A stretch of 64,000 bases of DNA from Candidatus Nitronauta litoralis. Lineage in GTDB: Bacteria; Nitrospinota; Nitrospinia; Nitrospinales; Nitrospinaceae. Location: positions 3,162,001-3,226,000 of the forward strand of contig CP048685.1 of NCBI GenBank assembly GCA_015698285.1. The letters run 5' to 3'. The notes beneath the pieces were generated by a model. The model ran no database searches. It had not been told where the DNA came from and saw only the letters and a list, made by a program, of their open reading frames with translations. The position numbers and the translations under genes were made by a program. Each line of letters starts with the position of its first letter. Within the stretch, counting starts at the first letter, position 1. Below are positions 1 to 64,000 of the stretch, one piece after another.

Positions 1-2
1 GT

Positions 3-344
3 GAAGCGATGGCTCTGGCACAAAAAGGCGGGCTGGCTTTAAACAAGATGCTGGAGGTCACCGGCGCAGGCGCGGCGGGATCCTGGGCACTGGATAATCT
101 GGGAAAACAGATTGCCGAAGGTGATATGGAGCCCGGTTTTATGGTTGACCTCATGCGAAAAGATCTGACTATTGTACAAAAAGAGGCGGCTGGTCTTGAT
201 CTCCCTTTATTGGGAGCTGGCATGGTGGAGCGTTTATTTCAGGCGGCCTCTGAAATGGGACATGGCCAAAAGGGGACCCAGGCCTTGAGCCGGGTGGTGG
301 AGGCCACCGGAAAATTTAAGTTTGGAGAACGTCCAGGAGAGTAA
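3..344 (+). CDS. C-terminal part of a 3-hydroxyisobutyrate/tartronate semialdehyde dehydrogenase-family protein (5' truncated by window edge)
   Basis: The reading frame is open from the window edge, so only the last 113 or so residues are seen. They match the all-helical C-terminal domain of the beta-hydroxyacid dehydrogenase family (GarR/MmsB/GLYR1-like NAD(P)-dependent oxidoreductases). Visible features are the stretch 'GDMEPGFMVDLMRKDLTIV', where the family has a conserved F..L..KDL segment carrying part of the substrate/cofactor contact, and the 'GHGQKGTQAL' tail typical of the last helix. The Rossmann domain and catalytic Lys region lie outside the window. Substrate cannot be told from this part. 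The stop is followed by an unrelated short open frame, so no operon is evident downstream. Confidence 0.75.
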   Translation, partial: EAMALAQKGGLALNKMLEVTGAGAAGSWALDNLGKQIAEGDMEPGFMVDLMRKDLTIVQKEAAGLDLPLLGAGMVERLFQAASEMGHGQKGTQALSRVVEATGKFKFGERPGE

Positions 345-400
345 TAAAGAGGTTTTTGGGGAAAAATAAAACTTTTTTGATTACTTTGAATCTAAAGTGT

Positions 401-607
401 ATGGATAACTCTAAAGACGACATTCCCGATTTACTTGAATCGCTTCTGGTGGATGGTCGTTTCCTGCCAACGTACCCATTCGACCTGAACCAATCTCTCA
501 AGATTCGCGATGGGTTGAAGGACAGAGATACGTCTTCCATTTCCCGGCATGTTCTTCAGGAATTGCAAATTAAAAGCCTGAAAAGCCGCGAAATCTGTCT
601 GAACTGA
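401..607 (+). CDS. Small hypothetical protein (68 aa)
   Basis: A short frame starting at ATG 401; an alternative TTG start lies at 356. The product is soluble and mixed charged, with no signal peptide, membrane segment or motif I recognise. The sequence 'VDGRFLPTYPFDL' in the middle is not low complexity, which argues mildly for a real gene. No convincing Shine-Dalgarno sequence precedes the ATG. It ends 13 bases before the convergent end of the repressor gene on the other strand. It could also be a chance open frame in a short intergenic gap. Confidence 0.35.
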   Translation: MDNSKDDIPDLLESLLVDGRFLPTYPFDLNQSLKIRDGLKDRDTSSISRHVLQELQIKSLKSREICLN

Positions 608-620
608 CCCCTCCAAACGA

Positions 621-1313
621 CTACAGACGCCTTCCAACCCAAACGATGCGGCCGATAAGGTCGAGTTGTTTTTCTTTTTCCCGTGGAATTTTTTCTTCAG
701 GGGCTGCCCCGGTCTTGTCCCCGCGAATTGTCAATCCTCCTTCGAGGCGGCGTTCCACCCGCCTGACATAAAGCCCGCCGTCAATATGGATTAGGAAAAT
801 ACCATCCTCACGTTTTTTTTCAGGGGACCGATCGACCAGCAGGAGGTCATCCGCTTTAATGGTGGGTTCCATAGCGTCACCAGTGCACCGAATTAACAGT
901 AGTTGATCGGGGACGGATCGCAGTTCCTGAACAACCCAATCCCGTTTGAAGGCAAGATGATCAACCACCTGACTGGATTGAATCGAGGCGCCATTTGACA
1001 AGAGCCCGAGGTCATATTGGGGAACAAAGACGAATCCTCCTGTATCTTTCCGAACTGTAGAGGCAGGCTCCTGTTTAAGGGCAGGTGATTCACCCCCGGT
1101 TAACAGCCAACCTGGGTCGCATTCCAGAATTCTGGCCAAGTTCAAGAGAGTATCAACCGTGGGAACCCGCTTGCCGGATTCATAGTGGTTCATCGTCGGC
1201 TCGGAAATTCCTGCAAGTTCAGATAATTTTTTCTGCGTGAACCCCTTGTTTTTACGAAAAAAAACTAATCTATCGTTTAGTTTATTGTGTTCTTTAATGT
1301 TTATTGTTGACAT
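621..1313 (-). CDS. XRE-family repressor with S24 (LexA/CI-like) C-terminal domain lacking the catalytic dyad
   Basis: The 230-residue product has an N-terminal helix-turn-helix (about residues 10-70, 'GFTQKKLSELAGISEPTMNH') and a C-terminal S24/LexA-fold domain (about 95-228). Proteins of this design are DNA-binding repressors, many of which cut themselves after RecA activation. The nucleophile motif normally reads GDSMEPT but is GDAMEPT here (Ala147). The general-base lysine of the V-x-V-K-R motif aligns with Arg184 ('LYVRRV'). Both catalytic residues are therefore replaced, suggesting a non-cleavable regulator that may sense something else or only dimerise. The gene is divergent from a small gene at 1441; a plus-strand promoter overlaps its start codon, a good place for autoregulated control. 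No other phage genes are visible. Confidence 0.88.
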   Translation of the reverse strand: MSTINIKEHNKLNDRLVFFRKNKGFTQKKLSELAGISEPTMNHYESGKRVPTVDTLLNLARILECDPGWLLTGGESPALKQEPASTVRKDTGGFVFVPQYDLGLLSNGASIQSSQVVDHLAFKRDWVVQELRSVPDQLLLIRCTGDAMEPTIKADDLLLVDRSPEKKREDGIFLIHIDGGLYVRRVERRLEGGLTIRGDKTGAAPEEKIPREKEKQLDLIGRIVWVGRRL

Positions 1314-1335
1314 TTGCTTAATAATTTTTTAGATT
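1307..1335 (+). promoter_or_regulatory. Candidate sigma70-type promoter in the repressor/small-gene divergent region
   Basis: A perfect -35 TTGACA (1307-1312) is followed after 17 bases by TAGATT (1330-1335, 4 of 6 to TATAAT). It points toward the 58-aa gene and the MlaA-family gene. The -35 box overlaps the start codon of the divergent repressor, so repressor binding here would be expected to affect both genes. No clear symmetric operator was picked out in the very AT-rich spacer. Confidence 0.45.
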
Positions 1336-1440
1336 ATTTTTAAAAATTAAATATACCACAAGTTTTTTTGAATTTGTACTTAATAATGCGAAGGAGCCTG
1401 GGGGGCAATCCACCGCCGTCTTTTAATATGGGGGTACCTT

Positions 1441-1617
1441 ATGGGGAACGATCAAGAGCTGGACCAGGATATTGTAATGAAATTACTAAATGAAACTTGT
1501 AATGAGATGGCAAAAACAATTCGCATACAGCAGAAAGAGATTCGGAGACTTCGTCGAGAATGCGGGGAAGGTGTTGAAAGGATTGAGGAAGAGCCTAAAA
1601 AATTCCGTGTAAATTGA
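1441..1617 (+). CDS. Small hypothetical protein (58 aa), divergent from the repressor
   Basis: ATG 1441 is preceded by a G-rich run (GGGGG, six bases upstream) that could act as ribosome binding site. The product is highly charged and predicted helical: an acidic N-terminus, then a basic stretch 'RIQQKEIRRLRREC', then an acidic tail, as in a short coiled coil. No family is recognised. Position, divergent from an XRE/S24 regulator and just upstream of the MlaA-family gene, makes it a possible repressor-controlled gene or an anti-repressor-like partner, but that is inference from position only. The last codons (CCGTGTAAATTGA) are repeated nearly exactly a few bases downstream (CCGTGTAAACTGA). 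Confidence 0.5.
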   Translation: MGNDQELDQDIVMKLLNETCNEMAKTIRIQQKEIRRLRRECGEGVERIEEEPKKFRVN

Positions 1618-1672
1618 AGGTGTCCCGTGTAAACTGACTTCAAAAATTTTGTCTAAACCGGAGGAAAAAACC

Positions 1673-2572
1673 ATGGAGCTCAAAACATTATCAGGCAGCA
1701 CCATTCTGATTTTGAGTTTACTGGCGACGCCAGGATTGAGCATGACTTCTGATAGTTCATTTATGAACCATTCGGAGCAGTCCATTGCAGGGGATGACTT
1801 GCTTGCAAAAGAAATAGATATCCATTTGGAAAAAAAAACAAAGCCGAAAAAGGATGAACCAGGCATTCAAATGGAAAAGAAAATGCCAGAATCTCCCCGG
1901 GCTGAGCCGGAAGAGGAGTTTGAAGATGATCCTTTTGCTTCAGGGGAAAAAGAGGACAAGGCCGAAAAAGATGAGGATAATCTGGAAGGGGTCAATCGTG
2001 CCATGCACGATGTCAACGATACGATCTACCAATATTTTTTTCGTCCATTGGCAAAAGGTTATAAGGAAGTCATGCCAGATGACGGTCGCAAAGTTCTTAC
2101 CAATGTATTCGATAATCTGAAAGCACCGGCCAAACTGGTCAGCAGTGCCATTCAGGGGGATACAGATAAATCCGGACGGGTAGTGAGCCGTTTTCTCATC
2201 AACACGACAGCAGGTATGGGCGGTATGCTGGATGTTGCGGGCGAAGAGTATGAAATTGAAAATGTAAATGAAGACTTTGACCAGGCTCTGGCGTCCAGCG
2301 GAGTGGAGTCCGGAGACTATCTTGTCCTGCCTGTTCTCGGGCCAACAACCACCCGCGGTGTTGTAGGAAGGGTAGTGGACACGGCTCTAAACCCTCTCAC
2401 TTATACGGGCGCTGGATTTTTTGTCAATGCGGCTGTTAACACAACAGAGCGGGTAAATGAAACCTCCGGTCATATCGACGACATTGATGAGCTTAACAAA
2501 AGTGCTATTGACCCTTACGAAGCGCAACGCCACTTTTATCTTGAATTGCGGGAAAAACAGATCAAGGAATAG
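1673..2572 (+). CDS. mlaA: MlaA/VacJ-family outer-membrane phospholipid transport protein without a lipobox
   Basis: MlaA removes mislocalised phospholipids from the outer leaflet of the outer membrane and passes them to the MlaC shuttle. The family domain spans about residues 105-275, beginning with 'GVNRAMHDVNDTIYQYFFRP' and including 'RFLINTTAGMGGMLDVA' and 'GDYLVLPVLGPTT'. ATG 1673 is chosen because GGAGG lies eight bases upstream; a TTG at 1649 is in frame but lacks a ribosome site. The N-terminus looks like a signal peptide (hydrophobic 'TILILSLLATPGLS') but no cysteine follows, so unlike E. coli MlaA it would not be lipid-anchored. A long acidic/lysine-rich linker (about 30-100) precedes the domain. 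No mlaBCDEF genes are in the window. An intrinsic terminator follows. Confidence 0.88.
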   Translation: MELKTLSGSTILILSLLATPGLSMTSDSSFMNHSEQSIAGDDLLAKEIDIHLEKKTKPKKDEPGIQMEKKMPESPRAEPEEEFEDDPFASGEKEDKAEKDEDNLEGVNRAMHDVNDTIYQYFFRPLAKGYKEVMPDDGRKVLTNVFDNLKAPAKLVSSAIQGDTDKSGRVVSRFLINTTAGMGGMLDVAGEEYEIENVNEDFDQALASSGVESGDYLVLPVLGPTTTRGVVGRVVDTALNPLTYTGAGFFVNAAVNTTERVNETSGHIDDIDELNKSAIDPYEAQRHFYLELREKQIKE

Positions 2573-2652
2573 TTTCGGTTGCCACGCTAAAAACCTTTTG
2601 GCTGTCCCAGGCAGGTTTTCCGGTTTGTGAGGGCAGTTGACCTGAAAAAAAT

Positions 2653-2688
2653 AAAAACCCTCGGGCTTAATTGCCTGGGGGTTTTTTT
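2653..2688 (+). terminator. Intrinsic terminator after the MlaA-family gene
   Basis: The sequence AAAAACCCTCGGGC, a short TTAATT loop and GCCTGGGGGTTTTTTT form a G/C-rich hairpin with flanking A and T tracts, about 80 bases past the MlaA stop. The A tract on the other side means it may also work for minus-strand transcription. Confidence 0.8.
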
Positions 2689-2823
2689 ATTTGCATGAAA
2701 AAATGTTTTGTCCTGGAAATAATTCAGGCTGGAGAAAAGAGTAACCCACCAAATCTGGAATGAAAAAACTCTTAAAACCAAGAGCGCAAACTTAAAATTT
2801 AATTTTGAAAAATAATTAAGGAG

Positions 2824-3216
2824 TTATTTTACCAGCCACTGCACAGCCTGAGGTTCGTCGAAAAATACTTTGGCTTTAAAATCCAAACCCATTTTTTTCA
2901 TTACGGTTAAAAATAATTCCTTGAGCTGTAAAAACCCCTTGTCCCAGGTCAGGACACACACGGTTCCATCCAAAACCTTGTATTTCCTGAATAATTGTCC
3001 CAACATTTGAAAGCCGTGTATATCGATTCCATCATTACCAAACCTGTTATCCAAAAGGAAACGAAAGTGTTTAACGTCCTGATTATTTTTTATTGTGTTT
3101 TCAATCAAGGTTGCCCAATCAGGATTCTCTGCATCTCCAACGACATAAATCCTGAAAACCTTTTCTCCTTCGAAAGATTCAAGTCGGACACCAATATTAT
3201 TTTTGTATTTTTTCAC
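2824..3216 (-). CDS. Hypothetical protein, probable STAS/SpoIIAA-like fold
   Basis: A 130-residue soluble protein starting at GTG. Alternating strand and helix pattern, with a central 'FRFLLDNRFGNDGIDIHGFQMLG' region and a C-terminal 'AKVFFDEPQAVQWLVK', resembles the ending of SpoIIAA/STAS-like proteins, in which a final strand leads into an 'e.A..WL' helix. These are small protein-interaction domains often in regulatory or lipid-related pathways. No phosphorylatable DSSG motif is visible, so if it is STAS-like it is not a classical anti-anti-sigma factor. There is no good ribosome site, so the exact start is uncertain. It stands alone between the MlaA-family gene and the IS element. Confidence 0.5.
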   Translation of the reverse strand: MKKYKNNIGVRLESFEGEKVFRIYVVGDAENPDWATLIENTIKNNQDVKHFRFLLDNRFGNDGIDIHGFQMLGQLFRKYKVLDGTVCVLTWDKGFLQLKELFLTVMKKMGLDFKAKVFFDEPQAVQWLVK

Positions 3217-3535
3217 TGTGTTTTTTAATGGTTGAATAAAAAACTTTTGAATAAAAAGTGAGTTAGCGAGTAGCTAACAATAGTAAGTCTACTTATTAAA
3301 TATATTAGATAATGGAGGAGTCGCCAAGCCTGTCAGGACGTTTATGGGATTAACATATTGGGAGTTTCAGAAACATGGAGTTTGGGATCGAAGGATTTCA
3401 ATTACTTCTAAAGAAAGTGTATTTGGGATGAAAGCTTTGTTTTCTGGAATATAACGAAAAGAAAACTTCTGCTGTAGATAAGGGAGGAGAGAGATTCTAT
3501 GTGATCAAAGATTGAAGCGGGGAAATACGAATGAA
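3217..3535. other. Intergenic stretch without a recognisable gene
   Basis: About 320 AT-rich bases between the STAS-like gene and the left end of the IS481-family element. A 36-codon frame beginning at ATG 3344 is too short and has no recognisable similarity; it could be the debris of an interrupted gene next to the insertion. A strong purine run near 3482 (GGGAGGAGAG) is not followed by a usable frame. Confidence 0.4.
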
Positions 3536-4738
3536 TGTACAAAGCTAGTATTTGCCGAACAGTGGCCCTTGTTGGGTATTGGATTTAGGCGGCTAATTTA
3601 GCCGTCTTTTTTATTTTTTGCTCCTGTGTTTTATCTGGTTTTGGAAGACCTTCCTTGAAGACGGTTTCCGGTGTCCTGCCGTTCATATTTCTGCCCTGAT
3701 GAGGACGCTTGGTGTTGTAGTGGATGAAGTAGGTGTCGAGGTCCTTCTGCATTTCCTCAACAGACTCGTACCATTTCTTTCTTCCCATGATGCGGAAGTG
3801 CTCGTCAAGCAGGGTTCTGTGAAGGCGTTCAACAAAGCCGTTGCTCTGGGGACGACGGACTTTTGTGGTGCGGTGTTCGATCTGTTCTAACTGCAAAAAC
3901 AGTTCGTAAGGGTGGCGGTCTTTTCGTCCACAAAACTCTCTGCCGTTGTCACTCAAGATGGTCGCGATCCTGGCATCGTGAGATTCAAAGAACGGGAGTA
4001 CCTCGTTGTTAAGCGTCTGGACTGCGGTAACCGGAAGCTTGCTGGTGTAGAGCCTTCCCCATGCATACCGGCTGTAGCAATCGATGACAGACTGGAGGTA
4101 CACACGGCCTACGCCTTTCAAGGTTCCGACTATGAAGGTGTCCACCGCCACCAGGTCACCGGTGTGCCGGGTTTCGATGTGGCGGTCTCGAAACTCCGGA
4201 CTGAACCTTTCTAACGCACGAATCTGATCTTCGGTCAGGTCGATCTTCTTGCCCTTGATCGATTGTTCCAATCTCAGGAATCGTTGATGTTTCTGCAAGA
4301 GGTTGTGACGGCTCCACACACCCCGGACGCCGCCAGAGGAAACGTTGATTCCGGAAAGCATCAGGTCCTGGGCCACCCGCAGGCAACCATGAGAAGGATG
4401 TTTCAGGGAATAGTCCAGAACCGCCTTCTCAATCTCCTCAGAGACCCGGTTGGGATGGGGGCTTTTGGCACCAGGCAGACGGTCGATGAGACCCTCTGCA
4501 CCATAGGTCTGGTAGTTGCGGCGTATCTCGTAGAACTGGGTGCGGGAATAGCCCATTATCTTGCAGGCTTTACTGATATTGCCCAGTTCACCTGCCAGCT
4601 CTAGCATGGACAGTTTCCTTCGTGCTACCTTGTTCACGGTGGTCATTGGATTCTCCTTTTCGAGTAAATTGGTAAGCTTCGACACTTACAATTTACCCAA
4701 TCAAGGGCCAATGACCACTTTCTCTTCAAAAATGATCA
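3536..4738 (-). mobile_element. IS481-family insertion sequence, apparently intact
   Basis: The left boundary is fixed by comparison: the bases from TGTACAAAGCTAG at 3536 onward recur at 44816, while the sequence before differs. The right end is less sure. An inverted counterpart of the internal GTGGCCCTTG-TTGGGT block lies at about 4698-4715, and a matching TGATCA-type tip would end near 4738. One full-length transposase gene fills the element on the minus strand. I could not see a clear target-site duplication. A truncated second copy of the left end is in the 44.8-kb island. Confidence 0.8.
3585..4646 (-). CDS. IS481-family DDE transposase
   Basis: The 353-residue product catalyses cut-and-paste or copy-out transposition of the surrounding element. 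The N-terminal third holds helix-turn-helix segments ('NISKACKIMGYSRTQFYEI'), and the C-terminal rve-type integrase domain shows the DDE triad in 'DLVAVDTFIVG', 'ILSDNGREF' and 'NGFVERLHRTL'. The ATG at 4646 is preferred because AAGGAG sits six bases upstream; an in-frame GTG at 4685 would add 13 residues without a ribosome site. No frameshift or early stop is seen, so the enzyme is probably functional. It is oriented toward the left end of the element. Confidence 0.92.
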   Translation of the reverse strand: MTTVNKVARRKLSMLELAGELGNISKACKIMGYSRTQFYEIRRNYQTYGAEGLIDRLPGAKSPHPNRVSEEIEKAVLDYSLKHPSHGCLRVAQDLMLSGINVSSGGVRGVWSRHNLLQKHQRFLRLEQSIKGKKIDLTEDQIRALERFSPEFRDRHIETRHTGDLVAVDTFIVGTLKGVGRVYLQSVIDCYSRYAWGRLYTSKLPVTAVQTLNNEVLPFFESHDARIATILSDNGREFCGRKDRHPYELFLQLEQIEHRTTKVRRPQSNGFVERLHRTLLDEHFRIMGRKKWYESVEEMQKDLDTYFIHYNTKRPHQGRNMNGRTPETVFKEGLPKPDKTQEQKIKKTAKLAA

Positions 4739-4803
4739 ACTGTCAGACTATTACTAGCACTCTTCAGAATGAATCAGCCTTATGTGTTCCCGGCTTTATG
4801 CCT

Positions 4804-7800
4804 CTACCCATTTGCTTTTACAGGCAGCATTACAGTAAAAGTGGTGCCTTTACCCGGTTGGCTTTTGACTTCGATATCTCCTTGATGGTTTTTGATCACC
4901 CCAAGCGTGAGGAGAAGTCCGAGCCCTGAGCGTTTGAATGCAGATTTAGTAGTGAAGAACGGATCAAAAATAGCGTCGAGGTTTTCGGGGGGGATGCCGC
5001 AGCCAGAATCCTGGATATGGATTTTGACCTGATTTTCATCACGCTCTGTGGCTATTAGAATTTTTCCTTTATGATCCGGGAGGGCTTCCTCAGCATTTTG
5101 TAGAAGATGCCCCAACGCTTGCCGGATTTGTGTTGTTGAGCCGGATATCTGCGGCAGGCCTTGTGCGAAATGTTTTTCGAAAGTGACCTGGTCGCCAAGT
5201 TTTTCCTGGTCTCCATTGACCACTTCCTCGATGACCTGATTGAGGTCCATATTTTCTGGTTCGTCCGTTTCTGGAGTGTGGCAATCTTTCAGTCGAGCGA
5301 GGAGGTCCGACACTCTCCCACATTCTTTTATCGCGATGTCTACCAACCCTTTGTGGATTTCTTCCATCTGGACCCGGTCACCAACTTGTTCCAGAATATT
5401 GCGGATACCGTGAATCGGGTTGTTGATTTGCTGGGCAACGACACCTGCGAGTTGTGCGGTCGCCTTTAATTTTTCTGAACGCACTTTTTTGTCCTGGACC
5501 GTTTTGAGTTGTTCCGTTCTCTTGACCACCATTTCTTCAAGATGATCCCGAATATTTTGCAATTCCTCTTCCAGTCTGGTCCTTTGTGTGATGTCAGTCA
5601 GGATACCCACTAAACCGTATAAAACTCCTGAGGAATTGCGGAGGGGGAATTTGATGGTGTCGAATATATGAGCTCCATCGCTATATAAGATTGTGTCTTT
5701 ACACTCAAATGTTGTTCCCGATTCGAGAACTTTCATGTCTGCATTTTTGAATTCGTCGGCAAGGTCCTGAGGGAAAATATCATGGTCTACTTTACCCCGT
5801 ACTTCATTTTGGGTAACCCGGAATAGATCTGCAAACTGTTTGTTGACTGTGCGATAACGTCCTTCGCTGTCTTTCAGATATATGGCTGCAGGTGTGTTAT
5901 TCAGTATATGCTGCAGGTGTTCTTCTCCCTCACGTAGATTTTCTTCCATTCGCACGCGTTCTGAAATATCCCGAATCACTCTCAAGTATAGTTTCTGGTT
6001 GTGAGCCATAAAGGTGCTTGAAGATACTTCAGCGGGAAACACAGTGCCGTCTTTTTTCTTGTGGTAACGCATGAATGACTGGCTTGCTAATCCAATTCCA
6101 CTGACGGATCCGTTACCGACTTTAATTTCAGGCTCCGTTGAAATGTCGGTCAATTTCAACCTGAGAATTTCGTCGCGATCAAAACCAAACATCCTGACGG
6201 CAGATTCATTTACCTCCAGCAGGCGTTTAGTGGTGGCATTGATAATGAGAATGGCGTCGCTTTCGGCAGAAAGTATTTTCCTGAATTTTTCTTCACTTTC
6301 TTTCAGTGCTTGTTCCACTGCTTTTCGGCGTGAAATATCGTGCACGATTCCGACGAACATACGCCGGTAATCCTGGAATATTTCACGGACGGCAACTTCA
6401 ACAGGAAAAACAGTGCCATCTTTTTTCTGGGCCATGAATTCCCGTGGAGGCTTGCCAACCACTTTAGCTGTTCCGGTTACCAGGTAATTACTGATGTAAT
6501 TTCCATGTTCACTGCGATAAGGTTCCGGCATTAACAGGTTTATATTCTGGCCAACTGTTTCTTCGGTGCTGTAACCAAAAACCTTTTCAGCTCCGGAGTT
6601 AAATGACTGGATAATCCCATTTTCGTCGATTGTTATGAACCCATCAGCGGAATGGTCGACAATTGAGTTGAGAAGGGTTTCATTTTCTTTAAGCAGTTTT
6701 TCTGATTGGCGGAATTCAGTGAGGTCCTGACCAATGGCAAGAATGGAATGGAGATCTCCGGATTCGGTTTCTTGCTTAATCAGATTGAAAAGCAGGGTTC
6801 TTTCTTCATTGTTTCCGAGTTTAATCACACATTCAAAGTCGCTATTTGTTTTTGACTTGAAAACATTGAGGACATCTTCACGATATTCTGTGGCTTGCTC
6901 TTCATTAAAAATGAGATTGAAAAAATCTTTTTCAAAGACATCTTTTCTCTCCAGGCCAGACAATCGGGAGGCTGCAGGGTTGATGTCGAGGGTTTCAAAG
7001 TTTGTGCTTAACCTGAAAACTAAAAAGTCGGAATATTCGAATAAAGAGTCTGCTGTTTTGGGTGTATTTGCAGATTCCCCTCTGGGAGGGGTGATATAGG
7101 CAATGCCTCCATCAAATACACCTTCCGAAGTGTGCAAGGCGGTGAAATGCATTGTTGTATCTTTATATTCACCATCTGTAGCCGCCAAGGGCAGCGTGAT
7201 TTCTAAAGTACCCTGTTCGGCAAGAGGGGAAATCAGATGCGATTCCATATCAAAATCAGTATCGTCCTTCAAAAGGTATTGAAGGCCTTGCCCGATAGCT
7301 TCATAGTCTGTTGGTCCCAGAATATTTTCAGCAGCTTTGTTCCATTCTGTAATGGCCCCCTTGTCATTGATGGATAAGATAGGCAGGTCAAGCTGGCCAA
7401 AATGTTTGACCTGGTTTTCAAGGGTGTCTACGAGTTGTTTTTGCAGGAGCAGGTCGCCTTCCATTTCTTTCTGATAGTCCTCAAAACTTTTTTCCTTTTC
7501 CTCCAATTCATGTAGGGTGGCGTCAAAGTCCTGCTGGACTTTTTTTAAGTCGTCCAACTCAGTTTGCAACATTCCATGGGCAAGATTGAGGGCGTTGTTT
7601 TCCTGTTCCTGGCGCTTCATTTTCTGGTTAAGAATTTCCAGGTCCGATTCGATTTGTTGCCTCTTAACGGCTTCCATGCCCAGTTTTTCCTGCATGGAAT
7701 CAATCTCGGCTGTTTTGCGAGCGATTTCTTCCTCTTTTGCTAGCAGACTTTTTTCTACCTCTCCCATCTTTTCTTCATGTTGTGCCTGGAGGATGGCCAG

Positions 7801-9606
7801 TTCTTCATCTTTATGGGAGGATTCTTCAGATTTTTCCTGGAATTGGCTTTTTTCTTCTTCAAAGCTGGCGCGCAAGTTCTCCAGTTGTTCTTCTATATGG
7901 GCTTTTTCCTCTGACAATCTTGATTTTTCGTCCGTTCTTTCTTCAAGTTGAAAGCGGGCCTGTTCCAGTTGAGCGTTCAGGTCCATCAACTCCTGCTGAA
8001 CGCTGGCCCGGGTATCAGATAATTCTTCTTCTGTTTGTTTCCGGTTTTCCAGTTCCTGCTCCAGACTGGAACGTGTGGATTGGAGCTCCTCATTCAGGGC
8101 TTGCCATTGGTCTTGCTGTGCTTGCATTTGTTCTTTCAGGGCATTGATTTCCTGCTCATATTCTTCTTTTACTTCTTGCAGGGCTTCCTGACTTTCATTT
8201 GATTTCTCCTTTTCGTCACTTATTTCCAAAAGAGCATCTTCAAGAAGGGAACCCGTAGTGGCAGGAGCGGGTGTTTCTGGAGGCAGGGCTATGGATTCCG
8301 CTGGATTCTCCTCTTCCACCGATGCATGTTCAAGCCTGTCGATTAAAATTGGGCCCAGTGTTTTGGAAAAAATGCGAATCATGCTTATTTCATCAGCGGT
8401 CCAACTTTTTTCCCGTTTTGTGGTTTCAAACCCAATGTAGCCAATCGAATCGTTTTTCCAAACGATAGGGACATTAATAAAAGACTTTACTCCCTGGGAA
8501 TGAAAGACTTCTTTTTCATTTGATGCATCGTCTGGAAGGTCTTCCAGTCTTTTGGCGTGAACCAATTCTTTTTTTTCGATTTTGGATTTGAACCAGGGAA
8601 AAATATCGAGGTCAATCCAATCATCGGGGCTGGCTTCAAGGTTTGGGTTTTCTTTACTCCAAATGTGGGAATTGATCATCTGTTTATTATTATCAACAAA
8701 AAGAAAAATGTACCCGCTCTCAGCGTTTGTGAGGTCACCAAGGTGAATTAAAACATTATTTACCCGCTCATCTACTTTGTTTCGGTTACTTTTTACCTCC
8801 TCGTCAATAGTGAGCAGGTTTTTGTCAAACTCAACCCAGAACTGGAATTTCATTCGGGCTTCACGGTTTTTTCTGGCCTCTTCTTCAAGTTTTCTTTTGC
8901 TGTCCGAGAGGTTTGTGCTCAGCTGTTTAATCTGTGGTTCATAATGTTTCTGGAGGCTATCCAGCTCGCCCTTTAACCGAAATTGGGGAGTGATATCAAT
9001 TCCTGATAATACGATCCCCTGGAGCTCTCCCTGATTACCGTGAAATGGGCCAGCCTGCCATTCTATGGTTAGTTCCGTTTTGTTTTTGCAAACAACAGGA
9101 GACTTAAAGGTTTCAACCCCCTTATTGCGGTCTCCAGCTATATCGTGGAGAATTTTTCGAGCCTGACTCCTAAAAGTTTCAGGCATAAGGGCCTGCGCCC
9201 AGTCTTTTCCCAGAATTTCCTTTCCGCGAAACCCCAGGACCTGTCCGGCTTTCTGGTTTATTTGGGAAATTTTTCCTGCACTGTCTGTTACCAACACGAT
9301 TGAACTATCTACGTTATTGACTATTCGGTTAAAGGCTCTTTCATCTATCAGAGCCTGTTCCACTTCCTGAACAAGGGACCGGGCACCAAGTAGCTTCAGG
9401 CAGGGATAGATCAGAGCGCAGCCGATAATTCCCAGAGTTGCAACGGAGAAGACCCACCGATTCGAGGGAGACGAATTAGAAGAGGCGAGCCCCATCAGGT
9501 CCATGACCAGATTTTCCAGGAAGAAAACCCATGCCACCAAAAGGACAAGGGCAATACATACGGTAATTCCGATCTGGTTCAAAACCTGGTCTTTTTTTTC
9601 ACCCAT
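4804..9606 (-). CDS. Very large membrane-anchored PAS/GAF histidine kinase-like protein without the phospho-acceptor His
   Basis: 1600 residues. Order seen: two membrane helices (about 11-34 and 51-72), PAS (92-208), GAF (275-425), a long acidic coiled coil (455-735), five further PAS-type domains (about 740-850, 855-965, 972-1095, 1105-1220, 1228-1345), a dimerisation helix region (1375-1440) and a GHKL ATPase domain (1490-1597). The kinase core is of the 'AHEINNPL' class, yet the H-box reads 'GVVAQQINNPIHG': the phosphorylated His is Gln1392 and the following Glu is Gln1393 (codons CAG CAA). The N box ('LLQNAEEAL'), G1 ('DSGCGIPP') and G2 ('GLGL') are kept, so ATP binding is plausible. It may act as a pseudokinase, as a heterodimer partner, or through another residue. 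No response regulator gene adjoins it; the IS481 element lies immediately downstream. Confidence 0.9.
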   Translation of the reverse strand: MGEKKDQVLNQIGITVCIALVLLVAWVFFLENLVMDLMGLASSNSSPSNRWVFSVATLGIIGCALIYPCLKLLGARSLVQEVEQALIDERAFNRIVNNVDSSIVLVTDSAGKISQINQKAGQVLGFRGKEILGKDWAQALMPETFRSQARKILHDIAGDRNKGVETFKSPVVCKNKTELTIEWQAGPFHGNQGELQGIVLSGIDITPQFRLKGELDSLQKHYEPQIKQLSTNLSDSKRKLEEEARKNREARMKFQFWVEFDKNLLTIDEEVKSNRNKVDERVNNVLIHLGDLTNAESGYIFLFVDNNKQMINSHIWSKENPNLEASPDDWIDLDIFPWFKSKIEKKELVHAKRLEDLPDDASNEKEVFHSQGVKSFINVPIVWKNDSIGYIGFETTKREKSWTADEISMIRIFSKTLGPILIDRLEHASVEEENPAESIALPPETPAPATTGSLLEDALLEISDEKEKSNESQEALQEVKEEYEQEINALKEQMQAQQDQWQALNEELQSTRSSLEQELENRKQTEEELSDTRASVQQELMDLNAQLEQARFQLEERTDEKSRLSEEKAHIEEQLENLRASFEEEKSQFQEKSEESSHKDEELAILQAQHEEKMGEVEKSLLAKEEEIARKTAEIDSMQEKLGMEAVKRQQIESDLEILNQKMKRQEQENNALNLAHGMLQTELDDLKKVQQDFDATLHELEEKEKSFEDYQKEMEGDLLLQKQLVDTLENQVKHFGQLDLPILSINDKGAITEWNKAAENILGPTDYEAIGQGLQYLLKDDTDFDMESHLISPLAEQGTLEITLPLAATDGEYKDTTMHFTALHTSEGVFDGGIAYITPPRGESANTPKTADSLFEYSDFLVFRLSTNFETLDINPAASRLSGLERKDVFEKDFFNLIFNEEQATEYREDVLNVFKSKTNSDFECVIKLGNNEERTLLFNLIKQETESGDLHSILAIGQDLTEFRQSEKLLKENETLLNSIVDHSADGFITIDENGIIQSFNSGAEKVFGYSTEETVGQNINLLMPEPYRSEHGNYISNYLVTGTAKVVGKPPREFMAQKKDGTVFPVEVAVREIFQDYRRMFVGIVHDISRRKAVEQALKESEEKFRKILSAESDAILIINATTKRLLEVNESAVRMFGFDRDEILRLKLTDISTEPEIKVGNGSVSGIGLASQSFMRYHKKKDGTVFPAEVSSSTFMAHNQKLYLRVIRDISERVRMEENLREGEEHLQHILNNTPAAIYLKDSEGRYRTVNKQFADLFRVTQNEVRGKVDHDIFPQDLADEFKNADMKVLESGTTFECKDTILYSDGAHIFDTIKFPLRNSSGVLYGLVGILTDITQRTRLEEELQNIRDHLEEMVVKRTEQLKTVQDKKVRSEKLKATAQLAGVVAQQINNPIHGIRNILEQVGDRVQMEEIHKGLVDIAIKECGRVSDLLARLKDCHTPETDEPENMDLNQVIEEVVNGDQEKLGDQVTFEKHFAQGLPQISGSTTQIRQALGHLLQNAEEALPDHKGKILIATERDENQVKIHIQDSGCGIPPENLDAIFDPFFTTKSAFKRSGLGLLLTLGVIKNHQGDIEVKSQPGKGTTFTVMLPVKANG

Positions 9607-10134
9607 GGTTCACAGTCTCAGAAAGGGAGTGGTTCAAGCTTTGGAAGGCTTCGCCATCCCCTGTTTAGTTCCAGTTAGTTGAATAAAGACGCCATAAATT
9701 GGAATCAACCTGGCCAGATTGCTCGAAATTTCCTTTAGAAATTACAGGCAACACCCGCCAAGGCGAAACAGGCTTCTTTTTATTAAAATTTTTATTAGTG
9801 CATAAAATTTTATCTTATAACTCTTTGAAAAGCAAATAATTATGGGATATTAGGGGGTCCGGAGCATGGAGTGATGAAAAATGAAACACACTCAAGCGAT
9901 TTACTTAAAATATTGAAAATAAATGACTTATTTTGTTTTTTTGGAGGGATGTTTTTGATAGGAGGACCAAGTTGAATGACAGCTATTATTTTTCGTATTC
10001 CAGTTTGTCCCAAACTGCTATTTCTCATTGAAAATTAAGGGGATGTTTGATGTTGAGATTTAACTTGCTAAATAGTACGATAAATTCCATCATCTAATAA
10101 GTGTAAATAAAGCTGTAAATACAGGAAATCTGGA
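9607..10134. other. Intergenic region between divergent signalling genes
   Basis: 528 bases, AT-rich in the middle, upstream of both the large kinase (minus) and the GAF-PilB ATPase (plus). A 33-codon frame (ATG 9874 to 9975) has a GGAG ribosome-like site and a hydrophobic C-terminal half, and an AGGAGG-led 18-codon frame begins at TTG 9972 overlapping its end. Neither has any recognisable similarity, so I do not call them genes. A ribosome site (AGGAAA, 10123-10128) for the ATPase lies at the right end. Confidence 0.4.
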
Positions 10135-13100
10135 ATGCCACTCATTACGCAAAAAAAGGGAGGCGGAGGTGGATCGGAAGAACTGCCTCCCAAGTCCTCT
10201 GCCAAGGATTCTGTTAAGAAAAAGGGTCCGGAGAAAAACAAACACCATGAACTTTCAGGGACCGGACTATCCCTCGAAGAAGCAATAAAAAATGCTCAGG
10301 AAGAGGACACCGGAAAAGCTAAAGATGAAAGTCCTGAGGTCAAAAATGAACAGCGCCAGGCAATAACCCCGTCCCCTCCGGGAAAAGAGCTTTCTCAAGA
10401 AGAGCGGCGTGATGAGGAAATGCGCAAAAAATGCGGAGGGCGGCGGGTCTCCGACCGGATCAAACCCCTTTTGGCACAACTTGTTACCCTTGTATCTTCC
10501 GATAATATTACAGAAGCCTTTTTAAACCTTTCCGATGAAATTAAAGAGTTTTTTGATTCGGAATACCTGATCGTTTATTCAATTGACTCCAAAAATAATC
10601 AATTGGTTTCGCGCAATCTGATTTCCGATCGTATTGAGGAAAAGAGGTTGCCAATCACCAATGATAATTTGCCTGGTTATGCGGTTAAAAACGAAACGGC
10701 TCTCAATATATTCAACGTTGATAATGAGGAAGATCTAAAACGTTACCCTGGTCTGAAACACGACAGCACCTGGGATAAAAAACTGGGTTCAAAAACCAAA
10801 CAGGCTTTGGTTGTTCCAGTTTTTTATGAAAAGAAAACCCTGGGTGCAATTGAAATTATTAATAATCGTACTGGAGAAGAATTTTCCGATCAATTTCTTA
10901 AGCTTGCCCAGGAAATGGCCAAGGCTCTGAGTCGCCCACTTGAAAAGCTTAGACAAGAAGAAATTAAGGAGAAGATTCAAGACCTGGGTCTGCTCATTCA
11001 GCAAGCGAGTGCGATGGATGAATTGTTTATCAAGCTGATTGACCCAATGAAAGAAATATTTTTGTCTGAGTCTATCGCCATTTATGCCCTTGATAAGGAA
11101 AAGGGGGAAATTTTTTCTAAAGTCAAAACGGGGGAGGAAATCCAGGAAATCCGATTGACAGTTGGCCCTTCGAGTGTTGCAGGGTGGGTTGGCCAGGAAA
11201 AACGTATGGTGAACGTGGCCGATGTGTATGACTCCAAGAGCCTGACCCAGTACCACCCGGAATTAAAATTTGATAAAGCCTGGGATGAAAAATCCGGTAA
11301 TAAAACAACATCAATGCTTTGTTGTCCCATGCTCTATGAAAATAATGTGATGGGAGTGGTCCAGCTTACCAATCGGGTAAACGCAGAACGATATAATAAT
11401 CACGACGAAAAGAACCTGATCACAGTTTCTCAAATGCTAGCCATTTCCCTTTACAACAATAAGAAGTTCATGGGAAACCGGCCAACCAAATTCAGTTATT
11501 TGGTCAACAACGGATTCCTGACTGCCGAGGAACTGCAAAAGGCGATCGCTAAAGCCAGAAAGACACAATCAGATGTGGAATCTGTGCTGATCGATGAGAT
11601 AGGTATTAAGGCTAAAGAATTAGGCAAGTCTTATGAAAATTATTTTGGTGTTCCTTACTTTGGCCATAGCGATGACATTGTGCTTCCTAAAAGGTATTTC
11701 GAGGGGTTAAACCGGAAACACATGAAAAAACATTTTTGGGTGCCCATCCAAAATGATGAGAACCTGGCGGTGATTCTGATCGATAATCCTTCGGATATGG
11801 ACAGAATCAGAAGCATCAAGATGATTTTTCCCAGGAAAGAAATACAGTTTAAGGTAGGTCTAAAGTCTGATATTCAAAAGTTTCTTTCGGGAACCTTGTC
11901 AGATGAACCCGCCGAAGAGGTCGATGATTCCGCACCGCCTCCAAGCGAAGATATGTCTGAACTTTTAGAATCCTTGATGAGCGAAGCAGACGATGTCGAT
12001 GTTATGGAAGGCGATGAGGATGAAGAAAGTGCTATTACCGAGGGCGACAGTTCTATTGTCAGATTGGTTAATAAAGTTATCACCGATGCTTATGACCAGG
12101 GAGTTTCTGATATCCATATTGAGCCCGGGATTGATAAGAAGGAACTGAGAGTTCGCTATCGTAAAGAAGGAGATTGCGAAATAATCCAGAAAATTCCATC
12201 CATGTACAAGCAAGCCATGATATCGCGAATCAAAATTATGTCCCGCCTGGACATTGCTGAGAAAAGGTTGCCACAGGATGGGAAAATAAAAATGAAATAT
12301 GGCCGAAAGCAGATTGAATTGCGGGTAGCTACATGTCCAACCGTGGGAGGAAATGAAGATGTAGTCATGCGTATTCTGGCTGCGAGCAAACCTTTTCCTC
12401 TGGACGCAATGAACTTCTCTCCACCAAACCTGGAAATTCTTGAACGCAATGTTGTGAAACCCTATGGAATTTTTCTGGTGGTCGGGCCCACGGGTTCCGG
12501 CAAAACAACGACACTCCATTCCTGTCTGGGATACATCAATACTCCAAAGAAAAAAATATGGACTGCGGAGGACCCTGTCGAAATCACACAGGAAGGGTTG
12601 CGCCAGGTCCAGATGCAAAACAAGATTGGCCTTGATTTTTCTCGAGCCATGCGTTCATTTTTGCGCGGTGACCCGGACGTCATTATGGTGGGTGAAATGC
12701 GGGATGTGGAAACCTGCGCCATTGGTATTGAAGCTTCACTTACAGGCCATCTGGTTTTTAGTACTCTTCATACGAACTCTGCCCCTGAAACAGTTTCACG
12801 GCTTATTGATATGGGGATGAATCCCATTAACTTTGCAGATGCCTTGTTGGTGATTCTTGCTCAGCGCCTTGTGAAGACTCTCTGTAAACATTGCAAAGAA
12901 GACTATCATCCTTCAAAACAGGAGTTCGATAATCTGGTAGAAGAGTACGGTGAAAAATGGTTCCCGCGGTTAGGAATTGAATACAATGACGACCTTATGC
13001 TTAAACGCCCAAAAGGGTGTAAAAAATGCGGAGATTCGGGTTACTCCGGTCGGACCGGCCTTCATGAGGTGATGGAGGGGACCGCCATGATGAAGCGTTT

Positions 13101-13242
13101 GATAATGAAAAAAGCTTTGGTTGAAGAAATCAGAGAACAGGCAATTCAAGACGGTATGTCCACTCTGAAGCAAGATGGTATTTACAAAATTTTTAAAGGT
13201 GACTGTGACTATAAACAGGTTGCCGCAGTTTGTATTGCCTGA
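10135..13242 (+). CDS. GAF-GAF-MshEN-PilB/GspE-type secretion/pilus ATPase
   Basis: 1035 residues; ATG 10135 with AGGAAA six bases upstream. After a lysine/glutamate-rich head (1-100) come two GAF domains (about 110-275 and 285-445, both with the '[K]RYPGLK..'/'QYHPELK' and 'PV.YE...LG' pattern), an N-terminal GspE/PilB-type domain (455-570), an acidic linker (600-645) and the hexameric ATPase. Motifs: Walker A 'GPTGSGKTT' (about 784-792), Walker B region 'RGDPDVIMVGEMRD' (about 844), His box 'GHLVFSTLHTNSA', and a C4 zinc site (Cys917, Cys920, Cys962, Cys965). Such ATPases extend type IV pili or drive type II secretion. The double GAF front end is unusual and suggests ligand- or nucleotide-gated assembly. 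No pilin, PilC or secretin genes are nearby, so its machine is elsewhere. Confidence 0.88.
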   Translation: MPLITQKKGGGGGSEELPPKSSAKDSVKKKGPEKNKHHELSGTGLSLEEAIKNAQEEDTGKAKDESPEVKNEQRQAITPSPPGKELSQEERRDEEMRKKCGGRRVSDRIKPLLAQLVTLVSSDNITEAFLNLSDEIKEFFDSEYLIVYSIDSKNNQLVSRNLISDRIEEKRLPITNDNLPGYAVKNETALNIFNVDNEEDLKRYPGLKHDSTWDKKLGSKTKQALVVPVFYEKKTLGAIEIINNRTGEEFSDQFLKLAQEMAKALSRPLEKLRQEEIKEKIQDLGLLIQQASAMDELFIKLIDPMKEIFLSESIAIYALDKEKGEIFSKVKTGEEIQEIRLTVGPSSVAGWVGQEKRMVNVADVYDSKSLTQYHPELKFDKAWDEKSGNKTTSMLCCPMLYENNVMGVVQLTNRVNAERYNNHDEKNLITVSQMLAISLYNNKKFMGNRPTKFSYLVNNGFLTAEELQKAIAKARKTQSDVESVLIDEIGIKAKELGKSYENYFGVPYFGHSDDIVLPKRYFEGLNRKHMKKHFWVPIQNDENLAVILIDNPSDMDRIRSIKMIFPRKEIQFKVGLKSDIQKFLSGTLSDEPAEEVDDSAPPPSEDMSELLESLMSEADDVDVMEGDEDEESAITEGDSSIVRLVNKVITDAYDQGVSDIHIEPGIDKKELRVRYRKEGDCEIIQKIPSMYKQAMISRIKIMSRLDIAEKRLPQDGKIKMKYGRKQIELRVATCPTVGGNEDVVMRILAASKPFPLDAMNFSPPNLEILERNVVKPYGIFLVVGPTGSGKTTTLHSCLGYINTPKKKIWTAEDPVEITQEGLRQVQMQNKIGLDFSRAMRSFLRGDPDVIMVGEMRDVETCAIGIEASLTGHLVFSTLHTNSAPETVSRLIDMGMNPINFADALLVILAQRLVKTLCKHCKEDYHPSKQEFDNLVEEYGEKWFPRLGIEYNDDLMLKRPKGCKKCGDSGYSGRTGLHEVMEGTAMMKRLIMKKALVEEIREQAIQDGMSTLKQDGIYKIFKGDCDYKQVAAVCIA

Positions 13243-13265
13243 TAATTATATTCAATGGGAACCTT

Positions 13266-14024
13266 ATGGAAACCGGGAAGCCAGAAAATTATCCAACCCC
13301 TTCTGTTAAAAGCGAACTCCTCCAAAATTCAGTAAATGTCCTCGTTATTGAGCAGGACTCGGTTTCACTCCAACTTCTAAGTCGTTTAATCGAAAAAGCT
13401 GGTTATCCCTATGCGCTCGCAGGCTCCTGGGAGGACGTATCTGAAAAATTACATTCATTTCTCCCAAACGTAATTATTTTGGGACAGGCTCAAACACAGC
13501 TGGGTTTGCAAAGTCAGGTCGACTGTCTTCGGCAGGAAAGTGAAGTAGAGGATGTCAAAATACTTGTGATAGAACAGCATGAGAAAATTTCGCCTGCTGG
13601 AGCGACTCTATTACCTCGCCCACTGGACTGGGGGTATGTTAAGAAAATTCTTGAAGAAACTACCAGCGAGACTATTCGAAAAACTGCATTATTAATCAAT
13701 CCGGATACCTTGTTTAACACAGTTCTGGCCCGCCAGTTTGCCAGGTTAGGGTGGCTGGTTGAATCGACTCCCCTGATTCAGTCGGCCCGAAGCTTTCTCG
13801 AAAATAATTCTGTCGATATCATTTTCATGGAAACTCAGCTTGGGATTAATGAAATTATACAAGTGGCGGAACTGGAAAAAAATGTGCCTCTGTTTTTACT
13901 TGCAACCAGAAAACTAAATCCTCAAGAAAAATTGAAGTTGTCAAAATTTCATTCTGTGATTTTTAAACAGGGACATTTTAGTATCAGAGAATTGAGAGAT
14001 GCTCTGGATAGTCTTGAACATTGA
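13266..14024 (+). CDS. Tandem receiver-like protein with degenerate phosphorylation sites
   Basis: 252 residues; ATG 13266 chosen over an upstream in-frame start that overlaps the ATPase gene. Two CheY-like halves can be traced. In the first (about 23-125) 'VLVIEQD' replaces the acidic pair and the phospho-aspartate position in 'NVIILG' is Gly73. In the second (about 140-250) the same position in 'VDIIFMET' is Glu189, a constitutive-phosphate mimic, while the distal lysine is kept in 'VIFKQG' (Lys234). It has no output domain. The gene starts 23 bases after the GAF-GAF-PilB ATPase stop and is probably co-transcribed, so it may bind or gate that ATPase without phosphorylation. Family assignment rests on secondary-structure pattern rather than strong motifs. 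Confidence 0.65.
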   Translation: METGKPENYPTPSVKSELLQNSVNVLVIEQDSVSLQLLSRLIEKAGYPYALAGSWEDVSEKLHSFLPNVIILGQAQTQLGLQSQVDCLRQESEVEDVKILVIEQHEKISPAGATLLPRPLDWGYVKKILEETTSETIRKTALLINPDTLFNTVLARQFARLGWLVESTPLIQSARSFLENNSVDIIFMETQLGINEIIQVAELEKNVPLFLLATRKLNPQEKLKLSKFHSVIFKQGHFSIRELRDALDSLEH

Positions 14025-14035
14025 ATTAAGCCGGT

Positions 14036-14521
14036 TCATTTTTCCCTTTTGCCCGTTGGGTAGGCAGGGGGGGGCTCCAGGCTTGGGAAAAATACACTTT
14101 TCGGGCTGGCCCGCAGAATAAACTTGTCCTTTTCAGTTGCCCCTTCCATGTTCCGGTCCAGAAGAAAACGCCATTGGGCTTTTTCCCCCGGTCTATGCGG
14201 CCTTCCTTTTACCAGAATGCCTCCACGATGAGGATTGTTGACAAGGAAAAGTTTGGTGTTTTTCCCTTTCTTTACTTCCTTCGAGGCAGGGATTCTGTAA
14301 ACCCAGGCAAAAATCTGGGATAAACTGCGCGGATTGTGGTTTTTAATTTTAAAAATAATATGACTGAAGTCTTCGGCAAGAATATACTTTTCGGAAAAAG
14401 CAATTGTGCCTGTTCGGATAAAATTTTCCTCCTCGTTTTTACCCTCACCCCAGACAGGGTTCGGAAAAAAAATCAGGAGGCACAAAAAAAGATGTAACTT
14501 ATTGACAAGTTTTGAGTTCAT
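14036..14521 (-). CDS. Hypothetical exported protein (161 aa)
   Basis: Starts with a clear signal peptide (about residues 1-25, 'LHLFLCLLIFFPNPVWG' before the cut), giving a small basic periplasmic protein predicted to be mostly beta strand: 'FSHIIFKIKNHNPRSLSQIFAWVYRIP' and 'GEKAQWRFLLDRN' look like an Ig/sandwich-type fold. It ends with a proline-rich tail. I do not recognise the family. It converges on the tandem receiver gene and is divergent from the receiver-DUF1566 gene, with a short perfect inverted repeat in the shared upstream region. Confidence 0.6.
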   Translation of the reverse strand: MNSKLVNKLHLFLCLLIFFPNPVWGEGKNEEENFIRTGTIAFSEKYILAEDFSHIIFKIKNHNPRSLSQIFAWVYRIPASKEVKKGKNTKLFLVNNPHRGGILVKGRPHRPGEKAQWRFLLDRNMEGATEKDKFILRASPKSVFFPSLEPPPAYPTGKREK

Positions 14522-14569
14522 ATGATCGGTTGTTAAAAATGCTGGATTTTTTTCTTATTAACCCTGAGC

Positions 14570-14592
14570 CTAATTGGGTGTTTGCCAATTAG
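14570..14592. promoter_or_regulatory. 8-bp inverted repeat in a divergent upstream region
   Basis: CTAATTGG and CCAATTAG are separated by seven bases (GTGTTTG). The repeat lies 44 bases before the receiver-DUF1566 gene and about 50 bases before the divergent exported-protein gene. There is no T tract, so a protein-binding site is more likely than a terminator. No binding protein can be named. Confidence 0.35.
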
Positions 14593-14635
14593 TTGGGCCT
14601 CCTTCATTTAACCAAGCCTTGAGACAGGATTCAAG

Positions 14636-15745
14636 ATGGCCGAAGAAATAGATTACGTTGGGGAAGAAGCAAAGGATGGCGAGGATGAGAAAGGGGAGAA
14701 ACCATCCAAAAAGAAAAATGCCACCCCTCGTTTGCTTCTGGTAGATCCGGATAAGAAGTTACATGATCTGGTCCCCAAAGTGGCGGCAGGCGCGGGGATT
14801 GTTGTGGACCATGTTGATACAGGTGAGGAAGCCTTGGAGGTTTTGCAATCCAAAGGGCCTTTTTCAGTAATTTTGACGGAACAAACTGCCACCGGCCTCC
14901 GTGGGGCCGAGGTTTTGAGTAAGGCCAAAAAGCTTTCACCCCATACAGCACGGATCCTTTGCTCCTCCAAGGTCGATGTCAAGTCGATTGAGGAATCCAT
15001 AAATCTTGGGGAGCCTTTCCGCTTTCTGAAAAAGCCGTTGGACAATAAATTATTATTAAAATGCGTGCAGGAAAGTCTTCGCGAATATAACAAAAATGTA
15101 TCGATTGCCGGTCAATTAAAACTGTTGGATAAATTGACTGGTGAATTCAAATCTTTAAAATCTGAGGGAAAAGAACAAAAATCTCAAATCGCCAGTTTAA
15201 AAAAATCTTTGCGTGCAGTTGTGATTGGGGTCGGAATGATTGTGGTTACCATTGCTGGTGGGTATGGTGTCAACGCATATTTGGAAGGCCGGGAAATTGA
15301 AGAAGGGAGTGTGAAGTATGGGACCTGGGTTTTGTACCCCAACCGGACTGCCAAAGATACCAGCACTGGCAAAACCTGGATGTCGGTCGATTTCCGAAAT
15401 ATAGAAAAACGCGCACCCAAATCCTGGAATGAAGCCAATGAGTGGATTATAAAAATGAACGAAAAAAAATTTGGTGGTTTTTCTGACTGGCGGTTGCCTA
15501 CTCTGGAAGAGTATAAAGCGACATATGATCCAAATCACATCAAGACCGCATTTGAAAATCGAGAAAATTATAAAGTAGGTTATCCTCTGGCTTTTGAAGA
15601 TGGTGGAGGCTACGGTTATTGGTCTTCTACGACCACCTCGGAAAATAACGCAGGTTATTTTTTCTTTATTGGGGGTTACGATAAAATGGTTGCCAGGGAT
15701 TTCACAAGCCCTGCTATGAGCGTTCGACTGGTTCGAGATGGATGA
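14636..15745 (+). CDS. Receiver domain - transmembrane - DUF1566 (Lcl-type) fusion protein
   Basis: 369 residues; ATG with an AGGAT ribosome site. Order: charged head (1-30), cytoplasmic CheY-like receiver domain (31-150), coiled coil (about 155-190), one membrane helix (about 192-215), then an extracytoplasmic DUF1566/Lcl-type domain (about 225-368) with the signatures 'DWRLPTLEEY', 'YGYWSSTT' and 'SVRLVRDG'. The receiver keeps Asp37 and Lys132/133 ('FLKKPL') but the phospho-aspartate position is Glu82 ('VILTEQTATG'), a possible permanent 'on' state. DUF1566 domains are common in exported proteins of unknown or adhesive/C-lectin-like function. A receiver inside joined to such a domain outside is an odd arrangement, perhaps passing information outward or localising the exported domain. 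Confidence 0.8.
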   Translation: MAEEIDYVGEEAKDGEDEKGEKPSKKKNATPRLLLVDPDKKLHDLVPKVAAGAGIVVDHVDTGEEALEVLQSKGPFSVILTEQTATGLRGAEVLSKAKKLSPHTARILCSSKVDVKSIEESINLGEPFRFLKKPLDNKLLLKCVQESLREYNKNVSIAGQLKLLDKLTGEFKSLKSEGKEQKSQIASLKKSLRAVVIGVGMIVVTIAGGYGVNAYLEGREIEEGSVKYGTWVLYPNRTAKDTSTGKTWMSVDFRNIEKRAPKSWNEANEWIIKMNEKKFGGFSDWRLPTLEEYKATYDPNHIKTAFENRENYKVGYPLAFEDGGGYGYWSSTTTSENNAGYFFFIGGYDKMVARDFTSPAMSVRLVRDG

Positions 15746-15812
15746 TCACACCGTGTTCTACCACCTTAAATACTTCCACAACAAAACCTTCCTCCTTTTC
15801 TAAGGGATCCCA

Positions 15813-17042
15813 TTGCTGAATTTTATATGGGCGGGGTTTTTTATAATTGCCTTTATCTCCGCACTTTTCCAACTGATTATTTGGGGTGATACCCAGGTTT
15901 TCGTTCGCCTGATGGATTCTGTTTTTTCCATGTCGCGCCTGGCTTTTGAAATTTCTCTCGGGCTCATCGGGGTCATGGCATTCTGGCTTGGCATCATGAA
16001 GGTAGGGGAAAAAAGCGGATTTCTGGATGCTATCGTGCGTTTTCTTCGGCCTTTGTTGAAAAGGCTTTTTCCGGGAGTTCCTGCAGACCATCCCGCTATG
16101 GGATCAATGTTATTAAATCTATCCTCCAATGCCCTTGGGTTGGACAATGCGGCCACACCGCTTGGACTCAAAGCGATGCAGGACCTGCAGTCCTTGAATC
16201 CAGACCCGGAAAGAGCAACAAACGCCCAGATTCTTTTCCTTGTACTCAACACTTCTTCGGTAACTCTTTTCCCGGTCACTGTGTTTGCTTTTCGCGCTCA
16301 ACAGGGAGCCGAAAACCCTACAGATGTATTCATACCTATTTTGTTTGCCACCTTTGCCTCAACCCTTACTGGCCTGCTTTTTGTGGGGTGGAACCAGGGG
16401 CTGAAGTTGTTTGATCGTGTGGTGTTGAGCTATCTGGGTGGGTTTTTCCTTTTTATGGCAGCGCTCCTCCTTTACTTCGTAAACTTGAACCAGGAGGCAA
16501 TGCAGTCACAATCAGCTTTTCTGAGCAATTTTCTTCTTTTCAGCATAATTACCGGGTTCATCAGTGGAGCACTTGTTAAGAAAGTTAACGTGTTTGAGGT
16601 TTTTATAGAAGGAGCCAAAAAAGGGTTTGATGTAGCCATCACCATCATTCCCTATCTTGTGGCCATGCTGGTGGGAATCGGCGTTTTCCGGGCGTGTGGA
16701 GTGCTCGATGGCTTGCTCGATTTGATGCGGATATTTGTGTCTGTCATGGGTGGAGATACTCGGTTTGTGGATGCACTTCCGACCGCAGTGATGAAACCAT
16801 TCAGTGGTAGTGGGGCACGTAGTCTGATGGTCGAAACCATGCAAGCCCATGGTGCAGATTCCTTTGCTGGAAAACTGGTAGGGATTGTTCAGGGGAGCAC
16901 AGAGACTACATTTTATGTGGCTGCTTTATATTTCGGTGCAGTCAAAATTAAGAACACGAGGAATGCGATTCCTTTTGGCCTGGCCGCTGATTTCGCCGGG
17001 ATCGTGGCTGCTATAGTTTTAGGGTATCTGTTTTTTGGCTAA
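15813..17042 (+). CDS. SpmA-SpmB-like fused nucleoside-recognition (Gate) membrane protein
   Basis: 409 residues with about eight to ten membrane helices. Two Gate/nucleoside-recognition repeats are seen: the N-half contains 'SSNALGLDNAATPLGLKAM' and 'NTSSVTLFPVTV', characteristic of spore maturation protein A, and the C-half contains 'KPFSGSGARSLMVE' and 'VQGSTETTFYVAALYFGAV', characteristic of SpmB. Fused SpmA-SpmB proteins occur widely in non-sporulating bacteria, where they are thought to move or sense a small molecule; no substrate is established. Start is TTG 15813, the only start with a ribosome site (AAGGGA, five bases upstream). It lies 67 bases after the receiver-DUF1566 gene on the same strand. 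Confidence 0.88.
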   Translation: MLNFIWAGFFIIAFISALFQLIIWGDTQVFVRLMDSVFSMSRLAFEISLGLIGVMAFWLGIMKVGEKSGFLDAIVRFLRPLLKRLFPGVPADHPAMGSMLLNLSSNALGLDNAATPLGLKAMQDLQSLNPDPERATNAQILFLVLNTSSVTLFPVTVFAFRAQQGAENPTDVFIPILFATFASTLTGLLFVGWNQGLKLFDRVVLSYLGGFFLFMAALLLYFVNLNQEAMQSQSAFLSNFLLFSIITGFISGALVKKVNVFEVFIEGAKKGFDVAITIIPYLVAMLVGIGVFRACGVLDGLLDLMRIFVSVMGGDTRFVDALPTAVMKPFSGSGARSLMVETMQAHGADSFAGKLVGIVQGSTETTFYVAALYFGAVKIKNTRNAIPFGLAADFAGIVAAIVLGYLFFG

Positions 17043-17144
17043 GAACGTTTCCAATTAAAAGGTATCTTCCCAAATGTTGACAGGGAATAGGGGACTCCGT
17101 ATGATCACTTTTGTTCTTTTTTGATTCGAGGTGAATAAAAATTT

Positions 17145-18254
17145 ATGAAAAGAGTTAGTCTTTCCAAGTCCCTGATTCAGCGGGCTACAATTCTGGGTTT
17201 GTTCCTTGCTGTTTTGGTAACTTCAGGTTGTGCCGGAGTAGGCCATGGTCGTATCGAAGGGGAACGAAGTAATTATAATGTAGCCATCCAACGCTCTAAC
17301 GATGAACAGTTACTGCTAAACCTTGTTCGCTTACGGTACAGAGACACTCCCTTTTTTCTCGAAGTCAGCAGTGTTGCCACCCAGTTCACCTATAGCGCCG
17401 GTGCTAATGCCGGAAGTCGATTGGAATCCGGCGTAAAGGGGATATTCAATCTGGGAGCTGACGCGGCCATAGAGGAACGACCTACGGTGACTTATGCACC
17501 TTTACAGGGGGAAGATTTTATACACCGTTTTCTGTCCCAGGTCCCCATGCAGACCATCGTGTTGCTGGCGCGCACCGGTTGGAGTCTGGAAAGGGTGTTT
17601 AGAGTGTGTTTTCAAAACCTGGGGCCACTAAAAAATGCACCCAATGCTTCAGGGCCCACTCCCGCCACCGCTCCGGAATACGAGCCATTTCTGAAGGCAG
17701 CCAAGCTTGTTCGAGCAATAAATCTGAAAAACGGGCTTCAGGTATCCCTGGGGGAAAATGGAACTATCTCCGGCCTGGTCCTGCAACTTAATGATCGTGG
17801 CAGGAAATTACCGCAGACAAAGGAACTTCTTCAACTTCTGAAAATGCCTTTAGATTCGAAACAAATCTTTTTCACCACCCAACCGGTACCGGACAACAAG
17901 CCTTATTTGAGGGCGGAAGCAAGATCGTTGATTGGCATCATGTATTATCTGTCCCATAGTGTAGACACACCCGAAGCAGACCGGGAAAGGGGGCGTGTCA
18001 CCGTTACACGAGATAAGGACGGGAAATTGTTCGACTGGGATCTGGTTACGGGCGACCTGATGCATGTTCGCACCTCACACTCGAAACCTGAAAACGCAAT
18101 CGTAGCCGTGGAGTATCGTGGTGAATGGTATTTCCTGGATGACACAGACCTCGGCTCTAAATCAACTTTTTCCATGCTGGGTCAATTGTTTTCCCTGCAA
18201 TCCGGTAATGCGAAAGCGCTTACTCCGACCCTGACCCTGCCGGTGGGAAACTAG
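17145..18254 (+). CDS. Conserved lipoprotein of unknown function
   Basis: 369 residues with a signal peptide ending in a lipobox 'LVTSGC' (Cys at about 29), so it should be lipid-anchored. The conserved-looking start of the mature part, 'YNVAIQRSNDEQLLLNLVRLRYRD', is shared with a family of large lipoproteins of unknown function that I recall from proteobacteria; I cannot name a domain. The rest is a mixture of strands and helices with 'EARSLIGIMYYLS' and 'VAVEYRGEWYFLDDTDLGSK' near the C-terminus. It ends four bases past the convergent stop of the DJ-1-like gene. The role is unknown. Confidence 0.75.
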   Translation: MKRVSLSKSLIQRATILGLFLAVLVTSGCAGVGHGRIEGERSNYNVAIQRSNDEQLLLNLVRLRYRDTPFFLEVSSVATQFTYSAGANAGSRLESGVKGIFNLGADAAIEERPTVTYAPLQGEDFIHRFLSQVPMQTIVLLARTGWSLERVFRVCFQNLGPLKNAPNASGPTPATAPEYEPFLKAAKLVRAINLKNGLQVSLGENGTISGLVLQLNDRGRKLPQTKELLQLLKMPLDSKQIFFTTQPVPDNKPYLRAEARSLIGIMYYLSHSVDTPEADRERGRVTVTRDKDGKLFDWDLVTGDLMHVRTSHSKPENAIVAVEYRGEWYFLDDTDLGSKSTFSMLGQLFSLQSGNAKALTPTLTLPVGN

Positions 18255-18790
18255 ATTTTCAGCTTCGAAAAAATCAAGGTGAGCAGTTCCTCAGCAGCTC
18301 CCGCCCCTTGAGCGCTCAAGATATTTCCTGTCTCCGTTATGGTCTCATCTGATCGGGCGATCATGGCATCATCAAGTAATTGGATGAATTCAGGTGTGTT
18401 GGGGCCCGATGCTTCTCCGGTCAGGATATTGGCTTGAGCAAGCGAACCAACACCGAAGCCAATTCCCGCAACTGTTTTCCCTGCCCGGGCATGGTCCGTC
18501 AAAATCTGAGGCAAAATATCATCCGTCCAAAGCGACTTAAGTGCTCCCTTACCGCCAGTAACGATGACTGCATCATATTTCATTCCTACGCCTTCCTGCT
18601 TGTTCCAGTCCGCCAGCATACCATCCGGCGTAAATTTGGTTTTGTTAATCCCTGTGGCTTCTTTCCCGGTTCGCGACAAGGTAAAAACCCGGCATCCGGC
18701 TTCCTGGAAACCATCGCGCAATGGAAACAGTTCTTCTTCCGAAAACTGATTACGAGGCATTACTAGTAAAACGGTTGAAGGCATGTTCAT
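18251..18790 (-). CDS. DJ-1/PfpI-family protein lacking the nucleophilic cysteine
   Basis: 179 residues with the DJ-1/PfpI flavodoxin-like fold: 'STVLLVMPRNQFSEEEL' first strand with the conserved Glu, 'YDAVIVTGGKGALKSLW' and the nucleophile elbow 'KTVAGIGFGVGSLA'. In active members the elbow reads A-I-C-H-G; here Cys is Gly111 and His is Phe112, so glyoxalase, deglycase or protease activity is unlikely. The start ATG overlaps the stop of the upstream rhodanese gene (ATGA), so the two are translationally coupled. A binding or chaperone-like role is possible but not shown. Confidence 0.82.
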   Translation of the reverse strand: MNMPSTVLLVMPRNQFSEEELFPLRDGFQEAGCRVFTLSRTGKEATGINKTKFTPDGMLADWNKQEGVGMKYDAVIVTGGKGALKSLWTDDILPQILTDHARAGKTVAGIGFGVGSLAQANILTGEASGPNTPEFIQLLDDAMIARSDETITETGNILSAQGAGAAEELLTLIFSKLKI

Positions 18791-19122
18791 TCATCCTCAG
18801 ATGGATTGCCCGTTTCAGCGGGATAAGTTTGTTTCCATTCTTCGAATCCACCCATCATGCTGTGGACATCGGTGAAACCGTTTTCCATGAAAAAACCAGC
18901 CGCTCCCTGACTTGAGTTCCCGTGATAACAACAAATCACCACGTTGCCGTCCTTATCCAGGGATTCCATAGCCTGCTTCACAGTTTCATTATCTATATGC
19001 TGGGCAGTGGGGATGTGGCCCATGGCGTAGGTCATGGGATCGCGTATGTCCAGAATGGTGGTGGATTTATCGTCGAGCCATTGTTTGACCTGATGAATAT
19101 CGACCTGACTGATTCCTGGCAT
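18787..19122 (-). CDS. glpE: GlpE-like single-domain rhodanese (thiosulfate sulfurtransferase)
   Basis: 111 residues, one rhodanese domain. The active-site loop 'CYHGNSSQ' with Cys65 is the GlpE signature, and 'ILDIRDPMTYAMGHIPTA' is the usual first half of the fold. It would move sulfane sulfur from thiosulfate or a persulfide to an acceptor in the cytoplasm. GGAGG stands five bases before the ATG. It is the first gene of a two-gene unit with the DJ-1-like gene. Confidence 0.93.
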   Translation of the reverse strand: MPGISQVDIHQVKQWLDDKSTTILDIRDPMTYAMGHIPTAQHIDNETVKQAMESLDKDGNVVICCYHGNSSQGAAGFFMENGFTDVHSMMGGFEEWKQTYPAETGNPSEDE

Positions 19123-19271
19123 GAAAGCCTCCGTATAAGGGGTTATCTTCTTTTGGAATTATGATGCGAATTACGGGTTCCAGGTGCGAAAAATCAGGTA
19201 TCATATGGTTTCTTTTGCAAGTAATCCGGCCAGACCGGTTAACAAAACTTCAAAACGTGAAGGAATGTACT

Positions 19272-19790
19272 ATGCCAAGTCAGGATCAGGTGGATAATTT
19301 AAAGAAAGGGGTAGAAGGCTGGAACCAGTGGCGTGAGGCCAATCCAGATAGTGAGGTGGATCTTTCTGAAGGTGATTTGCGTGGGGCTAACCTGAAAGGC
19401 GCTAATTTAAGTGGAGCCAATATGTCTGGGGCAAAATTTCAGTTTTCAAATTTATCCGGAGCCCAGATGGAGAAGGCCAATCTCGCCCGTGCCAAGTTTC
19501 AGGAAGTCAACCTACAGAATGCCCAGTTGCAGGGGGCTGTGGTAACCCATTGCAATTTTATGGAAGCCAACGTGCAGGGGGCAAGTTTTGAAGGGGCAGA
19601 TTTATCAGGGTCCCAGTTTAACGATGATGTGTTTTTTATGAAAACAAATCTGAAGGGCGCGAACCTGACAGACGCCTCAGGTTTGCATCCAAATAATATT
19701 CAGGGTGCTATCCTGGATAAGGAAACCATTCTTCCTGATTACCTGAAGGACGATCTTGACGATGAGGATTTTCTCAATTCGTTTTTATAA
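19272..19790 (+). CDS. Pentapeptide-repeat protein
   Basis: 172 residues; ATG 19272 with AAGGA eight bases upstream is preferred to an earlier ATG at 19161 that has no ribosome site. From about residue 33 to 145 the sequence is a run of A(D/N)LXX pentapeptides ('LRGANLKGANLSGANMSGAK' and on), which fold into a right-handed square beta helix. After an N-terminal capping helix ('GVEGWNQWREANPDSEVDLS') there is an acidic C-terminal tail. No signal peptide is seen, so it is probably cytoplasmic. Some family members mimic DNA, but nothing here points to a specific target. Its 3' end overlaps the lipocalin gene. Confidence 0.9.
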   Translation: MPSQDQVDNLKKGVEGWNQWREANPDSEVDLSEGDLRGANLKGANLSGANMSGAKFQFSNLSGAQMEKANLARAKFQEVNLQNAQLQGAVVTHCNFMEANVQGASFEGADLSGSQFNDDVFFMKTNLKGANLTDASGLHPNNIQGAILDKETILPDYLKDDLDDEDFLNSFL

Positions 19791-20319
19791 GAGAATCATC
19801 CAGGTAGGGCTCGTCATTTTTATGGCAGCTTGCGCCCATGCGCCGGATACGTCCAAGCCTCCCCTGGTTGTGGTGCCTTACGTGGACTATAAACAGTATG
19901 TGGGTACCTGGTACGAGATAGCTCGTTTCACTCATTTTTTCGAAGAGGGTTGTGTCGCAGCAACGGCGACTTATCGGTTAATGCGCGATGGGAAACATAT
20001 AGAAGTCATTAATCGCTGTCATGAGGGAACTGTCGATGGTCCTTTGAAGGAAGCCCAGGCAAAAGCGTGGGTGGAAGACCCGCCGATTCAGGCTAAGTTG
20101 AAAGTTCAGTTCTTCTGGCCCTTTGTAGGTGATTACTGGATTATTGATCTGGCACCTGACTACCGGTATGCTGTTGTGAGCGCCCCGGACCGGGATTATC
20201 TCTGGATTTTAAGTCGTACTCCTCAAATGAATCCTACCGATTACGATACAGTGATTGCGAATCTCAAGACTCAGAGGTTCGACCTGACCCGACTGGAACA
20301 CCCGCCCCAAATTAGATAG
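19762..20319 (+). CDS. blc: Outer-membrane lipocalin lipoprotein (Blc-like)
   Basis: 185 residues. Signal peptide with lipobox 'FMAAC' then a bacterial lipocalin barrel: 'YVGTWYEIARFTHFFEEGC' is the G-x-W motif region and 'YAVVSAPDRDYLWILSRTP' the second conserved block. Such proteins bind lysophospholipids or fatty acids at the outer membrane and help in envelope stress. ATG 19762 lies inside the pentapeptide gene (29-base overlap) and has AAGGA upstream, so the two genes are probably co-expressed. A terminator follows the stop. Confidence 0.92.
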   Translation: MRIFSIRFYKRIIQVGLVIFMAACAHAPDTSKPPLVVVPYVDYKQYVGTWYEIARFTHFFEEGCVAATATYRLMRDGKHIEVINRCHEGTVDGPLKEAQAKAWVEDPPIQAKLKVQFFWPFVGDYWIIDLAPDYRYAVVSAPDRDYLWILSRTPQMNPTDYDTVIANLKTQRFDLTRLEHPPQIR

Positions 20320-20360
20320 GTTGCGGATATTTAAAGTGTCCTTTCATCCGGAACCAAAAA

Positions 20361-20395
20361 AGAAAGGCCTGCCAATTTACTGGCAGACCTTTTTG
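20361..20395 (+). terminator. Intrinsic terminator between convergent genes
   Basis: AAAGGCCTGCCA, a six-base loop and TGGCAGACCTTTTT form a hairpin with A tract before and T tract after. It lies between the lipocalin gene and the convergent exported-protein gene and could serve both strands. Confidence 0.85.
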
Positions 20396-20436
20396 TAACT
20401 CACATTTCTGTTAAAACTATTGCATTATTCTCAGGA

Positions 20437-21015
20437 TTATTGAACCTGAATTAATTTAAGTCCCTCGCTGACGGTGTAGACCGGAGGCCTTTTCTGTTCC
20501 CGCGCATTTTTTTCAGATTCCCGGGCCTCGGACTTTCTGGCCTTGATATTGTGCCAGCTTGAAGAACAGGTGAAACCACCTTTCGGGCAACGTATTTTGG
20601 AAGCTTTTTTGACCGTTGACGTATTGGCCAGGATGCCCTTTTTTTCTTTTTCTGTTACACAAACTTTGATGGAGTCCAAATGAGTGACATTCCCCTCTTT
20701 GACGGGAATGTTTTGAACTTCTCCGATTTGCCGGTCTTCAATTTCCAGATCCAGTTTATAGGTACCCGTCGGCACCCAGTGCAGGTGGAAAGTGCCATCG
20801 GCACTGATGCGGGTGGCAATGGATTTACCCGGAACATGGAGAAGGACATTTTCGAGTACATTCTGTTTCGTACAATTTTGAACACGACCCTGAATTTCGC
20901 CATAGGTTTTTGGTGTATTCAGAGATTGAAAGAATACATTCTGGCTCATTTCGGCATTTGCAGATGTCGTTGCGAGAAATATAGTTAAACAAGCCAGGGT
21001 AATTTGTTTTCGCAT
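20437..21015 (-). CDS. Exported protein with carboxypeptidase-regulatory-like beta-sandwich domain
   Basis: 192 residues. Signal peptide (about 1-21, ending 'TSANA'), then a beta-sandwich of the carboxypeptidase-regulatory-like type (about 38-118: 'GEIQGRVQNCTKQNVLENVL', 'ISADGTFHLHWVPTGTYKLDL'), the kind of domain often found in cell-surface or TonB-related proteins. The C-terminal third is basic with cysteines ('IRCPKGGFTCSSSW') and charged helix. It stands alone with its own upstream region. The function is not known. Confidence 0.7.
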   Translation of the reverse strand: MRKQITLACLTIFLATTSANAEMSQNVFFQSLNTPKTYGEIQGRVQNCTKQNVLENVLLHVPGKSIATRISADGTFHLHWVPTGTYKLDLEIEDRQIGEVQNIPVKEGNVTHLDSIKVCVTEKEKKGILANTSTVKKASKIRCPKGGFTCSSSWHNIKARKSEARESEKNAREQKRPPVYTVSEGLKLIQVQ

Positions 21016-21175
21016 GGTAACCTCCTGTAACTTGAAAAAGTAATTAATAAACTTTGGGTTCTACAACCCCTGCCTGTTTCTAAAATAAAATTTTAGGGGA
21101 GGAGAGACAAGTGGAGGAATGATGAATCAGGTTGTCCTTAAACCTTCAAAACGGGTTGTCGTAAAAATACGACAC

Positions 21176-21841
21176 TCAGAGGGGAGGGCCCTCAACCAGC
21201 CCTTGCCGCATTGCATACTGGATGAGTTCGGCTGTGCTTTTCATATTCATTTTCTGTAAAATTCTTGCACGATGGGTGCTGACGGTTGTGATCCCAACAT
21301 TAAGTTCTTCGGCAATTTCCTTCAGTTTTTTTCCAGAAGAAATCATAATAAAGACTTGAAACTCGCGATCACTAAGGCTTTCATGAAGGTCATCGGGGGG
21401 CTTGGAGGAGCCGATTCCGGAGATCAGGATATCGGCCAGTTCAGGACTTACATATTTCCCCCCGAGACTCACTTTGCGGATGGCTTTCAGAAGGTCTGTC
21501 GGTGCGGCGCTTTTGCTGACATAGCCTGATGCTCCCCCTTTAATAAATCGAGGTCCATATTTTTCTTCCGGAAATATACTGAGGATAATGATTTTGACCC
21601 GCGGGTGGGAATGTTTCAAGTCCGATAAAATATCCCAGGCATTTTTTCCGGGCATTTCGATGTCCATTACCAGCACATCCGGGGAAACCTCTTTGAGTTT
21701 TTTTAATACCTCGTCTCCAGATTCTGCCTGAGATATTAGTTCAATATCACTGGCTTTTGAAAGTACCTTTTCAATCCCCTGGCGGACAATCCCGTGGTCG
21801 TCTGCAATCATTACAGATATTTTGTCGCTGGAATTTTTCAT
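21176..21841 (-). CDS. NarL/FixJ-family response regulator
   Basis: 221 residues: receiver domain (1-125) with acidic pair Asp14/Asp15, phospho-acceptor Asp60 ('DVLVMDIEMPG'), Ser88 and Lys110 ('GYVSKSAA'), followed by a LuxR-type helix-turn-helix (about 155-215, 'LSDREFQVFIMISSGKKLKE'). All phosphorylation residues are intact. Its start overlaps the stop of the upstream histidine kinase gene (ATGA), so it is that kinase's partner. Target genes cannot be told from the sequence. Confidence 0.95.
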   Translation of the reverse strand: MKNSSDKISVMIADDHGIVRQGIEKVLSKASDIELISQAESGDEVLKKLKEVSPDVLVMDIEMPGKNAWDILSDLKHSHPRVKIIILSIFPEEKYGPRFIKGGASGYVSKSAAPTDLLKAIRKVSLGGKYVSPELADILISGIGSSKPPDDLHESLSDREFQVFIMISSGKKLKEIAEELNVGITTVSTHRARILQKMNMKSTAELIQYAMRQGLVEGPPL

Positions 21842-23157
21842 TTTTCAAGTGGAAGGATTGCCCGGACACAGGTCCCTCCATCAGCTCCTCTGGAAATTGT
21901 CAATTGCCCCGCCAGTTTTTGAACCCGTTCCATCATTCCTCTCAACCCCAGGGATTCCGCAGCGGGAACCCGCGCGGGATCGATCCCAACACCATTGTCC
22001 AGAACTTCCAGAACCGTGTTGTTATCCTGATTGTACAATTTTACGCTTACTTCTGTGGCCTTGGCGTGCCGCAGGATATTGGTAAGGGCTTCCTGGAAGA
22101 TTCTAAATAAAGCGGTCGCTTGCTCTTCCTTCAATTGTATTTGAGTATCCAAACCAGTTAAATCGAAATGAATGCCATATTTCAGGTGGTCCTGGGCATG
22201 TGACCGGATAGCTTCGCCAAGCCCAAATACATCAAGTATTTGTGGCCTCAACTCAGTAGATATTCGTTGAACGGATTCGATGGTTGCGTCTACAAGGTGT
22301 GACATCCCCTGGACCGTCTGAATTTCAGGCAATTTTTTATCAATCAAATCTTCCTCAAGACAGGTCAAATCAATTTTTAATGCGGTCAGTGATTGCCCTA
22401 ATTCATCGTGGACTTCTCGGGCGATTCTGGTTTTTTCTTCTTCGCGAATGGCCTCAAGCCGGTGGTAAAGGTTCAGCATCTGTTCCCGGTTTTCAAGGAT
22501 TTCATCGACGAGGGGGTTGGTGAGTTTCCAAAACAGAAAAATACCGATGCTCATGACGCCAACTCCGAGAAGAAGCGTCCATAAACCAGCCTGATAAAAA
22601 GGGGTCCGAATTTCATCCAGATTGATTTTTGCAACCAGGGCTAGATCAAGTCCCTTGATAGACTCATAAGCTGCCAATACTTCGATATTTTGATAATCCC
22701 TGGCGATCATGGTTCCCGATTCACCTTGAAGTGCAAGCAAAATATAAGGTGATCGATCTGTAGTCAGAGGGATGGATTCGGGTACCGCCAGAGTGGAATG
22801 CCTATGACTTAACAAGAAGACAATTTTTTCTCCCTCTTTGCGTGCCAGAAGAAATTCGCCACTGTTGCCAAAACCCTTGAACTTTTTGTGGGCTTCTATG
22901 AACTGGCTCAGAGTTGCCGCTTCTGTTCCGCCTGGAAAATTGTGGCTATACTCAGAATCAAAACTCGCTACCGCCTCCATTAAACGGGCCTGGCTTTGTG
23001 CAGCTTCAACAAGCCGGGCCTGCTCTTCTTTAAATGCAGCCCTGTACAAAATAAAAATCGCAAGAAAGGCGACCACGAGAGAAACAGCCATGAGGATGCC
23101 CACTAGATAAAGTCGTTGACGGCTTGCATCAAGAAGGCGGATCCTGAACTGGGGCAT
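21838..23157 (-). CDS. NarX/DegS-type sensor histidine kinase (HisKA_3)
   Basis: 439 residues from ATG 23157, which has GAAGGGA seven bases upstream; a start ten codons earlier is possible. Two membrane helices (about 17-39 and 191-212) flank a periplasmic sensor region of about 150 residues that looks Cache-like. The HisKA_3 box 'RIAREVHDELGQSL' has the phospho-His (His250), and the HATPase domain shows 'EALTNILRHAKA', 'LDNGVGI' and 'GLRGMMERV'. It would autophosphorylate and pass phosphate to the overlapping NarL-type regulator. The signal is unknown. Confidence 0.93.
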   Translation of the reverse strand: MPQFRIRLLDASRQRLYLVGILMAVSLVVAFLAIFILYRAAFKEEQARLVEAAQSQARLMEAVASFDSEYSHNFPGGTEAATLSQFIEAHKKFKGFGNSGEFLLARKEGEKIVFLLSHRHSTLAVPESIPLTTDRSPYILLALQGESGTMIARDYQNIEVLAAYESIKGLDLALVAKINLDEIRTPFYQAGLWTLLLGVGVMSIGIFLFWKLTNPLVDEILENREQMLNLYHRLEAIREEEKTRIAREVHDELGQSLTALKIDLTCLEEDLIDKKLPEIQTVQGMSHLVDATIESVQRISTELRPQILDVFGLGEAIRSHAQDHLKYGIHFDLTGLDTQIQLKEEQATALFRIFQEALTNILRHAKATEVSVKLYNQDNNTVLEVLDNGVGIDPARVPAAESLGLRGMMERVQKLAGQLTISRGADGGTCVRAILPLEK

Positions 23158-23289
23158 GAAATTCCCTTCCAGAAACAGCATGAACATAGAATTTAGTTTA
23201 TCACGGTGGAAATCAGGTTGTGAGGATGAAGGGAGAAGGGAGAAAAAAGAAATTTCAAGGGGGATTAAAGTTAAGCCCCTTCTAAGTAA

Positions 23290-23472
23290 TTATTTTTCGG
23301 GAAGGTAGCGTGCCAGGCGGAAATCGAAATTTTTAAACTCTGTTTTGAGTTCATCCAGCGTTTCTTTACCAAAGCGTTTTTCCTGGAAGGTTTTGTCCGC
23401 CTGGGGCCACCAACCGTCCTTTTTGTTTTTCATCTTTGATTCAATAATCCAGATTTCTCTTACTGGTTCCAC
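23290..23472 (-). CDS. Small hypothetical protein (60 aa)
   Basis: A GTG start at 23472 is chosen because GGAGG lies seven bases upstream; reading further upstream only runs into the tRNA. The product is basic and aromatic ('DGWWPQADKTFQEKRFGKET') and ends 'FDFRLARYLPEK'. There is no signal peptide. I do not recognise it, but the good ribosome site and non-random composition support a gene. It follows tRNA-Pro on the same strand by about 85 bases. Confidence 0.6.
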   Translation of the reverse strand: MEPVREIWIIESKMKNKKDGWWPQADKTFQEKRFGKETLDELKTEFKNFDFRLARYLPEK

Positions 23473-23555
23473 AAAAAAACCTCCATTGTGTTTCAAGCGA
23501 AGTAAAGGCGTTGGTGGTAGGGAAAAGGGATGGTTTGAGCTGTTTTTTAGAAAAG

Positions 23556-23634
<79 letters not shown>

Positions 23635-23858
23635 ACACTTTTCAGTCCTGTTTTTGCTTTCACTTACTTGTTTTAACAACTGCGGATTTTGCAGGATAGA
23701 CCTCTAACTGTCAACAGGCAATTCCGGGATTCCTCGAAACCCCCTGCCTCCAATCTAATATGGGCCATACCCAGATTTCCCGCCATTTCATGGAAGCCTG
23801 CAAATGTGTTAAAATTTCCCCTTAAATATTTGGTGTTTGGAAGGGAGTCAGGTGAAAC

Positions 23859-24179
23859 ATGAAAGTATTGAAAGTACGTGATCAGGTGGCGTTTAAAGCC
23901 GAAAAGATGAGCAAGGTCAGCCTTTTCGATTCGGAGCGCTTCTTTTGTGATATATACTGTCTTGAACCGGGTCAACAACAGAAAGTTCATGCTCATGAGG
24001 GCTCGGATAAAGTTTATTATGTCCTTGAAGGTAAAGGCAAAATTACGGTTGGAAGTGAAACAAGGGAACTCGGGGCTGACGAGATCACCATGGCTCCATC
24101 CGGAGATGAACACGGCGTCGTGAATGACTCGGGCGAGAAACTTGTTTTGCTGGTGTTCATGGCACCCAAACCGCAATAA
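23859..24179 (+). CDS. Small cupin-domain protein
   Basis: 106 residues, a single cupin barrel. Motif 1 'HAHEGSDKVYYVLEGKG' supplies the His-x-His and Glu metal ligands, and motif 2 'GDEHGVVNDSGE' supplies the last His. Such stand-alone cupins bind a metal and act as small dioxygenases, isomerases or sensors; the substrate cannot be assigned. AGGTG precedes the ATG. It lies about 110 bases ahead of the radical SAM gene on the same strand and may be co-transcribed. Confidence 0.88.
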   Translation: MKVLKVRDQVAFKAEKMSKVSLFDSERFFCDIYCLEPGQQQKVHAHEGSDKVYYVLEGKGKITVGSETRELGADEITMAPSGDEHGVVNDSGEKLVLLVFMAPKPQ

Positions 24180-24287
24180 AGGGTAAAGCACTTATAAGAA
24201 ATTGAACTGGGCAACATGCAGGTAAAAGGCTTAAAAACCTGCGCGTTGCCAACACAAAAATTCAGAAAAATTAAAGGTTCGCGTTCA

Positions 24288-26057
24288 ATGATCTATCTGG
24301 TTTTCCCTTCATCCTGGCATCCCTCCCAACCCTATCTGAGTTTGCCTGCTCTCAAAGGGTTCCTGCACCAGAATGGTATAGAAGATGTTGTGCAGCGTGA
24401 CCTTGCCATCGAGCTGCTCGACCATCTTTGTTCCTGGGAGAAAACCAAACCCCTGTTTTCCAGAATTCAGGATGAATTTGAAGAACTGAGGCGCAAGGCG
24501 TATCTCACCGATTTCCAGCGTGAGAAAATCCAGAAACTGGCAGAAGCCATCGAGATCATCCCGTCCCTTGCCGGTCAGATAGACTCTGCCAAGGTATCCC
24601 TGCGCGGACCCGAATTTTATGATGTTGACCGTTATATGGAGAGCCTCAAGATTATCGATGTCTGGCTCGACAATATTCTCGCAGCTTACTTCCCATCACA
24701 GCTAACAGTCATCGGCAGTCAATTACGCTGGTCTCCCTACGCGACTCAGGAAATTCTGGAATCCTTCGAGCATCCGGAAGAAAACTTTTTCTACGATCTG
24801 TATCAGAAACACTATGTGCCGGAGATCATCAAGGAGGACATCGAATTATTTGGCATTTCCATCACTTCGGTTGAACAGGTCCTGCCGGGTTTGAGTCTGG
24901 CACATCAGATCAAGAAAGCACGCCCGGAAGTTCATATCACGGTGGGTGGCAGTATTTTCACCAAACTGGTCGATGTTCTCGAAAAGGGATCGCCTCTTTT
25001 CGATTTTGTCGACAGCTTTGTGGTGCACGAAGGCGAGACGCCGTTACTCAAACTGGTCGAGGCGGTAAGGTCTGACAAGGATTTTTCCAAAGTCCCGAAC
25101 CTTGTTTATAAAGATGGCGACACGGTCAAGGTTAACCGCCCATTTTATAAAGAAGAACTCAATGCGTTGCCGACACCTGATTTCGATGGGATGCCCTTTG
25201 ATTTGTATCTGACTCCTGAGCGGGTTTTGCCGGTGATGGGCTCCCGTGGTTGTTATTGGGAGAAATGCGCTTTCTGCTCCATTCCGTTTGATCACATCGA
25301 CTTCCACGTGCGTTACGCCGAAACCGTGGCCAATGATTTTAAAAATTTGCAGGAAAAATACGGCTGTAACTATTTCTTCTTCACCGATGAAGCCCTGCCC
25401 ATCAATTTCCTGAAGACCTTTTCGCAGAAACTGGTCGACATGGAACTGAATGTCCAATGGACGGGGGAGTTGAAATTTGAAAAGAGCCTGCTTAAAGAAA
25501 ACCGGATGGAGCTGTTATATCGTTCGGGGTGTCGCAAGCTGATCTTCGGTATGGAGTCCTACAACCAGCGAGTACTGGATTTCATGAAGAAGGGCTGTCC
25601 GGTGGAAGTAATCGACGAGACGGTCGAACAGTGCATGGATATTGGGATCGGCATCCACCTGTATATGCTGATCGGGTTCCCGACCGAAACCCGGGAAGAA
25701 GTTTATGATTCGGTCAATTTTGTATTGAACAACCCCAAACTGCTCAACTCTCCAGGCTTCTCCTGCATCACGTCCCAGTTTGATCTGGAGAAGGGCACTC
25801 CAATGGCAAAAAGCCCGGATGAATATCATGTGTACAATTTAAAAGGTCCTGAAGGTCACGACCTGGCACTGGGATATTCGTATGATATCAATGTTGGATT
25901 GACTGCAGAAGAGGCGACGGAGCTTTATCAGGAAGTCCTGGCTCGGCTCAGTCAGGAAGTCTCAACCTTCCCGCATAATTACTCGCTGGCCGATGGGCTG
26001 CTTTACCTCGGCCACCACGAGAGAGAAAATATTGAGCAACGTCTGGCTGCGTTTTAA
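24288..26057 (+). CDS. B12-binding-domain radical SAM protein
   Basis: 589 residues from ATG 24288 (AAAGG upstream); an earlier frame start at 24216 is less likely. A cobalamin-binding-type Rossmann region (about 175-295, 'ELFGISITSVEQVLPGL', 'VHITVGGSIF') precedes the radical SAM barrel. The cluster-binding motif is 'GCYWEKCAFC' (Cys322, Cys327, Cys330), a CX4CX2C spacing seen in several B12-dependent groups rather than the usual CX3CX2C. 'GMESYNQRVLDFMKKG' and 'GIHLYMLIGFPTETREE' are later barrel blocks. The reaction is unknown: methylation or tailoring of a lipid, peptide or cofactor are options. Dependence on B12 fits the cobalamin operon found further along. Confidence 0.88.
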   Translation: MIYLVFPSSWHPSQPYLSLPALKGFLHQNGIEDVVQRDLAIELLDHLCSWEKTKPLFSRIQDEFEELRRKAYLTDFQREKIQKLAEAIEIIPSLAGQIDSAKVSLRGPEFYDVDRYMESLKIIDVWLDNILAAYFPSQLTVIGSQLRWSPYATQEILESFEHPEENFFYDLYQKHYVPEIIKEDIELFGISITSVEQVLPGLSLAHQIKKARPEVHITVGGSIFTKLVDVLEKGSPLFDFVDSFVVHEGETPLLKLVEAVRSDKDFSKVPNLVYKDGDTVKVNRPFYKEELNALPTPDFDGMPFDLYLTPERVLPVMGSRGCYWEKCAFCSIPFDHIDFHVRYAETVANDFKNLQEKYGCNYFFFTDEALPINFLKTFSQKLVDMELNVQWTGELKFEKSLLKENRMELLYRSGCRKLIFGMESYNQRVLDFMKKGCPVEVIDETVEQCMDIGIGIHLYMLIGFPTETREEVYDSVNFVLNNPKLLNSPGFSCITSQFDLEKGTPMAKSPDEYHVYNLKGPEGHDLALGYSYDINVGLTAEEATELYQEVLARLSQEVSTFPHNYSLADGLLYLGHHERENIEQRLAAF

Positions 26058-26069
26058 TATTATCTTCAA

Positions 26070-26768
26070 CTAAAAAATCCAGAACAATAATAAAGGCAGT
26101 CCTACAGTGCCCAGCAAGGCAGCGCCGTTGAGGCCGTGCAGTATATAAATGTAGTCGGTCAGCGGCGATAACAGGATGTCGACGCCGACACGTCTTACCG
26201 CGCTTTCAATGTCGGCTCGATTTAATTCGTCCTTGTTCTTCTTCCGAATCTCTTCAAGAAAATCGTTGATAAAGAAAAATTTGAGGACTTTCAAAATCAC
26301 AAGGAAGATCATGCGTTTGGCGAAATTGATCGGACCGCCTTTTAACTTCAGGTCTTCGAGAAACTGGTGCCCCAGCTTTTCAAATTTTTCCTCGAGTTCT
26401 TTTTTGGGAATCTGTTTGTCCAGATTCGGATAGGAGGCCATTACACCCGTGGTCAATATATCCAGAAGATCGTGCAACCCGACCAGGCCTTCTTTTAATT
26501 TCTTTCCAGCTACCCAGAGCGTACAGGCGATGAGTCCGTGAGCCCAGCCAAAGACCGATTGCCACCCGAACGCAACGATAAACGTCAGCCAGTTTAACCA
26601 GACACTTTCAATCTCCGGATTGATATAGCCGCTATTGAGCCACCAGACAGCAAGTAGCCCCACGCCGACACCTCCAACAGAAAACAGAAACAGGTAGAGA
26701 AATGTGCCAATCAACAAGTCCGCAAAAAACTTCTGCCAATATTGGATGACGTGTGTGCGGTCAGTCAT
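26070..26768 (-). CDS. Hypothetical inner-membrane protein coupled to the RND pump
   Basis: 232 residues with about four membrane helices (near 15-45, 58-85, 150-166 and 205-231) and a charged cytosolic middle (about 95-145 and 170-190). No family recognised. Its ATG overlaps the stop of the RND permease gene (ATGA), so it is made with the pump and may be an accessory subunit. It converges on the radical SAM gene. Confidence 0.7.
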   Translation of the reverse strand: MTDRTHVIQYWQKFFADLLIGTFLYLFLFSVGGVGVGLLAVWWLNSGYINPEIESVWLNWLTFIVAFGWQSVFGWAHGLIACTLWVAGKKLKEGLVGLHDLLDILTTGVMASYPNLDKQIPKKELEEKFEKLGHQFLEDLKLKGGPINFAKRMIFLVILKVLKFFFINDFLEEIRKKNKDELNRADIESAVRRVGVDILLSPLTDYIYILHGLNGAALLGTVGLPLLLFWIF

Positions 26769-29700
26769 GAAACGGCTACCTCATCAGGTGTGTCTGTCTT
26801 TTGCTTATGACTTGAAAATTGAAAACTCATGTCGAGCAGGGCCGGAATCAGGAACAGGGTAAAAATGGTGCTGAACAGCAATCCTGAAAGTATCACAACC
26901 CCGATTCCCCGGTAAATTTCGCTTCCAGCACCTGGCATCACCACCAAGGGCAGAAGGCCGAAGATACTGGTCAGGGTGCTCATAAAAATCGGCCTGATGC
27001 GGGTGCGAACGGAGTCGAGTACCGCTTTATCATGCGGCATACCTTCTTCACGAATATTAGACAGGGTTTTATACACAATCAGAATCGCGTTGTTGACCAC
27101 CACGCCGACCAGAATAATAAATCCCAGCATGGTGAGAACGTCCAGGGGTTGCGTAACAAAAACATTGAGGAGAGCCAGACCAAAAACTCCGCCCACGGCA
27201 GCCATGGGTACGCTAAGCATGATGATCAATGGGTATCCCCAATGCTGAAACAGTGTGGCCAGAAGAAGGTAAGTAATAAAAATTGCCAGCAGAAAATTGC
27301 CTTTCATTGCCTCGCGTGTCTGCTCCAGTTTATCTGCGTTACCAGATAGCTCAACTTTATAGTCACCACTCAATGTTCCATCGTCGACCATGGGTTGGAT
27401 AATTTGTTTCTTTACGCGGTCAATGGCTTCCTCCAGAGGAATATCCTTTGGCGGTGAAACCTCCAATGTTATGGCACGCTGCCTTTCAAAGTGACGGATC
27501 TTTTCCGTGCTTACTGTATGGATAATGTCAGCCACCTGTTTCAAAGGGACCGTCCGGTTCCCCGGTGTGTGGATCATGGTTTGTTCCAGGTCCTGGGTCT
27601 TTTGCTCGTTCTGGAGTTTATTGATCAATACAAGATCAATCCCCTCCCTCGGCAGGTAGGGCAGATCCACTTTTTCCGGATCAAGAAAAACTTCGTCTGC
27701 ATAGACCCCATCGGTCAATGCAGCAACAGAGTACCCTAGCTCATTTGACGACATATTGAGTTCTGTCAATTGCTTGATACGGGGCTTGACCTGAATTTGA
27801 GGCTGCCCCAGTTCGATGCCAGGGTTCGGGCGGGTTCTGGAGCCAGGTAAAATTTCACGCAATTTATAAAACGAATCCCGGGCAATGTCCGTCAATTTTA
27901 CAAGATCCGGTCCGGAAAAGTTTATCTCAATTCCACGGGAACCACTGAGAGCACTTGAAAAAAGAGAAAGCTGTCTGCTGAACGAAAGCATCCCCGGCAC
28001 CCTGTCGAATTCCCTGTCGAGAATGGCTATCAATTCTCCAGCACGTTCGGGATCTTTCGCTTTGACAACGGTAAACAGACGACCCCGACTCCCGATAAAA
28101 AGAAAGTTTCTAACTGCAGGTCCGTCCAGTTTTGATTCTTCAACCGAACCCGGCATTGCTTCCCAATAGGCTCGATAGCTCTGTTCCATCTGGTCGCCGA
28201 TCCGTGTCATCTCCCCGACATTGTATCCTTGTGGAGGAATCATGAACCCGATGATGACGTTCTGATCTCCTTCAGGCAGGTATTCTGTTTTGGGTAACAG
28301 CCACCAGGCCAGCAGGGCAGGGGGTATCGTCAGGGCCAGGATTACCAGTCCCTGAATGGCTCGATTGCGGGAAAGCACATTGATAAAGCCAACCGTGCCA
28401 CTTGCAAAATTTTTACCCAGCCATCTTAATCCGAACAGATGGCCAAATGCTTTTTTAAAAAAAGAGCTGCCTGATTTGCTCTGGTCCTCAAGTGTCAGCA
28501 GTTTATTACTGAGCGGAGGGATGACGAGGATACTGACAGTCATGGACAACACCACTGAAGCACTGATGGCTACTGCGATATCCTGAAACAGTTGCCCAAC
28601 CTCTTCCTGTACAAAAAGAATCGGGATGAACACTGCCAGGGTGGTCAGGGTACTGGCGAGGATGGCTCCCCAGACTTCCTTTGCCCCCAGTAGGGCCGCC
28701 ATATGTGGTTTTTCTCCCATCTTGTGGTGACGATGAATATTTTCCAGCACAATGATGGAGGCATCCAGTACCATTCCAACGGCAAAAGCCATACCTGCCA
28801 GCATGATGACGTTGATGGTACGTCCCATTAACGTGACGATGATGAACGAGCCGATGACGCTGATCGGAATCGCGAAGGCAACAACCAGGGTGCTGTAGAG
28901 GCTACGTAAAAACACCAGCAGGATCACCACTGCCAATACACCACCAAAAATCAGGTTGGTCTGCACCATGTCGATAGCTCGTACAATATAATCGGTCTTG
29001 TCGGCAGTCTGGACCAGTTGGAGTCCCATGGGATGCAACAACTTTTCATTCAGGCCTCGGGCGGTTTCTTTCAAATGCCCCATCACCTGCAGGATGTTGG
29101 AACCAATCTCCCGCCGTGCATTTATGGATATACCGGGGAGTCCGTTGTGCCTGACGTAATCACGCAGTTCTTCATGAGTGGCTTTGACCTCTGCTACGTC
29201 TTTTACATAAACCGGCTTACCGTTGAGCTGAGTGAGGATAATATTTTTTACATCCTCCGGAGATTTGAATTCCCCTGTGGTGCGGACAATATAACGCCGC
29301 TTGCCTTCATCAAGATCTCCGCCGCTGATGTTCTGGTTTTGTTTGCGCAGGGTGTCGCGTAAAAATGACACCGTGATACCGCGTTCTGCCAGGGCATTGG
29401 GGTCAAAGATGACCTGCAGTTCGGCAGGGCTTCCGCCATAGACATCACTGTCGGAAACACCGGGAACACGTTGGAATCGTGCCTGGATAAAATTTTCAGC
29501 GAAATCGCGATACTGGTAAACGTTGATTTTGTCTTTGTATTCCGGGAGAGGCTGCAAAACAAACCAGGCTATAGGCCGGTCGGAGACGTTTGTCGTTTTG
29601 ATGGTAGGTTCGTCTACATCTTCCGGATAGTCCGAAACCTGCTGCAGGGCGTTGGCGGTTCTTACCAGGGCTTCCTGTAGATTGGTGCCAACCTGAAATT

Positions 29701-29980
29701 CCAGATATACCTCGCCGCGCCCGGTCTGGGAGTCGCTTTCCATTTCAACCAGACCGACGAGTGATTCCAGTTGTTCTTCCTGTTTGTCGATGATCTCCCG
29801 TTCTATTTCTTCTGGGCTGGCACCAGGCCAAAATGTACGGATACTGATTTCCGGCTGGCTGATTTCCGGGGTGAGCTGAATAGGAACCCGTAACAGGGCC
29901 ATGATCCCAAACATCAGGATAAGGATTACCCCGACGGCAACGGTGACACCGTACTTGAGTGAGTTTCCAATTATGTTCAT
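26765..29980 (-). CDS. RND-family efflux permease (AcrB/MexB superfamily)
   Basis: 1071 residues, the usual length. It shows the N-terminal helix, two large periplasmic loops and 12 membrane helices in two halves, with 'LTPEISQPEISIRTFWPGAS' near the start and 'GFIILVGVVVNNAILIVYK' in the second half. It pumps substrates by proton exchange with a periplasmic adaptor and an outer-membrane channel. In helix 4 the sequence is 'GMVLDASIIVLENI', with one Asp where classical HAE1 pumps have Asp-Asp, so it is not a typical drug pump and its substrate is open. The adaptor gene is ten bases upstream; a coupled membrane protein follows. No TolC-type gene is here. Confidence 0.93.
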   Translation of the reverse strand: MNIIGNSLKYGVTVAVGVILILMFGIMALLRVPIQLTPEISQPEISIRTFWPGASPEEIEREIIDKQEEQLESLVGLVEMESDSQTGRGEVYLEFQVGTNLQEALVRTANALQQVSDYPEDVDEPTIKTTNVSDRPIAWFVLQPLPEYKDKINVYQYRDFAENFIQARFQRVPGVSDSDVYGGSPAELQVIFDPNALAERGITVSFLRDTLRKQNQNISGGDLDEGKRRYIVRTTGEFKSPEDVKNIILTQLNGKPVYVKDVAEVKATHEELRDYVRHNGLPGISINARREIGSNILQVMGHLKETARGLNEKLLHPMGLQLVQTADKTDYIVRAIDMVQTNLIFGGVLAVVILLVFLRSLYSTLVVAFAIPISVIGSFIIVTLMGRTINVIMLAGMAFAVGMVLDASIIVLENIHRHHKMGEKPHMAALLGAKEVWGAILASTLTTLAVFIPILFVQEEVGQLFQDIAVAISASVVLSMTVSILVIPPLSNKLLTLEDQSKSGSSFFKKAFGHLFGLRWLGKNFASGTVGFINVLSRNRAIQGLVILALTIPPALLAWWLLPKTEYLPEGDQNVIIGFMIPPQGYNVGEMTRIGDQMEQSYRAYWEAMPGSVEESKLDGPAVRNFLFIGSRGRLFTVVKAKDPERAGELIAILDREFDRVPGMLSFSRQLSLFSSALSGSRGIEINFSGPDLVKLTDIARDSFYKLREILPGSRTRPNPGIELGQPQIQVKPRIKQLTELNMSSNELGYSVAALTDGVYADEVFLDPEKVDLPYLPREGIDLVLINKLQNEQKTQDLEQTMIHTPGNRTVPLKQVADIIHTVSTEKIRHFERQRAITLEVSPPKDIPLEEAIDRVKKQIIQPMVDDGTLSGDYKVELSGNADKLEQTREAMKGNFLLAIFITYLLLATLFQHWGYPLIIMLSVPMAAVGGVFGLALLNVFVTQPLDVLTMLGFIILVGVVVNNAILIVYKTLSNIREEGMPHDKAVLDSVRTRIRPIFMSTLTSIFGLLPLVVMPGAGSEIYRGIGVVILSGLLFSTIFTLFLIPALLDMSFQFSSHKQKTDTPDEVAVS

Positions 29981-29990
29981 TAGGGTGGTT

Positions 29991-31250
29991 TTATTTTTGC
30001 TTCACGATGGTGACGGGAGCCCCAGGCTTTAACCGTTCGTTCCCCTGCACCACAACCAGATTTCCGGATTTCAGAGCCTTTTTCTTGAAGTCTACCGAGA
30101 TCAGGTTGCCTTCCATTTTGCCTGGGGTCACAGGAACTTCTCTGACTGTATTTTTCTTATTTCCTTTGGTCTCGACAACCCACAAAGTGGTGCCTTTGGG
30201 GGATTGAACCAGGGCGTCCTTGGGAACATAGAGCCGCTTGCCTGTTTTTGCGGTGGGGTAAATTTCCACGTTTACCAGCATACCATGTGCGATTTTACTG
30301 CCTGAAGCATTGACTCGAATCCGAACGGGAAATGTGCGGGAATTGGGGTCGGCCGATGTGACGATTTCAATGATCCGTCCTTTATATTCTTTACTCTTGG
30401 TTCCTGTTTTAGGGTTTTCCAGAGTTATCTTGGCAGAATTGCCAACCCTGATACTGTTGTAATGGAACTGCGGGAGGTCGACTTCAACTTTAACGGGATA
30501 AGCAGAAGTGATTCCAAATGCAGGGTCTCCTGTTTCCAGCCATTCACCAACCTCTGTCTGCTTACTGACGATATAGCCGTTGAACGGAGCTTTCAATGTG
30601 GCACGGTCTATATTATCTTCAATGATTTTAATGCGCGCTCGTGCGGCTTCAAGATTCGCATCCGCTTGTTTGATTTTTTCTATGCGAGGCCCGGCCATAT
30701 GCTCTTTAAGAACTTCTTCTTTTTCCTGTAATTCCGCGAGGGCACTTTCCGCCTCTGATTTGCTGCGGTCATAGTCGTCAAGGCTGACCACTCCTTCTTC
30801 GTATAATTGCTTTATTCTCTTCAGATCACTATCTGCGAGCCTGACCCGGGCCAGGGCCTGGTCTTTAGCAAACCTGGCCGCCTCGATAGTTTCTACACGG
30901 GTTCCATTTTTCAATTCCAGCAGGAGAGTTTCCTCGCGTTTTGCTTCCGCCAGGGACAATGCCCGTTCAAGTTCCAGGGGAACCGTCCTCAGTTGTAGAA
31001 GGGGTGTCCCCTTTTTTACAAATTGTCCTTCTCGAACGTGGATGGACTCAACCCGTCCATCGATTTCAGCGGCGAGTCTTGTCGAGGCCCATGGAATAAC
31101 TGTTCCGGGTAATTTGATGATCTCCCGGGGTGACAATGTTTGTGCTTTTGCTACACGGACCGGGGAAGGCGCATTTTTTTTCTGGGCAAAAGAGAGGGAG
31201 GCCAGGGCCAGAATCCAGATAACACATAAAATGAAAGTGAAACGTTTCAT
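29991..31250 (-). CDS. RND efflux periplasmic adaptor (membrane-fusion protein)
   Basis: 419 residues from ATG 31250; an in-frame TTG six codons earlier has no better ribosome site. Signal peptide (about 1-22, 'IWILALASLSFA'), then the barrel-sandwich half-motif ('GRVESIHVREGQFVKKGTPL'), a long alpha hairpin (about 90-200), the second lipoyl half ('ATLKAPFNGYIVSKQTEVGE') and a beta-barrel and membrane-proximal domain. It links the permease encoded just downstream to an outer-membrane exit duct. No lipobox, so it is held by the signal/first segment or by contact. Confidence 0.93.
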   Translation of the reverse strand: MKRFTFILCVIWILALASLSFAQKKNAPSPVRVAKAQTLSPREIIKLPGTVIPWASTRLAAEIDGRVESIHVREGQFVKKGTPLLQLRTVPLELERALSLAEAKREETLLLELKNGTRVETIEAARFAKDQALARVRLADSDLKRIKQLYEEGVVSLDDYDRSKSEAESALAELQEKEEVLKEHMAGPRIEKIKQADANLEAARARIKIIEDNIDRATLKAPFNGYIVSKQTEVGEWLETGDPAFGITSAYPVKVEVDLPQFHYNSIRVGNSAKITLENPKTGTKSKEYKGRIIEIVTSADPNSRTFPVRIRVNASGSKIAHGMLVNVEIYPTAKTGKRLYVPKDALVQSPKGTTLWVVETKGNKKNTVREVPVTPGKMEGNLISVDFKKKALKSGNLVVVQGNERLKPGAPVTIVKQK

Positions 31251-31392
31251 ATAAAAATAGAAAGCCAAAATAAGTACAACAAATCCACTGGCTCAATTAG
31301 GGCTATTCCAAAAGCTCCATGTTATCAAGGGGTTCTAGAATAGCACGAAACAAAACGGGTATGGGAAACTTTTCCTGAAATCCTGGAGTTAT

Positions 31393-32253
31393 TTAAACTG
31401 CGCCTACGTTGACGGTTAAAATCAGGTCACCCCGCCGATCGTTATTCATTTTACCCTTTTCACGCACTCGTAGTTTTTGTCCCGCTGGCGTGTTTGGGGG
31501 GATGTTGACCATAAGTTTTTCCAGAACACCATTGACGGTGTAGGAAAACTGTTTTCTGGCGCCAGCTACCGCTTCATGAGGAGGGATGGTGATCTGAAAA
31601 TGAAGGTCCAGTCCATGTCCGGCTTCCGGATCAAATATACTTTTTACGTTGTCAAATGTGGAACCGCTGTCCTTCCTGGGAGAACGGCCTCCATGTTGCT
31701 TGTCATGTGCCGCCTGCTTAATGGATTTCAGTGCTAAAAGTGAAGCTCCCACTCCTTGTAAAACCCGCAGGCCAAGCCCGACTTTCCCAATCGGACCCGG
31801 TACCATGGAAAGCAATCGACCCAGTTTTCCCATCGCTCCGACACCGCCAAAGAGAATGGCGTCAAAGAACCCGGAACCGGATCGGAAGCCCTGATTTTTG
31901 AACTGCATGTTGAGGTCGTTGAAGGCGTCGCGTCCGAAGGCCTGCCGGAACATGTTTTCAAAAATTTCCTGCTGGCTGTAATCAAAACGAGGACCTTGTC
32001 CTCCCCCCGCGCCAGCATGACCCGCTCCAAAGGTTTTTCTGTAAAGATCGTATTCGGAGCGTTTTTTGGGGTCCATCAGCACCCCGTAGGCTTCTGTGAG
32101 ATCCTTGAATTTTTCTTCTGCTTTGGGGTTGTTGGGGTTGCGGTCCGGGTGAAACTCTACAGCCAGAGCCCGATAAGCTTTTTTTATAGCCTCGGGATCT
32201 GCATTATCCGCGACCCCCAATATGCTGTAATAATCTTTACTTGTTGGTCTCAT
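31393..32253 (-). CDS. DnaJ-type (CbpA-like) co-chaperone
   Basis: 286 residues. J-domain (about 6-72) with the HPD motif in '[17 protein letters not shown]', stimulating a DnaK-type chaperone. A G-rich linker follows, then an unusual middle (about 125-200) that is glycine- and hydrophobic-rich ('[20 protein letters not shown]'), and one C-terminal substrate-binding domain (about 215-286, '[20 protein letters not shown]', '[11 protein letters not shown]'). There is no zinc-finger domain, so it is closer to CbpA/type II proteins, but shorter, with a single C-terminal domain and a hydrophobic insert that might associate with membrane. Confidence 0.88.
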
Positions 32254-32263
32254 TACAGTTATT

Positions 32264-32797
32264 TTACATTCCCCATTGCTGCGGATATATCGTTTCAGCC
32301 AATTCAGGACCTTTTAGAGAGGTTTCTTTTTTGGTCGTGGCGAGCTGATAGGTTTTATCTTCGTGCAATAGTTGATCCATGTTTTGAAAATGGACAATAA
32401 GAGGGGTTTCAGGAACATCGCTTTTTTTGTCGACCGGGGACAGGATAAACATTTCCCGGCTGAGGACATCCCTGTACTTGCGCTTCATGTTCATTTGATA
32501 AGTTTTGTAGCCAGGTCGAGTTTCAGCCCCCAGATAGGGTTCCTTATTGATCACCTTGTAATTTTCAGGGATGTAGACATTCGCGAAATAGTCTGGCCCA
32601 AGTGAATGATGTACCGTGGTTTCAACGGTCAACAGTTTTATCTGGTTATCAATCGGCTTCAGGTCCATTTTGACCCAATATGCCCGGTCATGAAAATACA
32701 GGTTTTCGAGGGTTACAATCCCGTACAGTAAATTAAGCTGGGATTGAAGCATTATTCCGACGAAAATCCACCCAAAAATTGCCCAGAATTTTTTCAT
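32264..32797 (-). CDS. Hypothetical exported or membrane-anchored protein
   Basis: 177 residues with one N-terminal hydrophobic segment (about 5-22) and a strand-rich outside part ('[20 protein letters not shown]', '[18 protein letters not shown]'). Not recognised. It ends ten bases before the DnaJ-type gene start on the same strand, so the two are probably one unit with this gene first. Confidence 0.6.
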
Positions 32798-32959
32798 AAG
32801 ATAATAGTAAGAATAATTGGTTAAATTGGTTTTTAAGAAACCGGATTATTTGGAAAGTTGTGTCAGTAAAACTCTTTTTCTTTAAGGTATTATGAAATAA
32901 AATGAAAGTAAAATGCAAACAGTACGGATTGGCCCAAACTTAAAAAATAGGGTTTGATA

Positions 32960-33574
32960 TTGGACAAAGGTTTTTTAATTGTTGCAGAAGGGATCGATGG
33001 AGCGGGCAAATCTTCACAATTGAAGAAACTGGCTGAGAACCTCCGGGTCTCAGGGCATGATGTTGTCGAGCTGCGGGAACCAACCAATGGAACCTGGGGC
33101 CAGAAAATACGCCGATTGCTTACAGAAGGGCGAGACGGGATAACTCCTGAAGAGGAACTTTCATATTTTAATAATGATCGCCGCGAAGATGTAGCCTTGA
33201 ACATTCAGCCCGCATTGGAGCGTAAAGCGATAGTCCTGATTGATCGGTACTATTATTCTACAGCGGCTTACCAAGGGGCTTTGGGATTCGACCCTGAGGC
33301 CATTTGTCAGGAAAATGAAACATTTGCTCCCAGGCCGGATCTGGTTTTAATGTTCAGCATCGACCCTGAGGTTGGATTGGAAAGGATTTCATCTTCAAGA
33401 GACGGTTTCAGCTCTTTTGAAAAACTGGATTACCTGAAACGTGTACAAGCAATATTTAATACTTTTGAAGGGCTCCATATCAAACGCATTGATGCCAACC
33501 GCGAAATGGATGATGTCCAACAGGATGTCCAGAACTGCGTCAGTGCGTTTCTAAAAACAGGAGAGATAAAATGA
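32960..33574 (+). CDS. tmk: Thymidylate kinase
   Basis: 204 residues. dTMP to dTDP kinase of the dTTP pathway. P-loop 'EGIDGAGKSSQ', the 'REPTNGTWG' segment (usually REPGGT), and the DR(Y) box 'LIDRYYYSTAAYQG'. Start TTG 32960 is chosen because AGGG lies seven bases upstream; another TTG at 32954 is only one base from that site. The stop overlaps the ubiX start (ATGA). First gene of a four-gene overlapping operon tmk-ubiX-desulfurase-thiI. Confidence 0.9.
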   Translation: MDKGFLIVAEGIDGAGKSSQLKKLAENLRVSGHDVVELREPTNGTWGQKIRRLLTEGRDGITPEEELSYFNNDRREDVALNIQPALERKAIVLIDRYYYSTAAYQGALGFDPEAICQENETFAPRPDLVLMFSIDPEVGLERISSSRDGFSSFEKLDYLKRVQAIFNTFEGLHIKRIDANREMDDVQQDVQNCVSAFLKTGEIK

Positions 33575-34146
33575 AAAGAATAGTGCTTGCGATCACAGGT
33601 GCCAGTGGCATGATTTACGCCAAACGGCTGTTTGATCAATTGCAACCGCGAGCTGAAACCCATGTGATTTTGTCTGAACATGGCGCTGAGGTTCTTCAAC
33701 TGGAGTTGGGTTTGACAGCAGCTTATTTTGAAAAGGAGAATGCTGAGGTACATCGTAACTCCAGGATGAATGATTCTCTGGCCAGCGGGTCTTTTAAAAC
33801 CGATGGGATGGTGGTGTGTCCGGGAACAATGGGGACTATTGGACGTATCGCATCGGGTGTTTCGTCTTCTCTGATCGAGCGTGCGGCGGATGTTGTGTTG
33901 AAGGAAAAGGGTAAATTGATTCTGGTTCCAAGGGAAACTCCTTTAAGTACGATACACCTCAAGAACCTGCTTGAGCTTGACCAGGCCGGGGCACTTATTC
34001 TACCGGCTAATCCGGGGTTTTACGACAACCCGCAATCTGTAGAAGATGTCGCTGATTTTATTGTGGCCCGGATCCTTGATCATCTTGGGATGGAACATCG
34101 TATTCAGGAGCCCTACGAACCCAAAAGAAGACAGAAGTCCATATGA
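33571..34146 (+). CDS. ubiX: UbiX-type flavin prenyltransferase
   Basis: 191 residues. UbiX joins dimethylallyl phosphate to FMN to make the prenylated flavin needed by UbiD decarboxylases. Signatures: N-terminal 'VLAITGASGMIYAKRL', 'VCPGTMGTIGRIASGVSSSL' and 'LILVPRETPLSTIHLKNL'. Length is normal. Starts inside the tmk stop and ends inside the desulfurase start (ATGA at both ends). No ubiD is in the window. Confidence 0.95.
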   Translation: MKRIVLAITGASGMIYAKRLFDQLQPRAETHVILSEHGAEVLQLELGLTAAYFEKENAEVHRNSRMNDSLASGSFKTDGMVVCPGTMGTIGRIASGVSSSLIERAADVVLKEKGKLILVPRETPLSTIHLKNLLELDQAGALILPANPGFYDNPQSVEDVADFIVARILDHLGMEHRIQEPYEPKRRQKSI

Positions 34147-35333
34147 TTTATCTCGATAACGCAGCGACGACGCCGATGGACCCGGAAGTTATCGAGATAA
34201 TGAACCGTTCCATGCGCGAGGACTTTGCCAATTCAGGGACGGTATATTCTCTTGGAGTGGAAACCAATCGCAAGTTGGAAAAAGCACGAGCGGGAATCGC
34301 GCGGTTCCTGAACCTGCCCCCAGATTTTAATCTGATTTTTACTGGGGGAGGTAGTGAAGCCAATAACCTTTTCATTAAGGGGATTTGTTTTCCCAATAAA
34401 AGGGTTGCCAGTACAGGGCTTGACCACCCAAGTGTGACCGAAGCGATCGATTCTATGAAAGAATTTGGTAATGAACCGGTCCGATTGAAGGGGTACTCAA
34501 TAAAGGGCAGGCTCGAGGAAAAATTTATATCGGAATTGGTTGAAAATCGCGTGAGGCTGCTTTGTTTGACCCACGTCAATAATGAATTGGGAACTGTTCA
34601 GCCAATTGAAAAGGTTTCAAATATCCTAAGAGAAGGTTCCCCGCAAACAAGATTGTTCGTCGATGGAGTCCAGGCTGTGGGGAAAATTATCTACACTGAA
34701 AAATTCTGGCAGGGTCTTTCCGGGTATTCAATTTCTGCGCATAAATTCAATGGACCCAAGGGAATTGGTTTATTGGTTTATGATTCACGACTGAACTTAA
34801 ATCCTCAAATACATGGTGGAAAACAACAATATGGAGTAAGGTCCGGTACCCTGCCAGTGCCTCTGATTCTAGGCATGATGCATGCGTTGAAGCTGGCGAC
34901 AGCGCGAGTCAAAGAAACCTGCAATCATATGGAATCTCTCCATAAATTGCTGGTTGGAGGGTTGAGGCAGATAGAAACCGAAATACCCGAGTTGGATATA
35001 AAATTTAATTCAGAACCATCACAGGATTGGGCCCGACAATCCAGTGCCATTTTAAACTTCAGTTTTACACCCGTTGAAGGAGAGGTCTTGTTACACCATC
35101 TTGAAGAGAACAAAATTTTTGTAGGCTTGGGAAGTGCCTGCAGTGCCCACTCTAAAGAACCATCAAAAATTTTGATGGGAACAGGATGTACTGAAGAAGA
35201 AGCCCTCTGTAGTTTGCGGGTATCGTTCGGTGCTGGAAATACCAGGAATCATGTTGAAACGTTTTTAAAAGAATTTCGAGAAGCCTGGCTCGCCTTATAC
35301 CCTGCCTTCAGATCCCGGGTCGTATCCACGTGA
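34143..35333 (+). CDS. Cysteine desulfurase (NifS/IscS class, probably dedicated to ThiI)
   Basis: 396 residues, PLP-dependent. N-terminal 'IYLDNAATTPMDPEV', PLP-lysine in 'ISAHKFNGPKGIG' and active-site Cys in 'GLGSACSAHSKEPSKIL'. It takes sulfur from cysteine as a persulfide. It overlaps the thiI gene by four bases. A desulfurase beside a rhodanese-less ThiI is known in Bacillus (NifZ-ThiI), where it serves only tRNA thiolation; I infer the same here. No IscU or IscA lies next to it, which also argues against a general Fe-S role. Confidence 0.9.
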   Translation: MIYLDNAATTPMDPEVIEIMNRSMREDFANSGTVYSLGVETNRKLEKARAGIARFLNLPPDFNLIFTGGGSEANNLFIKGICFPNKRVASTGLDHPSVTEAIDSMKEFGNEPVRLKGYSIKGRLEEKFISELVENRVRLLCLTHVNNELGTVQPIEKVSNILREGSPQTRLFVDGVQAVGKIIYTEKFWQGLSGYSISAHKFNGPKGIGLLVYDSRLNLNPQIHGGKQQYGVRSGTLPVPLILGMMHALKLATARVKETCNHMESLHKLLVGGLRQIETEIPELDIKFNSEPSQDWARQSSAILNFSFTPVEGEVLLHHLEENKIFVGLGSACSAHSKEPSKILMGTGCTEEEALCSLRVSFGAGNTRNHVETFLKEFREAWLALYPAFRSRVVST

Positions 35334-36523
35334 TTAATAGAAGAACCCTCCTCATTCGTTACGATGAAATAGGATTAAAGGGCAGGAACCGGCGGTTTTT
35401 TATCGACCGGCTCCGTCAGAATATCCGGTCACGATTAAAGGATCTTGATGGTATTTCGATCAGTGTTCCTCACGGGCGGATTATTCTGGATTGTGACGAA
35501 GGCCAAACCGAGGCGGTGGTGCGAAGACTTGGATTTGTTCCTGGAATCGCTTCGCTCAGTGTGGGTGAAATGATGGAACCCGACCTTGATCTGATTTCAC
35601 AAAAGGGAATTAATTGGATTTCTCCCCTGCTTGAATCCAACCCGGCTCTTAAATTCTGCGTTAGGACAAAACGTTCCCATAAAGGGTATGAAAAGACATC
35701 CAGCGAAGTGGACCATGAAGTGGGTGGAAAAATTTTGCAGGCCCTTGGCAATCGGGGGTTGTCGGTCAATTTGGATCGGCCCGATTTTAAACTGGAAATT
35801 GAAATTGGAATGAACCACACGGTTGTGTTTCAGAATCGGGTTCCTGGTTTACGCGGTCTTCCAGTCGGCTCGGCTGGCAAGGTCCTCGGTCTTATTTCAG
35901 GAGGTATTGATAGCCCGGTGGCCATGTATCGTCTGATAAAAAGAGGTTGCCGGGTGCACGGTGTCTTTTTCGATAACCGCCCGTATATGGGGCAGGGAGG
36001 GTATGACAAGGTGATTCGGTTGTGTGGTGTGCTCAATCGTTTTCAGGAGTCCATGCGCCTGCGGGTGGTCCCATTTGAAAATATTCAAGTAGCGATTCGG
36101 GACCATTGCAGACCGGAAAACCGCGTTATTTTGTATCGCCGGATGATGTATCGCATTGCACAGGATATTGCTGATTCAGAAGGCTATAAAGCTCTGGTGA
36201 CAGGAGAGTCTCTGGGGCAGGTGGCCTCTCAAACTCTGGAAAATCTGGATGCTGTGTCAAGGGTGGTTGAAGGTGGGGTGTTCAGGCCTTTGATCGGGAT
36301 GGACAAAAATGAAATCATAGAAGAGTCCAAGGCAATCGGTACCTATAAAATCAGTATTGAACCACAACCCGACTGCTGTACGGTGTTCATGCCAGATCGC
36401 CCGGCTACCAAAGCCAAAATTCCGGAATTGGAAAACGACGAAACGCGGTATCCCTGGCGGGACCTCATGCAGGATGCTATAGAGAAAATAGAAGTGCTTG
36501 ACCCCGAGCCGTTACCGATCTGA
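35330..36523 (+). CDS. thiI: tRNA 4-thiouridine synthase ThiI, short form
   Basis: 397 residues. Makes 4-thiouridine at tRNA position 8 (and in some organisms helps thiamine synthesis). N-terminal ferredoxin-like and THUMP domains (about 1-165), PP-loop 'LISGGIDSPVAMY' (near 190) and 'DCCTVFMPDRPATKAK' near the C-terminus. The C-terminal rhodanese domain of the E. coli protein is missing, as in the Bacillus/archaeal type. Start is GTG in a GTGA overlap with the desulfurase gene. Its last 12 bases overlap the convergent folK end. Confidence 0.95.
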   Translation: MINRRTLLIRYDEIGLKGRNRRFFIDRLRQNIRSRLKDLDGISISVPHGRIILDCDEGQTEAVVRRLGFVPGIASLSVGEMMEPDLDLISQKGINWISPLLESNPALKFCVRTKRSHKGYEKTSSEVDHEVGGKILQALGNRGLSVNLDRPDFKLEIEIGMNHTVVFQNRVPGLRGLPVGSAGKVLGLISGGIDSPVAMYRLIKRGCRVHGVFFDNRPYMGQGGYDKVIRLCGVLNRFQESMRLRVVPFENIQVAIRDHCRPENRVILYRRMMYRIAQDIADSEGYKALVTGESLGQVASQTLENLDAVSRVVEGGVFRPLIGMDKNEIIEESKAIGTYKISIEPQPDCCTVFMPDRPATKAKIPELENDETRYPWRDLMQDAIEKIEVLDPEPLPI

Positions 36524-37009
36524 TTCTATCCTGTTTATGGTAGATGTGCCGTCCAGTTGAGTTACCAGTTCGCTGATACTTTTTGCATATGTCGGATGTA
36601 TCCAGTCCGGCGCAATATCCATCATTGGAATCAAAACAAAATCCCGTTCAGCAATTCCCGGATGCGGGACCTTGAGTCCGTCTTCATCGATGGTCTGGTC
36701 CCCGAAAAATAAAAGGTCGAGATCGATCAGGCGCGGTCCCCATTTTTCTTTCCTGACACGTCCCATTTTTATTTCAATATCGAGCAATGCATTTAATACT
36801 GTGCGAGGCTCAAGTGTCGTTTGAAATTGAGCGATTGCATTGATGAAATCAGGTTGATCCTGAACACCAAAAGGAGAAGTTTTATAAAGAGGGGAAAGAA
36901 GGGGGCTATACATTCCTTCTATTTTGGACAAGGCAACAAACGCAGTGTACAAATTATGCGCTGGCTGCTTGAGGTTGGACCCCAGTCCAATGAAGATGGT
37001 TTCGGGCAT
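36512..37009 (-). CDS. folK: 2-amino-4-hydroxy-6-hydroxymethyldihydropteridine pyrophosphokinase
   Basis: 165 residues, the normal FolK length. 'IFIGLGSNLKQPAHNL' at the start and the signature 'KWGPRLIDLDLLFFGD' with its catalytic Asp pair. It transfers pyrophosphate from ATP to the pterin precursor of folate. The gene is convergent with and overlaps the thiI 3' end. It is downstream of dapL on the same strand. Confidence 0.95.
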   Translation of the reverse strand: MPETIFIGLGSNLKQPAHNLYTAFVALSKIEGMYSPLLSPLYKTSPFGVQDQPDFINAIAQFQTTLEPRTVLNALLDIEIKMGRVRKEKWGPRLIDLDLLFFGDQTIDEDGLKVPHPGIAERDFVLIPMMDIAPDWIHPTYAKSISELVTQLDGTSTINRIESDR

Positions 37010-37056
37010 AGCCCCTTAGTCAAAAAGGTTTCCTGAAAGTTGGACTTTGTGCAAAG

Positions 37057-38286
37057 TTAAAATTCGAACTTCTCAGTCAACAATCGATTTTTTATTTCAC
37101 CCATAATGCGTTTCTCATCTTCCGCGTCTTTGGCTGCATAAGTTACCGAGAAACGCACATAGCTCCCCACGTTGTCCCAGGGAACAGTCGAGATGAGATG
37201 CTCGGTGATGAGGTACTGGGAGAAATCTTCCGCATTCTCAAATCTCCGTCCACCCTGAATGCCGACAGGTGCTTTTACATACAGGAAAAATGATCCTCCG
37301 GGCATGCTGGCATTAAATCCTACTCCATTTAATGTTTCTACCAGGAGTTGCAACCGGCGCTTATATTTGGCGACAGTTTGCTCGGTGATCTCCGGGTGGT
37401 TAAGGGCATAAATGCTGGCCTTCTGAATTGCAGCGAACTGGCCTGAATCGATGTTGTCTTTCACGTGTGAAAGGGCTTTTACGATCAGCTCATTACCAAC
37501 CCCGAATGCCATCCTCCATCCGGTCATGTTGTAGGCTTTCGACAGGGAGTGGAGCTCAATAGCGACATCCATACCACCGGGGATCGATAAAATACTCAAC
37601 CGCTCACCATTGTAGGTGAGGGCAGCGTAGGCCGCATCCTGAATAATGATGAGGTTATTGGATTTTGCAAAAGCGATGGCTTCTTCAAAAAACTTCCGAG
37701 TCGCCTGGGCTCCTGTGGGATTGTTGGGATAATTCAAATAAAGGATTTTTGCTTTTGCCGCCATTGCCGGATCGATACTCTTGAGGTCCGGCATAAACCC
37801 GTTTTCTTCTGTAAGAGGCAGATTGACTACTTCACCTCCAAGGTATTGGGCGTGGGTGCCCATTACGGGATATCCTGGAGTCGTCATGAAAACCACATCT
37901 CCCGGGTTTACAAACATCAAGGGAGCCATCGCCAGGCCGGGCTTGGAACCGATAGTGTGATTGACGTGTTTCGCCGGGTCCAAACCTTTGACCCCAAAAA
38001 CCGAATCCATATAATCCACTGCGGCCTTTTTGAATTCATCAATACCGTTATCTGTGTATCCACGATTTTCAGGCTTTTCGGCTTCTTCTTTAAGAGTCCT
38101 GACAACGCCAGGATCGGCCATGGAATCGGGTTCACCAACCCCCATATCGAACAGTTCCTTGCCGGGGTTTGCTTCAAGCGCCGCTCGCTTGGCGCGTTTT
38201 ATTTTTTCAAATTTATAGATCGTGGTGTCTTTGCCAAACTGGTTGCCGCCCAGTCGCTCGGCAAACAACTCCTGAATATAGCTCAT
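37057..38286 (-). CDS. dapL: LL-diaminopimelate aminotransferase
   Basis: 409 residues. Class I/II PLP aminotransferase. 'DMGVGEPDSMADPGVV' and 'GYTDNGIDEFKKAAVDYM' match DapL, which turns tetrahydrodipicolinate straight into LL-diaminopimelate for lysine and peptidoglycan. 'YLNYPNNPTGA' and PLP-lysine 'HSLSKAYNMTGWRMAF' are present. ATG 38286 with GGAG upstream gives the family's usual length; a longer frame to 38364 has no ribosome site. DapL is found in chlamydiae, plants, cyanobacteria, Nitrospira-like and deltaproteobacterial groups rather than in gammaproteobacteria, which helps place the organism. Confidence 0.9.
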   Translation of the reverse strand: MSYIQELFAERLGGNQFGKDTTIYKFEKIKRAKRAALEANPGKELFDMGVGEPDSMADPGVVRTLKEEAEKPENRGYTDNGIDEFKKAAVDYMDSVFGVKGLDPAKHVNHTIGSKPGLAMAPLMFVNPGDVVFMTTPGYPVMGTHAQYLGGEVVNLPLTEENGFMPDLKSIDPAMAAKAKILYLNYPNNPTGAQATRKFFEEAIAFAKSNNLIIIQDAAYAALTYNGERLSILSIPGGMDVAIELHSLSKAYNMTGWRMAFGVGNELIVKALSHVKDNIDSGQFAAIQKASIYALNHPEITEQTVAKYKRRLQLLVETLNGVGFNASMPGGSFFLYVKAPVGIQGGRRFENAEDFSQYLITEHLISTVPWDNVGSYVRFSVTYAAKDAEDEKRIMGEIKNRLLTEKFEF

Positions 38287-38672
38287 TGATTTCTCCGTAT
38301 TGGGACTGCAAGAAGGTTTGCTTAAGAAGGCGATCAATTTAGCCAAAAAGGGGGGGCCTGTCAAGACAGGGGGAATAGAGGTGCTGGAAGCATTTCAGGG
38401 AGTGATACAGCACGTTTTAGGCCAACCAACTGTTTTTATTAGATTAATTAAATAAATACGAATAACTATAAATAAATCAATGAGTTAATAAATTTTTATA
38501 ACATAGGAGTTTGTTTAAATTTAAATAAACTTTAGTCTTTTTAAAGGAAAAGAACAATAAAAATGAATCATTTTTGTTTTGTTTCCTGAACATTTTGTGT
38601 AAAATAAATCTATCCCTAAAAGTCGAACCAGAAAAGCGCTTATTTTTCAGCGTCCTTGAGAGGAGAAATCTC
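38287..38672. other. AT-rich intergenic region between dapL and the outer-membrane barrel gene
   Basis: 386 bases upstream of two divergent genes. It holds a 24-bp near-perfect palindrome (listed separately) and a ribosome site (AGGAG, 38661-38665) for the barrel gene. No open frame of note. Confidence 0.5.
38508..38531. promoter_or_regulatory. Near-perfect 24-bp palindrome, possible operator
   Basis: AGTTTGTTTAAA followed directly by TTTAAATAAACT: 11 of 12 positions are symmetric. It sits about 140 bases before the outer-membrane barrel gene and 220 before dapL, in a divergent control region. The symmetry suits a dimeric regulator, but the AT-richness raises the chance background. Confidence 0.35.
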
Positions 38673-39440
38673 ATGCAGTTGGCCCGATATTTCAAGAAAC
38701 CGATAACATGTATTCTGGTGAGCCTTATGCTTGCCGGTGGTCTGATCTCTTCCGCACAGGCGGAAACTTATGTTGGTGCTTCCGTAGGTGCATCCTTCGG
38801 TGGCAGCCTGGGCAATACCACTTATAGAGGAAATGCCCCTTTTACTGCTAATACCCTCACTATTCCTGAACTGGATCTGGATGCCTCCACCGCCTGGGGC
38901 GTTCGTGTGGGACATTATTTCTCATTTCTTCCATGGTTGGGTGTGGAATTCCAATGGTACCGTCGGCAGCCTGATGCAGACACCAGTGCCGTAACCCTGA
39001 CAGGATCCGTTCCTGGTGCAACCGGCCCATTTAATTTTACCGGGGCAGCAAATGCCAGTGCTATTGTTGACAATATGGATACCTTCGGGTTTTTGTTCAA
39101 CGTTCGTGCGCCGGAAAATATGGTCCAAAACTGGGGAGGAATCGAACCCTATGTAGGGGTAGGGCTTGCTGTAAACTCAATTGATATTGAAGAATTCCGC
39201 CTGTCCAACCCTGCAGGAACGTTTACTACAAGAAGTGCCAGTGCTGGCGATGTTGATGCAGGATTTCTGGGCCAGGTGGGTGCCAATTACATCATCAACA
39301 AACGTTTGCGTGCATTCGGTGAGTACAAATACACTCATGCCAATTTTACTTCGAACCAGTGGGATCCAACTGGAGTCACAGAAACGGATTTCGAAGATCA
39401 TACGGTTGTGTTTGGTTTGAAATTCACTTTGTTCGAATAA
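38673..39440 (+). CDS. Outer-membrane beta-barrel protein (OmpA-like transmembrane barrel)
   Basis: 255 residues from ATG 38673 with AGGAG eight bases upstream. Signal peptide (about 1-30, 'LMLAGGLISSAQA') followed by alternating strands of a small barrel: 'TYVGASVGASFGGSLGNT', 'WGVRVGHYFSFLPWLGVEFQ', 'GGIEPYVGVGLAVNSIDIE', 'RLRAFGEYKYTHANF' and a closing strand 'HTVVFGLKFTLFE'. No OmpA peptidoglycan-binding domain follows. Probably a structural or small-porin barrel. A strong terminator lies 50 bases after the stop. Confidence 0.85.
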   Translation: MQLARYFKKPITCILVSLMLAGGLISSAQAETYVGASVGASFGGSLGNTTYRGNAPFTANTLTIPELDLDASTAWGVRVGHYFSFLPWLGVEFQWYRRQPDADTSAVTLTGSVPGATGPFNFTGAANASAIVDNMDTFGFLFNVRAPENMVQNWGGIEPYVGVGLAVNSIDIEEFRLSNPAGTFTTRSASAGDVDAGFLGQVGANYIINKRLRAFGEYKYTHANFTSNQWDPTGVTETDFEDHTVVFGLKFTLFE

Positions 39441-39490
39441 AAAATTAAAGGTTCGTTTAGGGAAATTTCTCTCAGGATAGCGGGGGAATG

Positions 39491-39518
39491 GGGAGCGCCA
39501 TCGGCGCTCCCTTTTTTA
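39491..39518 (+). terminator. Strong intrinsic terminator after the barrel gene
   Basis: GGGAGCGCC, loop ATC, GGCGCTCCC then TTTTTT: a perfect nine-base G/C-rich stem with T tract. Its T tract reaches the last codon of the convergent cobT gene. Confidence 0.93.
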
Positions 39519-40571
39519 TTGCGCTGAATTTTTTTCGGATACACCGGCATCCCCGAAGGTCGCCATTTCATTGTAAAGTCGTACTCCTCCCTCCAGTAAG
39601 GTCATGGCCATGACAGCTCCTGTTCCTTCTCCCAGCCGCATTTCAAGATCCAGTAAGGGGAGAAGGTCAAGTTGTTCAAGGAATGCATCACTCGCAGGTT
39701 CCGCGGAGCGGTGCCCGGGAAACAAATATGCCCTAAGGTTGGGTTGAAGCGTTTGAGCCAGTGACGCAGCGGCACAGGAAATCACTCCATCGATCAGGAC
39801 CGGAGTGCCATTCGATGCCGCTCCAAGATAAAACCCCGCCATAGCTCCAATTTCAAAACCACCAAGCTTTGTGAGGACATCCACCGGGTCAGAGGAATCC
39901 GGTTGGTTCCGATTGATCGCTTTTTCGATCACTCTGATTTTATTTTGATGCGTGGCATCGTCTATTCCCGTGCCTCTCCCAGTCAATTCTGAAGGCGGCT
40001 TGGCATGTAAGACCGAAAGTATCGCTGTTGCAGAGGTGGTGTTGCCGATTCCCATGTCTCCGGCAACCAGTAAGTCGGCTCCTCCGACTGCCTTTTCCTG
40101 CGCAACTTGATAACCCAGATTCAGGGCATCTTCAGCTTGATTTCGCTCCATGGCGGGTTCCTGAACCATGTTGCGAGTACCGTTAGCGATTTTATGAGAT
40201 AAAAGTGTCGAGTGTTTCGGGAGAGGGGATTTGACCCCGACATCGACCACCGAAAGCTCAGCCCCTGCATGGCGTGCCAGGCTGTTGATGGCTGCTCCCC
40301 CGGCGATAAAATTGAGCACCATTTGTGCAGTGACTTCCTGCGGGTAGGCGCTGACTCCTTCCTCGACCACCCCGTGATCGGCGGCAAACAGAACGACAGC
40401 CTTCGATTTGATTTCACAGGACTCGGGTCCCTTGATAGCAGCGTAATGGGCTATCCAGTTTTCGAGTTCCCCAAGGCTGCCTCTGGGTTTGGTGAGATTG
40501 TCGAGATGGGCGCGAGCCTTTTCAAGATTGTCTTTAGAGATGGGAGATATTGGTTTAATAAAATTTTGCAT
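39516..40571 (-). CDS. cobT: Nicotinate-nucleotide-dimethylbenzimidazole phosphoribosyltransferase
   Basis: 351 residues. CobT makes alpha-ribazole phosphate, the lower-ligand nucleotide of B12. 'LDNLTKPRGSLGELENW' and the active-site block 'LEMRLGEGTGAVMAMTLL' with the catalytic Glu are clear, as is 'GDMGIGNTTSATAIL'. ATG 40571 is used; a TTG one codon before is also in frame. It follows the cytochrome gene by 40 bases on the same strand and is separated from the other cobalamin genes by the 41.7-46.4 kb island. Confidence 0.95.
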   Translation of the reverse strand: MQNFIKPISPISKDNLEKARAHLDNLTKPRGSLGELENWIAHYAAIKGPESCEIKSKAVVLFAADHGVVEEGVSAYPQEVTAQMVLNFIAGGAAINSLARHAGAELSVVDVGVKSPLPKHSTLLSHKIANGTRNMVQEPAMERNQAEDALNLGYQVAQEKAVGGADLLVAGDMGIGNTTSATAILSVLHAKPPSELTGRGTGIDDATHQNKIRVIEKAINRNQPDSSDPVDVLTKLGGFEIGAMAGFYLGAASNGTPVLIDGVISCAAASLAQTLQPNLRAYLFPGHRSAEPASDAFLEQLDLLPLLDLEMRLGEGTGAVMAMTLLEGGVRLYNEMATFGDAGVSEKNSAQ

Positions 40572-40611
40572 CAAACGGTCCCGTTGGGATGAAGGAATTT
40601 AATATTCAGAA

Positions 40612-41001
40612 CTATTCCTCCTCTTCTTCCTCTTCTATATCTTCCTCTGGGGCAATCCCCGCAGCCTGTTGAGAATAGCGCAGGTATTTAATGATTTCGG
40701 TGATTTCCTGGTCCGTATATTTGGATTTCTGCGAAGGCATTTTCCCTGAAGTGGAACCGTTGATGATGGTGTCGCGAATATCGTCGTCCGTAAAATCCGG
40801 GGGCAGGAATTCTGCGTCAATCAGTTTGGGGCCTTTTCCACCTCCCATGGCATCGGGTCCGTGGCAGTTTGAGCAGACTTTGTGGAAATACTCCTGCCCG
40901 GCCTGATACTCCTTGGGAACCGTTTTAGTAGGGCCTGGAGCACAGGCCGTAAGGGTTCCGAGGCCGGTAACCAGGACCAACCAGCTGATACGTTTTAACA
41001 C
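40612..41001 (-). CDS. c-type cytochrome lipoprotein with acidic tail
   Basis: 129 residues. Lipobox 'LTAC' (Cys20), one heme-binding motif 'CSNCH' (43-47) and a likely axial Met in 'SGKMPSQ'. The 'YFHKVCSNCHGPDAMGG' and 'EITEIIKYLRY' segments give a compact class I cytochrome c, anchored outside the cytoplasmic membrane or on the outer membrane. It ends in a run of glutamates. Electron partners are unknown. It lies two bases after the repeat-protein gene and 40 bases before cobT. Confidence 0.92.
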   Translation of the reverse strand: MLKRISWLVLVTGLGTLTACAPGPTKTVPKEYQAGQEYFHKVCSNCHGPDAMGGGKGPKLIDAEFLPPDFTDDDIRDTIINGSTSGKMPSQKSKYTDQEITEIIKYLRYSQQAAGIAPEEDIEEEEEEE

Positions 41002-41003
41002 TC

Positions 41004-41741
41004 TTACCTCCTTTTACGTTTGACGGTATCTATTTTTCCATCGTAATTGTTGTCCACTTCAACGCGGATCAGGTGACCTCTTGAATTGTAGTGGTCCCAG
41101 CGGTCCGCTGTGCTATCGCCATTCAGATCGTATTCAACCCGGATCCTTTTGTCACCTTTAAAATAATGCCATTGGTCCGGGTTCCCGTCCCCGGTAGTAT
41201 CAAACGCGGCGTGAGTCAATTCGCCTAGTTCTCCGATGTATTCCCAGGTATCGAATTTTCCGTCGGCATCACGGTCGCGTTCAACAAGAGACAACTGCTC
41301 GTCCTGGTTGAAAACCTTGCGAACCTCTGGTTTCCCATCGCCTTCGATATCTGTTTCGATCTGTTTTAGTCTGCCAAGGCGATCGTAATATTCAGTAAGG
41401 GACATAATTCCGGTAAAGATGGGATCCTTGCGAATGCGTATCAGCCCACCCTCCGCTGAATAATACTGGACCTGATCGATTTTGCCATTAAAATCCCGGT
41501 CAAGCTCCGCACGAATTAACACTCCGCGCGGATCATAATAGTCCGTCTGATCGATCTGCTCGTCGGCATTTTTATCGTATTCTATTTTGGTTGGAAGGCC
41601 GTTGGCAGTCTTGTGTTGCCATTGATCGATCAACCCATCCTCATCCAGATCAATAGGGAACACTTCTGAATTGGCATTTTGTATGAAAATACCGAAAAAA
41701 AGCAGGAGAGAAGCTCCAATATGTTTAATAGAAATGTTCAT
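41004..41741 (-). CDS. Exported repeat protein with EF-hand-like Ca-binding loops
   Basis: 245 residues: signal peptide (about 1-25) then nine copies of a unit with a period of about 25 residues. Each has a DxDxDG-type loop (at about 31, 56, 81, 106, 131, 156, 181, 205 and 230; e.g. 'DLDEDGLIDQW', 'DRDFNGKIDQVQYY', 'DNNYDGKID') and then an aromatic strand pair with 'GxLIR.E'. The fourth copy ('PIFTGIMSL') has decayed. The loops resemble calcium sites of dockerin/thrombospondin-type repeats; the arrangement suggests an extended Ca-stabilised solenoid. First gene of a probable unit with the cytochrome and cobT. Confidence 0.75.
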   Translation of the reverse strand: MNISIKHIGASLLLFFGIFIQNANSEVFPIDLDEDGLIDQWQHKTANGLPTKIEYDKNADEQIDQTDYYDPRGVLIRAELDRDFNGKIDQVQYYSAEGGLIRIRKDPIFTGIMSLTEYYDRLGRLKQIETDIEGDGKPEVRKVFNQDEQLSLVERDRDADGKFDTWEYIGELGELTHAAFDTTGDGNPDQWHYFKGDKRIRVEYDLNGDSTADRWDHYNSRGHLIRVEVDNNYDGKIDTVKRKRR

Positions 41742-42118
41742 CAGGGTGTAATGTTGTTTGTTTTGCTATCTAGATTATAAGGGAACAACCCCTTTTGAAA
41801 CAAATAATTGAAAGAATAAAACTTATGAGAAAGAATACTTTATATTAATTCATATAACCATTTTAAGGAAAAAGTACTTAAATTGAAAAATAGGGAATAA
41901 ATATGGAAATTAAAATTTTGGGCATAAAAATGTATTGAATTGTATTTTATCCGAAGTATTAGATTGGGTATGAAGAGTGTGTTTTAATTTCGGTAAGCAA
42001 TATTTATTTTTCAAGTAAAATTGAATTTTTATAAGGAGTGAGGGATATTTTTTATTGACAATAATTGGATTGGGGAACAATAATTAGCGATCCACTAAAA
42101 TTTAGATGAAAATTTAAA
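41742..42118. other. Strongly AT-rich leader of the acyltransferase cassette
   Basis: 377 bases without a gene. Composition changes abruptly from the neighbouring repeat-protein gene, marking the likely left edge of an acquired segment. A good promoter is present (listed next). A ribosome-like AAGGAG at about 42033 has no usable frame after it. I see no IS end or tRNA on this side. Confidence 0.5.
42055..42084 (+). promoter_or_regulatory. Candidate sigma70 promoter for the acyltransferase-methyltransferase cassette
   Basis: Perfect TTGACA (42055-42060), an 18-base spacer and AATAAT (42079-42084, 5 of 6). Transcription would begin near 42091, about 28 bases before the first start codon. No lux-box-like palindrome of the usual 20-bp form was seen at it. 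Confidence 0.55.
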
Positions 42119-43225
42119 ATGCCGAGATTTGAAGAAAAAGAAATTTCAAGAAATATTGAAATTGATCCAATAAAAGTTGTTACTGCAGTTAATAAAGAAT
42201 CTAGAATGCTGCATGCTACAAAGAATATTAAGCAATGGTGTCATTTGTATTATTTAAGAAGAAAAAATGATGGCGGAGTAATAAAGAAAGATGATTTGGT
42301 GGAAGCCCTAAATCTAGTTAATCAAGATTTAAGATGCAAAAATTACAAAATCATTTTTATTGCTATGGGATACTCGATTGAAGAGGTTTCTGAGGCAATA
42401 GATAGTTTCGAAAATATTAAAGAAAGTAGCCGGGTAGAAATTGTTGTTTCATCAATCCCGGAATTTCATGGAGAAGATGGGGGAAGAAACTCTGCTTCAA
42501 TCCTTAGGGCGTCTGCAGTAACCTCTACAACTGACTTGTTTTCAATGTTAAGAAAAGCCTTTATTAAGCAAAGGGTCAAAGGTTGGGTGAAGATTAGGCC
42601 TCTTCAAGGTAAAAAAGAGTTGAAAGACTATTTTTCCTTGCGATATGACGTATGGAATAATTTGGGGTATATACCAAAGGAAAAAAATGCTGATATATTG
42701 AAAATGGAACTAGATTTTTCCGACAGATTTTCATATCCATTAGGCGCTTTCGATCAAAATCAAAATATTATTGGGTGCGCTAGATTAGTTTTTCCAATGC
42801 ATCAAGTGCAATTATATTATGAAAAATATGTTGATGAAATTGTAAGAGAAGCAAATGATCCTGTTTTAAGTCAAAACTTTCAAGTTCTTGAGAAGTTTCA
42901 GCATCCTTTCGATATTTTGGAATCATTTAATGGGTTCGATGACTATTACTCCTCGATGGTAAAAAGAAAAATAAATAAAGCTGAGGTTAGTAGGGTGATT
43001 GTTCATCCCGATTTTAGAGGAAGATGGTTGGGGGAGGTTTTAGTTGATTCGTTAATTGATACAGCATATTGTTCTTTTCAAATTAAAGAACTTTTTCTAG
43101 CATGTGAAAGTAAAAATGAGGGGTTTTATTCAAAATGTGGATTTGAAATCCTAGAAGGGTTGAGTTGTGAACGATTCGCAAATGTAAATGTCCCGGCAAT
43201 TGCAATGGGCCTGAAATTATTTTGA
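42119..43225 (+). CDS. LuxI/FeeM-like N-acyl synthase with GNAT fold and unknown N-terminal domain
   Basis: 368 residues, strongly AT-rich codons. Residues about 150-340 look like an acyl-transfer enzyme of the FeeM/LuxI group: 'LRYDVWNNLGYIP' (Arg175, Trp179), 'MELDFSD' (Glu197, Asp199, Asp202) and 'GAFDQNQNIIGCARLVFP' (Arg222), matching the R..VW, ExDxxD and RL pattern of N-acyl amino acid and homoserine lactone synthases. A typical GNAT motif A follows, 'SRVIVHPDFRGRWLGEVLVD'. The first 140 residues are unassigned, with a strand-helix-strand part ('YKIIFIAMGYSIEEVSEAID'). Predicted reaction: acyl group from acyl-ACP to an amine, giving an N-acyl product. It starts from ATG with a weak ribosome site and is three bases from the methyltransferase gene. 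Confidence 0.65.
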   Translation: MPRFEEKEISRNIEIDPIKVVTAVNKESRMLHATKNIKQWCHLYYLRRKNDGGVIKKDDLVEALNLVNQDLRCKNYKIIFIAMGYSIEEVSEAIDSFENIKESSRVEIVVSSIPEFHGEDGGRNSASILRASAVTSTTDLFSMLRKAFIKQRVKGWVKIRPLQGKKELKDYFSLRYDVWNNLGYIPKEKNADILKMELDFSDRFSYPLGAFDQNQNIIGCARLVFPMHQVQLYYEKYVDEIVREANDPVLSQNFQVLEKFQHPFDILESFNGFDDYYSSMVKRKINKAEVSRVIVHPDFRGRWLGEVLVDSLIDTAYCSFQIKELFLACESKNEGFYSKCGFEILEGLSCERFANVNVPAIAMGLKLF

Positions 43226-43228
43226 GCG

Positions 43229-44740
43229 ATGAATAGTTTTTTTAATAGCTCTATTTTTAACCCCGACCGCGTAATTGGTTTTATTGTTTTTTTAATTGCT
43301 TCATGGGGGTCTGTAAATGCTTTGATCCATGAGCTGACGATTCAATATTGGTTGCCTATCCTTTTGCTATTTGTTTTTTCAATTATTTTAATAAGGGGTT
43401 TGGAATTAAAAAATTTGAATCTTCCTTTGGGCACCAGTGTTACTTTTTTTAGGGGAATTGATAGGCCTCAAAAGGTACTTAGGCCTGAAGAGGTTGTAGT
43501 CAGAAAAGCTTTTTCAGAGAACAAAAGAATTCCTGGATTGGACGCGTCTCCGTTACACCTTTTAAATGAGGGATTTAATTTTAAGACTTTACCTACAGCT
43601 GATCCGTTGACACCCATGTATGTTCTGGATTCCAAGTTTAGGATATTAGATTGGAATCAGGCATTGTCGTTGGCATTTGATCAAACTATGGAGGGGAATA
43701 GATGGAAAAGTGTATTGGAGTGGACTTACTTTTTGGACAACTATAAAGAGGTGATTGAGCATGGAATAAAAGTGTTTGGGGATAAGGAAAACCTGCCTTC
43801 AATTGATATTGAAAATATTACATATACTAGTAAGCGCTATGCAAGACTTAATGGCATTAAGAGAGCTTATAGAATCCCTAAAGATCCGAGTTTGAATGAG
43901 GCAGACAATACTTCCCAAACGCGAGGTTGGCTAATTACTATTGAGTTAATGTTCGATGATCCTCATAAAAAAAATCATTATTTTATGGACTTGGTCCATT
44001 TATTAAAAGAATCTTTGGTGTGGTCGGAATATTCTTTGTCTTATGATCAAATTTTAATGAATACAAAAGTATATCCAAATCTTTTGTATAGTATTTTGGG
44101 GGAGAATAATGAACCGGTAGAATTGATTTCATCCAGCGCTAAAGTTTTAGATATGGGTGCAGGAACTGGGAATTTGACTAGTTTGTTAGCTTCGGAAAAA
44201 GGCTCAAATCGGTTGATAGTATCGATTGATAACAATGAAATGATGTTAAATATATTGCGTGAAAAATGTAAAGCACACTTAAGAAAGGATTCGCTTGGGC
44301 CAGGAATAATTCCAGTAAAACAAGATATTACCTCTCTATTTGGCCTAAATGATAATTTTTTCGATTATGTTTTGTCAAATAATGTTATTTACAGTTTGGA
44401 AGAAAAATCTGTTGTAGATTGCTTGTCTGAAGTTAAAAGGGTGCTTAAGCCTGGAGGAGAAATAAGGATAACTGGTCCAAGAAAAGACGCAAATTTAAAG
44501 AAGTTGTTTAGGGCAATTAGAAACGATTTAGAAAAGTCAGGGAAATTCGAGGATTTAAGGGAAAGTTTTGAGCATGTCCAAAATATAAATAATGAATATT
44601 TAGATTTGCTTCTCAGGAGGTATTCTAAGGACCATTTAATTGAACTCTTAATATCCGCTGGATTTGATGCCCCATATTTTGTAAATGAGAGAGTTTATGA
44701 AGGGCAAGGAATATTAATCTGTTGCAAGAAGTCAATTTAA
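43229..44740 (+). CDS. Membrane-anchored PAS-SAM methyltransferase fusion
   Basis: 503 residues, AT-rich like its neighbour. Two N-terminal membrane helices (about 13-32 and 39-56), a linker, a PAS-like region (about 128-245, 'PMYVLDSKFRILDWNQALS'), then a class I SAM methyltransferase (about 300-420): motif I 'VLDMGAGTGNLTSL', the acidic ribose contact 'VSIDNNEMM', 'FFDYVLSNNVIYSL' and 'VLKPGGEIRITGP'. A helical tail 'YSKDHLIELLISAGF' is typical of small-molecule (type 11) methyltransferases. It begins three bases after the acyltransferase stop, so the two are one transcript. Likely role: sensing something at the membrane and methylating the acyl product or a related small molecule; this is inference. 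Confidence 0.7.
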   Translation: MNSFFNSSIFNPDRVIGFIVFLIASWGSVNALIHELTIQYWLPILLLFVFSIILIRGLELKNLNLPLGTSVTFFRGIDRPQKVLRPEEVVVRKAFSENKRIPGLDASPLHLLNEGFNFKTLPTADPLTPMYVLDSKFRILDWNQALSLAFDQTMEGNRWKSVLEWTYFLDNYKEVIEHGIKVFGDKENLPSIDIENITYTSKRYARLNGIKRAYRIPKDPSLNEADNTSQTRGWLITIELMFDDPHKKNHYFMDLVHLLKESLVWSEYSLSYDQILMNTKVYPNLLYSILGENNEPVELISSSAKVLDMGAGTGNLTSLLASEKGSNRLIVSIDNNEMMLNILREKCKAHLRKDSLGPGIIPVKQDITSLFGLNDNFFDYVLSNNVIYSLEEKSVVDCLSEVKRVLKPGGEIRITGPRKDANLKKLFRAIRNDLEKSGKFEDLRESFEHVQNINNEYLDLLLRRYSKDHLIELLISAGFDAPYFVNERVYEGQGILICCKKSI

Positions 44741-44774
44741 TTTGTGAGTGCCGCGAAATTGGTTAACAGTCAGG

Positions 44775-44813
44775 CTGTGGCCTTGTGGAAAATGCGGAGC
44801 ATTTTCCCACAGG
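44775..44813. repeat. REP-like palindrome, shortened copy
   Basis: CTGTGGCCTTGTGGAAAATGC, GGA loop, GCATTTTCCCACAGG. It is related to the longer palindrome at 46263: the left arms agree except at four positions, and the right arm lacks about eight inner bases. It lies two bases outside the left end of the IS481 remnant and just after the methyltransferase gene, where it could also act as a transcript end. Confidence 0.6.
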
Positions 44814-44815
44814 GT

Positions 44816-44920
44816 GTACAAAGCTAGTATTCACCGGACAGTGGCCCTTGTTGGGCATGATGTTTTGGCGGCTATTTTAGCCGTTTTTTTTGTTTTTGCT
44901 CCTGTGTTTTATCCGGTTTT
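44816..44920 (-). mobile_element. Remnant of an IS481-family element (left end only)
   Basis: About 105 bases from TGTACAAAGCTAG on match, with scattered differences, the left end and transposase 3' end of the element at 3536-3640. The match stops abruptly at the inverted repeat of the IS256-family element, which therefore seems to have landed in or replaced the rest. The copy has diverged, so it is older than or distinct from the intact one. Confidence 0.8.
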
Positions 44921-45049
44921 GGGATACCGTACGATATTTTTCGCACATTTGATTTGGTCGTATTGGCTGGAAAAAGGAAAGCCCTCGATTGGGTCTGTAT
45001 ACTTCGTTTTGGAAGAAGCCAAAAACAGACTTACCAAGGAGGACTTAAA

Positions 45050-46255
45050 ATGGAAGCGAAGTCTAGGGAAGACGTAGCGTCAAATATTGTATCGATATAT
45101 GAAGGTAAAATCCAGAGTCATGTGAACGGGATAATGCGTTCGACGGTTGAGGAAACGCTGAACGGTTTTCTGGATGCGGAGGCGGACCGGTTGTGTGGTG
45201 CCTCCAAGTATGAGAGGTCGGAGGGTCGGAAGGAAACGTGGGCCGGCCATTATGATCGGAAGCTTCTGACGCAGGCGGGCGAGATGGACCTGAAGGTACC
45301 GAAACTGCGGACGTTTACGTTCGAGACGGCGATCATTTGGCGGTAACAGAGGCGTGAATCGTCAGTTGAGGAAGCCTTGATGGAAATGTATCTGGCAGGT
45401 ATGTCCGTTCGTCGAGTGGAGGACATCACTCAGCAGTTATGGGGAACTCGTGTGTGTCCGGGTACTGTCAGCAAGTTAAGCCAGAAGGTTTATAAAAAGA
45501 TCGAGGAATGGCGAAACCGTAAGATCGAAGGGGAGCATCCGTATGTGTATCTGAACGGGATTTGTTTGAAACGCAGTTGGGGAGGTGAGGTGAAGAACGT
45601 TTCTGTACTGTTGGCCATCGGTGTGAACCGACAGGGATACCGGGTAGTGCTGGGTGTCTGCGAGGGGGCGAAGGAAGACAAGGCCGGATCAAGCAACTTT
45701 TTGCGACACCTTAAGGAGTGTGGCCTTAAGAGCGTGAAGCTGCTCGTCTCGGATCTGTGCCTGGGGCTGGTGGAATCGCTTCATGACTTCTATCCGGATG
45801 CAGATCCTCAACGATGCACGGTACACTTTTATAGCAATGTAATTTCAGTTGTGCCTCGAAACAAGATGAAAGAAGTGTCGAACATGCTGAAGGCAATCCA
45901 TGCTTAGGAGGATCGTCAGGCGGTTCTGGAGAAGATTAATGCGGTTGCGGCAAAACTAATGACAATGAAACTGTCGAAAGCATTGGAGAAAGTGAAGACC
46001 GGAGCGCATTAAACGTTATCGTATTACAACTTTTTCAGAGAGCACTGGCCGAATATCCGGACGAATAATCCGCTGGAGCGCGTCCTGCGTGAGATCAGGC
46101 GCCGGACGCGAGTGGTTGGGCGTTTCCCAGATGGACAGTCCGCATTGATGCTGGCGGCGGCCAGGCTTATGCACGTCGCCGGGACCAAGTGGGGAGCGAG
46201 GCGGTACATCAACATGGACCACTTCAAGGAAATGGAGAATCAGAAAGTCGCCTGA
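45050..46255 (+). pseudogene. IS256-family (mutator-type) transposase, inactivated
   Basis: Starts at ATG 45050 behind AAGGAGG. The first 98 codons run to TAA at 45344; a frameshift near 45350 moves the rest to another frame ('SVEEALMEMYLAGMSVRRVED' region at about 45366-45430), which is cut by TAG at 45905 and TAA at 46010 before the true end at 46253. Conserved parts remain: 'QQLWGTRVCPGTVS', 'LLVSDLCLGLVES' and 'RTNNPLERVLREIRRRTRVV' with the catalytic Glu. The first catalytic Asp ('VYLDG') has also become Asn ('VYLNG'). The element cannot move by itself. Confidence 0.92.
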
Positions 46256-46262
46256 TCCTGAT

Positions 46263-46311
46263 CTGTGGATTTGATGGAAAACGCTTTAGCGTTTTCCATC
46301 AAATCCACAGG
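46263..46311. repeat. Perfect 22-bp-arm palindrome, REP-like
   Basis: The left arm begins CTGTGGATTTGATGG and ends AAAACGC (46263-46284); after a TTTA loop the exact complement runs from 46289 to 46310, then G. Such a long perfect hairpin is exceptional in this window. It lies between the transposase pseudogene stop and the right inverted repeat of the IS256 element, and is related to the shorter palindrome at 44775. Confidence 0.85.
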
Positions 46312-46381
46312 TCCAACAACAGGCCTGATTGAGGACTTTCCAATATCAAAAGTGCGAAACTTTCTTGACACTACCAAATTG

Positions 46382-47656
46382 TTAATTTGACTTGTTTGGT
46401 GGATTGGGTAGAGAGACTTTAAATTCGCTGGGTTCACCCTCCCAATGGTTATAAAAGACCAGATCCTTTAGAGACAGGCGGTGGGCCCAACCTTTCTTTT
46501 GCAACATGGGTTCACTGTAAAAGCCTTCACAATGTCCCATGCAAAGATAAGCGACCAGTTGCAGGTGTTCAGGGATCCTCAAGTCATTTTTCAGCTTCTG
46601 CTTTTCCAAGATAGAAACCCAACCCACAGCCAGTCCTTCTGCCCGTGCCGCAAGCCACAGGTTCTGTACGGCACAAGAGGTGCTGAACAAATCGGTTTCG
46701 GGCATTGTGTTCCGTCCCAATACATTTGGACCCATTCGGGATGAATCGCAAGTGACACAGATATTGAGCGGGGCATCCAGAATGCCCTGGAGTTTCATGG
46801 ACTGATACAATTCTTTCTTGTCTCCTTCAAACTTTTCTGCTCCTTCCGCATTAGCCTGTTTGAAATTCTCATAAATCTTTTGTTTAACAGTTGGGTCATC
46901 GATAATGATGAAATTCCAGGGTTGCATGAAACCCACCGACCCTGCGTGATGCGCTGCGTCCAGAACTCGTCCGACCACTTCAGGGTGTATGGGGTCTGAT
47001 AAGAAATGCCGCATGTCCCGCCGATTATAAATAGCGTTGTAGACTCCCCGTTTTTCAGTTTGAGGGAAGGAATGGGGTGTGGTGCTCGAAATGAAGTTGC
47101 CAGAACGAGACGGGGGCTGTTTGACTGTTACGGGCAAACCTGACACCAGCATCACCACTTCATCGAAAGCGACAGCGAAACGTTGATTGATATGGCCGGC
47201 GAGATCACGAAACTGGCGACTCATTTCATTATCCGGAACAATGCCGGAGCCAACTTCATTGGTTACCACAGCTACTGTTCCTGGACATTGGGCGATCGTA
47301 GCAATTAATTGATCCGCTTTTTGAAAAATAGATTGTTCCGAATGTCCCTTCATCATCAGGTTAGTCACCCAAAGGGTGAGGCAGTCCAATACGATGAGAT
47401 TATCTTGTGACATTTCTTTTTCAAATATCGGGCTAAGCTCCAACGGCTCCTCAATTGTTGTCCAATCCTTACTCCGTTCTACGCGGTGGCGGACAATACG
47501 CTCGCTCATTTCTTCATCGAGCGCTTCGGCGGTAGCCAGCAAAGACTTTTTTCCACTGAAAATTTTAAAGCGGTTGAGCACGTATTGGCTTTTTCCGCTC
47601 CGACAACCGCCAGTGATGAGTAATTTGAGACCTGATGCCATAGGTTTAAAATCCAT
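46382..47656 (-). CDS. cobU: CobU-BluB fusion (adenosylcobinamide kinase/GTP guanylyltransferase joined to 5,6-dimethylbenzimidazole synthase)
   Basis: 424 residues. N-half (about 8-180) is CobU: P-loop 'ITGGCRSGKSQYV', His57 in 'RHRVERSKDWTTIEEP' for GMP attachment, and 'DCLTLWVTNLM'. It activates cobinamide to GDP-cobinamide. C-half (about 203-415) is BluB, a nitroreductase-fold enzyme that cleaves reduced FMN to dimethylbenzimidazole: 'IYNRRDMRHF' with Asp214 and 'GFMQPWNFIII'. The fusion puts lower-ligand synthesis and nucleotide-loop activation in one chain. The gene overlaps cobS by 11 bases; ATG 47641 is an alternative start. Last gene of the riboswitch-led operon; the IS256 element abuts its 3' end. 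Confidence 0.92.
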   Translation of the reverse strand: MDFKPMASGLKLLITGGCRSGKSQYVLNRFKIFSGKKSLLATAEALDEEMSERIVRHRVERSKDWTTIEEPLELSPIFEKEMSQDNLIVLDCLTLWVTNLMMKGHSEQSIFQKADQLIATIAQCPGTVAVVTNEVGSGIVPDNEMSRQFRDLAGHINQRFAVAFDEVVMLVSGLPVTVKQPPSRSGNFISSTTPHSFPQTEKRGVYNAIYNRRDMRHFLSDPIHPEVVGRVLDAAHHAGSVGFMQPWNFIIIDDPTVKQKIYENFKQANAEGAEKFEGDKKELYQSMKLQGILDAPLNICVTCDSSRMGPNVLGRNTMPETDLFSTSCAVQNLWLAARAEGLAVGWVSILEKQKLKNDLRIPEHLQLVAYLCMGHCEGFYSEPMLQKKGWAHRLSLKDLVFYNHWEGEPSEFKVSLPNPPNKSN

Positions 47657-48392
47657 TTGCCATGATTACTGCTCCGACTAAAAATATGCAGGTTTCCATT
47701 ATCTCACAAAGGGCTCCCAGAGTATCTCCCGTGATTCCTCCGAGTTTTCCAACAACAAACTGGTTGAATAAATAAAAGACACTGATAAATACAACAAGCC
47801 CTGCTACTCCAGAACCCAAATCATTTAAAAACAGGATGAGGAAAGGCAGCCAGGCCAGAAACAACAGGAGCCATTTGCCTTTTTGATAAAATGTCGAGTG
47901 AGTTCCTCCCTCTGATTTTGCGTGGGGATAAATGACGAGGCCTGCAACCAGGGCTACCCGGGCGATAGCCGGTGCTGCCAGAATCCAGTATTTGGTTTCG
48001 GGTGCCGAGAGGGAGATCAGCGCTACCCATTTGAAAGTAAGACAAAAGACCAGTGCCAGTACCCCCATGGTACCGATTCTGGGGTCATGCATTATGGTCA
48101 GCATTTCTTCTCGACTTCGGTGTGAGAGTAGGCCATCTGCAGAATCTGCGAGGCCATCAAGGTGAAGTCCGCCTGACAGAACTGCGAGTAATGCAACAAC
48201 AAAAAGTCCACGAACCTCAGGAAACAGGAAGTCGGTGGCGAATTGGTCGACCCCGAAAATAAATAACCCGATTAGCACGCCTACGATTGGGAAAAACAAG
48301 GCGGCGTTGGGGCTGGGCTCAAGACGTGTTTTCCCCACGGGAAGGACAGTCAAAAAACTCAATGCCGAAAAAAAACCTGAACGTTTAGTCAT
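47646..48392 (-). CDS. cobS: Cobalamin synthase (adenosylcobinamide-GDP ribazoletransferase)
   Basis: 248 residues, about six membrane helices. CobS joins GDP-cobinamide and alpha-ribazole (phosphate) at the inner membrane. Signatures 'SGGLHLDGLADSADGLLSH' and 'IMHDPRIGTMGVLAL' carry the conserved metal-binding Asp residues. Three bases separate it from the cobB stop; its end overlaps the cobU/bluB start. Confidence 0.95.
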   Translation of the reverse strand: MTKRSGFFSALSFLTVLPVGKTRLEPSPNAALFFPIVGVLIGLFIFGVDQFATDFLFPEVRGLFVVALLAVLSGGLHLDGLADSADGLLSHRSREEMLTIMHDPRIGTMGVLALVFCLTFKWVALISLSAPETKYWILAAPAIARVALVAGLVIYPHAKSEGGTHSTFYQKGKWLLLFLAWLPFLILFLNDLGSGVAGLVVFISVFYLFNQFVVGKLGGITGDTLGALCEIMETCIFLVGAVIMANGF

Positions 48393-48395
48393 GAG

Positions 48396-49778
48396 TTAAT
48401 GGGTCCCGCGCATCCACTCGACCAGGGCTCTGAAAGTTTCGGGTGAGGATCCCCAGTAGATATGACTGTATAAGGCCAGAGTACGGTTCTTTATATAGCC
48501 GTCTGTGATTGGTTCGCAGTTTTTCCTGGTTTTTTGTGAAAAAACGGGGGGTTCTCTATTAGATTTGAAATTTGAAAAATGAAATTCGTGGCCTTTAAGT
48601 TTTATTATTTTCGTAGGAAGTTTTGATTGGACTTGTTTTAAATCCCGATACCCTATGGTCAGTCCAGAAGGTTTCATGGAGGTCGTTAAATTTAAAAGGC
48701 CGAGAATGGGGTGTTTTACACCATTGGAGTCAATAATAGCTTTGCCCGTGTACATCAAACCGCCGCACTCTGCCAACACCCCGCGGGTTTTAGCAAATTC
48801 CTGGATGCATTTTATGATTTTCGAGTTTTTGCTGAGCTTTTTTGCAAATAATTCGGGGTAGCCCCCGGGAAAGTAAAGCCAGTCCAAATCCTCTGGAAGT
48901 TTCTTGTCCTTAAGTGGTGAGAAGAATGAGATGCTGCCTGAATGATGTTTTATTAAATCCAGAGTGTCCTGGTAACAAAACTGAAAGGCTTCGTCTCTTG
49001 CGATTCCAACCTTGAATGTTCTTGTGGAGTTTTTTTTCCATCGTTTTAATGAAGTGGTGACGGTTGTTTTTATTTCTTTCTTAAACCCGGTTTTGCGCAA
49101 TAGTTTTTTGATGTCGATATGCTTATCAATATGTTCGGCCCAATCATTGTATCGCTGGTCCGTTTGCTCCAGGCCTTGATGCAACCCGAGGTGACGTTCA
49201 CTGATGCTGAGTGAAGGGTTGGTGGGGATATTTCCGAGATAGGGGATGTCTGTGTGATATCGCAATGCTGCCTTAATAAGGTTTGCATGCTTCGGACTGC
49301 TCACACGATTCGCGATCACACCGAGAAACTTCAGGTCTGGATCAAATTTGGTGAAACCATCAACAAGTGCCGCAGCCGAACGGGCCATCTGGCTGCCATC
49401 GATAACGAGCATTACGGGAAGGTTGAACAGCTTGGCGATATCAGCCGTGGTTCCCCGGTCATTTGTTGGATAGGCTCCATCAAATAAACCCATCACACCT
49501 TCCACAACGGCCAGGGAGCCGGGCTGCATAACATCAGCGAAAAGGTTTTTCAGGTAAGTGCGGGTGCACATCCAGGAATCCAGGTTGTAACTGGGTACTC
49601 CGGCGGCTTGCTTATGATGCCCCGGATCGATGTAGTCGGGGCCAGCCTTAAATGGTTGAACAGGGACTCGCTTATTCCGAAGGAGGCGAAGCAAGGCAAG
49701 GGTCACTGAGGTTTTACCAACTGATGAATGTGTCCCAGCAACGACGAATCCTGGTACGGGTGAATTTTTTAAAATCAT
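48396..49778 (-). CDS. cbiA: Cobyrinate a,c-diamide synthase
   Basis: 460 residues (CbiA/CobB). An ATP-dependent amidase for side chains a and c of the corrin ring. P-loop 'VVAGTHSSVGKTS', 'PFKAGPDYIDPGHH', and a C-terminal class I glutaminase with the Cys in 'GVLAECGGLMYTGKAI'. Its ATG overlaps the cobQ stop (ATGA). Presence of this ring-stage enzyme means the organism works on incomplete corrin, not only salvage of cobinamide. Confidence 0.93.
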   Translation of the reverse strand: MILKNSPVPGFVVAGTHSSVGKTSVTLALLRLLRNKRVPVQPFKAGPDYIDPGHHKQAAGVPSYNLDSWMCTRTYLKNLFADVMQPGSLAVVEGVMGLFDGAYPTNDRGTTADIAKLFNLPVMLVIDGSQMARSAAALVDGFTKFDPDLKFLGVIANRVSSPKHANLIKAALRYHTDIPYLGNIPTNPSLSISERHLGLHQGLEQTDQRYNDWAEHIDKHIDIKKLLRKTGFKKEIKTTVTTSLKRWKKNSTRTFKVGIARDEAFQFCYQDTLDLIKHHSGSISFFSPLKDKKLPEDLDWLYFPGGYPELFAKKLSKNSKIIKCIQEFAKTRGVLAECGGLMYTGKAIIDSNGVKHPILGLLNLTTSMKPSGLTIGYRDLKQVQSKLPTKIIKLKGHEFHFSNFKSNREPPVFSQKTRKNCEPITDGYIKNRTLALYSHIYWGSSPETFRALVEWMRGTH

Positions 49779-51286
49779 GCCTGCTGCTCCAAAACCTTAA
49801 GTATCTTCTGGTGATCAATATGTTTGTCAATAAGGTCTGAAAGGTTTTCGAACTGTTCTTCGCGGGTTTTGGAGAAATCAAATCTGTTGGTCGGTTCGGG
49901 AAGTTTTCTTTTTTCTCGTAATCTTTTTAAAAATGTTTCCCTGAATTCGTCGGTATCAAACAACCCGTGCAGGTAGGTACCGATTACGCTTCCGTCATCG
50001 TTGCAAATTCCAAGAGGCTCAGATGGTGTGCCATCATTATTGGAAAATATGGAGTGATAAGTATTTTCAAAATTAGTCGTTCCCATATGTATTTCGTAGC
50101 CCGCAAGTTCAAGAGATTCATTCAATAATGGGCTTGGACATGTATTGGGATTGACCTGTCGCGTTACTTTCTCAGGTAGGAGAGTAGTGGTCATTTCGAA
50201 AAATCCGAGGCCAGAGATATTTTGCAATCCACTCTCTACGTTGCCCGGATCCTCAATGGTTTTTCCAAGGATTTGAAACCCGGCACAAACTCCCAGGACG
50301 GTACAACCATTCTCATGGCACTCCTTGATGACTTTATCCAGTCCCTGTTCTTTAAGAAAAAGGCAATCTGCCAGAGTGTTTTTGCTTCCTGGAATGATGA
50401 GTAGATCTGGATGACTTATCTGGTTAGGTTGCCAGGCATATTGCACGGACACATTCGGGTCTTCGACCAAAGGGGTGAAATCAGTGAAATTTGAAATACG
50501 CGGAAGTCGCAGGATAACAATTTTCAAAAGAGAAGGATCATTTTGGGCTTTGTCCAGGATAGGGATTGCATCTTCCTCATCAACAAACAATTCGCGTTGA
50601 AAAGGAATTACCCCCAATACGGGTTTTTTGACCATGTCTTCAAACATTTTGATTCCGGGAGTTAACAGGTTGATGTCCCCACGAAATTTATTGATTATGA
50701 AACCCGCAACATGCGCCTTTTCATCTTCTGTTAAAAGGTCGTAGGTCCCTTTCATCCAGGCAAAAACTCCGCCCCGGTCGATGTCCCCCACAATCAAAAC
50801 TGGAGCTTTAGCCAATTTTGCTGTGGTCATATTCACGATATCGTTTTTACGTAGATTGATTTCCGCGGGGCTCCCGGCACCCTCAATTACAACCATTTCA
50901 TAATTCTTTTTTAAATATTCTAAAGAAGAACTTACAGCCGCCAAATGTTCTTCACGACTATCGTAATATTGTCGGGCATCTGCATTTCTGCGTGGTTTCC
51001 CCATTAACACAACCTGGGACATATTGTCTCCGGAGGGCTTGAGTAAAACCGGGTTCATGCAAACATGTGGCTCAATTCCACATGCCTGTGCCTGGTAGGC
51101 CTGAGCACGGCCCATCTCGAGTCCTTCTTTTGTCACGAAAGAATTGAGAGACATATTCTGGGCTTTAAAAGGAGCTACACGGAACCCTCGCTTTTTAAAC
51201 CAGCGGCAAAAAGCAGCCGTGAGAATACTTTTTCCTACGCCCGAGCCCGTGCCCTGAATCATCAAGGATTTAGAATTGGTTGTCAT
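49775..51286 (-). CDS. cobQ: Cobyric acid synthase
   Basis: 503 residues (CobQ/CbiP). Amidates side chains b, d, e and g of adenosylcobyrinate diamide. 'MIQGTGSGVGKSILTAAFC' P-loop, 'PFKAQNMSLNSFVT', 'IEGAGSPAEINLR', and the glutaminase Cys in 'VLGVCAGFQILGKTI'. It lies 19 bases after btuC and overlaps cbiA by four bases. Confidence 0.95.
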   Translation of the reverse strand: MTTNSKSLMIQGTGSGVGKSILTAAFCRWFKKRGFRVAPFKAQNMSLNSFVTKEGLEMGRAQAYQAQACGIEPHVCMNPVLLKPSGDNMSQVVLMGKPRRNADARQYYDSREEHLAAVSSSLEYLKKNYEMVVIEGAGSPAEINLRKNDIVNMTTAKLAKAPVLIVGDIDRGGVFAWMKGTYDLLTEDEKAHVAGFIINKFRGDINLLTPGIKMFEDMVKKPVLGVIPFQRELFVDEEDAIPILDKAQNDPSLLKIVILRLPRISNFTDFTPLVEDPNVSVQYAWQPNQISHPDLLIIPGSKNTLADCLFLKEQGLDKVIKECHENGCTVLGVCAGFQILGKTIEDPGNVESGLQNISGLGFFEMTTTLLPEKVTRQVNPNTCPSPLLNESLELAGYEIHMGTTNFENTYHSIFSNNDGTPSEPLGICNDDGSVIGTYLHGLFDTDEFRETFLKRLREKRKLPEPTNRFDFSKTREEQFENLSDLIDKHIDHQKILKVLEQQA

Positions 51287-51305
51287 GAGAGATAAGATAG
51301 ATTCA

Positions 51306-52322
51306 TTACGCTGGCTTTCTCTTCAATAACCAGATAAAAAATGGTCCACCCAGCATGGCAGTTATAACACCCACTGGAATTTCTACAGGTGCCATGAGTG
51401 TGCGGGCAAAGTTGTCGCAGAGTATTAAAAAACTGGCTCCAAAAAATATAGAAGAGGGTAAAAGGATGCGTAAATCAGGACCAACAATCAGGCGAACAAT
51501 ATGAGGCACGATAAGACCGACAAAACCGATTGGGCCACTGATGGATACTACGGCTCCTGTAACGAGAGAAGCCATGATGAATCCAATTTTCTGGGTTCGC
51601 TCAACATTTACGCCACGGCTCATTGCCGATTCAACTCCGGTACTGGTTAGGTTCAAATCTCGAGCATTAAATATCAGGACTGCTATACCTAGAGCGACCA
51701 GGGGAAAAATGGAGAGCATGTTTTCCATATGAGTGACATCGAGGCTCCCCATTAACCAGCGAACAATCTGAAAGGAGCGGGTGAAGTCGGATAGGTAATG
51801 GATGAACATCACGAGCGAGGCGAAAAAGAAATTGGCCGTAACCCCTGCCAGTAAAAGAAGTGAAGTTGAAAACTGTCCCTGCGGAGTTCTGACGAGATTA
51901 AACACAAGAAAAATAGAACCCAGTGCGCCAAGAAAAGCGGCCAGGGAAAAGGCTGGTAATCCCAGGATTGAAAAATTCCATCCCAGGCTGATCGCCAGAA
52001 CGGCACCCAGGGAGGCGCCACTTGAAACCCCCAAAGTGAACGGGGCTGCGAGATCGTTTCGCAATAGAGCTTGAAATACGGCACCGGCAAGTGATAAAGC
52101 CGCACCTGTAAGTGCAGCCATTAATATTCTAGGTAAACGGGCCACAAAAAGAATATTGGCATCCACGTTTTCTGTATAATTTGAGGAACCAAACAGGGCA
52201 TTATATAAATCAATTTTTGTAGGGCCGATCAGTGGGGATAGGGTCACAGTTGCTACGAATAACATGCCAAAGCCAGTCAGGCTCAGTGCAAATCTCCGCG
52301 CGGTAAGAATTCCAGTAATCAT
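51306..52322 (-). CDS. btuC: Cobalamin ABC transporter permease (BtuC/FecCD family)
   Basis: 338 residues from ATG 52322, whose first base is the last base of the btuD stop (TAATG). The upstream extension of this frame only shadows btuD. About ten membrane helices with FecCD-family blocks 'ALTGAALSLAGAVFQALLRN', 'APFTLGVSSGASLGAVLAI' and 'GPIGFVGLIVPHIVRLIVGP'. Family members carry iron-siderophores or B12; the riboswitch and neighbouring cob genes point to corrinoid uptake. Confidence 0.9.
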   Translation of the reverse strand: MITGILTARRFALSLTGFGMLFVATVTLSPLIGPTKIDLYNALFGSSNYTENVDANILFVARLPRILMAALTGAALSLAGAVFQALLRNDLAAPFTLGVSSGASLGAVLAISLGWNFSILGLPAFSLAAFLGALGSIFLVFNLVRTPQGQFSTSLLLLAGVTANFFFASLVMFIHYLSDFTRSFQIVRWLMGSLDVTHMENMLSIFPLVALGIAVLIFNARDLNLTSTGVESAMSRGVNVERTQKIGFIMASLVTGAVVSISGPIGFVGLIVPHIVRLIVGPDLRILLPSSIFFGASFLILCDNFARTLMAPVEIPVGVITAMLGGPFFIWLLKRKPA

Positions 52323-53161
52323 TACGCGGACTCCGGAAAGATCAATGGAGTTCCGTCTTTTGGGGATTTCATCATTTGAACTTTCACTTCGTAGACTTCC
52401 TCGATGATTTCCTTTTGCAGGACTGTTTCCGGAGGACCGTCGCAAATAATCCTTCCTTCTTTTATGAGAACCAGACGATGGCAATATTTTGTGGCAAGGT
52501 TCAGGTCGTGCATGGCCAGTGCCAAAGTGATACCACGCTGTATGTTCAACCTTTCCAGTATGTCGAGGACTTGAACCTGGTATTTTAGATCGAGAGAGGC
52601 GGTGGGTTCGTCGAGGAGCATGATTTTAGGCGACTGGACAATGGCGCTCGCAATGAGGACGCGTTGCTTTTCGCCACCGCTCAATTCAGAAAATTTGCGG
52701 GCTTTAAATTCTGTGGTTGAAGTGACCTCCATTGCCCGATGACAAATATCGTGATCTTCCTGACTTTCAAAACGAAAGGCTTTCAGATAAGGGTGGCGAC
52801 CCATCATCACCATCTCATAAGCTGTGAAGGAAAATGGTGTTGCTGTTTCCTGTGGAACCCAGGCAATTTCGCGAGCCAGGTCCAGTCTGGAATATTTCTC
52901 AATACTTTTATTATGGAATTGAATAGAGTTGAAAGGTGCCTTTAACAGGCCTCCCAGTAATTTAATCAAAGTGGATTTTCCAGAACCATTTGGGCCGATT
53001 ACTCCCACCCATTCTCCAGGATGGATGCTCATTGCTATTCCACGTAAAACAGGAGTATCTGTATAAGAGAAAGACAGGTCCTGAACGTTTAGCAGAGGAA
53101 TACCACCTTTTTCAATTTCATTTTTAATCCGGGATGATGTTGCGATTTCAATGTTTTTCAT
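52322..53161 (-). CDS. btuD: Cobalamin ABC transporter ATP-binding protein (BtuD-like)
   Basis: 279 residues. Walker A 'GPNGSGKSTLIKLL', Q-loop 'WVPQETATPFSFTAYEM', signature 'LSGGEKQRVLIA', Walker B 'KIMLLDEPTASLD' and H-loop 'ALAMHDLNLATKYC'. Powers uptake by the adjacent permease. Overlaps btuF by four bases upstream and btuC by one base downstream. Confidence 0.92.
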   Translation of the reverse strand: MKNIEIATSSRIKNEIEKGGIPLLNVQDLSFSYTDTPVLRGIAMSIHPGEWVGVIGPNGSGKSTLIKLLGGLLKAPFNSIQFHNKSIEKYSRLDLAREIAWVPQETATPFSFTAYEMVMMGRHPYLKAFRFESQEDHDICHRAMEVTSTTEFKARKFSELSGGEKQRVLIASAIVQSPKIMLLDEPTASLDLKYQVQVLDILERLNIQRGITLALAMHDLNLATKYCHRLVLIKEGRIICDGPPETVLQKEIIEEVYEVKVQMMKSPKDGTPLIFPESA

Positions 53162-54126
53162 TTTTTCGTGGTTGAAGAACTGCCGGCAAAAATATCAGGG
53201 TGTAAAGCCTGGGCAAATTGTTTGAGTATTAAATGCAAACGTGGGCCTGGAATGACGGCATAGTCTTCACCGATAAAATGAATCCGCTTGGATTGAACGG
53301 CCTTTATCGAGGAGAAAGGTTCCCATTCTTTCATACGGCGTTTGTATTCGTCGCCGGTTAAATTGGATTTTGGCCCTGCTTCGATAATCACTTCTGGAGA
53401 CCGTGCAAGGATAAATTCTTTTGAGATACGAGGGTAATTCGCATCCGGGTCTTCCAGAATATTTTTACCACCTGCAAGCTCAATAAGTTCTCCAAGAAAG
53501 GTGGAACGACCCACTGCAAACAAATCACGGCCGGGATCTGAACTGTCACCTAACAGCAGTAAGGTTTCAATTTTTGGGAGTCCTCGGGTTTTGGATTTAA
53601 TAAATTCGATTTCTTTGAGAATAGAGTGTTCCAGGTTTGCTGCTGAATCTTGAATCCCGAGAGTGTCGCCCATCAACTTCCAGCTTTTAAATATGCTATT
53701 GATTCGGTTCATATCAACCGTGAGGGTGTTGAGCCCCAGGCTTTTAGCTTTGGATACCAACCGATCACTGGATTTTAAAAATATGATCAAGTCTGGTTTA
53801 AGGGTTAACCAGGTTTCCGTGCTGGGATTCAGCATTCCTCCAACATTGGGGAGTTGGCACGCTTCCTTTGGCCATTTACAGAAATCGGTTCGGCCAACGA
53901 CGCGCTCACCTGCGCCCAAAGCGAACAGGGACTCGGTGATGGACGGAGCCATGGATATGATGCGCTGTGGAGCTTTATCTGCAAAAGCGGTCTCGACAGA
54001 GACAAGTAAGATCAGGAATACACAGGCAAAAAGGCAGGTGTTGCCGTTTCTTTTAGGTCTAGTTTGAAAACTGGAAGGGGCCGGTTCCTGGAACCGGGGC
54101 AGTGAGAATTTCAGGTATTTCTTCAC
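53158..54126 (-). CDS. btuF: Periplasmic corrinoid-binding protein (BtuF-like)
   Basis: 322 residues from GTG 54126, with GGGAG about nine bases upstream. A long N-terminus precedes the signal segment (about 30-49, 'LFACVFLILLVSVETAFA'). The mature part is a helical-backbone two-lobe binding protein: 'QRIISMAPSITESLFALGAG', 'WPKEACQLPNVGGMLNPSTE' and 'GRSTFLGELIELAGGKNIL'. It delivers corrinoid to BtuCD. First gene of the riboswitch-led operon. A CCGGTT/AACCGG hairpin lies in its early coding region. Confidence 0.88.
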   Translation of the reverse strand: MKKYLKFSLPRFQEPAPSSFQTRPKRNGNTCLFACVFLILLVSVETAFADKAPQRIISMAPSITESLFALGAGERVVGRTDFCKWPKEACQLPNVGGMLNPSTETWLTLKPDLIIFLKSSDRLVSKAKSLGLNTLTVDMNRINSIFKSWKLMGDTLGIQDSAANLEHSILKEIEFIKSKTRGLPKIETLLLLGDSSDPGRDLFAVGRSTFLGELIELAGGKNILEDPDANYPRISKEFILARSPEVIIEAGPKSNLTGDEYKRRMKEWEPFSSIKAVQSKRIHFIGEDYAVIPGPRLHLILKQFAQALHPDIFAGSSSTTKK

Positions 54127-54158
54127 CTCTTGTTCTCCCGAAGAGTGTGTGAAGTCTA

Positions 54159-54302
54159 ACCAGGCAGGCCTTCTGGCTTCCGGATCTATCTACTCACCGC
54201 GTCTTCCCACCCGTTAGGGTAGTGACATTCTGCGGCTTTTGTCCCCGGTTACAGCGGCGGGTCCGCGACGGAATTGCACCGTCTTTCCTAGCGCCTGATT
54301 AA
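54159..54302 (-). promoter_or_regulatory. Cobalamin (adenosylcobalamin) riboswitch
   Basis: Read on the minus strand, the leader shows the class-defining pieces in order: AATCAGGCGCTAGGAAAGAC, GGTGCAATTCC, CGCGGACCCGCCGCTGTAACC, GGGGAC, GTCACTACCC, GGGAAGACGCGG and the B12 box AAGCCAGAAGGCCTGCCTG. It ends about 33 bases before the btuF start, leaving room for a ribosome-site-blocking arm rather than a separate terminator. Bound B12 would lower expression of the whole uptake-and-synthesis operon. Confidence 0.95.
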
Positions 54303-54328
54303 AACAAGTTTTAATAAAAACAATTTCA

Positions 54329-54356
54329 ATATTACCAGAAGGGGGAGGGCAGTCAA
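54329..54356 (-). promoter_or_regulatory. Candidate promoter of the cobalamin operon
   Basis: On the minus strand TTGACT (54356-54351, 5 of 6), a 16-base spacer and TAATAT (54334-54329). Transcription would start near 54322, just ahead of the riboswitch. Confidence 0.5.
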
Positions 54357-54377
54357 TCTTTATCAGGACTGGCGGGG

Positions 54378-55034
54378 CTATTGTGTGGAGAAAAATCCAC
54401 TGAGTTCCGAGAGATTGTCAGCTGTGACTTCGTGTCCCTGATCTGTTTCCAGAATTTTAACATTGTGTCCCTGTCCCTTGATTTCATCCAGGGCAAACTC
54501 GGCGAGGAAAGAGGGGACTACATTATCATTTGCACCATAAATACCAAGAATATTACATAAAGGTTTTTCTGACTCAGGAGTAACCTCTGGTAATTCAGGG
54601 AGGAATCCGCAAATAGATGCAGATTTATGGATCGTGTGTGGACCCAATATAGAGTAAACGAGAGCTGCGGCACCTCCCTGGGAGAAACCCCAGAGGTGAG
54701 TTTCATACTGATCTGCTTTTTCTGAAGCCCAGTGTTGAGCAGACTTAACAAAGTTGTCAGTGAATTTTAAAAACTCAGCCACTGTTTCTTTTTGATTAGG
54801 CCCATCTTTCCACCAGCTCCAGAGGCCTTTTCCTGCATCGATTGGAGCCTCTGGGAATAACAGAGCGGTGTTGTTGAGATTTAATTTTCCGGCATGGATG
54901 AGCATGTTTTCAGGAGTGGAATCGGCTCCGTGGAATCCGATCAACAGGCGGAAGGGTTCAGAGGGGTTTATGTCGCTTTCTCCCAGGATGATTTTTTTAT
55001 TGTTCCATTCAGTGGTGGTGTATTCCATGGTCAA
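54378..55034 (-). CDS. Phospholipase/carboxylesterase-type alpha/beta hydrolase
   Basis: 218 residues. Family of YpfH/lysophospholipase-like esterases. Oxyanion region 'LLIGFHGADSTPENML', nucleophile elbow 'LWGFSQGGAAAL', Asp in 'IYGANDNVVP' and His in 'DQGHEV' complete the triad. No signal peptide, so cytoplasmic. Its ATG overlaps the stop of the nucleotidyltransferase gene (ATGA). Physiological ester unknown. Confidence 0.9.
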   Translation of the reverse strand: MTMEYTTTEWNNKKIILGESDINPSEPFRLLIGFHGADSTPENMLIHAGKLNLNNTALLFPEAPIDAGKGLWSWWKDGPNQKETVAEFLKFTDNFVKSAQHWASEKADQYETHLWGFSQGGAAALVYSILGPHTIHKSASICGFLPELPEVTPESEKPLCNILGIYGANDNVVPSFLAEFALDEIKGQGHNVKILETDQGHEVTADNLSELSGFFSTQ

Positions 55035-56341
55035 TTAGATTCCTTTTTAAGTAATTCCGGAATTAACGATTCGGCCTGTTCTTTTGTTTTCACTTCACCC
55101 AGTACGCGAGCTTCCCTGATTTTTTCGAGAAGGGTTTTGAAGACTGGGGAAGGTTTCAAATTAAAGGTTTCCTGTAAATCATTTCCCGAAATTAGTGGTT
55201 TTGCTGTAATGGCGGGCAAATATTGATTTCTGTAAAAGTTAAAGCAGGTTTCACTAAATGTTTTTAAATTTTCGGATTTATCCGGGTTGTTTATAAGTGA
55301 GATGGAAGCCAGAAGTAAGGCTTGAGGGAATGACTTTTCGAATTTGCTGCACCATTGGTATAGCAGGTGGCCGGATGGCTGGTTTCTATTGTCGATCCAA
55401 TATTGGTCAATTATTTTGCAGAGTTGAACTGTATCGACCACATTTTCTGTCTGCCTGTTGCTGAATTTATAAAACTCCAAAAACTTATTTGCAGCTTTAA
55501 AATTTAAATGAGCAAAAAGAAGCGATATACCAAATTGGGCGCGTTGTGAATTGTTTTTAAGTAAATCCTCATAGTAGTTTTTATAGCGGCGTAAAGGATT
55601 TTTAGGGTCATCCCAACAGGTTTGATAATAATTCCAATGATCCAACAGATGTTCAGCTTCACAGTAAACAATTCCCGCATAATTCATCAGTTCAGAAAGT
55701 AATCCAGTGCCCAAAAAACCATGGATGTCTGGTCGCTGTGCATTAAAGAATTGCAACAATTCTTGAGAAATTCGTTCACTTGAAACCTGATAGATGCTGT
55801 AAGCTTTTTCCTTTATTTCATCCAATGTGTCTGAAGCAATACGAAGGTTCAGAACTGCTGCCTGTCGGAAAGCCCGCAACATCCGTAGCGGGTCATCTTT
55901 AATTGGATCGGAGGGAAGCAGGCGGATGATGCGATTGTCTATATCCTGGAGACCATTAAATAGATCAGTAAGAGCTCTTTTGTTGTCTAAAAAACTATCC
56001 AGAGTTTGGGCCAATGAATTGATAGTGAAATCACGGTGTGAAAGGTCTTCTTCTAAAGAATTCCCCTGGCGTGTACAAAAATCGCAATAAAAATTTTTGC
56101 TGATGGGGACGCGAAGCACCTCCTGCCCAGGTGTATCGTGAAGGGTAACCACGCTGGAGTTGATATGTTTTGAAAACCAATGGGCCCAGAAACCGGCGTC
56201 GACGCAAACAAGGTCAATATCACGAAAATTACGGCCAAGTAATTGGTCCCTTACCGTGCCACCAACAACATAAAGAGAGTCCTTTCGCTCCTTTGCTTTT
56301 AATGCAAGATCGCGTAGTTGCTTTTTTGTCCTGGAATCCAT
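55031..56341 (-). CDS. CCA-adding enzyme/poly(A) polymerase-type tRNA nucleotidyltransferase
   Basis: 436 residues, class II nucleotidyltransferase. Head: 'LYVVGGTVRDQLLGRNFRDI' with the catalytic DxD in 'DIDLV', 'LSHRDFTINSLAQ', and neck 'DDPLRMLRAFRQA' and 'SERISQEL'. The C-terminal half is helical and diverges from E. coli Cca and PcnB, with no HD domain. It would repair or add the tRNA 3' CCA, though the encoded CCA in tRNA-Pro shows that at least some tRNAs do not need it de novo; a split CC/A-adding role is possible. Confidence 0.88.
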   Translation of the reverse strand: MDSRTKKQLRDLALKAKERKDSLYVVGGTVRDQLLGRNFRDIDLVCVDAGFWAHWFSKHINSSVVTLHDTPGQEVLRVPISKNFYCDFCTRQGNSLEEDLSHRDFTINSLAQTLDSFLDNKRALTDLFNGLQDIDNRIIRLLPSDPIKDDPLRMLRAFRQAAVLNLRIASDTLDEIKEKAYSIYQVSSERISQELLQFFNAQRPDIHGFLGTGLLSELMNYAGIVYCEAEHLLDHWNYYQTCWDDPKNPLRRYKNYYEDLLKNNSQRAQFGISLLFAHLNFKAANKFLEFYKFSNRQTENVVDTVQLCKIIDQYWIDNRNQPSGHLLYQWCSKFEKSFPQALLLASISLINNPDKSENLKTFSETCFNFYRNQYLPAITAKPLISGNDLQETFNLKPSPVFKTLLEKIREARVLGEVKTKEQAESLIPELLKKESN

Positions 56342-56428
56342 GAAATCTTATTGTCCAATTGTGGAATACGAAATCAACCCCAAACAGGTATTCGGTTAAA
56401 ATGTGATAGCGAATCCGTGGATAGGGGG

Positions 56429-57406
56429 TCAGGATCCCCATCCAGCCGTTAGTTTGATTTGTTTCGAAACGTAAATAGCATCGTCTTTTTTTGCAAGGTG
56501 AATGTCCATCTGGGTCAGGGCACCTACAATCTTTTGTATATTCTGGGAGGGAGGGCTTTGTGGGTCTTTAATCAGAAACGGGATCATTTCATCGACAGAG
56601 TCGTGGACCCGGTCACTTTCCACGAGGTATCCAGAGAAACGGGTTTCTACTTCGAGGTATTTTCTGGACAATTGAACTACATTGTCGCCCATTAAAAGAT
56701 CTTTCTTTTTCCGGACGCGGTTGAGAATCAGGTAAGGACGATAATTACGGATAATGGTATTGAGTTTCGCCAGGGCCTCTTTGTCCTTGTCCAGAACTTT
56801 CATCCGGAGCCTGTTGATCTCAAATATTTCCTCGTCTGAACCCAGGTGGCGGGAATAGTCAGTAACATCATGGATTTCGCGGTCATCACTGAACGCTTCG
56901 CTGATTTTTCTGAACAGCCCGGTTTTGATAAAACTCAGGGTATTCATGGCGGAAGTCATTTCTGGGGTGCACACGACAACCTGATCATCCGCCAGATTGA
57001 ACAGATCCATATTGGCGGAGGCGTTCCCGGGGGCAAGGTCAAGAAATGCCATGTCAGCATCCAGTGCCCGGATGAGAGAGTGTACACGTGACAGTTGTTC
57101 TTCATTGAGGTTGGCGCTACCCGGAAGATCTCCTGAGCCGCTCATAAACTTCAGATTGTCAATGCCGGTATTGAGCAGGAAGTCTTCCGGATCCAGGTCT
57201 TTCTGTTGAAAAAGGTCTTTAAGACCAAGTTTGGGGTTGCTGATTCCCAAAAGCGCATGGAGGTTGGATGCTCCGTAATCGGTATCAACCAGAACAACCT
57301 TCATCCCGCTAAGTGCCATGGCGATTGCCATGTTGGTACAAAGCAGACTTTTGCCAACACCGCCCTTGCCACTGCCTACAGCTACAATTCTGAGATTGGA
57401 GCTCAT
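56429..57406 (-). CDS. MinD/FlhG-like ATPase
   Basis: 325 residues. Deviant Walker A 'GSGKGGVGKSLLCTNMA', 'VVLVDTDYGASNLHALLG' and 'MAFLDLAPGNASANMDLF'. Such ATPases place and count polar structures such as flagella or pili, or act in membrane positioning. An insert of about 40 charged residues (175-215) follows the core. The gene starts inside the stop of a membrane-anchored acidic protein gene (ATGA). No FlhF or flagellar genes are near; given a pilus-type ATPase in the window, a role in polar pilus or envelope machine placement is one option. Confidence 0.88.
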   Translation of the reverse strand: MSSNLRIVAVGSGKGGVGKSLLCTNMAIAMALSGMKVVLVDTDYGASNLHALLGISNPKLGLKDLFQQKDLDPEDFLLNTGIDNLKFMSGSGDLPGSANLNEEQLSRVHSLIRALDADMAFLDLAPGNASANMDLFNLADDQVVVCTPEMTSAMNTLSFIKTGLFRKISEAFSDDREIHDVTDYSRHLGSDEEIFEINRLRMKVLDKDKEALAKLNTIIRNYRPYLILNRVRKKKDLLMGDNVVQLSRKYLEVETRFSGYLVESDRVHDSVDEMIPFLIKDPQSPPSQNIQKIVGALTQMDIHLAKKDDAIYVSKQIKLTAGWGS

Positions 57407-58398
57407 CGCTTTTTCTTCTCCGTCCCGAATACTATGGACTCCAGGGCTGAAAGGGAATCAAGTTGTGTTCTTTTCATTGCTTGGTATTCCCGGGTCTGCT
57501 CAGAGTCGCTTAATGATTCTACCAGTTCAAAATTTTTCTGTGCAAGTTGGGACAAAGTTCGAGACTGTAATTTATGCTCAAAATCCCTTTGGAATTCTTC
57601 AAGAGTCTCGATCAATCTTTCATTGCGCTCTTTAACCTCCAGAGGTTCGCGCTCGAATAAGTCCCCGTCACTTACCCTGGAGATTTGGGGTTCTTCAAGT
57701 AAGTCATCAAGTTCCTGATTCCAACTGCTATCAGATTCATCTTCCTCCGGCAACATGTCAACTGCAGAAAGGACGATTGGTCCTGTAGATACCTGCTCTT
57801 CCAGATCTTCCTCAAAAAGCTCATTTTCCATCATCTCAGCTTCAATCTGATGCCGGCGCTGAACTTCTTTTGCCTTTTCTTTTAGTTCCTCGGCAAACTG
57901 GGCGAACTCCTCTTCAATATCCGCCGTCGAATCGTCTTGGTCCAAAGATGAGTTGTCCGGCTGGGGCGTATCGGGCCCTGGTTCTGTAGGTGGTCTGCGA
58001 CTGCTGTTTGCAGCAATCACAATTTGTCCGCCAAATTCGGGGTCTCGTGCCAGAGTCCGAGCTAGTGGCTCAGGAACAGGATCGTCCTCTGCCTTTTCGG
58101 AAAAATCTTCACCATCAGGATATTCTTCATAAAGACTGGTTTCATTTGGAAGATCGGGAAGTTCCAGTGATTTTTCTTCAATATCATCATCGAGGAGAGC
58201 TTCTTCCAGAGCTTCCAATTGCTGTCGGCGCTCTACGTTACGGCGGCGGCCCTTCAATAAATAAACAAAAGCAATGAGGATTATTACGCCTACTGCAATA
58301 GGCCAACCTTGTTGAATCCATTCAGAATATTGCTCCGGATTCACCAGGGATTGAAGAAAAGCCCAAACCTGGTGTCCAATTGAAAAAACCTGATCCAT
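57403..58398 (-). CDS. Membrane-anchored acidic coiled-coil protein, partner of the MinD-like ATPase
   Basis: 331 residues from ATG 58398; a GTG at 58455 is also in frame. One membrane helix (about 30-51, 'GWPIAVGVIILIAFVYLLKG') is followed by an arginine patch and a long acidic, probably disordered cytosolic tail with coiled-coil segments ('EEEFAQFAEELKEKAKEVQR', 'NERLIETLEEFQRDFEHKLQ'). No family recognised. Overlap with the MinD/FlhG-like gene suggests the pair works together, with this protein as membrane anchor or ATPase-recruiting tail. Confidence 0.7.
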   Translation of the reverse strand: MDQVFSIGHQVWAFLQSLVNPEQYSEWIQQGWPIAVGVIILIAFVYLLKGRRRNVERRQQLEALEEALLDDDIEEKSLELPDLPNETSLYEEYPDGEDFSEKAEDDPVPEPLARTLARDPEFGGQIVIAANSSRRPPTEPGPDTPQPDNSSLDQDDSTADIEEEFAQFAEELKEKAKEVQRRHQIEAEMMENELFEEDLEEQVSTGPIVLSAVDMLPEEDESDSSWNQELDDLLEEPQISRVSDGDLFEREPLEVKERNERLIETLEEFQRDFEHKLQSRTLSQLAQKNFELVESLSDSEQTREYQAMKRTQLDSLSALESIVFGTEKKKR

Positions 58399-58639
58399 AC
58401 TCAATTGCTCAGAAGTTATTGAATTTATTATAGTACTGGCGAAATATAGTAACACATTACGCGGTATTTTTACAATTATTGGTGTTTTTGCTAAATAGCC
58501 AGGAAAATTTTTGGAGGTGTGGCTAAATAAGATAGAATGGGTCCATACCGCATGGATTGATTTTTAATCCGCGATTTAGTTGAAATCAGTTCCTTCCCTG
58601 TTGGATTTTAAAATTTCCCTTTATTAAAGGAGAGAAGAA

Positions 58640-58832
58640 GAACTTTGCATACCGTGGGAAATTTTCAAACAAAGTGTTCTCCATTGCGAGGAGCTGTGCG
58701 ACGAAGCAACCCAACCGGGCAACGCCCGGAGGTAACTGAAAAACCCTCTGGATCTATCCCTTTGGGCCACGGAAGCTTAGGTGAAATACCTTGGCCACGC
58801 TCTTTTCAGGAGCTCGCGGTGACTTTTTTTTG
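58640..58832 (+). ncRNA. Candidate structured RNA between divergent genes
   Basis: About 190 bases without a convincing coding frame hold a series of hairpins: the TTGC...GCAA palindromic block (58684-58709), CCGGGC-AAC-GCCCGG (58715-58729), AGGT-GAAAT-ACCT (58779-58791) and a weak GCTC/GAGC stem (58799-58813) leading to an eight-T run (58824-58831). The order resembles a stand-alone small RNA with its own terminator, or the leader of the protease gene. No known class (6S, SRP, tmRNA, RNase P, riboswitch) matched by eye. Confidence 0.35.
58683..58709. repeat. Dispersed-repeat-like motif (ATTGCGAG...GACGAAGCAA)
   Basis: ATTGCGAGGAGCTGTGCGACGAAGCAA resembles, in abbreviated form, the 'ATTGCGAGC..GCGAAGCAAT' palindromic repeat that is scattered in many environmental bacterial genomes. 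It may be part of the candidate structured RNA or an inserted repeat. Only one copy is seen in this window. Confidence 0.45.
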
Positions 58833-58909
58833 AAAGAACCGCTTTCAAATCAATAAAACCCTGATTTTGGTATTATGCAAAGGTTTCTTTAGTAAGACCG
58901 AGGTTGTAT

Positions 58910-59557
58910 TTGACACAGACCGAATTTTTTATATATCTCGCGCCCATTGCCCTCATTTCGCTAACGCTCCATGAGTATTCTCATGGGTACGTTGCCTATT
59001 TGTTAGGGGATGATACTGCGAAAAGGAGAGGGCGATTATCTTTTAATCCGCTCCGTCACCTGGATCCTATCGGGACACTGTTCATAATTTTTTTCCACTT
59101 TGGGTGGGCCAAACCAGTCCCGGTAGACCCCCGGAATTTTAGCGATCCGCGCAAACATATGATGTTTGTTGCCTTGGCAGGACCTGCAGCTAATTTGATG
59201 ATAGCCCTGGTGGGTGGGTTTTTGTTGCGGATGGTGTTTAAGGATGTTGAGAATTACGTGGGTCTTTTCGACTTTTTTTGCGTAGTCGTCCTGATTAATG
59301 TGATCCTGGCCTTGTTCAATCTGTTACCGTTTTTCCCTTTGGATGGTTCCAGTATCCTGAAAGGGTTATTGCCTTCAACCTGGGCTGACCGGTTGGCCAA
59401 TGTGGATAAGTATTTTGCTATTCTCCTTATCGGAATATTTATTGCGGATGGTTTTTTAAAAATTGGCATTTTTGGCGGGATTCTTTTAAAGCCGGTCATG
59501 TTTGTGGTACAGTTTTTGACCCAGGAAGCTTTTCCTGCCTTTTTATCAAGACTTTGA
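58910..59557 (+). CDS. Site-2-protease-family (M50) membrane metalloprotease
   Basis: 215 residues from TTG 58910, with GAGG six bases upstream; another TTG at 58904 touches that site. About five membrane helices. Zinc motif 'TLHEYSHGYVAYLLGDDTA' (HExxH) in the first helix and the second ligand in 'NLLPFFPLDGSSIL' mark a small rhomboid-like-length M50 protein without PDZ domain, as in the FtsH-adjacent/YwhC group. Substrate unknown. Begins a run trpS-ileS-lspA on the same strand. Confidence 0.92.
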   Translation: MTQTEFFIYLAPIALISLTLHEYSHGYVAYLLGDDTAKRRGRLSFNPLRHLDPIGTLFIIFFHFGWAKPVPVDPRNFSDPRKHMMFVALAGPAANLMIALVGGFLLRMVFKDVENYVGLFDFFCVVVLINVILALFNLLPFFPLDGSSILKGLLPSTWADRLANVDKYFAILLIGIFIADGFLKIGIFGGILLKPVMFVVQFLTQEAFPAFLSRL

Positions 59558-59570
59558 GTTATAAGACCCC

Positions 59571-60557
59571 ATGGCGAAAAAAAGAATTTTAAGTGGAATG
59601 CAGCCCTCGGGCCTGCTGCATCTCGGTAATTACTTTGGTGCCCTGAAAAACTGGATTTCCCTGCAGGATGATTTTGAATGTTTTTTCTTCATCGCAGACT
59701 GGCATTCCCTGAGCACTCTTTACGAGGACCCGTCAAAAATAAAGGAGTTCACGTATAACGTTGCAGTGGACTGGATGGCTGCCGGACTTGATCCGGAAAA
59801 AACCACGATGTTCGTTCAATCAAAGATACCGGAACATGCGGAGCTTCACTTGATCCTTTCCATGATCGTCCCGGTACCTTGGCTTGAAAGGAATCCAACA
59901 TATAAGGAAAAACAGGACGAAGTTAAAAATGTCGACATGAGTTCCTATGGTTTCCTTGGTTATCCAGTTTTGCAAACGGCAGACATCATTCTTTACAAGG
60001 CGAATTTTGTGCCTGTAGGGGTTGACCAGGAACCGCACTTGGAAATTTCTCGGGAAATCGTTCGCAGGTTCAACAACATCTATAAAAAGGATGTGTTCCC
60101 TGAACCCCAAGCTAAAATTTCAGAAACACCCAAGCTCAATGGAATTGATGGAAGGAAAATGAGCAAAAGCTACAACAACGCTATTTTCCTCTCTGATGAC
60201 GAAGCGGGTGTCAAGAAAAAGGTCATGTCGATGTTGACGGACCCGGCGCGGCAACGGCGCAATGATCCGGGGGACCCCGATGTCTGCAACCTGTTTCCAC
60301 TTCACAAGCTGTACTCTGATAAAGAGATGCAACAGCAGATTGACTCGGACTGCAGGTCAGCTGGAATTGGGTGCATGGATTGTAAGAAGATGTTGTATGA
60401 ATCCATGATGAAAGGGATGGGACCTCACATGGAGCGCCGCCGGGAAATTGCGGCAAAGCCAAAAGAAGTGGAAGAGATTCTGGAAGAGGGTGCCAAAAAG
60501 GCAGGACAGGTGGCCCGTGAAACGATGAAAGAAGCACAAGCTGCAATGGGCTTGTAA
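59571..60557 (+). CDS. trpS: Tryptophan-tRNA ligase
   Basis: 328 residues. Class I synthetase charging tRNA-Trp. HIGH-type motif 'GMQPSGLLHLGNYFGAL' and KMSKS in 'IDGRKMSKSYNNAIF'. Normal length. It begins 13 bases after the M50 protease gene. Confidence 0.97.
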   Translation: MAKKRILSGMQPSGLLHLGNYFGALKNWISLQDDFECFFFIADWHSLSTLYEDPSKIKEFTYNVAVDWMAAGLDPEKTTMFVQSKIPEHAELHLILSMIVPVPWLERNPTYKEKQDEVKNVDMSSYGFLGYPVLQTADIILYKANFVPVGVDQEPHLEISREIVRRFNNIYKKDVFPEPQAKISETPKLNGIDGRKMSKSYNNAIFLSDDEAGVKKKVMSMLTDPARQRRNDPGDPDVCNLFPLHKLYSDKEMQQQIDSDCRSAGIGCMDCKKMLYESMMKGMGPHMERRREIAAKPKEVEEILEEGAKKAGQVARETMKEAQAAMGL

Positions 60558-60590
60558 TTTTCTATTACTAAAATTTAGCAACTTGAACCT

Positions 60591-63392
60591 ATGGATTACA
60601 AAGATACTCTCAACCTCCCGGTAACCGACTTTCCGATGAAGGCCAATCTGGTCAAACGGGAACCGGAAATTCTTGAGCGTTGGGAAAAAGAAGGCCTATA
60701 CAGAAAAATCCGCGAGCAGGCTAAAGGGCGAAAGAAGTACGTTTTTCATGATGGTCCCCCTTATGCCAACGGGCATATCCATATGGGGCATGCTCTCAAT
60801 AAAATCCTGAAAGACTTCATCGTTCGTATCAAGGGATTGGAAGGGTTTGACGCTGGATTTATTCCCGGCTGGGATTGTCACGGTCTACCGATTGAGCATC
60901 AGGTCACCAAGGAACTGAAAGCCAAAAAGCAGGTGAAAGATAAAGTTGAGGTTCGCAAACTGTGCCGCGAATACGCAGACAAGTTTGTTGATATCCAACG
61001 TGATGAATTCAAACGCCTCGGAGTATTTGCCGACTGGGAGAACCCTTACCTCACGATGAATTTCGGTTATGAAGCCACTATTGTTGAGGAGTTCACCCGG
61101 TTCGCATTGTCAGGCATGGTGTACAAGGGACTCAAACCGGTGCACTGGTGCACCAATTGTCAGACTGCTCTTGCCGAAGCAGAGGTTGAATATCAGGACC
61201 ACAAGTCACCTTCCATCTACGTTAAGTTTCCTGTAACAGAAGAGTGGAACGATCGTATTCCGGGCGTAGGTCAGGACAATCTGCATTTTGCAATCTGGAC
61301 GACCACTCCGTGGACGCTTCCGGCCAATCTTGCGCTGTGCCTGCATCCTGAATTTGATTACATCGCGGTAAAAATGAATGACGAGGTGTTAATCATAGCG
61401 GAAGGGCTCCTGGACCAATTAGCTAAGGAATGGGAAGTTGCTGACCATCAGGTCCTGGGTAAATGCAAAGGCAAGGATCTTGAGGGAGTGATCACACGAC
61501 ATCCTTTTGCGGACAGGAACTCCCCCGTAATTTTGGGAGATCACGTTACGATTGAGCAGGGCACGGGTTGTGTGCACACGGCCCCGGGTCACGGGCAGGA
61601 AGACTATGTTGTCGGAATGAAGTATGGACTGGAAACGTACAACCCTGTCAACGATGCCGGAGTGTTCAAAGATGACCTGCCTTTTTTTGGTGGAATGTTC
61701 GTCACTAAAGCCAATCCGGAGATCACACAGAAGTTAAAAGAAGATGGATTCCTGATTCGTGATGGTGAGATCAAACATTCCTACCCGCATTGCTGGCGTT
61801 GTCACAAGCCGATTATATTTCGTGCGACCTCTCAATGGTTTATTTCGATGGATAGCTATGGGTTGAGGGAAAAGTCCCTCGCAGAAATCGACAAGACCCA
61901 ATGGGTGCCACCCTGGGGACGGGATCGGATCTACAGTATGGTGGAAAACCGACCAGACTGGTGTGTTTCCCGCCAGCGGGCGTGGGGGGTTCCCATCGCA
62001 ATATTCACCTGTAAAGGATGCGAAGAGCCTTTGATCTCAAAAGAAGTCTTTGATCATGTGGTCAACCTGACAGCTGAAGGTGGCGCAGACTTCTGGTTTG
62101 AAAAAGAGGTGGACGAAATATTGCCCAAGGGTACTTCTTGCGCTTCATGCAAAGGCACAGAGTTCAAAAAAGAACAGGACATCCTCGATGTCTGGTTTGA
62201 CTCCGGTGTTAGCCATGCCGCCGTGCTTGAGGCGAATGAAAATGAATCGTGGCCTGCAGATTTGTACCTTGAAGGCAGCGACCAGCACCGTGGCTGGTTT
62301 CACAGTTCTCTACTGGAATCTGTGGGGACGCGTGATCGTGCACCGTATAGAACGGTGTTGACACATGGCTACGTGGTGGATGGCAAGGGCAAGAAAATGG
62401 CAAAGTCCCAGGGTAATGTCATCGCCCCACAAAAAATTATCGACCAATATGGAGCGGAAATTTTACGGCTCTGGGTAGCATCGGAAAATTATCGGGAAGA
62501 CATCCGCGTTTCCAATGAAATTTTAAAGCGGTTGACCGAAGCCTACCGCAAAATCCGTAACACGTACCGTTTTCTTCTGGGAAACCTGCATGACTTTAAT
62601 CCCGATCAGGACGCTATTCCACTAAAGGAGATGGAAGAGATAGATCGTTATATCCTGCACCGGTTTCAGGTTATAAATAAAAAAATTCGCAAGGCCTTCG
62701 AGAATTTCGAATTCCACGTTTTTTTTCACACCTTTTACAATTTCTGTGTAGTGGATATGAGCTCCTTTTATCTCGATATAATCAAGGACAGGCTTTATAC
62801 CTATCCGCGTCAATCAAAAGGACGACGTTCCGGACAAACGGCTCTCAATATTCTGTTGAAGGGCATGACACAACTCATGGCGCCGATATTGAGTTTTACG
62901 GCGGACGAGGTGTGGTCCTTTATGTCCGAAAAAAACAGGGACAGCGAAAGTGTGCACTTAAGCCGATTTCCTGAAAATCCTGAAACGTCCCTTCCTGAGG
63001 AACTTGTGAAGAAATGGGAAACGATCACTCAGCTCAGGAGTGAGGTGAGCAAGGCTTTGGAACTCAAGCGGCAGGAAAAAATCATCGGGCATTCTCTGGA
63101 TGCAAAAGTGACTCTTAAACTTCCGGAAGAGCTGCGGGCATTGTTTGAAGGAGCTGAAGAAGAGCTTCAGTTCATTTTCATTGTTTCGGCAGTCGAGTTT
63201 GCCAGTTCCCTCGAGGGTGTTGAGGATGTGGTGACCGCTGAAAATATTGAAGGTTTAATGATTGCTGTGTCCCCGGCACCGGGAGTCAAGTGTGACCGCT
63301 GCTGGAACTTTTTTGTTGCATCCGGAAACGACGGTGAAGGTTCAAGTGTTTGCCAGCGTTGTGTTGCTCACCTTGAATCGGCTGAGGCCTGA
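60591..63392 (+). CDS. ileS: Isoleucine-tRNA ligase
   Basis: 933 residues, normal bacterial length. HIGH motif 'YANGHIHMGHALNKI', editing domain with 'WTTTPWTLPANLAL', 'EGSDQHRGWFHSSL', and KMSKS present as 'KKMAKSQGN' (Ser to Ala). C-terminal zinc site 'CDRCWNFF' and 'CQRC'. It is the bacterial rather than eukaryote-like (mupirocin-resistant) type by its length and zinc tail. lspA follows directly. Confidence 0.97.
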   Translation: MDYKDTLNLPVTDFPMKANLVKREPEILERWEKEGLYRKIREQAKGRKKYVFHDGPPYANGHIHMGHALNKILKDFIVRIKGLEGFDAGFIPGWDCHGLPIEHQVTKELKAKKQVKDKVEVRKLCREYADKFVDIQRDEFKRLGVFADWENPYLTMNFGYEATIVEEFTRFALSGMVYKGLKPVHWCTNCQTALAEAEVEYQDHKSPSIYVKFPVTEEWNDRIPGVGQDNLHFAIWTTTPWTLPANLALCLHPEFDYIAVKMNDEVLIIAEGLLDQLAKEWEVADHQVLGKCKGKDLEGVITRHPFADRNSPVILGDHVTIEQGTGCVHTAPGHGQEDYVVGMKYGLETYNPVNDAGVFKDDLPFFGGMFVTKANPEITQKLKEDGFLIRDGEIKHSYPHCWRCHKPIIFRATSQWFISMDSYGLREKSLAEIDKTQWVPPWGRDRIYSMVENRPDWCVSRQRAWGVPIAIFTCKGCEEPLISKEVFDHVVNLTAEGGADFWFEKEVDEILPKGTSCASCKGTEFKKEQDILDVWFDSGVSHAAVLEANENESWPADLYLEGSDQHRGWFHSSLLESVGTRDRAPYRTVLTHGYVVDGKGKKMAKSQGNVIAPQKIIDQYGAEILRLWVASENYREDIRVSNEILKRLTEAYRKIRNTYRFLLGNLHDFNPDQDAIPLKEMEEIDRYILHRFQVINKKIRKAFENFEFHVFFHTFYNFCVVDMSSFYLDIIKDRLYTYPRQSKGRRSGQTALNILLKGMTQLMAPILSFTADEVWSFMSEKNRDSESVHLSRFPENPETSLPEELVKKWETITQLRSEVSKALELKRQEKIIGHSLDAKVTLKLPEELRALFEGAEEELQFIFIVSAVEFASSLEGVEDVVTAENIEGLMIAVSPAPGVKCDRCWNFFVASGNDGEGSSVCQRCVAHLESAEA

Positions 63393-63396
63393 AGTT

Positions 63397-63915
63397 TTGT
63401 CAAACAAGTTTCTTAGTTTATTTCTTTTATCCAACGTGCTGATCATCCTCGATCAGTTTTCCAAACGGTGGGTTCAGGGCTATATTCCTGAAAATCATTC
63501 CCTGCCGATAATCGAAGGTTTTTTTTCATTTACCCACATTCGGAATCCAGGTGTGGCCTTTGGGATTTTTGCATCAAATACTTCAAATGCAAAAATTCCA
63601 TTATTCATCATTTTCTCTATCATCGCGATTCTGGCAATTCTGGTTTTCTATTTTCAAACACCCAGAGATCATAAGGTCACGCTCACTGGCCTGATTCTTT
63701 TGTTCAGCGGTGCTATTGGGAACCTGATCGATCGCATTATGTATCACGAAGTGGTGGATTTTCTGGATTTTTATATTGAAGGCATGCATTTCCCAGCTTT
63801 CAATATAGCCGATTCCTGTATTACCATAGGGGTGGGCCTGATGTTTATTGATCTTTTCAAAAAGGATCAGGCTGCCAAAAAACTACAGGCAAAAGCTAAG
63901 TCTCAACCAGAATAG
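63397..63915 (+). CDS. lspA: Lipoprotein signal peptidase
   Basis: 172 residues from TTG 63397, with GAGG nine bases upstream and four bases past the ileS stop; longer readings only shadow ileS. Four membrane helices. Catalytic Asp residues in 'GNLIDRIMYHEVVDFLDFYI' and 'FNIADSCITIGVG', and 'HIRNPGVAFGIF'. It cuts the signal peptide from prolipoproteins, several of which are encoded in this window. ileS-lspA is a common order. Confidence 0.95.
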   Translation: MSNKFLSLFLLSNVLIILDQFSKRWVQGYIPENHSLPIIEGFFSFTHIRNPGVAFGIFASNTSNAKIPLFIIFSIIAILAILVFYFQTPRDHKVTLTGLILLFSGAIGNLIDRIMYHEVVDFLDFYIEGMHFPAFNIADSCITIGVGLMFIDLFKKDQAAKKLQAKAKSQPE

Positions 63916-63964
63916 CCAGTATTTAAGTTGCCCTCAACAAATATCTGATAGGTCCTTCAAGCCA

Positions 63965-64000
63965 ATGCATCCCATCCTTGCCGAATTTGGTTTTCTGACT
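63965..64000 (+). CDS. lgt: Start of prolipoprotein diacylglyceryl transferase (cut by window edge)
   Basis: The last 12 codons of the window read MHPILAEFGFLT, the typical Lgt opening (MHP-x-L...G), which adds the diacylglyceryl group to lipoprotein Cys before LspA acts. Position right after lspA supports it. Only this fragment is seen. Confidence 0.7.
   Translation, partial: MHPILAEFGFLT

Follow-up and report, generated by a model that had tools for sequence, protein, structure and literature searches.

A horizontally acquired gene pair encoding a GNAT-fold acyltransferase and a probable membrane-anchored methyltransferase in Candidatus Nitronauta litoralis

Two adjacent and strikingly AT-rich genes in the genome of Candidatus Nitronauta litoralis raise the question of where such a pair came from and what its products might make together. 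A preliminary description, drawn from the letters of the DNA, had proposed that the genes form a foreign cassette in which a LuxI/FeeM-like acyl synthase is joined to a membrane-bound methyltransferase carrying a PAS-like domain. Here we examine the pair, whose products we term P1 and P2, within the whole 64,000-nucleotide stretch analysed (the window), in the remainder of its own genome (G000), in related taxa and in broader collections of genomes and mobile elements. The pair is real, foreign and intact, and is without known relatives among the genomes searched. Tentatively, and at rather less than an even chance, we read it as an operon making a small modified amphiphile.

An insertion of foreign composition

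Both ORFs occur exactly where they had first been placed, separated by three bases (GCG), and both are long and uninterrupted in very AT-rich DNA (Table 1). The G+C content of the pair is 0.340, compared with a genome mean of 0.479 (sd 0.030; 2.6-kb segments over 2.4 Mb), and only 0.025% of those segments reach a value as low; GC3 is 0.26 for P1 and 0.32 for P2, against 0.50 and 0.49 for the flanking cob genes, so that the reported departure from neighbouring composition is borne out. The near-consensus promoter noted upstream is present, matching at 11 of 12 positions, but sites of this kind are no commoner in the region (14) than in shuffled sequence (12.2 +/- 3.3), and the candidate therefore carries no evidential weight. 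Rfam searches revealed no RNA in the cassette region.

Table 1. Features of the locus (window coordinates)
Feature	Coordinates	Strand	Remarks
Insertion between EF-hand-like repeat gene and cobU-like gene	41742-46381	.	4.6 kb; synteny and sequence compared with congeners
Sigma-70-like promoter candidate	42055-42084	+	TTGACA-18-AATAAT, 11/12
P1 ORF	42119-43225	+	368 aa; GNAT-fold acyltransferase, N-terminal domain unassigned
P1 N-terminal region	42119-42580	+	residues 1-154, no family match
P1 GNAT/acyl-synthase domain	42581-43222	+	R175, E197/D199/D202, R222-L223, E289-V-S-R292, loop R300-G-R-W-L-G305
P2 ORF	43229-44740	+	503 aa; probable membrane-anchored class I SAM methyltransferase
P2 two hydrophobic segments	43271-43408	+	Kyte-Doolittle; helical in a low-confidence model
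P2 possible PAS-like/MmyB-like domain	43607-43957	+	~residues 127-243; sub-threshold match, suggestive
P2 methyltransferase domain	44126-44536	+	residues ~300-436; motif I LDMGAGTGN intact
Relics of dispersed repeats	44736-44928	+	44814-44928 is an IS481-like element end
Degenerate IS256-like element	44923-46375	+	transposase broken by stops

Two congeneric genomes (G002:C78 and G001:C99) lack the cassette, and in them the EF-hand-like and cobU-like genes that flank it lie ~0.1-0.25 kb apart, which identifies the DNA at 41742-46381 as an insertion in this lineage; loss from both congeners is a less likely alternative. The empty site upholds the view of a foreign cassette, and the P1/P2 pair is horizontally acquired. 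Relics of insertion sequences form the downstream part of the insertion, and further copies of both elements occur elsewhere in the genome, including an intact IS481-like copy at window positions 3585-4685 and another copy of the IS256-like element at 1214965-1216434 (G000), while the P1 and P2 genes each occur once. The IS family names derive from inspection and from a 'transposase' annotation in one plasmid match. The flanking cobU-like gene (window 46382-47656, minus strand) itself seems, on inspection, to encode an adenosylcobinamide kinase fused to a BluB/nitroreductase-like domain; most of the genomes of the family and order that were checked contain a relative of nearly full length.

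Several other AT-rich tracts of this genome lie beside the same IS elements, and such DNA tends to be conflict-related. An AT-rich pair of DUF2326 (PADLOC PDC-M68B, 177 bits) and SMEK-domain genes at 1013662-1017784 (G000, L141) adjoins an intact IS481-like transposase and resembles a defence island of the ABC-three-component type. A Dsr1-type SIR2 system at 1466312-1470059 (G000, L204), near an IS256 relic, is split into two overlapping ORFs of 308 and 942 aa that match the same Dsr1 profile with 180 and 421 bits. Beside the same relics, the loci at 1994652-1995904 and 2217131-2223127 (G000) hold an AT-rich pair of PIN-like and possible DUF4145 genes, and immunity-like genes following Rhs repeats. 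The DUF2326/SMEK and Dsr1 genes were called by PADLOC and Pfam, and the PIN-like gene, the possible DUF4145 gene and a possible HEPN gene of another such island by inspection.

Homologues of the pair, of the N-terminal 150 residues of P1 and of residues 1 to ~245 of P2 were sought in roughly 1,190 genomes, plasmids, phages or viral contigs, and none was found. P1 had no relative in the other 76 genomes of the phylum, and matches of P2 within the phylum were confined to its methyltransferase half (~residues 247-502). A domain-wide set of 387 genomes contained no full-length relative of P1; searches with P1 and with the first 294 residues of P2 retrieved no full-length relative from 398 genomes of the phylum of an alphaproteobacterium or from 395 genomes of another phylum (Bacteroidota, as read from one locus). 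All matches of the P1 sequence elsewhere were to ordinary GNATs, covering residues ~230-365 only, and viral contigs, plasmids and phages, interrogated with patterns and tblastn, gave generic GNAT or methyltransferase domains only. A pattern search spanning 84,980 species, a method of low sensitivity, likewise returned no homologue. The alignments steering it were artificial, with the catalytic motifs kept and the remainder randomised, and their rows are not real proteins; they retrieved a generic GNAT of viral origin (L077) and a single distant match in an alphaproteobacterium (L079), which is a different fusion. Another candidate, L029, proved to be a spurious frame on the opposite strand of another ORF. 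In its own right, the L079 ORF (7065-8486, alphaproteobacterium UBA7314) encodes a haem-oxygenase-like iron-enzyme region (PF14518, 21.8 bits, cut-off 28.9) fused to an Acetyltransf_5/FeeM-like domain with AEVSRLIVHPDYR, and is an unusual candidate N-acyl synthase.

P1 as acyl synthase or ordinary acetyltransferase

Judged by its profile matches, P1 is a GNAT-fold acyltransferase of uncertain substrate. PF00583 matched at 35 bits (cut-off 20.7), in agreement with the fold first assigned to it, as did PF13508 at 32.5 bits and PF13673 at 24.8 bits (above cut-off). The HMM comparison of P1 with the FeeM, LuxI and GNAT families divided the original proposal: the FeeM profile (PF21926) was matched above its gathering cut-off of 27, with 32.4 bits for the whole protein and 35.0 for the C-terminal part, and PF13444 with 24.1 bits (cut-off 22.4), whereas LuxI (PF00765) gave no match at E<=1 where real LuxI enzymes score 70-199 bits. 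Control proteins scored lower on PF21926: 13.7 bits for an ElaA-like GNAT, 19.9 for a RimI-like GNAT and none for a cyanobacterial GNAT, with none, 22.0 and 26.3 for LuxI proteins. The best NCBIfam match was TIGR03694, at 26.9 bits below a cut-off of 112. Exosortase (PF09721), which other members of the family have, is absent from G000 and from both congeners (G001, G002), so that the association of related synthases with exosortases does not extend to P1.

The N-terminal residues 1-154, as had been surmised, match no Pfam family above cut-off; PDB searches gave nothing useful for this region and recovered the GNAT core only. A single-sequence AlphaFold model of P1 was unusable (pLDDT 41), its least bad part being this same N-terminus, which was modelled with low confidence (pLDDT 50-74) as alternating strands and helices.

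Residues Arg175, Glu197, Asp199, Asp202 and Arg222 stand at the positions originally given for the R..VW/ExDxxD/RL pattern of acyl synthases, and P1 carries in addition the motif Glu289-Val-Ser-Arg292 (E-x-S-R), which the preliminary description had not included. As reference we assembled a diverse set of seven genuine LuxI proteins encoded on plasmids; the LuxI sequence used as query served only to retrieve them. Ten residues are invariant in all seven (R25, W35, E44, D46, D49, R69, L70, P72, E100, R103), and P1 has eight of them in place (R, E, D, D, R, L, E, R), Trp35 being missing and Pro72 lying one residue late. The full signature, in a relaxed form, is present in all seven LuxI proteins, in none of 5,421 genome ORFs and in 14 of 100,000 shuffles of P1. 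By hhalign, P1 is colinear with the entire LuxI domain (E 0.007), compared with 0.24 for a cyanobacterial GNAT and 0.58 for an unrelated protein. The pattern is nevertheless unspecific. An ElaA-like GNAT (L016), found as a match of P1, shares several of the invariant residues, carries R..VF and ExDxxD, scores the same 24.1 bits on PF13444 and aligns more closely than P1 with that LuxI profile (E 4e-4). The pattern and PF13444 thus assign P1 to a sub-branch of which ElaA-like acetyltransferases are also members, and do not demonstrate use of acyl-ACP.

The foremost alternative draws on this likeness: P1 would belong with the ordinary acetyl-CoA GNATs (ElaA/Acetyltransf_10 type) and carry an additional N-terminal domain, P2 would be a small-molecule methyltransferase with a loose connection to it or none, and the pair would form a generic modification operon, serving for example self-protection or metabolite tailoring. 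The best single-sequence matches of P1 are indeed ordinary GNATs, PF00583 and PF13673 are both matched above cut-off, and P1 keeps the GNAT-like RGxxxG and FYxKCGF stretches that LuxI is without. Yet P1 attains 35 bits on PF00583 where the controls reach 55-78, while its FeeM score exceeds theirs; the ElaA-like control has Lys at the site of Glu289; and the CoA pyrophosphate loop (Q/RxxGxG/A) is altered in P1 to RGRWLG, with Trp303 in place of the central glycine, a kind of deviation that some active GNATs also display. P1 further holds a long insertion of ~40 residues between R222 and E289. Weighing the FeeM score, Glu289, Trp303 and this insertion against the retained GNAT stretches and the ordinary-GNAT matches, we lean, by a narrow balance, towards an acyl-ACP-type synthase for P1, and regard the generic modification operon as doubtful but a serious contender. 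More generally, R..V[FW]/ExDxxD/RL and even PF13444 fail to separate acyl-ACP synthases from ElaA-like GNATs, and PF13444 matches should accordingly not be taken for acyl-ACP enzymes; the E-x-S-R site and the FeeM profile are better separators.

P2 and a proposed joint function

The two membrane helices attributed to P2 are supported by a Kyte-Doolittle scan, which placed N-terminal hydrophobic segments at residues 15-33 and 42-60, and the protein is probably membrane-anchored. Its identification as a class I methyltransferase is likewise sound, with 64.5 bits on PF13847 (cut-off 27) and an intact SAM-binding motif I (VLDMGAGTGN); NCBIfam scores were all far under their cut-offs, the best being CpaM at 52.7 of 180 bits. 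The PAS-like domain fared less well. No PAS family in Pfam matched P2, and nothing exceeded a cut-off in this region, the nearest profile being MLTR_LBD (PF17765) at 13.1 of 26.3 bits, the first half of which aligned with residues 127-170. A single-sequence AlphaFold model was unusable (pLDDT 37), its order of strands and helices being PAS-like. The domain is suggestive, a lead and no result. MltR has a PAS-like ligand-binding fold and was crystallised with a fatty acid (myristic acid) bound (PMC3406030).

Our preferred reading, held with the reserve expressed above, is that of a horizontally acquired two-gene operon whose enzymes would produce a modified amphiphile of small size. P1 would move an acyl group, most likely from acyl-ACP, onto a small-molecule amine such as an amino acid, in the manner of FeeM and LuxI, its N-terminal domain probably binding the acceptor or a partner. 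With its two N-terminal helices as anchor, P2 would use S-adenosylmethionine to methylate a lipid or small molecule, possibly the product of P1, to give for example an N-acyl amino acid methyl ester or an N-methylated acyl-amide, and the PAS-like domain preceding its methyltransferase may serve to sense a fatty-acyl ligand or to hold it. We infer the use of acyl-ACP, the substrate and product, the coupling of the P1 and P2 steps and the role of the sensor; a methylated N-acyl amino acid would be the most specific reading of the product.

In favour of this operon we counted the adjacency and shared foreign composition of the genes inside an insertion missing from congeners and, for its components, the FeeM score, the LuxI-like residues, the E-x-S-R site and altered CoA loop of P1, and the intact motif I of P2. 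Counted against the acyl synthase were the ElaA-like control, the retained GNAT stretches, the unmatched PF00765 and the ordinary GNATs as best plain matches; against a single joint pathway, that no second occurrence of the pair was found in the genomes, plasmids and phages searched. A fuller version we consider unlikely: here a LuxI/FeeM-like synthase, its N-terminal domain new, would make an acyl-amino compound, and a membrane methyltransferase bearing a PAS-like domain for acyl sensing would methylate it, the two forming an undescribed biosynthetic unit for a signal such as an N-acyl amino acid methyl ester; if true, this would join a methyltransferase to a lipid sensor. N-acyl amino acid methyl esters are made in roseobacters, where the synthase genes were still unidentified in 2024 (PMC11580390).

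Remaining alternatives and comparison with known systems

A role in conflict is a rival worth considering, given the conflict-type genes in AT-rich islands near the same IS relics: the cassette would serve defence or immunity, its enzymes modifying a host or phage molecule or making an alarm molecule. When islands are ranked by AT content over 2.4 Mb, the top seven include four that are no more than 3 kb from these relics (by random placement, 0.29 expected and 0 of 2,000 trials), and these four encode the DUF2326/SMEK pair, the split Dsr1 SIR2 system, a possible HEPN protein and the pair of PIN-like and possible DUF4145 genes. This is guilt by location only, however. PADLOC gives no match for P1, and the membrane anchor and FeeM-like profile suggest no known defence; P2 as the MADS defence protein Mad2 was rejected, since its match (64 bits over residues 304-448 only) is generic, arsenite-methyltransferase-type controls scoring 62-77. 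We judge such a role improbable. Decay of acquired DNA that is no longer used would accord with the occurrence of the pair in one genome only and with the broken IS elements adjoining it, but both long AT-rich ORFs are intact and keep their catalytic motifs, which makes this reading more improbable still. A quorum-sensing unit, with P1 as an AHL-type synthase and P2 as a methylating sensor, draws on the LuxI-like residues of P1 and the PAS-like hint in P2 but is very improbable, given that PF00765 is unmatched, that no LuxR-type gene lies beside the pair and that Trp35 and Pro72 of LuxI are not conserved in place. A text search for LuxR and PEP-CTERM over 2.4 Mb found nothing; its pattern was possibly too strict, and the result was not counted.

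Returning to the acylating and methylating operon, its two proteins may be set beside the systems they most resemble. P2 shares a SAM-binding domain with class I methyltransferases of the UbiE/CpaM/ArsM type and differs from them in its membrane anchor and an unmatched linker domain of 240 residues. Its weak likeness to the ligand-binding domain of MltR/MmyB is offset by a score of 13 bits against a cut-off of 26 and by the lack of an HTH domain. The PEP-CTERM/exosortase-associated acyltransferases of TIGR03694 match P1 without gaps over residues 154-228, the full score and the genomic setting differing as described. ElaA-like GNATs (PF13673) have in common with P1 a core of R..VF, ExDxxD, GxARL and RGxxxG/FYxKCGF; unlike P1 they lack both the Glu of the E-x-S-R site and the N-terminal domain, and their loop is short, and the ElaA-like control outscores P1 by far on PF13673 and PF00583. 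LuxI (PF00765) resembles P1 in eight of the ten invariant residues and in the colinear alignment, whereas P1 has the insertion before E-x-S-R, retains the C-terminal motifs of GNATs and has no LuxR neighbour. The N-acyl amino acid synthase FeeM (PF21926, PDB 2G0B), the family whose gathering cut-off P1 exceeds, has a GNAT domain of similar size but is without the extra 150-residue N-terminal domain, and at the active site has Glu94-Val-Val-Gln97 where P1 has E-V-S-R (PMC9654057). The corresponding E-x-S-R site of LasI is Glu101-Leu102-Ser103-Arg104 (PMC9654057), and it is to this site that Glu289-Val-Ser-Arg292 of P1 is equivalent.
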